DNA of 32,869 nt from Paracoccaceae bacterium (GTDB lineage Bacteria; Pseudomonadota; Alphaproteobacteria; Rhodobacterales; Rhodobacteraceae), in assembly GCA_003550665.1 (NCBI GenBank), contig PUKW01000192.1, forward strand, positions 1 to 32,869, in the 5' to 3' direction. Made by a program: the position numbers and the translations under genes. How positions within the stretch are numbered: the stretch's first letter is position 1; each line of letters starts with the position of its first letter. The notes below the pieces were generated by a model. The model was not told the DNA's origin. It was given only the letters and a program-made list of their open reading frames with translations, and made no database searches. This document shows, piece after piece, positions 1 to 32,869 of the stretch.

Positions 1-134
1 AAACTGCGAGTAAGGCCGTGTATCCGCGGAGCACGGCTGGCTCAGCGGGGCCGCTGCCCCAATGTGGCGGAACCAGCAGCCATCGTTTTCGGCGCTCGTC
101 GTGCTGTTTTCTGGCGCAATGCGGGACCGTGAAA

Positions 135-1748
135 TCACATGGGGCTCCCGTTCAGCAGCGCGCTCCCATCGCTTCTGCCCTCGAATTCCATGACCCGGTC
201 ACCGTCATCGGCAGGCATGGTGAACATCTCGAGCGCCATGGCAGCGCCCATCACGTCATCTTCCCCCACAAGGGGTGTCGTGGCGAGGTTGGACAGCGCA
301 TCCTCGACGCCGCTCATCGTGACTGTCGAGATGAGATCCGGGAGCTGATCGCCCGCTTCGAGATTCATGCTGCCGTCCAGTGTGGCCCGCGCGCCGATCG
401 CCTGCATGTATCCCTCGATGCCAACCTCCAGGCTTTCGACCGCGTTCAGGAGCTGCTCTTCTGGGTGGCCGCCCATGAAGCCCGCCGCGACGGCGCCCGC
501 GGCCGCGCTGACGATGTGCTGCGCCGCGACGGCCTGCCCGTCCAGTGTCAACGCGAGGTCGAGGGGCTCGTGATCGAGCGCCTCCCCCGGATCCACGATC
601 GACCAAACATCTTCGCTGGGCGAGACCTGCGCCAGCAGAAGATCCATGCCGAGTTCCTGCGCCTTCGCGCCCGGAAAAACCGGGAGGTGAAGCGCGAGGA
701 GCTTCCGTTCGGCCGATAGCGAAAGATCCGGCGTCCCACCGTCTTGTGCACCCGTCATCATCGCGTGCAGAAATCCGAGCGCCAGGCTGCCATCGGCATC
801 GAGTCCTCTCGTATCAAGCTCCAGGGACAGTTCTTCCTTGCCGTAGAACGCCTCCGCCGCGATGCTGTCGAGCGAAGACAGCGCCACGGCATCTCCGCGG
901 CGCTCTTCGGTCATGATGTCCGTGGCGTGACCGGACACTTCGATACTCGCCCCGTCCTCGAGCGCCTCGAGATCGAACAGCATATCGGTGTCCTGATGAT
1001 CGAGCCCCTGGTTTCGGACCGCGATGCGGAACTCCCCGATGTCCATCGTGACGCTGGGTCCCGCGCCCTGCCCGGAGACCACCTCCTGCGGATCGGGCGT
1101 CGCATCGATCCGGGTGTCGTCCGCGCCGATGCTCACGTCAACGTTGCGCGGCGCGGTCTCGACGCTGAAGGAGAAATCACTGAACAGCGCGGCGTATAGC
1201 AGCGCCTCCTCCGCGCCGCCGAATACGCCTTCATAGCTGCCGCTATTGAAACGCAGCTCGTCCGCCGCGAGGAAAGTCTCGAAGTGGTCGTCATCTTCGG
1301 TCAGGAAATTCAGCTCCGCGCCGTCTGCATTAACTGAAAAGTAGTCCTCTTCGGAGGGCGCGAGATTGATGAACTTTCCGCGCACATCACCGTCCGGGCG
1401 CGTCGCCACCAGGCTTGAGTGAATACCCTCCTCGTGACTCACAATGCCGATCTCGTCGATCAACAGCCTCTCATCCGGGTCGATCGGATCGGTGACGACC
1501 ACGTTCTCCAGAACGACGACATCTCCGTCCATCCGACGGCTTTCCGCGCCCACCTCGAGGCCGACCCTGCCCAGAACATCCTCAAGATGCGCCGGAATTT
1601 CCGCCTCGAATGCCGCATCCGTGTCGATATGGTCGAGCGCCCCATCGCGATCCTCACCGGCGCCTGCGACGGCGGGTGCGGACAGTAGGATGGCCCATGT
1701 CAGCGCCGTGGAATAAGGGGCAGGCGTTACGATCGCGTTATCTCGCAT
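135..1748 (-). CDS. Secreted DUF2125-like protein
   Basis: Encodes about 537 residues from an ATG at 1748; a purine-rich GGGA lies 8 nt before it, while the more upstream ATG at 1784 would add 12 residues without a comparable site. The N terminus reads as a signal peptide (hydrophobic stretch TALTWAILLSAPAVAGAG), so the product is probably periplasmic. The rest is acidic and rich in short beta-like segments. The C-terminal part (an MSGVEDAL stretch, then GAAMALEMF, an acidic D-x-D run, and a final LLNGSPM) resembles the end of DUF2125 proteins common in Rhodobacteraceae, whose function is unknown. The family call rests on this C-terminal pattern and overall length and is moderate. It may lie inside the element associated with the neighbouring recombinase, or may be a core gene next to it. 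Confidence 0.6.
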   Translation of the reverse strand: MRDNAIVTPAPYSTALTWAILLSAPAVAGAGEDRDGALDHIDTDAAFEAEIPAHLEDVLGRVGLEVGAESRRMDGDVVVLENVVVTDPIDPDERLLIDEIGIVSHEEGIHSSLVATRPDGDVRGKFINLAPSEEDYFSVNADGAELNFLTEDDDHFETFLAADELRFNSGSYEGVFGGAEEALLYAALFSDFSFSVETAPRNVDVSIGADDTRIDATPDPQEVVSGQGAGPSVTMDIGEFRIAVRNQGLDHQDTDMLFDLEALEDGASIEVSGHATDIMTEERRGDAVALSSLDSIAAEAFYGKEELSLELDTRGLDADGSLALGFLHAMMTGAQDGGTPDLSLSAERKLLALHLPVFPGAKAQELGMDLLLAQVSPSEDVWSIVDPGEALDHEPLDLALTLDGQAVAAQHIVSAAAGAVAAGFMGGHPEEQLLNAVESLEVGIEGYMQAIGARATLDGSMNLEAGDQLPDLISTVTMSGVEDALSNLATTPLVGEDDVMGAAMALEMFTMPADDGDRVMEFEGRSDGSALLNGSPM

Positions 1749-2285
1749 AAAATAAATCCCTTTGGCCGCGGAAAGAACCGGCAATATCCTTGCTGTCCTC
1801 CCTTCACGCGCAACCTGCTATGACTTGGTCCGAGGATCAAGCGCTGCGTGTGTCATGCGGTGTTGCGTTCATGGTGCGGTTGTGTGTGAGAGTTTGTGCT
1901 GGCTGCGGGCCATGCAACTCACTTGCCGACCGGGAGGCATCTCATCCCTGCCATCCTCCTCGGGTTCGGATCGATTGAACCGAGAGCGGGTAAGATGAGT
2001 TTACAGCACAGCGTCGACGGCACCGGCACCGAAGCTGCCCGGCCTATCCGCTGGGACTCTCCTGACCTCTCCCGCGAGCGGAGCTTGGCGCACACGGCGA
2101 AGGCCCGGAGGATCCCGCATCGGCGACACACCCCAGACGTTCTGCTGGGACAATCACGGATGACCGGTTCCGTGATCTCGCGCCGCGCCTTGCTGTCGAC
2201 GCTGAATGGCAGGTTTACGCAGGACGCGGTCCGCGGGTGTGGCCGCGCCTTCGATTTCGCAGCGTCCGCTTCCTGCGCGTTGCGC
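1749..2285. other. Gene-poor stretch between recombinase and DUF2125-like gene
   Basis: No convincing gene. Open frames here (for example a 126-codon minus-strand frame from 2299) have no recognisable domain, no clear ribosome binding site, and arginine/serine/cysteine-rich composition typical of spurious frames. The part at 1840-1910 is noticeably GT-rich on the plus strand and less GC-rich than the rest of the window, in keeping with transferred DNA. It must contain the promoter of the DUF2125-like gene, but I could not pick a convincing -35/-10 pair. Confidence 0.5.
2153..2176. repeat. Inverted repeat, 8-bp arms
   Basis: ATCACGGA (2153-2160) and its exact reverse complement TCCGTGAT (2169-2176) are separated by 8 nt, about 110 nt beyond the recombinase stop codon. 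There is no T-run after either arm, so it is not a classic intrinsic terminator. A protein binding site linked to the element is possible, but nothing else supports this. Confidence 0.4.
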
Positions 2286-4508
2286 TCACATGATCGCATC
2301 GAAGTGCTCGAGGGCTCTGCGTTTCTGCGGGTTCCTTGGAAAGCGGGCCACGCCGGTTGCGAGAAGGGCGCGGTAGTGATCAGCCGCGTCGGCGCGCGTC
2401 ACGTGCTCGATGCGCCCCTCTCCATCGCGCAACGTCGCTCCGCCCGCGGTGATGCTCGCCTCGAGGCAGAGCGACTCGCCGCACATGACACGGATGACCT
2501 CTGGCGCGCCGTTTTCTCCGAGATCCACGCTAACATCGAAGGCCTTTGGCGCACCGAGGTTGCAGCGCAAGATCACCGGGAAACCGTGTCTTTTCGAGGG
2601 TTCCACAACGGCCCCGAAATCCACCGCGTCAAGATTCGCTTTCAGTTTCCGGGCGTGAAACGCCGTGTAATGGCGGTTCAGGATGTCGCCACTCTTGTGA
2701 CCGAGCAGGGCCTGTCGCATTCCATCGCTGACGATGTCACTCAGCTTCGATGAGAGCGTCTTGCGCAGCGCGTAGAAGTCCTCGTCGTAGTCGGCGAGAT
2801 CGAGCCGCGCGAAGAGGTGCTTGAGGTGCTTGCCGAAGGCATCGGAGGGGGTCTCGACGGTGCTGCGCTCGAGCGCTTCGGGAAACAGGAAGGCGCCACG
2901 TTCTTCGGGCAATGCGCGCAGCCAGGCGTCGAATCCGAGATCAAGAAGGAGCTGTGGAATGGGCAGAAAGCGCGCGCTGTCGGATGTCTTGATCTGCTCA
3001 TCGGCATCGAGGCCGATTGCAAGGCAAAGGACACCGTCGCGCCGCACGAGGCTGGTTCGCTTGAGCTGCAGCACCTCATGCAGGCGGGCCCCGGTGCTCA
3101 TCACGAGGAGCGGCACCCAATAGGTCGCATCGCGGATGATCACATCGCCCGGCAGCCATCGCCGGTGCTGCGATGCGCAGCCGGTATAGATGGGAGATGT
3201 GAGCAGCCTCGACATGCGCTCCGGCGTCCAGGGCAGCCGCGTTTTCGGCTTGGTCACACGAAGATAGAGCGCGTCGTCGGGGCGCGCCCCAGCGATGGCA
3301 CGTTCGATCTCCTTGTCACCGAGCACCCGGATCTGCGCCGCCGCGCCCAGCTCACGCGCCGCGCGCACGAAGCGGTGCAGCACATCGCGGTGCTTCTTGA
3401 CGTTCTGGAAGGTGACGCGGGGCGTGAGGCGCTCGGCAAGCCGGGCGCGCTTCTCGTAGGTCGACAGCCCGCTCATCGCGCGGATCTCTTCCGTGACAAC
3501 CGCATCGGCAGCGTCCGCGCGCTCGATTTCCTCACGCTTGGGCAGCGTGGCGCCCTCGGCGGTAAAGCGGTTCTTGCCGTGCCTCTTGCCGTGGGTCCTG
3601 GGTAGCTGCGCCACCAGTTCGAACAGCTCTTTCTGCCGCTCCCGCGTCAGCAGATCCACCGGGATATCGCCGATCAGCTCTTTGAAAAGCTTGCAGCTTG
3701 CTGCCATGCCGGACTGCATGCTCGGCGTCGGATAGAGTTCGCGCGCCTTTTCATAGGCCTGCGAGATGGTCACGGGCGCGGCCATGAACTGCGCAACCGG
3801 TGAGGCCGCGTAATCGGCCACAAGCGGCGCGGCCGCATGCGCGACATCCTCGCCATCCTCGACCCGGGCCTCGACCTCGGTGACCGCCTGCTTGAGCCGC
3901 AGCGCCTCGCGGCCGAACTCCGGCGCAAGCCCTGCGCTGATCGGCACGCCGACAGTATCCGCCGCCTCGGCACACCATTGCGCGACAAGCGCGAAATCGT
4001 TGCGCCGCGCTGCCCGCCGCAGCCGGCGCACCTCATCCTCGAGCTCCTCGATCCGCGCGTCGATCACCCCATCGTCGCGCGCGGCAGCCCCGGCCTGAAC
4101 GTCGCTGATCCGCCGCAGCTCACCGCGCAGCGCCTCAGCGAGGACCGCGTCGATCTCGGCGCGCGTGACGGGCCGGGTCTCCATCGCCTGCATGATCTGC
4201 CTCTCCGCCTGCTCCACGGCATTGAGCAGGCGCGCGGCGCTGCTCATCGCCTCTGAGAGAAGCTGGGTGCGAAGCGAGGTGCACAGAAATGGCTGGCCGC
4301 GTTGATGACTCACCGCCGTGGTGAGCCGCTTGCGGAAGTAATAGGTCCGCCCGCGCAGCTGCAGGTAGGGACCGGCCGGACGGCGGCGGGGAACGGGGCG
4401 TGAGCGGGCGGTGCGGTCGGCGACGGCGGTGCGATGTGTCACACCATGTGTCACAGTTTGTGTCACACCCCCGGCGGACGGTGTGACACAGCCCCGGTCG
4501 CGAGCCAT
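2286..4508 (-). CDS. int: Tyrosine recombinase (phage/island integrase, DUF6538-like N terminus)
   Basis: Site-specific recombinase of the tyrosine class, about 740 residues from the ATG at 4508, which has AAGGG 4 nt upstream. The open frame continues upstream through the tRNA gene, which is not real coding sequence. After a basic, repeat-bearing first 45 residues, the segment LQLRGRTYYFRKRL matches the short N-terminal domain (DUF6538) found in many proteobacterial integrases. A charged, partly coiled-coil region follows (about residues 145-225), then a core-binding region. The catalytic domain lies at about 425-640, with Arg475 (STGARLHEV), Lys507 (QIKTSDSARFLPIP), Arg582 (FYALRKTL), His604 (LLGHKSG) and nucleophile Tyr614 (NRHYT). 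The usual box II His is replaced by Tyr579. It is longer than typical integrases (350-450 residues) because of the N-terminal half and a tail of about 120 residues. It probably acts at the adjacent tRNA-Gln. Confidence 0.9.
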   Translation of the reverse strand: MARDRGCVTPSAGGVTQTVTHGVTHRTAVADRTARSRPVPRRRPAGPYLQLRGRTYYFRKRLTTAVSHQRGQPFLCTSLRTQLLSEAMSSAARLLNAVEQAERQIMQAMETRPVTRAEIDAVLAEALRGELRRISDVQAGAAARDDGVIDARIEELEDEVRRLRRAARRNDFALVAQWCAEAADTVGVPISAGLAPEFGREALRLKQAVTEVEARVEDGEDVAHAAAPLVADYAASPVAQFMAAPVTISQAYEKARELYPTPSMQSGMAASCKLFKELIGDIPVDLLTRERQKELFELVAQLPRTHGKRHGKNRFTAEGATLPKREEIERADAADAVVTEEIRAMSGLSTYEKRARLAERLTPRVTFQNVKKHRDVLHRFVRAARELGAAAQIRVLGDKEIERAIAGARPDDALYLRVTKPKTRLPWTPERMSRLLTSPIYTGCASQHRRWLPGDVIIRDATYWVPLLVMSTGARLHEVLQLKRTSLVRRDGVLCLAIGLDADEQIKTSDSARFLPIPQLLLDLGFDAWLRALPEERGAFLFPEALERSTVETPSDAFGKHLKHLFARLDLADYDEDFYALRKTLSSKLSDIVSDGMRQALLGHKSGDILNRHYTAFHARKLKANLDAVDFGAVVEPSKRHGFPVILRCNLGAPKAFDVSVDLGENGAPEVIRVMCGESLCLEASITAGGATLRDGEGRIEHVTRADAADHYRALLATGVARFPRNPQKRRALEHFDAIM
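4435..4490. repeat. 12-bp-periodic TGTGTCACA sites at the start of the recombinase gene
   Basis: TGTGTCACA occurs at 4435-4443, 4447-4455 and 4459-4467, exactly 12 bp apart, and its reverse complement TGTGACACA at 4482-4490. Each unit is itself a near-perfect palindrome around a central base. They fall within codons 7-25 of the recombinase and encode a [G/T]-V-T-[H/Q] peptide repeat. Regular spacing plus internal symmetry next to an attachment site suggests binding sites (arm-type recombinase sites, excisionase or repressor sites), but a purely coding origin is possible. Confidence 0.6.
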
Positions 4509-4543
4509 CAAGCCCTTGTTATTTCTGTCTTTCCGGTGGGTCA

Positions 4544-4618
4544 TGGCTGGGGTGGCAGGATTCGAACCTGCGGTACACGGTACCAAAAACCGCTGCCTTA
4601 CCACTTGGCTACACCCCA
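4544..4618 (-). tRNA. tRNA-Gln (anticodon TTG)
   Basis: The minus strand folds as a complete tRNA. The acceptor arm TGGGGTG pairs with CACCCCA, followed by discriminator G and an encoded CCA. The anticodon stem GCGGT/ACCGT closes a 7-base loop TTTTGGT, giving anticodon TTG (reads CAA, glutamine), and the T-loop GGTTCGAATCC is intact. It lies 86 nt downstream of the phosphomannomutase gene on the same strand. Its 3' end is the likely target of the adjacent recombinase: the gene remains whole, as expected when an integrating element restores the tRNA end. An upstream in-frame ATG of the recombinase frame (4542-4544) overlaps the last base of CCA. Confidence 0.97.
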
Positions 4619-4665
4619 ACGGCACGCGTTGTTTACTCAAGCCTCAATGCCGCTGCAAGGGCATC

Positions 4666-4683
4666 GGCGCGAAAAATCGCGCC
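4666..4683 (-). terminator. Hairpin after phosphomannomutase gene
   Basis: Perfect 7-bp GC-rich stem (GGCGCGA/TCGCGCC) with a four-base loop, starting 22 nt beyond the phosphomannomutase stop codon and ahead of the tRNA. There is no T-tract after it, so it could stabilise or end the transcript only with help from other factors. Confidence 0.4.
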
Positions 4684-4704
4684 AGTTACGAGGGGCCTCG
4701 CCTG

Positions 4705-6201
4705 CTACAGCGTCTGGTCGTAATCGCCCACCGAAGGCTCCGTTCGGATCACCTTGTCTAGATCGTCGAATATCGCGCGCAACTCCGCCGCGCTGTCGGG
4801 GCTTTCGCACACAACGACCAGGTTTGGCGTGTTCGACGACGCCCGCACCAGCCCCCAGCCGCCATTCTCGAGCATCACCCGCGCGCCGTTCACCGTCACC
4901 ACCTCGGCGATGCGCCGTCCGCCGAGGGTGCCTCCGTCGCGATGCAGAGCCTCGAGCCGCGCGACCAGCCGCCCGAGCACTTCGTATTTCTCGCCATCGG
5001 CGCACCAGGGTGACATCGTGGGCGATGAATACGTGACCGGAAGCGCGCGGCGCAGATCGGACATGCGTTGTGCCGGATTGCGGTCCATCAGCTTGCAAAG
5101 CTCGACCGCCACGCGCAGCCCGCAGTCATAACCTCGCCCGATCGGCGGGGCGAGAAAGTAGTGCCCCGATTTCTCGAAGCCGGCGAGCGCACCGAGTTCA
5201 TGCACGCGCCGCTTCATGTGGCTGTGCCCGGTGCGCCAGTAATCGGCCTTCGCCCCGCCGGCCTGCAACTCCGGGTCAGAGGCGAACAGGCCGGTGGACT
5301 TGACGTCGGCGACGAAGGTCGCGCCGGGATGCAGCTTGATGAGGTCGCGCGCCATGATGACACCGACCTTGTCGGCAAAGATCTCCTCGCCGGTATCATC
5401 CACCACCCCGCAGCGATCGCCGTCGCCATCGAAGCCGAGCGCGAGATCCGCGCCGCTCGCGCGCACCGCATCGGCCATGTCGTGCAGCATTTCCATGGCC
5501 TCGGGATTGGGATTGTAGTTCGGAAAACTGTAATCGAGGCCGGTATGCAGCGGCACGACCTCGACACCGATCCGCTCGAGCAGCGCGGGCGCGAAGCGGC
5601 TTGCCGTGCCATTGCCGGTCGCGCAGACGATCTTGAGCGGGCGCGAGAGGCGGAAATCACCCGCGAGATCATCGAGATAGGCCCCTTCCACGCCGTCGAC
5701 GACTTCCCAGCCGCCGCCGTCGCGCGGCTGGCCCTTGCCGTCGAGCACGATGTCACGCAGCTGCGCCATCTCGTCGGGGCCATGCGTGAGCGGGCGCTGA
5801 AAGCCCATCTTCACGCCCGTCCAGCCATTCGGGTTGTGGCTCGCCGTGACCATCGCCACGGCGGGCGCGTCGAGATGAAACTGCGCGAAATACGCCATCG
5901 GCGAGAGGGCTGGGCCGATATCCTTCACCCGGATCCCGGCCTGAACGAGACCGAGGATGAGCGCCTGCTTGATGGCCAGCGAATAGTCGCGGTAGTCATT
6001 GCCGACCGCGATCACCGGCTCGAGCCCGTGCGCGTGCATCTGCGTGCCGAGGCCGAGGCCAAGCGCGGTCATGCCCGGCAGGTTGATCTCCTCTGGGTAA
6101 CGCCAGCGCGCATCGTATTCGCGAAATCCGCTGGGCGCGATCATCGGCTCGCGCAGGAACTCCCACGTATTGGGTCGCGACTCGGGATGTGGAACGGGCA
6201 T
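4705..6201 (-). CDS. manB: Phosphomannomutase / phosphoglucomutase
   Basis: Alpha-D-phosphohexomutase interconverting hexose 6-phosphate and 1-phosphate, supplying sugar nucleotides for polysaccharide synthesis in the cytoplasm. About 498 residues from the ATG at 6201, chosen because AAGCAGG precedes it; an in-frame ATG at 6234 has no visible binding site and would add 11 residues. All four family signatures are present: active-site serine in TASHNPNGWTG (Ser121), metal loop GFDGDGDRCG (about 257-266), a sugar-specificity loop around EKSGHYF, and the phosphate-binding C-terminal RASSNTPNLVV. The N terminus NTWEFLREPMIAPSGFREYD is the form seen in Rhodobacteraceae. It is the third gene of the kpsT-kpsE operon, which fits a role in capsule precursor supply. 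Substrate preference (mannose or glucose) cannot be told from the sequence. Confidence 0.93.
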   Translation of the reverse strand: MPVPHPESRPNTWEFLREPMIAPSGFREYDARWRYPEEINLPGMTALGLGLGTQMHAHGLEPVIAVGNDYRDYSLAIKQALILGLVQAGIRVKDIGPALSPMAYFAQFHLDAPAVAMVTASHNPNGWTGVKMGFQRPLTHGPDEMAQLRDIVLDGKGQPRDGGGWEVVDGVEGAYLDDLAGDFRLSRPLKIVCATGNGTASRFAPALLERIGVEVVPLHTGLDYSFPNYNPNPEAMEMLHDMADAVRASGADLALGFDGDGDRCGVVDDTGEEIFADKVGVIMARDLIKLHPGATFVADVKSTGLFASDPELQAGGAKADYWRTGHSHMKRRVHELGALAGFEKSGHYFLAPPIGRGYDCGLRVAVELCKLMDRNPAQRMSDLRRALPVTYSSPTMSPWCADGEKYEVLGRLVARLEALHRDGGTLGGRRIAEVVTVNGARVMLENGGWGLVRASSNTPNLVVVCESPDSAAELRAIFDDLDKVIRTEPSVGDYDQTL

Positions 6202-6267
6202 GGCGCAACCTGCTTCAATGGCAATGCCGGTCATAGACCATGCAGCGCGGCGCCACGCAAGCGCCCC

Positions 6268-7827
6268 TCACGACGACACCTGTTCGCGCAGGATCGACGC
6301 CGTCATCGAGACCAGCAGATAGAGCCCGAGCATGATCAGGAACGCGACGAGCGTGTTCTCAAAGGCGCGCGGATGGGTCGGGCTGTCGGGCGCCACGGGG
6401 CTGACACCCATCGACAGGTAGCGCACCTGCCGGTTGGCCTCGATGCGCGCCTGCTCGAGCTGTTCGAGGGATTTGGACATCATCGCCTGGCGGATCTCGA
6501 CATCCGACTCGGCCATGGTGAGCTGGCTGCGAATGCGCGCCAGCGATTGCCGACCCTCCGAGTCCTCGGTCAGTTGCGAGCGCAGATCGCGGACCTCCTC
6601 GCGCAGGTTCTCGATCCGGGCCTCGCGCGGGGCGATGCGGCCCTGGCTCGGGCTTTCATTGGAGCGGATCTCCTGAAGGGCGAGGCGCTCCTCGATCAGC
6701 TGCGACTCGAGCGCGGCGATCTGGTTCGTGAGCAGCTCGACCTCGGTGTCGCCCGACAGGATCTCGAAATCCTCCTGCAGGTCGATGACGCGCGCGCGCG
6801 CCGCCTGCATCGCGGCCTCGGCCTCCTCGAAGCTCTCGCGCGCACCCTCCATCTGATCCTCGCGCAGCCGCTGCGTGAGCTGGTCCACCTGCTCCTCGGC
6901 ATAGGAGACGAGGGCGCGCGAGAACGCCTCGCTGGTTTCGGGGTCGGCCGCGATCACCTTGAGCTGCACGAGCCCCTCTGCCGGATCGAAGCCGATTTGC
7001 ACCTTGCGCTGGTAGAGCGCGTAAGCATCCTCGTTGCTGGCGCCGTCCGAAAGGCGGCGCAGCGGGTCGATGTGACCCTGGCTGTAATGCGCCTTGAAGC
7101 CGTGGTCGTCATCGAGGCGCATCATCGCCTCGCGCGAGCGCAGGTAGCTCTGAACGGTGATCGAGTCCTCGTTGGTGGCCAGCCCCGTGCCCGCGAAGAG
7201 GCTCGCGAAGCCGCCCATCCCGCCCTCCTGCTCGACGCTCTGGATCACGAACTCGGCCTCGGTGGCATAGAGCGGCGTGGCGATGCGATAGTAATAGATC
7301 CCCGCCATCAGGGTGGGCAGCATCACGAACACCATCAGCCGCGCCGCAAGCAGCGCGAGGCGCCGCCGGCGCCTGCGGGCGATGTCGCGCTGAATCTCCA
7401 TGACCTCGCGCGACTCGTGCTCGGGCGGGCTGTATTCCGATGGTGTCCCGGGGCCGCGATAGGCCTGCGGCAGATGCGGCGCATCGTCGTCGTCGCCGGT
7501 CCGGGTGGGTTCGCTTCGGCGATTGCCCGGCAACATCATGCCGAGCACGGAGTCGACGCGGAACGGATCGATGCCGCGTTCGCGCAACAGCCGAACCGCG
7601 TCGTGGTCCGAGCGCGGCGCGAGGCCGTGGCGCGTCGCGTTGCGCCGCGCCGCGCGCAGCTGCCGGCCGCTCAGCCCCTCGCGGCGGATCGCCTCGATCG
7701 CATCCTCGGGATGCGCGAGGGCCTGCGCATCGTCGGCGAGGGCGGCATTTCCGTCGCTCGCCGGGGCGCGGGCCTCGGGGCGGTGCGGCCGGATGTTGTA
7801 TTTGTTAGTGACGAGTTTCGTAGTCAT
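6268..7827 (-). CDS. kpsE: Capsule polysaccharide export inner-membrane protein, KpsE/CtrB type
   Basis: Polysaccharide co-polymerase/export adaptor linking a KpsMT-type ABC exporter to the periplasm and outer-membrane pore. 519 residues. A long cytoplasmic N-terminal part (1-155), ending in a run of six arginines at 151-156, precedes the first membrane segment (about 157-178). Then comes the YYRIATPLYATEAEFVIQS stretch typical of the Wzz/KpsE domain. A large alpha-helical, glutamate/arginine-rich periplasmic coiled coil spans about 300-450, and a second membrane segment near the C terminus (about 491-510) leaves a short tail. Typical KpsE proteins are about 380 residues; the extra length is the N-terminal region. 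The start overlaps the kpsT 3' end by 23 nt and is preceded by AAGCGG, so translation is probably coupled to kpsT. Confidence 0.88.
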   Translation of the reverse strand: MTTKLVTNKYNIRPHRPEARAPASDGNAALADDAQALAHPEDAIEAIRREGLSGRQLRAARRNATRHGLAPRSDHDAVRLLRERGIDPFRVDSVLGMMLPGNRRSEPTRTGDDDDAPHLPQAYRGPGTPSEYSPPEHESREVMEIQRDIARRRRRRLALLAARLMVFVMLPTLMAGIYYYRIATPLYATEAEFVIQSVEQEGGMGGFASLFAGTGLATNEDSITVQSYLRSREAMMRLDDDHGFKAHYSQGHIDPLRRLSDGASNEDAYALYQRKVQIGFDPAEGLVQLKVIAADPETSEAFSRALVSYAEEQVDQLTQRLREDQMEGARESFEEAEAAMQAARARVIDLQEDFEILSGDTEVELLTNQIAALESQLIEERLALQEIRSNESPSQGRIAPREARIENLREEVRDLRSQLTEDSEGRQSLARIRSQLTMAESDVEIRQAMMSKSLEQLEQARIEANRQVRYLSMGVSPVAPDSPTHPRAFENTLVAFLIMLGLYLLVSMTASILREQVSS

Positions 7828-8464
7828 ACATCCGCTTCGCTTCTTCGAGACTGTCGAAAAGATGCAGCTTGCCGTTGCGCAACACGCCGGCGCTGCTGCA
7901 GAATTTCTCGATCACGTCGTGTTTGTGCGAGACGACCACGACCGTCGCGCTGCGCAGCCGTTCGCGCAGGATGGTGCCGGCCTTGCGGTTGAACTCGACA
8001 TCCGTGGTCGCCGGCATGCCCTCGTCGATGAGATAGATATCGAAATCGAGCGCGAGCATCAGCGCGAAGGACAGCCGCGCGCGCATCCCCTGGCTGTAGG
8101 TGCCCACCGGCATGTCGAAATACTCCTCGAGCCCGGCGAGCCAGCGGCAGAACGCCTCCGCATAGTCCGGGTCGAGCCCGTAGATGCGCGCGATGTAGCG
8201 CACATTCTCATTGCCGCTGTGCTTGGCGACGAGCCCGCCCATGAAGCCGAGCGGAAACGAGATCCGGCACTTGCGCAGGATTTCCCCCTCATCGGCCTTC
8301 TCCAGCCCGCACATCATGTTGATGAGCGTCGTCTTTCCGGTGCCGTTCGGCGCGAGGATCCCCATCGAGCGGCCGAGCCGGACCCTGAACGAGGCCCGGT
8401 ACAGGATCACCTTGCGCCGCGCGCCGGTCCAGAATGACTTGCTCACATCGTGGAATTCGAGCAT
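7805..8464 (-). CDS. kpsT: Polysaccharide export ABC transporter ATP-binding protein, KpsT type
   Basis: ATPase of an ABC-2 type capsule exporter, 219 residues, the usual KpsT length. Walker A is APNGTGKTT (about 38-46), with alanine in place of the usual first glycine. The Q-loop/GNENVRYIARIYG region follows, then the signature YSQGMRARL (KpsT proteins have YSSGM rather than LSGGQ), Walker B DIYLIDEGMP and the switch histidine in VVSHKHD. Start at the ATG at 8464 gives the conserved MLEFHDVSKSF opening. First gene of the kpsT-kpsE-phosphomannomutase operon. Its membrane partner KpsM is not adjacent and no candidate is present in the window; it may be encoded elsewhere. Confidence 0.93.
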   Translation of the reverse strand: MLEFHDVSKSFWTGARRKVILYRASFRVRLGRSMGILAPNGTGKTTLINMMCGLEKADEGEILRKCRISFPLGFMGGLVAKHSGNENVRYIARIYGLDPDYAEAFCRWLAGLEEYFDMPVGTYSQGMRARLSFALMLALDFDIYLIDEGMPATTDVEFNRKAGTILRERLRSATVVVVSHKHDVIEKFCSSAGVLRNGKLHLFDSLEEAKRMYDYETRH

Positions 8465-8559
8465 CGCGACCCGGCACCGCGCCGCGTCGCGGCCCGATGC
8501 ACTGCTCCGTTTCCGCGCCCCTGCCTCATCACGCGTCCTGCACCAACTTGTTTGGACGC

Positions 8560-8589
8560 AGTATGGCGCAAATCGTCAGTTTTTTCCAA
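8560..8589 (-). promoter_or_regulatory. Possible promoter of the kpsT operon
   Basis: On the minus strand TTGGAA (8589-8584) and CATACT (8565-8560) are 18 bp apart and each matches the sigma-70 consensus at four of six positions. They lie about 95 nt upstream of kpsT, in the 155-nt gap after the peptide transporter operon. The match is modest, so this is a candidate only. Confidence 0.3.
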
Positions 8590-8619
8590 TCATCTTCGCG
8601 GATGACGCGCCCGGCGCGA

Positions 8620-10896
8620 TTATTGCGGATAAAGCACGCAGGCGACCTCGTGCCCCTGCCCCACCACGCGGCGGCGCGGCGCCTCCTTCGCGGCAAAGTC
8701 GATGACGATATCGGCCCCGTCCTCGCGCATCGTCGCGGCCTCCCCGAGCGCGGCGTGCCGCGCGGCCATGATCTCGGCGAGCTGTGCCTTCGCCGCTGCC
8801 GCGCCCTTCGGCGCCCCGACGCGCAGCGCGAGCCCCGCGCGCTTCGCGGGCCCGACAGCCTCGCGCGGCTTCTGCGCGAGATCCCAGTCCGCGATCGCGG
8901 CGAGCACGTCGCGCCCCTCCCAGCCGCAATGCACGGTCGCGAGCGGGCAGCGGTTGTGAAAGTTGCAGCCATTGGGCGGATCGATCGGCGAGGGGATCTC
9001 GCCCGCCGACTCCAGCGGCGGCTTCACGACGGCGGGGTCGGGCTCGGGCGACGCGTCGAGCAGGAGCTGCGTATAGGGGTGCTTGCGCTCGGCGATGACG
9101 GTTTCGGTGGGCCCGACCTCGACGATTTCGCCGAGATACATGATCGCGGTTCGGTCGGCGACGTAGCGGATCGTGGGCAGGTCATGGCTGACATAGATGA
9201 AGGAGATGCCCTGCGTATCGCGGTAGCGGCGCATCAGGTTGAGCACCCCGGCGCGGATCGAGACATCGAGCATCGAGACCGGCTCGTCGGCGACGATGAA
9301 GCGCGGCTCGAGCACGATGGCGCGCGCGATGGCGACGCGCTGGCGCTGCCCCCCCGACAGCTCGTGCGGGAAGCGTTCGAGATAGGTCTCGGCCGGCTTG
9401 AGCCCGGCGCTTTCGAGCACCGCGATCACCCGCGCGCGCAGATCGGCGCCCTTGGCGATCGCGTGGATGCGCAGCGGCTCGCCGACGATGGCCTCGATGG
9501 TGAAGCGCGGGTTCAGCGTCTGGTAGGGGTCCTGAAACACCATCTGCGCGCGGCGACGGAACGCCTTGAGCGCCGCGCCGGTCATCCTGGCGATGTCCTC
9601 GCCCTCCGAGAGGATCTGCCCGGAGGTGACCTCCTGCAGCTTGACGAGCATCTCGCCCGTCGTCGTCTTGCCCGAGCCGGACTCCCCCGCCAGCCCCAGG
9701 ATCTCGCCCTCGGCCAGCGTCAGGTCGATCCCGTCCACGGCGCGCACCACCTCGCGCCTGCCCCCGAAGAAGCCGCCGCCGGGATCGAAATGCTTCACGA
9801 GCCCGTCGATGCGCAGCACCTCCCTGGCGTTCGCGGCGCGCGGGCGCGGCGTGGCGTCGGCGAGCTCCTCGCCGAGCCGCTTGCCGACCTCGACCCAGGT
9901 CGCGTTCTTCGCGGCGATGGCGCGGAATTCCTCGACCTTGTCTGGGTAGTGACAGGCGGCAAAGCGCCCCGGCCCCACCCCCGCGAGCGCCGGGTCCTCG
10001 GCGCGGCAGCGATCGGTGGCGAAAGGGCAGCGCTCGGCAAACCGGCAGCCTTTGGGCGGGTCGAGCAGGTCGGGCGGCGTGCCAGGGATCGAGATCAGCT
10101 CGCGCTGCGCGCCCTCGAGCGTGGGAAAGGCGTTGGTCAGCCCCATCGTGTAGGGGTGGAAAGGCGCGCCGAAGACCTCGCGCACCGGCCCCGTCTCCAT
10201 GATCTTGCCGCCATACATCACCGCGACACGGTCGCAGGTCTGCACCACCACCGAGATGTCATGGGTGATGAACAGAAGGCTCATCCCGCGCTCGCGGCGC
10301 AGCCCGCCGAGCTTGGCGAGGATCTGCGCCTGGGTGACCACGTCGAGCGCGGTGGTGGGCTCGTCGGCGATCACCAGCCGCGGCTCGAGCGCCATCGCCA
10401 TCGCGATCACCGCGCGCTGCTTCATGCCGCCCGACATCTCGTGCGGATAGGCGCGCAGCCGCGACGGCTCGATGCCCACGGCGCGAAACAGATCCGCGCC
10501 GCGCGCCCATCCCTCCTTGCGGTCGATGCGGATATGGGCCTGCATCGCCTCGAGGATCTGGTCGCCCACCCGGTAGACCGGGTCGAGCGCGTTCATCGCC
10601 GCCTGGCTGATCCAGGCGATATCGTTCCAGCGCACCTTGCGCATCGCGTCCTCGCCCATCGGGGCGAGATCGGTGCCGGCGAAGTCGATCCGCCCGCGCG
10701 GGATCGTGCCGTTGGGCGGCAACAGCTTGAGCATCGCCTTCGCGGCCGTGGTCTTGCCGCAGCCCGACTCCCCCACGAGCCCTAGCGCCTCGCCCGGCGC
10801 GATGTCGAAATCGATCCCGTCCACGGCCTGCACCGGCCCCGCGCCGGTGCGGTAATGGATCGCGAGATCCTGGACGCTCAGCAGCTTGTCACTCAT
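8620..10896 (-). CDS. Fused dipeptide/oligopeptide ABC transporter ATPase (DppD-DppF)
   Basis: Two complete ABC ATPases in one 758-residue chain, energising peptide import through the DppB/DppC-like pair upstream. The first half has Walker [10 protein letters not shown] (42-50), signature MSGGMKQRA and Walker [13 protein letters not shown]. The second has [28 protein letters not shown] and [12 protein letters not shown]. Each half ends in the Cys-bearing oligopeptide-transporter C-terminal motif ([14 protein letters not shown] ... ACHYPD, and [14 protein letters not shown] ... ACVLYP). In related Dpp ATPases these cysteines are reported to hold an iron-sulfur cluster. In the second copy the last Cys is about 95 residues from the third instead of about 20, because of an Ala/Glu-rich helical insertion. 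The start ATG overlaps the stop of the permease gene in ATGA, so expression is coupled. Confidence 0.94.
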
Positions 10897-12617
10897 TCAC
10901 GGGCCCGCAATCTGGGGTTGGCGATCACTTCGAGCGAGCGCGAGATGAAGAACACCGACATCACGGTGAGCATGATGAACGCCCCCGGCGGCAGGTTCCA
11001 CCACCACGCCGTGCGCCACGCCCCCGACAGCCGCGCATCGTGCAGGATGCCGCCCCAGCTTATGGATTGCGGCGCACCAAGCCCGAGAAACGACAGCGTC
11101 GCCTCCGCGATGATCGCCGCCCCGGTGATGATGGCAAGCTCGAGAAACACCAGCGGCAGAACGTTGGGGAAGATGTGCAGATACATGATCCGCAGATGCG
11201 AGGCCCCCGCCACCCGCGCGGCCTTCACGAAGGGCCGCTCGCGCAGCGACAGCACCTGTGATCGGATCAGCCGCGCCACCGTGCGCCAGGTCAGAAGCGC
11301 GATGGCGAGGATGATGATCAGAAGGCTCGGCCCGAACAAGAGCACGAGGATGAGCGCGAAGGGCTCGGTCGGGATGCCGTAGAGCACGTCCACGGTGCGC
11401 ATCAGCACCGACTCGGTGCGGCCCCGGAAATACCCCGCGATCAGCCCGACATTCGTCCCGATCAGCACCACGAGACCCGCGGCGATGAAGCCCACCATCA
11501 GCGCGATCTGGCTGCCATAGACGTTCTGGCTGTAGAGGTCGCGGCCGATATGGTCGGTGCCGAACCAGTGATCCGCCGAGGGGCGTGCGAGCCGGTCGAC
11601 GAAATTGTCGGAGCCCAGCGCGAGCATCTCGTCGCCGCGCACCAGGATCGCGCGGAAATGGCGCTCGCTCTCGGTCGGTGCTACCTGCCAGTCGCCGCCA
11701 TTCCATTCCAGCACGATCCCGCTGCGCCCGACCGCGATGGCGGTGCCGTCATCGCCGATCCAGCCCGCGCGCATGGCGCGGGTATCGGGGGCCTGGCCGG
11801 ACTCCCAGTCGGCGTCGGGATCATCGCGACGCAGCACTGTGCCGCGCTCGCCGACGACGAGCGCAGCCCCCGACTCCGCGATATAGATATGGTTGAAGTC
11901 GCGCGACGAGGGCAGACGCACCAGCTCGGTGGAGTCGTCCTGCGGGTCGATGCGCACGACGAGCCCGCGCTCGCCCACCGCGAGCAGCGTGCCGTCGTGA
12001 TCGCGCGCCACCGAATTGAGCGGGAAGCCCCGGCCCACAGGACTTTCGATCTGCGTGATCTCGCCGGTCTCGGCATCGAGGCGCCAGATCTGCTCGCCCG
12101 CGCCGGTCATGAAGGCCGTCTGCGCATCGTACCAGGCCACGCCGCGCAGCTCGGCGCCGGGATCGGGCGCGTCGATCGCGGCCCAGTCGCCGCCATTCTG
12201 CAACAGGATCGTGCTCTCGGCCCCCACGATCAGCCCGCGCCCCTCGGGCGAGATGTCGACGCCGTGCAGATCCACCTCCGTCAGCCGCTCCGGCTGCGTC
12301 CAGTCGCCGCCCTCGGGCCGGTGCCAGATCGTGCCGTCGCGCCCCACGATCAGATCGCGCGCGGCATCCGAGGCCGCATCGTTGAGCGCAAGCTCCCCGA
12401 GGCTCGGCCGCAGCGTCCAGCGCGCCTCGCCGCGCTCCAGCACCGAGCCCTCCTCGATCTCGTTGACGCTGTGCGGATCATGCGTGGCCAGAAGCGGCGC
12501 GAAAAGCGCCATCAGGATCACGAGCGAGAGAACCGCAAGGCCGATCATCGCCATGCGGTCCTGCCCCATCAGCCGCAGCGGCTTGGCGGCGGCGCGCAGG
12601 AAGGGTGGCAGCGTCAT
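10893..12617 (-). CDS. DppC-like peptide ABC permease with inserted beta-propeller-like periplasmic domain
   Basis: Inner-membrane permease of a peptide/nickel-type importer, 574 residues against about 300 for the family. Residues 1-57 are a normal DppC N terminus with TM1 (about 23-44). Residues 347-574 are the normal remainder: HWFGTDHIGRDLYSQNVYG, five further membrane segments, and the EAA loop around KAARVAGASHLRIMY that contacts the ATPase. Between them, about residues 58-346 (DNA about 11582-12446) hold six or seven repeats of 40-50 residues of the form V-G-x-x-G-T-[I/V]-x-x-R followed by a G-D-W or D-W turn (e.g. LIVGRDGTIWHRPEGGDW, AIAVGRSGIVLEWNGGDW). They resemble YCF48/BNR-type beta-propeller blades, placed in the first periplasmic loop. 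The frame is continuous, so it is a true fusion. Start at 12617 overlaps the DppB-like stop (ATGA). Confidence 0.9.
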   Translation of the reverse strand: MTLPPFLRAAAKPLRLMGQDRMAMIGLAVLSLVILMALFAPLLATHDPHSVNEIEEGSVLERGEARWTLRPSLGELALNDAASDAARDLIVGRDGTIWHRPEGGDWTQPERLTEVDLHGVDISPEGRGLIVGAESTILLQNGGDWAAIDAPDPGAELRGVAWYDAQTAFMTGAGEQIWRLDAETGEITQIESPVGRGFPLNSVARDHDGTLLAVGERGLVVRIDPQDDSTELVRLPSSRDFNHIYIAESGAALVVGERGTVLRRDDPDADWESGQAPDTRAMRAGWIGDDGTAIAVGRSGIVLEWNGGDWQVAPTESERHFRAILVRGDEMLALGSDNFVDRLARPSADHWFGTDHIGRDLYSQNVYGSQIALMVGFIAAGLVVLIGTNVGLIAGYFRGRTESVLMRTVDVLYGIPTEPFALILVLLFGPSLLIIILAIALLTWRTVARLIRSQVLSLRERPFVKAARVAGASHLRIMYLHIFPNVLPLVFLELAIITGAAIIAEATLSFLGLGAPQSISWGGILHDARLSGAWRTAWWWNLPPGAFIMLTVMSVFFISRSLEVIANPRLRARE

Positions 12618-13591
12618 TGGAAGGTCACCCTCGGATCGAGCGCCGTGTAAAGAATGTCCACCAGCAGGTTGAGCGTGATGATGAAGGCCGCGAGCACCAG
12701 GAAACTCGCCTGCGCCAGCGGAAAGTCCGAGGTGCCGACGGCGCGGAAGATCTCGCGCCCGAGCCCGGGCCACGAAAACACCCCCTCGACGGCGACCTGC
12801 CCGCCCGCGGCGAGCCCGATCGTCACCGCGAGCTGCGTGACCACCGGCAGGAGCGCGTTGCGCGCGGCGTGATTGTAGAGGATGCGCCGCTCGGGCAGCC
12901 CCTTGGCGCGGGCCATCTCGATGAAGTCCTCGCCGTAGACCTCGAGCATGGTGTTGCGCATGATCAGCAGCGGCGAGCCGAGATAGAACAGCGCCACCAC
13001 GAGCGCGGGCAGGATCAGGTGGTGCAGGAAGTCGAGGGTGAAGATCTTGTCGAGAAACCCGTCCGCGTCATAGGGCAGAGTGCGCATCCCCGAGGTCGGA
13101 AACGCCGACAGCCAGACCCCGAGCACGAGGATCACGATCATCCCCGTCCAGAACGGCGGCGCCGAGCGGAACATCAGCCCGAGCGCGATGCCGCCGGTAT
13201 CGGTGCCGGTGCCGCGCTTCCAGGACAGCCACGCCCCCAGCGGCACCCCGATCACATAGGCCAGCACGATCGCCGGGATCATGAGCACCATGGTGTTGGC
13301 GAGCCGCTCCCAAACCACCGACGCCACCGGCGCGCGGTTGGCGAAGGACAGCCCGAAATCGCCCTGCACCGCGTTCCACAGATAGAGCAGGTACTGCCGC
13401 CAGAGCGGATCCTCGAGCCCGAACTGCGCGCGCACCGCGGCGCGCTGCTCGGCGTTGAGCCCCTCGGTGATCAGCGCCGCGGTCGGGTCCGGCAGGCCGA
13501 GACGGAACAGAAAGAACAGGATCGTGGCGATAACCCACAGCGAGAAGATCGCCTGGATCACCCGCCGGATCAGGTAGTTGCGACGGCTCAT
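12614..13591 (-). CDS. DppB-like peptide ABC transporter permease
   Basis: 325-residue inner-membrane permease of the DppB/OppB family, normal length. It has an N-terminal membrane segment (RRVIQAIFSLWVIATILFFL), the family's first periplasmic loop (QFGLEDPLWRQYLLYLWN, then GDFGLSFANRAPV), four or five further membrane segments, and the cytoplasmic coupling loop ARAKGLPERRILYNHAARNA that binds the ATPase. It ends in DILYTALDPRVTF, typical for the family. It pairs with the unusual DppC-like permease, whose start codon overlaps this stop by ATGA. No unusual insertions are visible here, in contrast to its two partner genes. Confidence 0.94.
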   Translation of the reverse strand: MSRRNYLIRRVIQAIFSLWVIATILFFLFRLGLPDPTAALITEGLNAEQRAAVRAQFGLEDPLWRQYLLYLWNAVQGDFGLSFANRAPVASVVWERLANTMVLMIPAIVLAYVIGVPLGAWLSWKRGTGTDTGGIALGLMFRSAPPFWTGMIVILVLGVWLSAFPTSGMRTLPYDADGFLDKIFTLDFLHHLILPALVVALFYLGSPLLIMRNTMLEVYGEDFIEMARAKGLPERRILYNHAARNALLPVVTQLAVTIGLAAGGQVAVEGVFSWPGLGREIFRAVGTSDFPLAQASFLVLAAFIITLNLLVDILYTALDPRVTFQ

Positions 13592-13610
13592 CGCCGGCTC
13601 CCCGGGGATT

Positions 13611-13638
13611 GCGCGCCGCCGCGGTCACGGCGGCGCGC
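13611..13638 (-). promoter_or_regulatory. Strong intercistronic hairpin between binding-protein and permease genes
   Basis: An 11-bp perfect GC stem (GCGCGCCGCCG at 13611-13621 with its complement at 13628-13638) and a 6-nt loop lie in the 61-nt gap between the two genes. There is no T-tract. Such hairpins after binding-protein genes commonly protect the upstream message or reduce read-through, giving more binding protein than permease. Confidence 0.5.
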
Positions 13639-13652
13639 GGTGTCGGTGCGGA

Positions 13653-15257
13653 TCAGCGGACGAGCATGCCGTCCTCGTCCCAGGAATAACCGGCCTCCTC
13701 GAGCTCGGCGCGCGCCGCCTCCATGTCGAACTCGAAGCGCTCGAGGAAGGGATTGTGCCAGTACTCGTTGACCGGCGCGATCACGCTCGTGCCGACTTCG
13801 CCGCGCCCCTCGAGCAGCACGTTGACCATGCGCTCGCGATCCATCGCCATGGTGAGCGCGCGGCGCATCGCGACGTCGTCGAAGGGCTCGCGACGCAGGT
13901 TGAAGGTGAAGTGGAAGTAGCCGAAATCGGGCACGCTGACGACGGTGAGGTCGTCATTGTCCTCGGCGAGCGGGATCTGGCCGGGCTCCATGCGCCAGGC
14001 GGTCATGTCCACTTCGCCGGTGTCGAGCGCGGTGAACACCCCCTCGGCATCGGCATAGATCAGGAACTCGACGCCATCGACGGCGATCTCGTCGGCCTGG
14101 AAGTGATCCGGGTTGGTGGTGATCGACATGAACTCGCCGCGGTCGTAGCGGTCGAACACGAACGGCCCGGAGCCGACGGTGGGAATGTCGTCGGGCGAGA
14201 GCTCCTGCGGGTCCTCGATATCGGCCCAGACATGCTCGGGCAGGATCGGGATCTGGCTGAGCGTGATCGTCGCGAAGCTCGCCGAGGGCTCCGTCAGGTT
14301 GAAGGTGATCTCGTGATCGCCGGTGACCTCGACGCTGTCCACGGGCTCGAGATAGCTGTCGAAATAGCTGTAGGAGGAGTCCATGTAGTAATCGAAGGTG
14401 AAGGCCACATCCTCGGCGCGCACCGGCTCGCCGTCATGGAAGGTCATGCCCTCGCGCAGCGTCACCACGATGGTGGTGTCGTCCTCGGCGGTCACGTCGG
14501 TCGCGGCCCAGTCCACCGGCTCGACCTCGGGCGACAGGCGTACGAGGCGGTCATAGTAGAGCCGCATCCACTTCCACCCCCACACCGAGGTGGAGTTGAG
14601 CGGGTTGATGTTGTCGGGCTCCTGCGGCCCGCCGATGCGCAGCGTGGTGCGATCGCCGACCGGCTCGGCCTCCATCGCGCCCCACTCCGAGTAGAGCCCC
14701 TCGCCGGCCATCGCGTTCATGTTGGTGAAAGCGGTGTTGTTGTAGGCCACGACCTCGTCGCGGTGAAACAGCACCACGACGGGGACATCGGGCATGTAGA
14801 GCTCCTGCATCTCGTGCACGATGTCGCGCCGTGCCTCGATGTCGAATTCGCGCGCCTGCGCGTCGAAGAGCTCGTCATATTCGGGGTTGTCGTAGCCGCC
14901 CGGATTGTTGGCGCCGGGCTCGGCCTGCCGGCTGTCGAGCGTGCCGAGGAAGAACTGCGGATCGAGCCGGTCGACGCGCCCCGACCAGCCGAGGATGGTG
15001 GCGTCGAAATCCTGCTCGGAGTAGAACCGGTCGAGCAGGGTGGAGAATTCCATCGGCGTGACGGTGACGTCGAGGCCGAGTTCCTCCCAGGCCTCCTGGA
15101 TGATGAAGGCGCCCTCGTAGCGTATCGGGTCATAGGACTCGGTGGTGGTGTAGATCTCGACGGGCGGCACGGGTTCCTGCGCCGCGGCCGCCGCCGGCAG
15201 CACGAGCGCCGCGGCGAACGCGATCGAGGATGTCGTCGTCATTCTGGTCATGGTCAT
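13653..15257 (-). CDS. Peptide ABC transporter substrate-binding protein, apparently circularly permuted
   Basis: Periplasmic binding protein of the SBP_bac_5 (DppA/OppA/NikA) family, 534 residues with a cleavable signal (hydrophobic run ending AAAAAQ at about 27). The canonical N-terminal signature (RIGGPQEPDNINPLNSTSVWG, then REGMTFHDGEPVRAEDVAFTF) begins only at residue 207. The chain then continues through VGSGPFVFDRY (361-371) and NLRREPFDDVAMRRALTMAMDR (453-474) to FDMEAARAELEEAGY, where it stops at 534. The section that normally comes next (EAWEELGLDVTVTPMEFSTLL, GWSGRVDRLDP, NNPGGYDNPEYDELFDAQ, VPVVVLFHRDEVVAYN) is instead at residues 54-173. The order of the two blocks is therefore swapped, as in a circular permutation, with no loss of open frame. 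SD AGGGA lies a few nt before the start. First gene of the importer operon; strongly acidic. Confidence 0.92.
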   Translation of the reverse strand: MTMTRMTTTSSIAFAAALVLPAAAAAQEPVPPVEIYTTTESYDPIRYEGAFIIQEAWEELGLDVTVTPMEFSTLLDRFYSEQDFDATILGWSGRVDRLDPQFFLGTLDSRQAEPGANNPGGYDNPEYDELFDAQAREFDIEARRDIVHEMQELYMPDVPVVVLFHRDEVVAYNNTAFTNMNAMAGEGLYSEWGAMEAEPVGDRTTLRIGGPQEPDNINPLNSTSVWGWKWMRLYYDRLVRLSPEVEPVDWAATDVTAEDDTTIVVTLREGMTFHDGEPVRAEDVAFTFDYYMDSSYSYFDSYLEPVDSVEVTGDHEITFNLTEPSASFATITLSQIPILPEHVWADIEDPQELSPDDIPTVGSGPFVFDRYDRGEFMSITTNPDHFQADEIAVDGVEFLIYADAEGVFTALDTGEVDMTAWRMEPGQIPLAEDNDDLTVVSVPDFGYFHFTFNLRREPFDDVAMRRALTMAMDRERMVNVLLEGRGEVGTSVIAPVNEYWHNPFLERFEFDMEAARAELEEAGYSWDEDGMLVR

Positions 15258-15341
15258 GTCGATCCCTGTTTCTGGCGCGGGTTCGCCCCGCGCGCCGTTG
15301 TCGATCCCTGTTTCTGACGCGGGTTCGCCCCGCGCGCCGTT
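15257..15341 (-). repeat. Tandem 42-bp repeat carrying the binding site and a hairpin in the leader
   Basis: Two tandem copies (15259-15300 and 15301-15341) differ at one base (GGCGCGGG against GACGCGGG). On the minus strand each copy has a GC hairpin (GCGCGGG, 5-nt loop, CCCGCGC), then CAGAAACAGGGATCGAC with the ribosome binding site AGGGA. Only the copy next to the binding-protein start is followed by ATG. The message leader therefore contains a duplicated hairpin-plus-SD unit. Confidence 0.85.
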
Positions 15342-15574
15342 TGGGCGGCGGCCTGCGCCGCCGACGGTGTCCGGCCGCCACGCGGGCGACCGTCCCTTGC
15401 ATTACTGCGCCGCGCGCACCGCCGGGTCAATCGCCAAGTCACCGCCCGTGACGCCGCGTCCGTTTCGGCGACGCGGCCCGCGCGCAGTCCCGTTCTGCTC
15501 CGGGCGCGCGGATCGACCACGACATCACTTGCGCGGATCGACCACGACATCACTTGCGCGGATCGACCACGACA
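15258..15574. other. Repeat-bearing intergenic region upstream of the peptide importer
   Basis: 317 nt between acuI and the binding-protein gene. It holds the 42-bp repeat (15257-15341), the 25-bp repeat (15506-15574), and between them a GC hairpin GGCGGCG/CGCCGCC at about 15345-15365. A TTGACC on the minus strand (15430-15425) could be a -35 element, but no acceptable -10 lies 16-18 bp away. No open frame here looks like a gene. Confidence 0.5.
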
Positions 15575-15598
15575 TCACTTGCGCGGATCGACCACGAC
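15506..15598 (-). repeat. Tandem 25-bp repeat running out of the acuI 3' end
   Basis: GCGCGGATCGACCACGACAT plus CACTT is repeated head to tail at 15506-15530, 15531-15555 and 15556-15580 without a mismatch, and a fourth, partial copy (15581-15598) is the coding end of acuI (codons for VVVDPR). The gene's stop TGA lies in the third unit, so the 3' coding end has been copied three times past its own stop. There are no spacers between copies. Confidence 0.9.
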
Positions 15599-16570
15599 GC
15601 GCCCGCGCACCCCGCCCTTGAGGATCGCCGCGCCGAGCTCGGGCAGATCCTCGAGCCGCGCCTCCTGCACCATCGCCTCGAGCTTCGCCATCGGCAGGTC
15701 GCTGCGGATCCGCTCCCAGGCGCGCATGCGGTCCTCAAAGGGGTGCAGCACGCTGTCGATGCCGAGCAGGTTCACCCCCCGCAACAGGAACGGGATCACC
15801 GTGGCGGGCAGATCCGGCCCCCCGGCGAGCCCCACCGCCGCGACCGAGGCGCGGTATTTCATCTGCCCGAGCACCCGTGCGAGCATCGCGCCGCCGACCG
15901 CATCGATGCAGCCCGCCCATGTCTCCGCCTCGAGCGGGCGGCGCACCGTCTCGGCGAGTTCCGCGCGCGGCACGATACGCGTTGCGCCGAGCCCGCGCAG
16001 ATAGTCCTCGGTCTCGGGCCGCCCCGTCACCGCCGCGACCTCGTGGCCGAGCTGCGCCAGCGTCGCCACCGCCACCGAACCGACGCCCCCCGCCGCCCCG
16101 GTCACGAGCACTTCGCCGCCCCCGGGCTCGAGCCCGTGATCCTCGAGTGCCATCACGCCGAGCATCGCGGTAAACCCTGCCGTGCCGACCGCCATCGCCT
16201 GGCGCGTCGTCAGCCCCTCGGGCAGCGGCACGAGCCAGTCCGCCTTGACACGCGCGCGCTCGGCGTAGCCGCCCCAGTGCCGCTCGCCGACATGCCAGCC
16301 GGTCAGGATAACCCTGTCGCCGGGCGCGTAGCGCGCATCGTCGCTGGCCTCGACGGTCCCGGCAAAGTCGATCCCCGGCACATGCGGATAGGCCTTCACG
16401 AGCCCGCCGCCGCCCGGAGACAGGCACAGCCCATCCTTGTAGTTTAGCGTCGAATATTCCACCGCCACGGTCACCTCGCCGCCGGGCAGGTCGGACGGCT
16501 CGAGCTGGCGCAGCGCGGCGGCCGTCTCGCCGCTTTCGGATTTCTCGACGACAAGGGCGCGGAAGGTCAT
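15575..16570 (-). CDS. acuI: Acrylyl-CoA reductase AcuI / YhdH-type NADPH quinone oxidoreductase
   Basis: Zinc-free medium-chain dehydrogenase/reductase of 331 residues, the usual AcuI/YhdH length. AcuI reduces acryloyl-CoA to propionyl-CoA with NADPH, in 3-hydroxypropionate and acrylate metabolism and as protection against acryloyl-CoA. The sequence shows the AcuI-type N-terminal motif (STLNYKDGLCLSPGGG), VPGIDFAGTV, the GWHVGERHWGGYAERARVKA stretch typical of this subgroup, and the nucleotide-binding VTGAAGGVGSVAVATLAQLG. The start ATG at 16570 has a strong AGGAG 7 nt upstream; the open frame upstream of it shows no family similarity. The last codons are part of the 25-bp tandem repeat. It precedes the peptide importer on the same strand after 317 nt, and no dimethylsulfoniopropionate lyase genes are nearby, so the physiological substrate is open. 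Confidence 0.88.
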   Translation of the reverse strand: MTFRALVVEKSESGETAAALRQLEPSDLPGGEVTVAVEYSTLNYKDGLCLSPGGGGLVKAYPHVPGIDFAGTVEASDDARYAPGDRVILTGWHVGERHWGGYAERARVKADWLVPLPEGLTTRQAMAVGTAGFTAMLGVMALEDHGLEPGGGEVLVTGAAGGVGSVAVATLAQLGHEVAAVTGRPETEDYLRGLGATRIVPRAELAETVRRPLEAETWAGCIDAVGGAMLARVLGQMKYRASVAAVGLAGGPDLPATVIPFLLRGVNLLGIDSVLHPFEDRMRAWERIRSDLPMAKLEAMVQEARLEDLPELGAAILKGGVRGRVVVDPRK

Positions 16571-16793
16571 GGCGAATCTCCTGGCTGGATGTGGGCGGCG
16601 ATGAACACGCCGGTGATCTCGCGAAAGGCGCAAGCGGCGGCAGCCCGCATCGCGCCGTCGCCGGTCAGCGTATCCACATCGGCCCGCTGGGCAATCAAAA
16701 ACCCGCGCCGCCACGAAACCGCCCAACCAGCGCGCAGATGCACGCAAATTGATCGCAGACGCGGGCCCGAGGGTGCCGCGCACAAATTCTTCG

Positions 16794-16822
16794 TTTACGC
16801 AACTTGGGCGTTTTTGTATACT
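16794..16822 (+). promoter_or_regulatory. Promoter of the tct operon
   Basis: TTTACG (16794-16799, four of six matches to TTGACA) and TATACT (16817-16822, five of six matches to TATAAT) are separated by exactly 17 bp in a locally AT-rich stretch. They lie about 70 nt upstream of the tctC start, which has a perfect AGGAGG 8 nt before the ATG. The -10 element overlaps the first operator-like site. Confidence 0.65.
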
Positions 16823-16854
16823 CCGATCACTCAAATGCGGCACCTTGTATCCAA
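16814..16854 (+). promoter_or_regulatory. Two TTGTATACAA-like operator sites, 31 bp apart
   Basis: TTGTATACTC (16814-16823) and TTGTATCCAA (16845-16854) are close to the palindrome TTGTATACAA, a form typical of operators for FCD-type GntR repressors. Their starts are 31 bp apart, about three helical turns. The first covers the -10 element and the second lies in the transcribed leader, so binding would repress. The GntR/FCD gene of this cluster (21625-22365) is the obvious candidate to bind. Confidence 0.5.
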
Positions 16855-16893
16855 AAGGCGCACGCAGACCGGACTCAACAGGAGGACGACACC

Positions 16894-17856
16894 ATGAACC
16901 GGACCACCACTCGCCTGCTCGCAACCACCGCGATCGCCGCGGGCGCGTCGCTCGGCCTCGCAGTGTCGGCAGCGGCTGATGATTACCCCGACCGCGCCAT
17001 CGAGATGATCGTGCCCTGGGGCAGCGGCGGCGGCAGCGACGTGCTCATGCGCATCGTCGCCAACCACGTCGAGGAATATGTCGGCCAGCCCATGCCCGTG
17101 ATCAACATGCCCGGCGCATCCGGCACGCAGGGCCTCGAAGATGCCCGCGAGCGCGATGCCGACGGCTATACCGTCGCCCAGATCCATGAGGGTCTTCTGG
17201 TGTCCTACCACACCGGGCTGACGGATGTGCACACCTCCGACTTCGAGCCCATCGCGTCCTTCACCTCGTCGCCGCAGTATCTCGTGGTCAATGCGGATGC
17301 GCCCTATGACAGCTTCGAGGAGTTCGTCGAATACGCCCAGGAGAACCCCGGCGAAATCCGCTTCGGCGTCACGCTCGCGGGGGTGCCGCATCTGCATGCC
17401 GCGATGATGGAGGACGCGGCGGATTTCGAAGTCTCCTATGTCGGCCATGAGGGCACCGGCGAGCGCATCCAGGCGCTGGTGGGCGGCCATATCGACGCCG
17501 CCATCGGCGATATCGCCTCCTCGCTCGAATTCGTCGAGAACGGCGATCTGAAATTCCTCGCCACCGGCGCGAGCGAGCGCCTCGACGCGACGCCCGACGT
17601 GCCCACGCTGCAGGAACTCGGCTACGACCTCGAGCTGACGATCAGCCGCGGGCTCTACGCGCCGGCCGGCACCGACGAGGCGATCCTCGACCACCTCTCC
17701 GACGCCTTCGAGCCGATGGCGGAGGACGAGGAATTCATCGAGGCGATCAACAACGCCGGCGGTGAGATGGTTCTTCGCACGCGAGAGGAATACGCCGAAT
17801 ACATGGACGATCTCGATCAGACAGTCGCCGATCTGGCCGAGCATCTCGAGCAATGA
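16894..17856 (+). CDS. tctC: Tripartite tricarboxylate transporter substrate-binding protein (TctC/Bug family)
   Basis: Periplasmic binding protein of a TTT-type secondary transporter, 320 residues from the ATG at 16894, chosen for the perfect AGGAGG 8 nt upstream. A signal peptide (about 1-28, ending SAAADDYPD) is followed by the family N-terminal motif YPDRAIEMIVPWGSGGGSDV and the NMPGASGTQGL stretch of the Bug fold, whose lobes close on carboxylated ligands. The protein is strongly acidic. Ligands of Bug proteins range from citrate to amino acids and other carboxylates and cannot be assigned by eye. The stop overlaps the tctB start in ATGA. First gene of a plus-strand operon tctC-tctB-tctA-GGT-gntR-tauE. 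Confidence 0.93.
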   Translation: MNRTTTRLLATTAIAAGASLGLAVSAAADDYPDRAIEMIVPWGSGGGSDVLMRIVANHVEEYVGQPMPVINMPGASGTQGLEDARERDADGYTVAQIHEGLLVSYHTGLTDVHTSDFEPIASFTSSPQYLVVNADAPYDSFEEFVEYAQENPGEIRFGVTLAGVPHLHAAMMEDAADFEVSYVGHEGTGERIQALVGGHIDAAIGDIASSLEFVENGDLKFLATGASERLDATPDVPTLQELGYDLELTISRGLYAPAGTDEAILDHLSDAFEPMAEDEEFIEAINNAGGEMVLRTREEYAEYMDDLDQTVADLAEHLEQ

Positions 17857-18428
17857 GCGATCCACGCTCCAACAACGCCTCCGGCCGGCCCGACCGGCCG
17901 GAGGACGACGCCGCCCCGCAGCCCGAGGGCATTTCGGGCGACAGCGGGCTGTTGCAGTTCGCGTTCAACCTCGTGATGCTCGCCGGGTTCGGGTATCTCT
18001 TCTGGGAGGCGATGGCGCTGCCCGAGTCGCGCTGGGAGCCGCTCGGCGCGGGCACCTTCCCGCGCGTGCTGCTCGGCGCGCTGATGCTGCTCAACGTGAT
18101 CATGCTGATCCAGTCGGCCCCGCAGGCGCGCGCCGAGCTCGGCCACGGACCAAGGCAGCTTTTCGGCGTGGCCTGGCGCACGATGCTCGAGTTTCGCACG
18201 GTGTTCACGGTGCTCGGCGCATTCGGTGTGTTCCTGATCCTGATCCGTCCGCTCGGCTTCGTGATCGCGGCGTTTCTCTTCGCCTTTGGCGTTCAGCTGC
18301 TGCTCGGGCCGCGCACGTGGCGCAACCTGGTGATCTCGGCGATCATCGCGGCGGTGGCCACGGTCGGGCTGCAGGTCTTCTTCGCAGAAGCGCTCAACGT
18401 CTTTCTGCCGCGCGGGCCGTTTTCCTGA
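17853..18428 (+). CDS. tctB: TTT transporter small membrane subunit TctB
   Basis: 191 residues. A charged N-terminal tail of about 35 residues (rich in D, P and E) precedes four hydrophobic segments typical of TctB: about 35-55 (FAFNLVMLAGFGYLFWEAM), 70-90 (FPRVLLGALMLLNVIMLIQ), 115-145 (FTVLGAFGVFLILIRPLGFVIAAFLFAFG) and 155-175. TctB is the poorly conserved small subunit needed for transport together with TctA. The start codon overlaps the tctC stop by ATGA, which fixes the start and implies translational coupling. The call rests on topology, size and position between tctC and tctA, since TctB proteins have few invariant residues. Confidence 0.88.
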   Translation: MSDPRSNNASGRPDRPEDDAAPQPEGISGDSGLLQFAFNLVMLAGFGYLFWEAMALPESRWEPLGAGTFPRVLLGALMLLNVIMLIQSAPQARAELGHGPRQLFGVAWRTMLEFRTVFTVLGAFGVFLILIRPLGFVIAAFLFAFGVQLLLGPRTWRNLVISAIIAAVATVGLQVFFAEALNVFLPRGPFS

Positions 18429-18465
18429 GCCGCGCGCCGTAACGCAATGACGAGGTGACATCGCG

Positions 18466-19968
18466 ATGCTCGACGGATTCGCCGGCGGTTTCATCGAAAT
18501 CCTTCAGATCGCCACGCTCATGACGATGTTCGTGGGCGTGATCGCGGGGATCGTGGCCTCGGCCATCCCAGGCTTCACGATAACCATGGCGATCGTGCTG
18601 ACCCTGCCGCTGACCTTCTACATGCCGCCCATCCAGGGCATCGCGACGATGCTCGGCGTCTATGTGGGCGGGCTGACCGGCGGCATGATCAGTGCCGCCC
18701 TGCTCGGCATCCCGGGCACGCCTTCGGCGGTGGCGACGACCTTCGATGCCTACCCGATGGCGCGCAAGGGCGATCCGGGGCGCGCGCTCGGCATCGGCAT
18801 CTTCGCCTCCTTCTTCGGCACGCTGGTCTCGATCATCGTGCTCGTGCTCGCCGCCCCGCCGCTCGCCATCGTCGCGATCCAGCTGGGCCCGTGGGAATAC
18901 TTCTCGCTCATCGTCTTCGCGATGACGGTGATCGCGAGCCTCGTGGGCCGCTCGCTCGTGCGCGGGCTCATCGCCGGGCTCATCGGCATCTTCCTCGCCA
19001 CGATCGGGCCCGACCCGATGATGAACAGCCCGCGTTTCACGTTCGATCTGGCAATGCTGTCCTCGGGCCTGCCGTTTCTCGCGGTGCTGATCGGGGTCTA
19101 TGCCGTCAGCCAGCTGCTCGGAGAGGTCGAGCAGATGCGCAGCGGCAGCAGCAAGGGCGAGGCGCTGATCGAGGAGCGCATCGTGTTCAGGCCGCTCTCC
19201 TACCTGATGGACACCATCCGCCGGCCGATCAACCTGATCCGCTCTTCTCTGGTCGGGGTGTTCATCGGCGCGGTGCCCGGGGCAGGCGGCTCGATCGCGA
19301 ACCTGCTCGCCTACGACCAGGCGCGGCGGGCCTCGAAGGACCCTGACAGCTTCGGCACCGGCGTGCCGGAGGGGGTCGTGGCCTCGGAATCGGGCAACTC
19401 CTCGACGGCGGGCGGCGGGCTCATCCCGATGATCGCGCTCGGCATTCCGGGCAGCGCGGTGGATGCGGTGCTGATGGCGTCACTGATGGTGCACGGCATC
19501 GCGGTGGGGCCACGGCTGATGGTGGACAACCCAGAGATCGTCTACTCGATCTTCGTGGGGCTGTTCATCGGCGCCCTCATGATGCTGCTCATCGCGCTGA
19601 GCTCGATGCGGTATTTCCTCATGGTCACGCGGATCCCCAAGCATATCATCGTGCCCATCGTGCTCGTCTTCTGCGCGGTCGGGGTGTTCGCGCTCAACAA
19701 CCGCGTCACCGACATCTATCTGCTTTTCTTCGTGGGTGCTCTCGGATACGTGATGAAGAAGATGGACTACCCGCTCGCGCCACTGGTGCTCGGTGTCATC
19801 CTCGGGCCGATCGCGGAGACCAATCTGCGCCGCGCCCTGTCGACGAGCGAGGATCTCACGCTGTTCATCACCCGCCCGGTTTCGGCGGTGCTTCTGGGCC
19901 TTGCGGTGATCTCGCTCGTGGTGTTCCTGCGCCACCGGATGCGCCCACGTGCGAGTGCCGATTCCTGA
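18466..19968 (+). CDS. tctA: TTT transporter large membrane subunit TctA
   Basis: 500-residue polytopic protein with about 11-12 membrane segments, normal TctA length. Both halves carry the family's Gly/Pro-rich re-entrant motifs: GGLTGGMISAALLGIPGTPS with ATTFDAYPMARKGDPGRALG in the first, and GAVPGAGGSIANLLAYDQAR followed by FGTGVPEGVVASESGNS and IALGIPGSAVDAVL in the second. These form the ion and substrate pathway of this secondary transporter, driven by proton or sodium gradient. A GAGGTGA-type site lies before the start at 18466, 37 nt after tctB. With TctB and TctC it forms a complete tripartite importer. Confidence 0.95.
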   Translation: MLDGFAGGFIEILQIATLMTMFVGVIAGIVASAIPGFTITMAIVLTLPLTFYMPPIQGIATMLGVYVGGLTGGMISAALLGIPGTPSAVATTFDAYPMARKGDPGRALGIGIFASFFGTLVSIIVLVLAAPPLAIVAIQLGPWEYFSLIVFAMTVIASLVGRSLVRGLIAGLIGIFLATIGPDPMMNSPRFTFDLAMLSSGLPFLAVLIGVYAVSQLLGEVEQMRSGSSKGEALIEERIVFRPLSYLMDTIRRPINLIRSSLVGVFIGAVPGAGGSIANLLAYDQARRASKDPDSFGTGVPEGVVASESGNSSTAGGGLIPMIALGIPGSAVDAVLMASLMVHGIAVGPRLMVDNPEIVYSIFVGLFIGALMMLLIALSSMRYFLMVTRIPKHIIVPIVLVFCAVGVFALNNRVTDIYLLFFVGALGYVMKKMDYPLAPLVLGVILGPIAETNLRRALSTSEDLTLFITRPVSAVLLGLAVISLVVFLRHRMRPRASADS

Positions 19969-19998
19969 CAACGCAACTTTCTCGAGGATACCGCCGGT

Positions 19999-21591
19999 AT
20001 GGATTTCGACTTCGCCACCCCCTACCCGTCCCAGCGCAGCCCCGTCATGGGCCGCAACATGGTCGCCACCTCGCAGCCGCTCGCCGCGCAGGCGGGGATG
20101 CGCATGCTCGACCGGGGCGGCAACGCCGTCGACGCCGCGCTCGCCGCGGCGATCGCGATGCCCGTGCTCGAGCCGACCGGCAACGGCCTGGGCAGCGACG
20201 CCTTCGCGATCGTGCATGACGGCACGGAGCTGCACGGGCTCAACGCTTCGGGCCGCGCGCCGGCGGGCTGGACGCCGGAGCGTTTCGCCGGCCGGGACGC
20301 GATGCCCGAACGCGGCTGGGAGACGGTGACGACGCCGGGCGCGGTGTCGGCCTGGCTCGCGCTGTCGGAACGGTTCGGCGCCCTGCCCTTCGAGGCGCTT
20401 TTCGAGCCGGCCATCGACTATGCCGAGCGCGGCTACGCGGTCTCGCCGATCATCGCCAGCGCCTGGGCCGCCGGGGCCGAGGTGCTCTGCGCGCAGCCGG
20501 GCTTCGCCGAAACCTTCATGCCCGAGGGCCGCGCGCCGCGCGCGGGCGAGATCTTTCGCGCCCCGGCCATGGCGCGCACCCTGCACCGCATCGCCGAGAC
20601 CCGCACCGAGGCCTTCTATCGCGGCGAGATCGCCGAGGCGATCGCGGCGTTCGCCCGCAAGCACGATGCCGCGCTCAGCGAGGAGGATCTCGCCGCCCAC
20701 CGCGCCGACTGGTGCGGCACCATCCAGCGCCGCTACGGCGACATCGACGCGCACGAGATCCCGCCCAACGGCCAGGGCATCGCCGCGCTGATCGCGCTCG
20801 GCATCCTCGAGAACACCGAAATCGCCGATCTCGGCCCCGACAGCGTCGCGGGGCTGCACCTGCAGATCGAGGCGATGAAGCTCGCCCTCGCCGACACCTA
20901 CGCCCATGTCGGCGACCCCGAGGCGATGGTCGTCGATCCCGCCGCCCTCCTGGATGACGGCTATCTGCGCGACCGCGCCAAGCTCATCGACCGCGACCGC
21001 GCCGGCGATCCGCAGCACGGCCTGCCGGGACCGTCTGGGACGATCTACATCACGGCCGCGGATGCCGAGGGGCGGATGATTTCCTTTATCCAGTCTAACT
21101 ACGCCGGTTTCGGCTCCGGCGTGGTAGTCCCCGAGGTCGGCGTGAGCCTGCAGAACCGTGGCGCGGACTTCAGCCTCGACCCGGCGAGCCCGAATGTCGT
21201 CGGCCCGCGCAAGCGTCCCTTCCACACCATCATCCCCGGCTTCATCACCAGGGGCGGCGCCCCGCTGACGAGCTACGGCGTGATGGGCGGGCCGATCCAG
21301 GCGCAGGGTCATGTGCAGATGATCCTTCGCATGATGAACTTCGCCCAGACCCCGCAGGCGGCGAGCGATGCGCCCCGCTGGCGGGTGCTCAGCGGCCGGC
21401 GCGTCGCAATGGAGGCGGCCTTTCCCGCCGGGACGTTCGAGGGGCTCGCGGCGCTCGGCCACGAGATCGCCCGCGGCCAGCTCGAGGCCGATTTCAGCTT
21501 CGGCGGCGCCCAGCTCATCCACCGGATGGAAAACGGCGTCTATATCGGCGGCTCGGACCATCGCAAGGACGGCCACGCCGTCGCGTTCTGA
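19999..21591 (+). CDS. Gamma-glutamyltransferase family hydrolase, cytosolic (YwrD-like)
   Basis: Ntn-hydrolase of the gamma-glutamyltranspeptidase family, 530 residues. The N terminus (MDFDFATPYPSQRSPVMGRN) has no signal peptide, unlike classical periplasmic GGT, so the enzyme should act in the cytoplasm. Family features: GGNAVDAALAAAIAMPVLEP near 37-56, SGRAPAGWTPE, VTTPGAVSAWLALSERFG, the autocleavage point before Thr348 in PSGTIYITAADAEG, then SFIQSNYAGFGSGVVVPEVG, NRGADFSLDP, and the C-terminal GGPIQAQGHVQMILRMMNF. Self-cleavage at Thr348 would give chains of about 347 and 183 residues. Its position after tctCBA suggests that it cleaves the imported compound, perhaps a gamma-glutamyl or other acyl amide. 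Whether it acts on glutathione is not decidable. It starts 31 nt after tctA. Confidence 0.9.
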   Translation: MDFDFATPYPSQRSPVMGRNMVATSQPLAAQAGMRMLDRGGNAVDAALAAAIAMPVLEPTGNGLGSDAFAIVHDGTELHGLNASGRAPAGWTPERFAGRDAMPERGWETVTTPGAVSAWLALSERFGALPFEALFEPAIDYAERGYAVSPIIASAWAAGAEVLCAQPGFAETFMPEGRAPRAGEIFRAPAMARTLHRIAETRTEAFYRGEIAEAIAAFARKHDAALSEEDLAAHRADWCGTIQRRYGDIDAHEIPPNGQGIAALIALGILENTEIADLGPDSVAGLHLQIEAMKLALADTYAHVGDPEAMVVDPAALLDDGYLRDRAKLIDRDRAGDPQHGLPGPSGTIYITAADAEGRMISFIQSNYAGFGSGVVVPEVGVSLQNRGADFSLDPASPNVVGPRKRPFHTIIPGFITRGGAPLTSYGVMGGPIQAQGHVQMILRMMNFAQTPQAASDAPRWRVLSGRRVAMEAAFPAGTFEGLAALGHEIARGQLEADFSFGGAQLIHRMENGVYIGGSDHRKDGHAVAF

Positions 21592-21624
21592 GACGCCGCG
21601 CACAGCCCTGCCGGAGGTCGCGCC

Positions 21625-22365
21625 GTGAGCCGTGGGTCGGACAAGAAACCTTTGAGCAGCGTCATCGCCGCGCGCCTCGAGGCCGAGATCATCGACGGGA
21701 CGCTCGAAGCGGGCAGTCGGCTCGACGAGAACGTGCTCGCCGGGCGCTTCGAGGTGTCGCGCACGCCGGTGCGCGAGGCGCTGCAACTGCTCACGGCCCG
21801 GTCCCTCGTCGAGCGGGTGCCCTATCGCGGGGTGATCGTCTCGGAGATCTCGCGCGACGAGATCGAGCAGCTTTTCGAGGCGATGGGCGAGCTCGAGGCG
21901 CTGTGTGGCGGCTGCGCCGCGCTGCGCATGTCGATGCGCGACCGCGCCGAGCTGCTCGCCCTGCACCGGCAGATGGAGACGCTCTGCGAACAGGGCGACA
22001 GGGCGGCGTATGACGAAGCCAACGCCGCCTTTCACTGCCGGATCTATGACGGGGCGGGCAATCAGTATCTCGCCGAGGCCGCCGAGGCGCTGCGGGTCAA
22101 GCTGTCGCCGTTCCGGCGCGCCCAGCTCGCCGACAGCGCCCGCATGCACCGCTCGAGCCGCGAACACGCCGCGATCGTCGCCGCGATCTGCGAGCGCGAC
22201 CCCGACGCCACCACCCGCGCGCTGCGCCGCCACCTCGTGAGCGCGGCGATGGAAATACTGACGAAATGGGCGCTGTCACCGGCGGGCGAGGCGCCCGCAA
22301 ACGAAACCGCCGCGGACGGGATGCCGGAACAGGACGGCACCGCGCCGCGGCGCCAGGGAAATTGA
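21625..22365 (+). CDS. GntR family transcriptional regulator, FCD type
   Basis: 246 residues from a GTG start with GGAGG upstream. The winged helix at about 8-75 (IAARLEAEIIDGTLEAGSRL, then FEVSRTPVREALQLLTARSL and VPYRGVIVSEI) is a textbook GntR DNA-binding domain. The rest is an FCD ligand-binding domain, with the metal-binding histidines visible in AAFHCRIYDGAGN, REHAAIVAAI and RRHLVSAAM. FCD regulators usually sense a carboxylate and repress the neighbouring catabolic operon. The two TTGTATACAA-like sites at the tctC promoter are its likely targets. The C-terminal 25 residues are polar and non-conserved. The gene ends 6 nt before the exporter gene. Confidence 0.93.
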   Translation: MSRGSDKKPLSSVIAARLEAEIIDGTLEAGSRLDENVLAGRFEVSRTPVREALQLLTARSLVERVPYRGVIVSEISRDEIEQLFEAMGELEALCGGCAALRMSMRDRAELLALHRQMETLCEQGDRAAYDEANAAFHCRIYDGAGNQYLAEAAEALRVKLSPFRRAQLADSARMHRSSREHAAIVAAICERDPDATTRALRRHLVSAAMEILTKWALSPAGEAPANETAADGMPEQDGTAPRRQGN

Positions 22366-22371
22366 GGGACA

Positions 22372-23199
22372 ATGGAATTCTTTTCGGTCGAGTTCGCGGT
22401 CTTCGCCGGTATCCTGCTCGCCGCCGGGGCGCTGACAGGGGTCCTGGCCGGTCTCTTCGGCGTTGGCGGCGGCGCGTTGATGGTGCCTGTCCTGTTCGAG
22501 GTGTTCGGCTTTCTGGGCATCGAGGACGCGGTGCGGATGCCGCTCGCGGTAGGCACCTCGCTCGCGATCATCATTCCCACCTCGATCCGCTCCTATCTCG
22601 GCCATCGCGCGCGCGGGGCCGTCGACGATGCGCTGCTGCGCGCCTGGGCGGTGCCGATCGTGCTGGGGGTGGCGGCGGGGGCGGCGCTGGCGCGCTACGC
22701 GCCGCCCGAGGTGTTTCAGGGCGTCTTCGTCCTCGTGGCCGGGTTCAACGCCGTCAAGCTGCTCACCGGCACCAGCGCGATGAACATCGCCGAGGACCTG
22801 CCGCGCGGGGCGGGGCTGCGCGCCTATGGCGGGCTGATCGGGTTTCTCTCGTCGCTGATGGGCATCGGCGGCGGCCAGATCGCCAACATCATCATGACGC
22901 TGCATGGCCGCTCGATCCTTCAGGCGGTCGCGACCTCGGCCGGGATCGGGGTGCTGATCTCGATCCCCGGCGCGATCGGGTATGTGCTCGCCGGGCTCGG
23001 GCGCGCGGGGCTTCCGCCGGACGCGATCGGGTATGTCTCGACGCTGGGTGCGGTGCTCTTCATCCCGACCACCGTGCTGACGGCCAATCTCGGCGTGCGC
23101 CTTGCGCATCACCTCAGCCGCCGCACGCTGGAAATCGCCTTTGGGGTCTTTCTCGCGCTGGTGACGCTGCGCTTTCTCTACGCGATCTTCCTCGGCTGA
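22372..23199 (+). CDS. TauE/SafE (TSUP) family anion exporter
   Basis: 275-residue inner-membrane protein with about eight hydrophobic segments and the two half-repeats of the TSUP family: GVLAGLFGVGGGALMVPVLF in the first half and IGFLSSLMGIGGGQIANIIM in the second. TSUP proteins export sulfite, sulfoacetate or other small organic anions; some members import. It starts 6 nt after gntR, so it belongs to the same operon and probably removes an anionic product of the pathway. The gene converges on phoB with only 4 nt between the two stop codons, which together form a 12-bp palindrome. Confidence 0.9.
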   Translation: MEFFSVEFAVFAGILLAAGALTGVLAGLFGVGGGALMVPVLFEVFGFLGIEDAVRMPLAVGTSLAIIIPTSIRSYLGHRARGAVDDALLRAWAVPIVLGVAAGAALARYAPPEVFQGVFVLVAGFNAVKLLTGTSAMNIAEDLPRGAGLRAYGGLIGFLSSLMGIGGGQIANIIMTLHGRSILQAVATSAGIGVLISIPGAIGYVLAGLGRAGLPPDAIGYVSTLGAVLFIPTTVLTANLGVRLAHHLSRRTLEIAFGVFLALVTLRFLYAIFLG

Positions 23200-23203
23200 C
23201 GCG

Positions 23204-23881
23204 TCAGTCGAGCGCGTAGCCCTCGCCGCGCACGGTGCGGATCGGGCCGCGCCCGCCGCCGAGCGCCTTGCGCAGCCGGCCAACATGGACATCGACGGTG
23301 CGCAGGTCGATGTCCGAGTCGCGCCCCCAGACCCGGTCGAGCAGCGCATCGCGGCTCCAGACCCGGCCCGGACGCTCGAGAAAGGCGACGAGCAGGCGGT
23401 ATTCCGTCGGCCCGAGCCTGAGCACCAGGCCCGCATGCTCGGCCGTGTGCGCGGCCGTGTCGAGCCGCAGATCGCCGTGCTCGAGCACCTCGCCCACCGA
23501 GGATGGCCGCGCACGGCGCAGATTGGCGCGCAGCCGCGCGATCAGCTCGTCGATCGAATAGGGTTTGACGATATAGTCATCCGCGCCGGTATCGAGCCCG
23601 CGGATGCGATCGGATTCCTCCGTGCGCGCCGACACCATGATCACCGGGATCGTGCGCGTCTGCGTGCGTGCCTTGAGCTGGCGGCAGACCTCGATGCCCG
23701 ATACCTGCGGCAGCATCCAGTCGAGCAGGATGAGATCCGGCTGCTGCTCGGCGACGGCGATCAGCGCCTCCTCGCCGCCGGACGCCGTCACGGTGCGGAA
23801 CCCGGCGGCCTGGATGTTGTAGGACAGCATCGCGCGTTGGGCGGGTTCGTCCTCGACGATCAGGACAAGCGCCTCCGTCAC
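23204..23881 (-). CDS. phoB: Phosphate regulon response regulator PhoB
   Basis: OmpR/PhoB-type response regulator, 225 residues from a GTG at 23881. The GTG overlaps the phoU stop (GTGA), which fixes the start; the longer open frame to 23986 is inside phoU. The receiver domain has Glu10/Asp11, phospho-acceptor Asp54 in LILLDWMLP, Ser84 and Lys106 in VKPYS. The C-terminal winged helix includes GPTEYRLLVAFLERPGRVWS and RTVDVHVGRLRKALG. When phosphorylated by PhoR under phosphate limitation it binds Pho boxes; two good candidates lie in this locus. The order is phoR-phoU-phoB on one strand. Confidence 0.95.
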   Translation of the reverse strand: MTEALVLIVEDEPAQRAMLSYNIQAAGFRTVTASGGEEALIAVAEQQPDLILLDWMLPQVSGIEVCRQLKARTQTRTIPVIMVSARTEESDRIRGLDTGADDYIVKPYSIDELIARLRANLRRARPSSVGEVLEHGDLRLDTAAHTAEHAGLVLRLGPTEYRLLVAFLERPGRVWSRDALLDRVWGRDSDIDLRTVDVHVGRLRKALGGGRGPIRTVRGEGYALD

Positions 23882-24612
23882 CGCCCGCCCCCGTCGCCCG
23901 GCAGCACGGTCAGACGCGCCGACGAGGGCCCCTTGGGCCGGGCGCCGGGGCGCGTTCCGGTGTGCAGGTGGATCAACTGTTCGCATATTTCCGTCACATG
24001 GTCGCCCATGCGCTCCAGGTTCCTGACGATGAAGAGATAGTGCATGCAGGGGGTTATGTTGCGCGGATCCTCCATCATGTGGGTCAGGAACTGGCGAAAC
24101 AGCGCCGCGGTCATCTGATCGACCTCGACATCGCGGCCAAGCACGTCCTGCAGCAGCGCCAGATCGGCGCGCAGATGCGCGTCGAGCGCATCGCGCAACA
24201 GCCCCTGCACCGCGCGCGCATGGCGCCGGATCGCCGCACCCGCCCCGTCGATCACGGGCGCGCGGCTGAGCACCTGCACCCGCTTGGCGAGGGTCTTGGC
24301 GTAATCCGCGATCCGTTCAAGATCCGCCGCCATCTTCATCGCCGCGATCGCCGCGCGCAGATCGGCGCCGGCGGGTCGGTGCCGCGCCAGAAGGGCCATG
24401 ACATCGGCCTGTACCGCGGCCTCGAGCGCGTCGATGCGCGCATCCGCGGCGATCACGGCCTCGGCGCGCTCCGCGTCGCGCGCCGCGAGCGCCGGCGCCG
24501 CTTCGGCGATGGCATGCTCGACGAGCCCGCCCATGGTCATGATCCGCGTGAGCAGCGCGTCCATGTCGCGGTCGAGGGCTGAAGACGGGTCCTGTTCGTG
24601 CATTGTCCGCAT
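23878..24612 (-). CDS. phoU: Phosphate signalling protein PhoU
   Basis: Cytoplasmic all-helical protein of 244 residues, the normal PhoU size, with two three-helix repeats. The first PhoU repeat includes LLTRIMTMGGLVEHAI and the second DVLGRDVEVDQMTAALFRQFLTHMMEDPRNI, followed by HYLFIVRNLERMGDHVTEICEQLIHL, the conserved metal-binding E-R-x-x-D region. PhoU damps PhoR-PhoB signalling, normally by linking PhoR to the PstSCAB transporter. GGGGGAGA lies about 9 nt before the ATG at 24612; an ATG three codons later is an alternative. The gap to phoR upstream is 67 nt and contains a Pho box-like sequence, but no pst genes. Confidence 0.95.
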   Translation of the reverse strand: MRTMHEQDPSSALDRDMDALLTRIMTMGGLVEHAIAEAAPALAARDAERAEAVIAADARIDALEAAVQADVMALLARHRPAGADLRAAIAAMKMAADLERIADYAKTLAKRVQVLSRAPVIDGAGAAIRRHARAVQGLLRDALDAHLRADLALLQDVLGRDVEVDQMTAALFRQFLTHMMEDPRNITPCMHYLFIVRNLERMGDHVTEICEQLIHLHTGTRPGARPKGPSSARLTVLPGDGGGR

Positions 24613-24644
24613 CCGTTCGTGTCTCCCCCCGCTACCTGCCCAAT

Positions 24645-24662
24645 GCGACAGGCCTGTGACAG
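24645..24662 (-). promoter_or_regulatory. phoU: Pho box candidate upstream of phoU
   Basis: On the minus strand CTGTCAC (24662-24656), 4 nt, CTGTCGC (24651-24645): two 7-bp units with an 11-bp repeat distance, as in the PhoB consensus CTGTCAY-N4-CTGTCAY. It lies 33 nt before the phoU start. The central part also reads as the palindrome ACAGGCCTGT, so an accidental match is possible. Confidence 0.45.
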
Positions 24663-24679
24663 CCAGCGCCGCCCCGCGA

Positions 24680-25729
24680 TCACGACCGCGGCAACACGAC
24701 GGTAAAGCGGCTGCCCGCGCCCGGCGTGCTGCTGGCTGTGAGCCGGCCGCGATGGCGGTTCAGGATATGCTTGACGATCGCGAGGCCAAGCCCGGTGCCG
24801 CCCATCTCGCGCGAGCGGTGCGTGTCCACGCGGTAGAACCGCTCGGTCAGCCGCGGCAGGTGCAACGGATCGATCCCGTCGCCGCTGTCGCTGACGGTAA
24901 CGGTGACGACGGGGCCGGAAAAGCCCGCCATGCTCTCGAGCGGCGCGACAGCGATACCGACTCGGCCGCCAGCGCCCCCATACTTGATGGCGTTCTCGAC
25001 GAGGTTGTGGAACACCTGCAGGAGTTGATCGCGGTCGCCGGGCACCTGCTGATCGTGCCCGTCCCCCTCGCGCGCCACATGCACTCCGCTCTCCTCGATC
25101 TGCTGGCGCAGGGCGGACAGCGTCGCGTCGATGACCTCGCCGAGCACGACCGGATCGCGCGGGCGCACCCGCTCATTCGCCTCGACCCGCGACAGCGACA
25201 GCAGATCATCCACCAGCCGGTTCATGCGCTGCGCTTCCTGCTGCATGATCTCGAGGAAGCTTTCGCGCGCGGCGGCGTCATCGCGCGCCGCGCCGCGCAG
25301 GGTCTCGACAAAGCCGCTCAGAACGGTGAGCGGCGAGCGCAGTTCATGGCTGACATTGGCGACGAAATCGCGGCGCATCTGCTCGGCCTCCTCGATATGG
25401 CCGATGTCGCGAAAGCTGATCAGCGCCCCCGCCAGCCCCGTCTGCGGGCCGAGCGGCTGCACCACCATGCGGTAGCTGGTCTCGCCGCTGCGATCCGCGA
25501 GCGTGAGCCGCGCCTCGCTCGGTGACGTGTTCGCGGGGATCAGGGCCTGCTCGATCGCGGCGACGGCCTCGGGATGGCGGATCACCATCACCGCGGACTG
25601 CCCGATCAGCCCGGGTCCCAGCATCTCGGACGCCGCCGGGTTGGCGATGCGGATACGCCGGTCGGCCCCGGCGACCAGCACCGGCTCGGGCAGCGCGGCC
25701 AGAACCGCCGCAAGCTCGGCCTCGGTCAT
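24680..25729 (-). CDS. phoR: Phosphate regulon sensor histidine kinase PhoR
   Basis: 349 residues from the ATG at 25729, preceded by GGGGAGA; the longer frame to 25822 would run through the Pho box and has no binding site. A PAS domain (about 5-110: LPEPVLVAGADRRIRIANPA ... ALISFRDI) is followed by the dimerisation helix with phospho-acceptor His128 in FVANVSHELRSPLTVLSGF, then the ATPase domain with N box (HNLVENAIKYG), G1 box (DSGDGIDPLHLPRLTERFYR) and G2 box (GGTGLGLAIVKHIL). No membrane segment is visible, whereas the E. coli PhoR is membrane-anchored; the chain is complete without one. It phosphorylates PhoB when phosphate is scarce. Confidence 0.93.
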   Translation of the reverse strand: MTEAELAAVLAALPEPVLVAGADRRIRIANPAASEMLGPGLIGQSAVMVIRHPEAVAAIEQALIPANTSPSEARLTLADRSGETSYRMVVQPLGPQTGLAGALISFRDIGHIEEAEQMRRDFVANVSHELRSPLTVLSGFVETLRGAARDDAAARESFLEIMQQEAQRMNRLVDDLLSLSRVEANERVRPRDPVVLGEVIDATLSALRQQIEESGVHVAREGDGHDQQVPGDRDQLLQVFHNLVENAIKYGGAGGRVGIAVAPLESMAGFSGPVVTVTVSDSGDGIDPLHLPRLTERFYRVDTHRSREMGGTGLGLAIVKHILNRHRGRLTASSTPGAGSRFTVVLPRS

Positions 25730-25804
25730 CGCGTTCTCCCCGCCATGAAGCGACACGGCGCCCGGCGCCCCACCGGCACCATCCTGCGGCGCTAGCGCGC
25801 GATC

Positions 25805-25822
25805 ATGACAGGATCGTGACAC
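25805..25822 (-). promoter_or_regulatory. phoR: Pho box upstream of phoR
   Basis: On the minus strand GTGTCAC (25822-25816), 4 nt, CTGTCAT (25811-25805): two 7-bp units 11 bp apart, with 13 of 14 positions matching CTGTCAY-N4-CTGTCAY. It lies 75 nt upstream of the phoR start, in the gap after the DUF3137 gene. The expected -10, about 10 nt downstream, is a weak TAGCGC. This points to autoregulation of the pho operon by PhoB. Confidence 0.7.
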
Positions 25823-25837
25823 CGCGCGGCGGCGGCG

Positions 25838-26803
25838 TCACGCGCGATCCGCCTGCGCCGACTCCGGCTCGGGCCGGGCGATCTCGCGGCCGAGAAGCCG
25901 CGCCGCGCCGAGGGCATAGCGCAGATCGTCGAGCATCGCCTCGAAGGCGGCCGCGTCCCATTTCTGCCAGACCTGCGGCATCTCGAAGCTGGGCGCGCCG
26001 CGATCGAGCGCAATGAGGATGCGGCCCTCGGAAAAGCCGATCTGCGGCGTGCCGCGGGTCTGCTCGTCGAGATCGAGGCAGCGCTCCATCACCGTGGGGG
26101 TAAGGAGCCGGCGCGCCTCCACCTGGTCATTGGCATAAACCGTGTAGGTGCTGTTGAAGCGCGCGCTCTCGAGATGCACCGGCTCGTCCGAGCGCAGCCA
26201 GCCGCTCAGCGCGTTGCCGACCATGCCGCTGTCCTTGAGCACGAGCACCTGGTCGGAAAACGGCTCGGAGGCATCGACGCGCAGCAGCAGGCCGGTGAAG
26301 ACCGGTGTATAGTTCGGGCCGCGCCGCCTGCGGCTGCGACTCTTTCGTTCGAGCTTGGCATCGACGAGTTCGAGCCGCTCGCCGCTTGCCGTCTCGGCGG
26401 TCAGGTGATCGTGCAGATTGTCGCGATCATAGCGCGGCAGCAGCCCGAGACGGCGGAAATGCTCGAGCGGAAACCCGGCCGCGTTGAGCCGGTAGTCGAA
26501 GCCGAGCGCCTGCGCGATACGCCCCATCAGCTCGGCCTTGCCGCGCTGGCGCAGCTTGTTCATCCGGTAGGCGCCATAGGCAAGCCCGGCGAGCACGATG
26601 AACAGCCCGATGGCCTGCGCCTCTTCCTGCGCGCCGAACACCAGCGACACGATCACCATCCCCGCGACAACCACCCCGATCACGACGGCGCCGGTCCTCT
26701 TGAACCAGTCGAACAGCGCGGCGCGCTCGGACTCGAGATCGGCCAGCCGGGCCTCGAGATCGGCGCGCGTCTGCGAATCGAGCGGGTCGTCGGATAGCAT
26801 CAT
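25838..26803 (-). CDS. DUF3137 membrane protein
   Basis: 321 residues. A short charged N-terminal region (about 1-35) is followed by two closely spaced membrane segments (about 37-59, VVIGVVVAGMVIVSLVFGA, and 63-80, AIGLFIVLAGLAYGAY), then a cytoplasmic C-terminal domain of about 230 residues. A basic cluster ERKSRSRRRRGPN lies near 155-165, with beta-rich segments such as PVFTGLLLRVD and DQVLVLKDSG. This is the layout of the DUF3137 (PF11335-type) family, which often sits beside lemA. Molecular function is unknown. A strong GGGGGAGG precedes the ATG at 26803, and the gene starts 13 nt after the lemA stop, so the two form an operon. Confidence 0.85.
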   Translation of the reverse strand: MMLSDDPLDSQTRADLEARLADLESERAALFDWFKRTGAVVIGVVVAGMVIVSLVFGAQEEAQAIGLFIVLAGLAYGAYRMNKLRQRGKAELMGRIAQALGFDYRLNAAGFPLEHFRRLGLLPRYDRDNLHDHLTAETASGERLELVDAKLERKSRSRRRRGPNYTPVFTGLLLRVDASEPFSDQVLVLKDSGMVGNALSGWLRSDEPVHLESARFNSTYTVYANDQVEARRLLTPTVMERCLDLDEQTRGTPQIGFSEGRILIALDRGAPSFEMPQVWQKWDAAAFEAMLDDLRYALGAARLLGREIARPEPESAQADRA

Positions 26804-26816
26804 GGTCGCCTCCCCC

Positions 26817-27389
26817 TCAGATATGATCCGCCGCGTTCACCGGCTGGCGCATGGCCTCGTCCTCGAGCTCGAAGAAGGGCATCGGCCGCACGCCCACGAT
26901 CCCGGCGATCACGGTGCCGGGAAAGATCTGCGCGGCCGTGTTCAGCCGCGTGACCGCGGTGTTGTAGAAGCGCCGCGCGGCGGCGATGTTCGATTCGACC
27001 TCGCGGTAGGTCTTCTGGGCCTCCAGCATCGTCTCCGCCGAGCGCAGCTCGGGATAGGACTCCGACACCGCGAAGAGCTGCCGCAGCGCGCCCTGCAGGC
27101 CGCGTTCGGCGTCGAGATGGCCCTTCACCTGTTCGGGGTCGCCCTTGTCATACGGCGCCTGCGCCTTGCTGCGCAACGCCGTGACGCTTTCGAGGAGCTC
27201 CTTTTCGTGCTCCATGAAGCGGCGCGCGAGCGCGAGCACGTTGGGCACGAGATCGTGGCGCTTGCGCAGATGCACATCCACGGATGCCAACGCCTCCTGC
27301 GCGCGGTTGCGGTTGCGGATGAGCACTACATACCAGCCATAGCCCACCACCACGACCAGCAGCACAAGGATCAGCAGAACCCATTCCAT
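26817..27389 (-). CDS. lemA: LemA family protein
   Basis: 190 residues, normal LemA length. An N-terminal membrane segment (about 3-22, WVLLILVLLVVVVGYGWYVV) is followed by an antiparallel helical bundle with the family motifs VDVHLRKRHDLVPNVLALAR, SYPELRSAETMLEAQ, IAAARRFYNTAVTRLNT and the terminal FPGTVIAGIVGVRPMPFFEL. LemA proteins are membrane-anchored with the bundle outside the cytoplasm or at the membrane face; the role is not established. Pairing with a DUF3137 gene is common in proteobacteria and suggests a joint envelope function. Confidence 0.95.
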   Translation of the reverse strand: MEWVLLILVLLVVVVGYGWYVVLIRNRNRAQEALASVDVHLRKRHDLVPNVLALARRFMEHEKELLESVTALRSKAQAPYDKGDPEQVKGHLDAERGLQGALRQLFAVSESYPELRSAETMLEAQKTYREVESNIAAARRFYNTAVTRLNTAAQIFPGTVIAGIVGVRPMPFFELEDEAMRQPVNAADHI

Positions 27390-27441
27390 GCGTCACGTCC
27401 CCCCTCGTTCGACCTGACGCTTACGCGCTGCGCCCGGCAAG

Positions 27442-28716
27442 TCAATGGTGGGGTTGGGCAAAATTCTTTGCGTCGCGCCCCAGCCGGCGCGCGCCAAGCC
27501 AGCTCAGCCCCAGAAAGTGCGCCGCCACCGCCAGGCACAGCGCAAGCCCGCCAATCTGATAGCTCACCCCGGACATCAACGTGCCCAGAAGCCGCCCGGC
27601 GGCGTTGGCCATGTAGTAGAATCCCACATCCATCGTCACCCGCCGCCCCTCGGCGAGGGCGAGGATGAGATAGGAGTGCAGCGACGAGTTGACCGCGAAC
27701 AGCGCCCCGAAAAGCATCAGCCCCGCCACCAGCACCGCGGTCAGCCAGCCCGCGGGCTCCCCCGCCGCCCAGACCAGCACCGCGAGGACCAGCGGCACCA
27801 GCGCGAGCGCCGCCACCCAGCCGCGCGCCGCGGCCACAAGCTCGGATAGCGGGCGCGCGGCCGCGCCGAGCAGCCGCGGCGCCGCCGCCTGCATCGCCCC
27901 GTAGAGGATGATCCAGACGGCCATGAAGCCGCCGATCAGAAAGAACGCCGCGCGGTCGCCCGCCGCCGTGCCGTCGGACAGGACCGCGTAGAAATAGATC
28001 GGGATGCCGACGACGAACCAGACATCGCGCGCGCCGAACAGGAACACGCGCGCCGCGCTGAGCCGGTTGATATCGCGGTCGCGCGAGATCACCTCGCGGA
28101 ATTTCGCGTCCCGGCGTCCCGCCGGCAGCCCCGCCGGCATCCCGAGCGCCACCGCCAGGAGGATCACACCAAGCAGCGCCGCCATCCCGAGGACCGCCGG
28201 CGCAAAGCCGAACCCGCCCAGAAGCACCGCACCGAGAAAGAAGCCCATCCCCTTGACCGCGTTCTTCGACCCGGTCAGCAGCGCAACCCAGCGAAACAGC
28301 CCGCCCGCCTCGGGGGGCGCGAGCAGCTTGACGGCGCTCTTGGAGCTCATCTTGGCGAGATCCTTCGCCACCCCCGACGCCCCCTGCACCGCCATCACGA
28401 ACATCACCGAGGCCGCCATGCTCCACGCCGGATCGAGTAGCGACAGCGCGATCAGCGCCGCGATCTGGATTGCGAGCCCGGCATAGAGCGTGCTGGCAAG
28501 GCCGAACCGCGCCGCGATCCAGCCCGCCGAGAGATTGGTCACGATCCCCGCCAGCTCGTAGAGCAGGAACAGACAGGCGAGCTGAACCGGCGAGAAGCCC
28601 AGCGTGTGAAAATGCAAGAGCACCAGCATGCGCAGCGCGCCGTCGGTGAGCATGAAGGCCCAGTAGGCCGCCGTGACCGCGGCATAGGCCGCCAGCCCCG
28701 CCGGCCGCGCGCTCAC
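27442..28716 (-). CDS. arsJ: Organoarsenical efflux MFS transporter ArsJ
   Basis: Major-facilitator protein of 424 residues with 11-12 membrane segments. ArsJ exports 1-arseno-3-phosphoglycerate, made by a dedicated GAPDH from arsenate and glyceraldehyde 3-phosphate, so the pair detoxifies arsenate. Visible ArsJ features are the N-terminal [20 protein letters not shown], the loop [20 protein letters not shown], and [18 protein letters not shown]. The start is the GTG at 28716, because it overlaps the GAPDH stop in GTGA; the open frame upstream lies inside that gene. Last gene of the arsR-arsC/GAPDH/arsJ operon, 52 nt before lemA. Confidence 0.92.
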
Positions 28717-29726
28717 GCCCCCACCATCAGGGCGACATCCGCGAGCCGGTGCGCATAGCCCATCTCGTTGTCGTACCACGCATAGACCTTCACCTGCGTG
28801 TCGCCCACCACCATCGTGGAGGGCCCGTCGACGATCCCCGAGCGCGGGTCGTTCGTGTAATCCGACGACACGAGCGGGCGCGACTCAAAGCCGAGGATCC
28901 CGGCGAGCGGTCCGGCCGCGGCGGCCTCGAAGAGGGCGTTGACCTCCGCGACGCTGGTCGCGCGCGCCATCTCGAAGACGCCGTCGGTGATCGACGCGTT
29001 GAGCAGCGGCACCCGCACGGCGTGGCCATCGAGGCGGCCGGCGAGTTCGGGATAGATCAGCGTGATCGCCGTGGCCGAGCCCGTCGTCGTCGGGATCAGA
29101 TTGGCGAGCGCCGAGCGCGCGCGGCGCAGATCCTTGGCGGGGCGGTCCACGATGGTCTGCGAATTGGTGACGTCGTGGATCGTGGTGATGGATCCGTGAC
29201 GGATGCCGATCGCCTCGTGCAGCACCTTCACGACCGGCGCGAGGCAGTTGGTGGTGCAACTCGCCGCGGTCACGATGCGGTGGCGCGCCGGATCGTAGAT
29301 GTCGTGATTGACGCCGTAGACGATGTTGGCGGCCTCGGCGTCCTTGACCGGCGCGGAGACGACGACCCGCGCGACCCCGGCGTCGAAATAGGGCGCGAGC
29401 GCGGCGGCGGACTTGAACGCCCCGGTGCAGTCGATGACGACATCGACCCCGTCGAGGGGCAGTGCTGCCGGATCGCGCGCGGCGGTGACGGGGATGCGCG
29501 TGCCGTCGATGATGATGGCATCGTCGTCATGGCCGAATTCGGCCGGCCAGCGTCCGTGCACGCTGTCGAATTCGAGCAGATGCGCGTGCATCTGCGGATC
29601 GCCGACGGCGTCGTTGACAAAGGCGATCTCGGCGCCGCGTTCGAGCAGCGGGCGCAGCGCCAGCTTGCCGATCCGGCCGAGGCCGTTGATTGCGTAAGTC
29701 GTCGCGGTTTCAGTTCCTTCGCGCAA
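28713..29726 (-). CDS. Arsenate-linked glyceraldehyde-3-phosphate dehydrogenase
   Basis: GAPDH of about 337 residues. The nucleotide-binding start [15 protein letters not shown], catalytic Cys157 in AASCTTNC, the histidine in [20 protein letters not shown] and the C-terminal [15 protein letters not shown] are all present. Next to arsJ such GAPDHs form 1-arseno-3-phosphoglycerate from arsenate. No ATG occurs at the conserved start. The nearest usable codon is TTG at 29726, ten residues before YAING, overlapping the end of the arsR-arsC gene by 17 nt; the first upstream ATG (29810) would add 28 unrelated residues. GAAGGAA lies between TTG and the conserved core, so a non-standard initiation codon further in (for example ACG) is also possible. 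The stop overlaps the arsJ start (GTGA). Confidence 0.9.
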
Positions 29727-30504
29727 GATCGTCGAGCGTCTTCTGAAGCGCGGGCCGGTCGGCGGGCGGGCGCGCGGCAAACCGAGCGATGCGGTCGCGC
29801 AGCAGGTCATGCACCCGCTCGAAGGCGCGCCGTCGCGCCTCGGGCGGGCCGGTCGCGGCCGCGGGATCGGGCAGGCCCCAATGCGCCGTGACCGGCCGGC
29901 CCGGCCAGGGCGCGGCGGTCCGGTTGGCGGCGTCGTCGCACACCGTGATCACCGCATCCATCCGCGGCGCTTCCGGCGCGGTCCAGGCCGCAAGCGGCCG
30001 GCTGCGCAGCGGCGCGGTGTCATGGCCCTCGCGCTCCAGAAGACCGAGCGCCACCGGATGCGGCGCCGCGCGCGGCGCGGTCCCCGCGGAGAAGGCATTG
30101 AAGCGCCCCTGCCCGACCCGGCGCAGCAGCGCCTCGGCGATGATCGAGCGCGCGGAATTGCCGGTGCACACGAACAGAAGATTGCGCGGCACGGGCGCAG
30201 GATGCGGCGCGAGCAGATCCGGGCGTGCGCGGCAGCAATCCTCGGCGAGAAACCCCACCAGCGCGCGCGCCGCGTCCATCTCGATGCGGTAGCGGCGCGA
30301 CGGCCCCGCGCGCTCCTGCGCCACGAGCCCCACCCGCAGGAGCGCGCCAAGATAGACCGACAGCGTGCTCGCCTTGAGATCGAGCGCCCCGGCGATCTCT
30401 CCGGCCGGGACGGCATCGGGATAGCGCCGCATCAGCAGCAGGAACACCGCGAGGCGCTGCGGATGGCCAAGGGTCGCGAAGCGGGCGCTACCGTCTGATT
30501 CCAT
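29710..30504 (-). CDS. Fused ArsR repressor - arsenate reductase (LMW phosphatase type)
   Basis: 264-residue fusion. Residues about 5-90 are an ArsR-type winged helix ([40 protein letters not shown], then [20 protein letters not shown]), with a CysCys pair in EDCCRARPD just after it that could bind arsenite. Residues about 107-240 are a low-molecular-weight phosphatase/ArsC domain, with the phosphate loop [16 protein letters not shown] (C-x5-R), [15 protein letters not shown] and [12 protein letters not shown]. Arsenate reduction and arsenic sensing are thus on one chain. The ATG at 30504 gives the usual ArsR opening, but there is no Shine-Dalgarno sequence before it. The palindrome TTCATGAA lies 2-10 nt upstream and may be its own operator. 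Confidence 0.9.
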
Positions 30505-30506
30505 AT

Positions 30507-30514
30507 TTCATGAA
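30507..30514. promoter_or_regulatory. Possible ArsR operator
   Basis: Perfect 8-bp palindrome TTCATGAA, directly before the arsR-arsC start codon and extended by an ATATGGAA half-site into the gene. It resembles the AT-rich dyads bound by ArsR proteins. Site, spacing and promoter are unproven. Confidence 0.25.
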
Positions 30515-30591
30515 CACCGGAAAAAGCCGCGGCGGGAAGCCCCGAATTGCAGCGCTCGGCGTGGTTCGACCTCCCGGAACCGGCCGTCAAT

Positions 30592-30618
30592 CGCCGCCGC
30601 GATCCCGGCGCGGCGGCG
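30592..30618 (-). terminator. GC hairpin after the FMN reductase gene
   Basis: CGCCGCCGC (30592-30600) pairs exactly with GCGGCGGCG (30610-30618) across a 9-nt loop, 27 nt beyond the FMN reductase stop and before the arsR-arsC gene. No T-tract follows, so it is at best a factor-dependent terminator or a message-stabilising hairpin. Confidence 0.35.
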
Positions 30619-30644
30619 GTCGCCAAGGTGGACGCGCGCGGCCC

Positions 30645-31271
30645 TCAGTCCTCGGCGGCGCCCGCGGCCCGCTCGGCGGTGAGCGCGCGGCGCATGCGCG
30701 CGAATTCCACCACCTGCCCTGCGACCATGGCGAGTTGATCGGCGATGTCCGGGCTTGTCGGGCGGCCGTCCTCGAAGGGCTGCAGCGCGGTGTTCAGCGT
30801 CGCGGCGTAGGGGGTCGGCCAGCCGCGCAGCGCATGGATCACCGAGCGCATCGACGCAAGCGCGGTCCCGAGGCCCTGCGCCCCGTACGCGGTGACGATC
30901 ACGCCGACCGCGCGTCCGTCGAGATAGGGGCGCGCATCCGTGCGCATGTCCTCGGCATAGTCGAGCGCGTTCTTGATCATCCCGGAAAACCCGCAATGAT
31001 AGCTCGGGGTGGACAACAGCACGCCGTCAGCCCGGCGCAGCGCCGCGACGAGCCGCTGCGCCTGCGCGCTGCGGTCCTCGCGCACCGGGTCGTAGCTCGG
31101 CAGGTCGAGCGCGTCACCGGCGACGATGTCGGTCTCGCAGCCGAGCGCCGCGGCGCTCTCGAGGCTGATGCGCAGCGCGACCTCGGAGCTCGACCCGGCG
31201 CGCGTCGTCCCGCCGATACCGAGGATCACCGGACGGTCCGTGTCGCCTGTCGATTTCGAAGCGTCCGTCAT
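30645..31271 (-). CDS. NADPH-dependent FMN reductase family flavoprotein
   Basis: Flavodoxin-like fold, 208 residues from the ATG at 31271, which has GAGGGG 5 nt upstream; an upstream in-frame ATG at 31319 lacks a site. The FMN phosphate loop is GIGGTTRAGSSSEVALR, and the flavin-contact segment is STPSYHCGFSGMIKNALDY, the family's P-x-Y...K-N-A-[I/L]-D motif, with VTAYGAQGLGTALASMRSV as a third element. It could supply reduced FMN or reduce quinones or metals. It lies upstream of the arsenic genes on the same strand but 140 nt away behind a hairpin, so a role in arsenic chemistry (as with the related ArsH) is only suggested by position. Confidence 0.85.
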   Translation of the reverse strand: MTDASKSTGDTDRPVILGIGGTTRAGSSSEVALRISLESAAALGCETDIVAGDALDLPSYDPVREDRSAQAQRLVAALRRADGVLLSTPSYHCGFSGMIKNALDYAEDMRTDARPYLDGRAVGVIVTAYGAQGLGTALASMRSVIHALRGWPTPYAATLNTALQPFEDGRPTSPDIADQLAMVAGQVVEFARMRRALTAERAAGAAED

Positions 31272-31432
31272 GCCGGCCCCTCTTTGCTGCCCAGCGCAGG
31301 CCCGTCCATCGGCGCGCATGCCCCCTGCGCCCTACAACCCTTCGCGGCGCTATGCCAGTGCGCGGCGCGCCAAGCGGGCTCGCATCGGGCGCGACCTGAT
31401 GTCCTGCGCGCGGCGGGGATCGCGCTTGCGCG

Positions 31433-32578
31433 TCACATGCACGACATGATGAGCGCGCGCGTGGCGTCGAAGGTCATCGGGACGGGATTGCCGCCCACGC
31501 TCGGATCCTGCAGCGCCATTTCGACGAGCGCGTCGATCCGGCTCTCCTCCACACCCATCGCCGCGAGCCCTGTCGGCATGCCGAGCTCCCGGTTGAGCGC
31601 CTCGATGCGCGCGAGCACGCCGCCATAACCGCCCGTGATGCCCAGATAGGGCGCGGCGTGGTCGAGCCGGTCCGCGATCGCGGCGCGGTTGAAGCGCAGC
31701 ACGGCGGGCATCACCACGGCGTTGGTGGTGCCGTGATGGGTGCCGTAGACGGCGCCGACGGGGTGGCTGATCGCGTGCACCGCGCCGAGGCCCTTCTGAA
31801 AACCCACCGCCCCCATCGCCGCGGCGGCGAGCATCTGCGCGCGCGCCTCGATATCGGTGCCGTCCGCCATTACGCGCGGCAGGTTCTCCAGCACCAGGCG
31901 CATCCCCTCGAGCGCGATCCCCTGGCTCATCGGATGGAAATGCGGCGAGCAATACGCTTCAACGCAATGCGCTAGCGCGTCCATCCCGGTGCCTGCGGTG
32001 ATCGCGGGCGGCATGCCCACGGTCAGCTCCGGGTCGGCGATCACCTGCGCGGGCAGGACCTTCGGGTGAAAGATGATCTTCTTGGTGCGGGTCTCCGAGT
32101 TGGTGAGCACGCTGGCGCGGCCCACCTCCGAGCCGGTGCCCGCCGTGGTCGGCACGGCGATGTTGGGCGCGATGGCGTCGGCATCGGCGCGCATCCACCA
32201 ATCACCGATATCCTCGAAATCCCACACCGGCCGCGTCTGGCCGGCCATGAAGGCGACCATCTTGCCCAGATCGAGCCCCGAGCCGCCGCCGAAGGCGATC
32301 ACCCCGTCATGCCCGCCGGCGCGAAACGCCGCGACCCCGGCGGCGAGGTTGCGCTCGTCGGGATTGGCATCGACCTCGGCAAAGCAGGCGCGCCCCAGCC
32401 CGGCGGCGTCGAGGATATCCAGCGCGCGCGCCGTGATCGGCAGGTCGGCGAGCCCGCGATCGGTGACCAGAAGCGGGCGGCGGATGCCCGCCTCGGCGCA
32501 GGCCTCCGGCAGCTCGGCAAGCCGCCCGGCGCCGAAGCGGATCGCGGTGGGGTAGGACCAGGTGCCGGTAAGGGTCAT
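31433..32578 (-). CDS. Iron-containing alcohol dehydrogenase
   Basis: Group III, Fe-dependent NAD(P) dehydrogenase of 381 residues from the ATG at 32578, chosen for AAGAAGG 5 nt upstream. It shows the coenzyme-binding GGGSGLDLGK, PTTAGTGSEVGRASVLTN, and the metal-binding set in GTGMDALAHCVEAYCSPHFH and GAVHAISHPVGAVYGTHHG. The family oxidises or reduces primary alcohols, 1,2-diols, 4-hydroxybutyrate and similar compounds; the substrate here cannot be named. It lies downstream of a glutamine-synthetase-family gene on the same strand, a pairing that would fit oxidation of gamma-glutamylated amino alcohols or amine-derived alcohols. Confidence 0.92.
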   Translation of the reverse strand: MTLTGTWSYPTAIRFGAGRLAELPEACAEAGIRRPLLVTDRGLADLPITARALDILDAAGLGRACFAEVDANPDERNLAAGVAAFRAGGHDGVIAFGGGSGLDLGKMVAFMAGQTRPVWDFEDIGDWWMRADADAIAPNIAVPTTAGTGSEVGRASVLTNSETRTKKIIFHPKVLPAQVIADPELTVGMPPAITAGTGMDALAHCVEAYCSPHFHPMSQGIALEGMRLVLENLPRVMADGTDIEARAQMLAAAAMGAVGFQKGLGAVHAISHPVGAVYGTHHGTTNAVVMPAVLRFNRAAIADRLDHAAPYLGITGGYGGVLARIEALNRELGMPTGLAAMGVEESRIDALVEMALQDPSVGGNPVPMTFDATRALIMSCM

Positions 32579-32752
32579 CGCGCGGCCTTCTTCATGTCCG
32601 GGGGTTTCGGGCAGGCGCGATCGGCGGGGCCACTCCGCGGCAGGGCGCCGTCGCATCCGGGATGCTTGCAGCCCGTTCCGCACGGCGCGGGCTCGCGGGA
32701 TCAACAGATCCGTCGTTCGGCAAGATGCAGTGCAGCGTGGTCATGCTCCCCC

Positions 32753-32869
32753 TCAGGCGCGCTCGAAGCCGCGCGCGACTTCCCAATCGGTGACGACGCG
32801 CTCGTGTTCCTCGACCTCCCAGCGCGCCGCGCGGGTATAGTGATCGACGACCCAATCGCCCATCGCCGC
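32753..32869 (-). CDS. Glutamine synthetase family protein, C-terminal fragment
   Basis: The window ends inside this gene: 38 codons and a TGA are present. The readable end (MGDWVVDHYTRAARWEVEEH and then VVTDWEVARGFERA) matches the C-terminal helix of glutamine-synthetase-like enzymes, in which a W-E/D-L/V-x-R-[Y/G]-F-E-R ending is typical. Such enzymes include true glutamine synthetase and gamma-glutamylamide synthetases that start amine breakdown. The identification rests on a short stretch. Confidence 0.7.
   Translation of the reverse strand, partial: AAMGDWVVDHYTRAARWEVEEHERVVTDWEVARGFERA

Follow-up and report, generated by a model that had tools for sequence, protein, structure and literature searches.

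The window analysed here, a stretch of 32,869 nucleotides from a Paracoccaceae bacterium, encodes a family-5 solute-binding protein whose two main parts stand in the reverse of the usual order. The question that this locus raises is whether the order reflects a true circular permutation and, if so, whether it is a peculiarity of one genome or the mark of a transporter lineage with its own permeases and substrate.

Block order of the binding protein

In the 534-residue protein, one signal peptide is followed by the block that is C-terminal in ordinary family members (residues 33-178), which stands ahead of the block that is N-terminal in them (residues 205-534; Table 1). An earlier note on this DNA had given the open reading frame, its coordinates and its motifs correctly, and the swapped block order that it claimed was recovered with Pfam, PDB sequences, block HMMs and structure comparison. 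Specifically, PF00496 (SBP_bac_5) matched the protein in two stretches, the better of which aligned residues 246-530 with positions 1-284 of the 368-position profile, and the protein passed the curated cut-off of that family (257.7 bits vs 32.4). The departure from the canonical collinear order was evident in solved members, where the match to residues 40-165 lies behind the match to residues 206-531. The note had proposed aligning the two blocks separately with family members and PF00496, and these alignments revealed the swap in two solved chains: in AppA (1xoc), residues 206-531 corresponded to chain positions 24-352 (E 4e-33) and residues 40-165 to positions 367-488 (E 7e-4), while in the DppA-type chain 4qfk residues 234-526 corresponded to 60-370 and residues 40-165 to 383-505 (E 2e-7). 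Given that the blocks are non-collinear with ordinary members by Pfam, by AppA and 4qfk, and by block HMMs, the note's reading of a circular permutation stands.

The block HMMs, built from the near clade (the permuted proteins closest to that of the window) and run on stop-to-stop open reading frames of at least 300 aa in the collected loci, assigned 96 proteins as permuted, 26 as canonical and 14 as having the N block only, with none mixed (duplicate loci included). Among the controls, E. coli DppA and OppA were classed as canonical and NikA as N block only. For the best 60 of 104 PDB relatives retrieved with phmmer, no best stretch crossed the query in permuted order. Further, the protein fell below the NCBIfam equivalog cut-off for DppA (83.6 bits vs 1005), and the family, sequence and fold matches listed for it all belonged to family 5, with no cluster B protein among those listed.

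An AF2 model of the binding protein, computed from a 27-row alignment that included the window, had a mean pLDDT of 83.0 and a pTM of 0.80. Residues 196-534 of the model superposed on AppA 18-355 (Z 23.7, rmsd 4.6, 328 residues aligned). The VIA-align rows spanned only residues ~178-534, and the 50 listed had their first aligned residue in the range 178-205, which is what a sequential aligner should give for a permuted protein. On sequence homology, the front block is predicted to occupy the place of the canonical C-terminal segment.

Table 1. Features of the binding-protein operon in the window, with residue numbers of the respective protein.
Feature	Position	Strand	Basis
Circularly permuted family-5 solute-binding protein, 534 aa	13653..15257	-	Pfam, PDB sequences, AF2 model, block HMMs
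Signal peptide, ~residues 1-26, looks Sec type, without lipobox	15180..15257	-	Sequence; pLDDT <50 at residues 1-25; lipobox pattern scan
Ancestral C-terminal block, residues 33-178	14724..15161	-	Residues 40-165 match AppA 367-488; own HMM
E40, aligned to DppA R383 (carboxylate anchor of the dipeptide)	15138..15140	-	Alignment
R94-x-x-R97 loop, with R94 aligned to DppA D436 (amine anchor of the dipeptide) and R97 within an insertion	14967..14978	-	Alignment
Linker between the former C and N termini, ~residues 193-204	14646..14681	-	Alignment with canonical proteins
Ancestral N-terminal block, residues 205-534	13656..14645	-	Residues 206-531 match AppA 24-352; structure 18-355
OppB-type permease, 325 aa, of the lineage that accompanies permuted binding proteins	12614..13591	-	PF00528, PF19300; trees
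OppC-type permease, 574 aa; start overlaps oppB end	10893..12617	-	Pfam, locus comparison
Beta-propeller in OppC after TM1, predicted 7-bladed, presumably periplasmic	11571..12479	-	AF2 pLDDT 93.2; Foldseek
Fused OppD-OppF ATPase, 758 aa	8620..10896	-	Two ABC_tran and two oligo_HPY stretches

Spread and descent of the permuted form

A pattern-based scan, limited to one genome per species, yielded 64 homologous loci in other genomes (57-93% identity), and the block HMMs found the permuted order in all 64, including one (L040) in a complete chromosome; four (L064, L065, L077 and L080) are incomplete at one protein end. Among these near loci are representatives of Rhodobacteraceae, Phyllobacteriaceae, Halomonadaceae, Natronospirillum, Saccharospirillum, spirochaetes, Trueperaceae, Halanaerobiales and Nitriliruptoraceae (Actinomycetota). 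Many of the genomes are metagenome-assembled, and many of the loci bear record codes such as CSSed, which we take to denote soda-lake metagenomes. More distant permuted relatives (~28-37% identity) occur in other Alphaproteobacteria, in Actinomycetota and on haloarchaeal plasmids. Sampling of genomes shows that the form is broad but sparse. Matches at E <= 1e-50 were present in 10 of 289 alphaproteobacterial genomes (own genome included). The Halomonas class (229 genomes) and the spirochaete phylum (149 genomes) each gave a single match, the centre genome itself. In the actinobacterial phylum, 17 of 246 genomes matched at E <= 1e-36, only three of which (the centre included) had an end-to-end, permuted protein. 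Among plasmids, 28 records matched at E <= 1e-40, 27 of them with 80% or more of the query covered in a single place; by organism name, 14 are alphaproteobacterial and 14 haloarchaeal.

For the binding protein and for OppB, the trees agreed on a division between permuted and canonical systems. In an N-block tree of 82 rows (45 permuted and 37 canonical; 20 representatives stood in for the 64 near loci), the permuted proteins lay on one side of a branch supported at 94/91 and by 92% of 200 bootstraps. Their neighbours were two long-branched canonical rows from the window's own genome (91/62, weak) and then actinobacterial rows; support was moderate and the branches at the base were long. A first C-block tree of 69 rows required two changes for the permuted set, because two haloarchaeal permuted rows grouped there with two canonical rows in which no C block was detected and the segment had been excised by position alone. 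With 62 rows in which the C block was detected, the permuted proteins formed one clade (98/96, 100% of bootstraps). A tree of both blocks for the same 62 rows gave the permuted clade an SH-aLRT of 98, and its earlier 69-row version 99. Of the original 82 rows, 13 were dropped from the 69-row trees and 20 from the 62-row trees, with the permuted L158 and L160 out of both.

The permease tells the same story. An OppB tree of 58 rows recovered the same permuted/canonical split at 100/100, and a 57-row tree, to which the nearest canonical permeases found were added and from which five long-branched rows were left out, recovered it at 100/99 and in 99% of bootstraps; in both, the nearest canonical permeases were actinobacterial. 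A clean split in permease HMM scores was considered as a decisive marker and failed with nearer canonical operons, where L197 (286) outscored the permuted L160 (262). Since the OppB split is that of the binding protein, the two appear to share descent, and either block places the permuted proteins in a single clade, so that a transporter lineage probably began with one ancient permutation.

Three other explanations of the swapped order were weighed against this. The source assembly is fragmented (371 contigs), which would suit an assembly join, a frameshift or a rearranged pseudogene confined to the source genome, and the earlier note had itself named a frameshift or a join of two partial genes as what would undo its reading. 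The reading frame of the 13653-15257 gene is intact, and the search for homologues of the same order that the note had proposed found the permuted order at every one of the 64 loci from independent genomes, one on a complete chromosome, so that an artefact is ruled out for practical purposes and deserves almost no weight. That the permutation arose more than once might be argued from the sub-maximal support and long basal branches of the N-block tree and from the two changes in the first C-block tree; this is highly improbable, given that the break point is identical by block HMMs, that an R-x-x-R insertion is common to most permuted rows, and that the corrected C-block tree and both OppB trees support the single division. 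Alternatively, the protein could be a chimera that combines pieces of two different binding-protein genes and not one ancestral protein in permuted order; such a chimera would look alike and still bind. Duplication and fusion is the likely route in any case, and the blocks could have come from two paralogues; nevertheless, either block alone places the permuted proteins in one clade and no open reading frame with a doubled block was seen, and we regard a chimera as unlikely, if less so than repeated origins.

We therefore return to a single ancient permutation, for which the following history can be proposed. In one event, the chain of a DppA-like protein would have been opened after the helix that ends in 'EEAGY' and ahead of the following strand, probably by tandem duplication, fusion and trimming, with a short linker joining the old termini. 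The mature chain would keep its usual two-lobed shape, with its free ends elsewhere on the surface, probably on the other lobe, so that a membrane tether or signal peptide would emerge there. The signal peptide of the window protein is presumably cleaved at about residue 26. A lipobox was found by pattern in 7 of 7 haloarchaeal and 3 of 3 actinobacterial permuted proteins scanned, and in neither the window protein nor the other proteobacterial rows scanned. The Tp0684 paper raises the idea that permutation may suit tethered proteins (PMC4990184), and a tethered ancestor of the permuted proteins is possible.

Permeases, ligand site and predicted working of the transporter

The binding protein's operon holds the gene set of an Opp/Dpp-type importer, namely two permeases and two ATPase domains, and the order SBP, OppB, OppC, fused OppD-OppF is conserved in the near clade. 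Near-clade OppC has ~300 extra residues after TM1, predicted to form a beta-propeller, for which Foldseek returned a designed 7-bladed propeller as the best match, with YCF48 just after. Against PF14870, the insert of L071 scored above the cut-off and those of L066 and L074 slightly under it, and the window's own insert reached no Pfam cut-off. By analogy with DppC topology, the propeller would lie on the periplasmic side. Every near locus whose OppC is complete (48 of 48, spread across phyla) has it; in the remaining 16 of the 64, OppC is cut by a contig end (five) or absent from the contig (eleven). Among the 22 distant permuted rows, none of the 20 readable OppC proteins has it (in L171 the permease lies ~7 kb off, and in L157 its reading frame is split), which rules out the propeller as a prerequisite of the permutation.

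Propeller profile matches occurred in 37 of 289 alphaproteobacterial genomes. In 30 of these, one match each was read, and the only propeller-matching reading frame with a permease domain was the window's own. None of 14 longer propeller reading frames (6 repeats) had a permease domain, and the matches in the other seven genomes were reading frames of 300-392 aa, too short for propeller plus permease. Among 246 Actinomycetota genomes (at most five candidates per genome scored), full-length OppC matches were confined to the two with near-clade permuted proteins. Thus, among the matches read in these genomes, no propeller-bearing OppC was found next to a canonical binding protein.

Around the operon, a 42-bp tandem duplication (15257-15341; 2.0 copies, 97% match) abuts the start of the binding-protein gene, and a second tandem array (25 bp x 3.7) lies at 15506-15598. 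Downstream of the operon, 4705-7827 (-) encodes phosphoglucomutase/phosphomannomutase-type and BexC/CtrB/KpsE-type polysaccharide export proteins. By Pfam, 16804-21591 (+) holds genes for a gamma-glutamyltranspeptidase and for the TctC and TctA components of a tripartite tricarboxylate transporter. The same genome has a canonical-order family-5 protein (L015; L189 6534-9212) in an 893-codon frame with an unusually long front part.

The ligand site bears on what is transported. In DppA, R383 holds the carboxyl end of the dipeptide and D436 its amino end, and the R383D+D436R protein bound neither of the two dipeptides tested (PMC12136057). The window protein lacks this Arg and Asp and has E40 and R94 instead. 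R94 is found in 66 of 67 near, 13 of 22 distant and 4 of 37 canonical rows, and R97 in 66 of 67, 18 of 22 and 0 of 37, respectively; E40 is present in 63 of 67 near but 2 of 22 distant rows and is almost restricted to the near clade, and the distant L158 keeps the DppA-like Asp. With Glu and Arg at the Arg and Asp sites of DppA, the substrate is probably something other than an ordinary dipeptide. On the alignment, DppA-style binding of an ordinary dipeptide by the window protein is unlikely, and the label 'peptide-binding' in the earlier note is doubtful because the residues that grip the dipeptide ends are charge-reversed.

The reversal may extend to the permease. In the docked E. coli complex, R383 and D436 pair with E41 and R42 of the DppB scoop loop, and dipeptide import persists in an E41A+R42A scoop mutant (PMC12136057). 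At the near-clade OppB scoop tip, 63 of 63 rows have an acidic residue and a Gly replacing R42, and the acidic residue would fit a swapped salt bridge in that clade. Covariation of the scoop loop fails in the distant clade, where 13 of 20 OppB rows have Pro in the acidic column and the rows mostly lack the Arg.

As a guess, candidate substrates are N-blocked or acidic amino-acid derivatives. A gene for an M20, M24, M28 or M81 peptidase lies near 7 of 10 annotated distant plasmid loci, and beside some of these loci there are hydantoinase/oxoprolinase, D-aminoacylase, dipeptide epimerase, creatininase-family and gamma-glutamylcyclotransferase genes; one annotated locus has none of these peptidase or amino-acid-derivative genes. 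The distant neighbours suggest amino-acid derivatives, a suggestion that it would be unsafe to carry over to the near clade. There, the flanking genes differ from locus to locus (catalase, FtsH and DHPS, shikimate dehydrogenase, one M20 peptidase), and no substrate pattern emerged among the 18 neighbour proteins scanned. In Vreelandella olivaria (L046 3747-13591), the operon sits between ftsH-type and dihydropteroate-synthase genes, as if inserted into a housekeeping cluster.

Among the proteins scanned, no catabolic gene is conserved next to the near-clade operon, which could instead favour a sensor or chaperone that has retained its operon context without serving transport, and beta-propellers often mediate protein contacts. 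Nonetheless, cognate permeases and ATPase are kept in the same order and OppB co-descends, which renders such a role very unlikely. From its gene content, the window operon is most likely a working ABC importer for something besides ordinary dipeptides. In such an importer, the exported binding protein would capture its solute and dock on the cognate OppB/OppC, with import powered by the OppD-OppF ATPase. Binding protein and permease appear to have evolved as a single transporter lineage, and one branch, which includes the window, would later have gained the OppC propeller, perhaps as a periplasmic docking or gating platform, and the fused ATPase. We hold this joint reading (an ancient permutation, a cluster C ABC importer, a co-descended permease, a non-dipeptide substrate and a later propeller and fused ATPase) with considerable confidence. 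A bolder version, in which the permutation gave rise to a distinct class of ABC importer that has spread among bacteria and haloarchaea, and whose binding protein is presented from the other lobe, grips N-blocked or acidic substrates through reversed charges and, in the halophile branch, docks on the periplasmic propeller of OppC and meets a charge-reversed OppB scoop, is speculative and, in our view, rather doubtful.

With a permutation that is widespread, apparently of single origin and inherited with its permease, one can test directly whether docking and export depend on chain topology and on the place of the tether, and the propeller-bearing OppC is a second oddity of the same transporter. 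The annotated plasmid records examined name the permuted proteins simply 'ABC transporter substrate-binding protein', a label that hides the permutation, so that substrates may be mispredicted as peptides.

Comparison with known systems

With cluster C/family 5 (DppA, OppA, AppA, NikA; PF00496), the window lineage shares homology of both blocks, the two-lobed fold by model and the operon type (B, C, D/F), and it differs in its swapped blocks, its R-x-x-R loop, its own permease lineage and, in the near clade, the charge reversal at the ligand residues of DppA. E. coli DppABCDF has the same subunit types and a scoop region in the B subunit, and the cysteines at 284, 290, 297 and 315 in the first half of the window's fused ATPase fall at the residue numbers of the DppD iron-sulphur site (PMC12136057). 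The E. coli system differs in that DppC is of ordinary length (~300 aa), DppD and DppF are separate and DppA is canonical (PMC12136057), and the E41/R42 scoop pair of DppB is absent from the near clade.

YCF48/PSII_BNR beta-propellers resemble the OppC insert in fold, and in this comparison only the present case lies inside a permease subunit. Searches of the open-licence PMC literature listed neither a family-5 protein with permuted blocks nor an OppC that carries a propeller. To our knowledge, few transporter binding proteins with a natural circular permutation have been described. A precedent is Tp0684/TpMglB-2 ('Type Ic / Cluster Bc'), an ABC-type ligand-binding protein that likewise arose by natural circular permutation and has homologues in other bacteria (PMC4990184). 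It differs from the present protein in its Type I/cluster B fold, its glucose ligand, its break point and its permuted N lobe (PMC4990184). Permutation of ABC-type ligand-binding proteins is thus already known in cluster B, and the family-5 case described here is a further variant.
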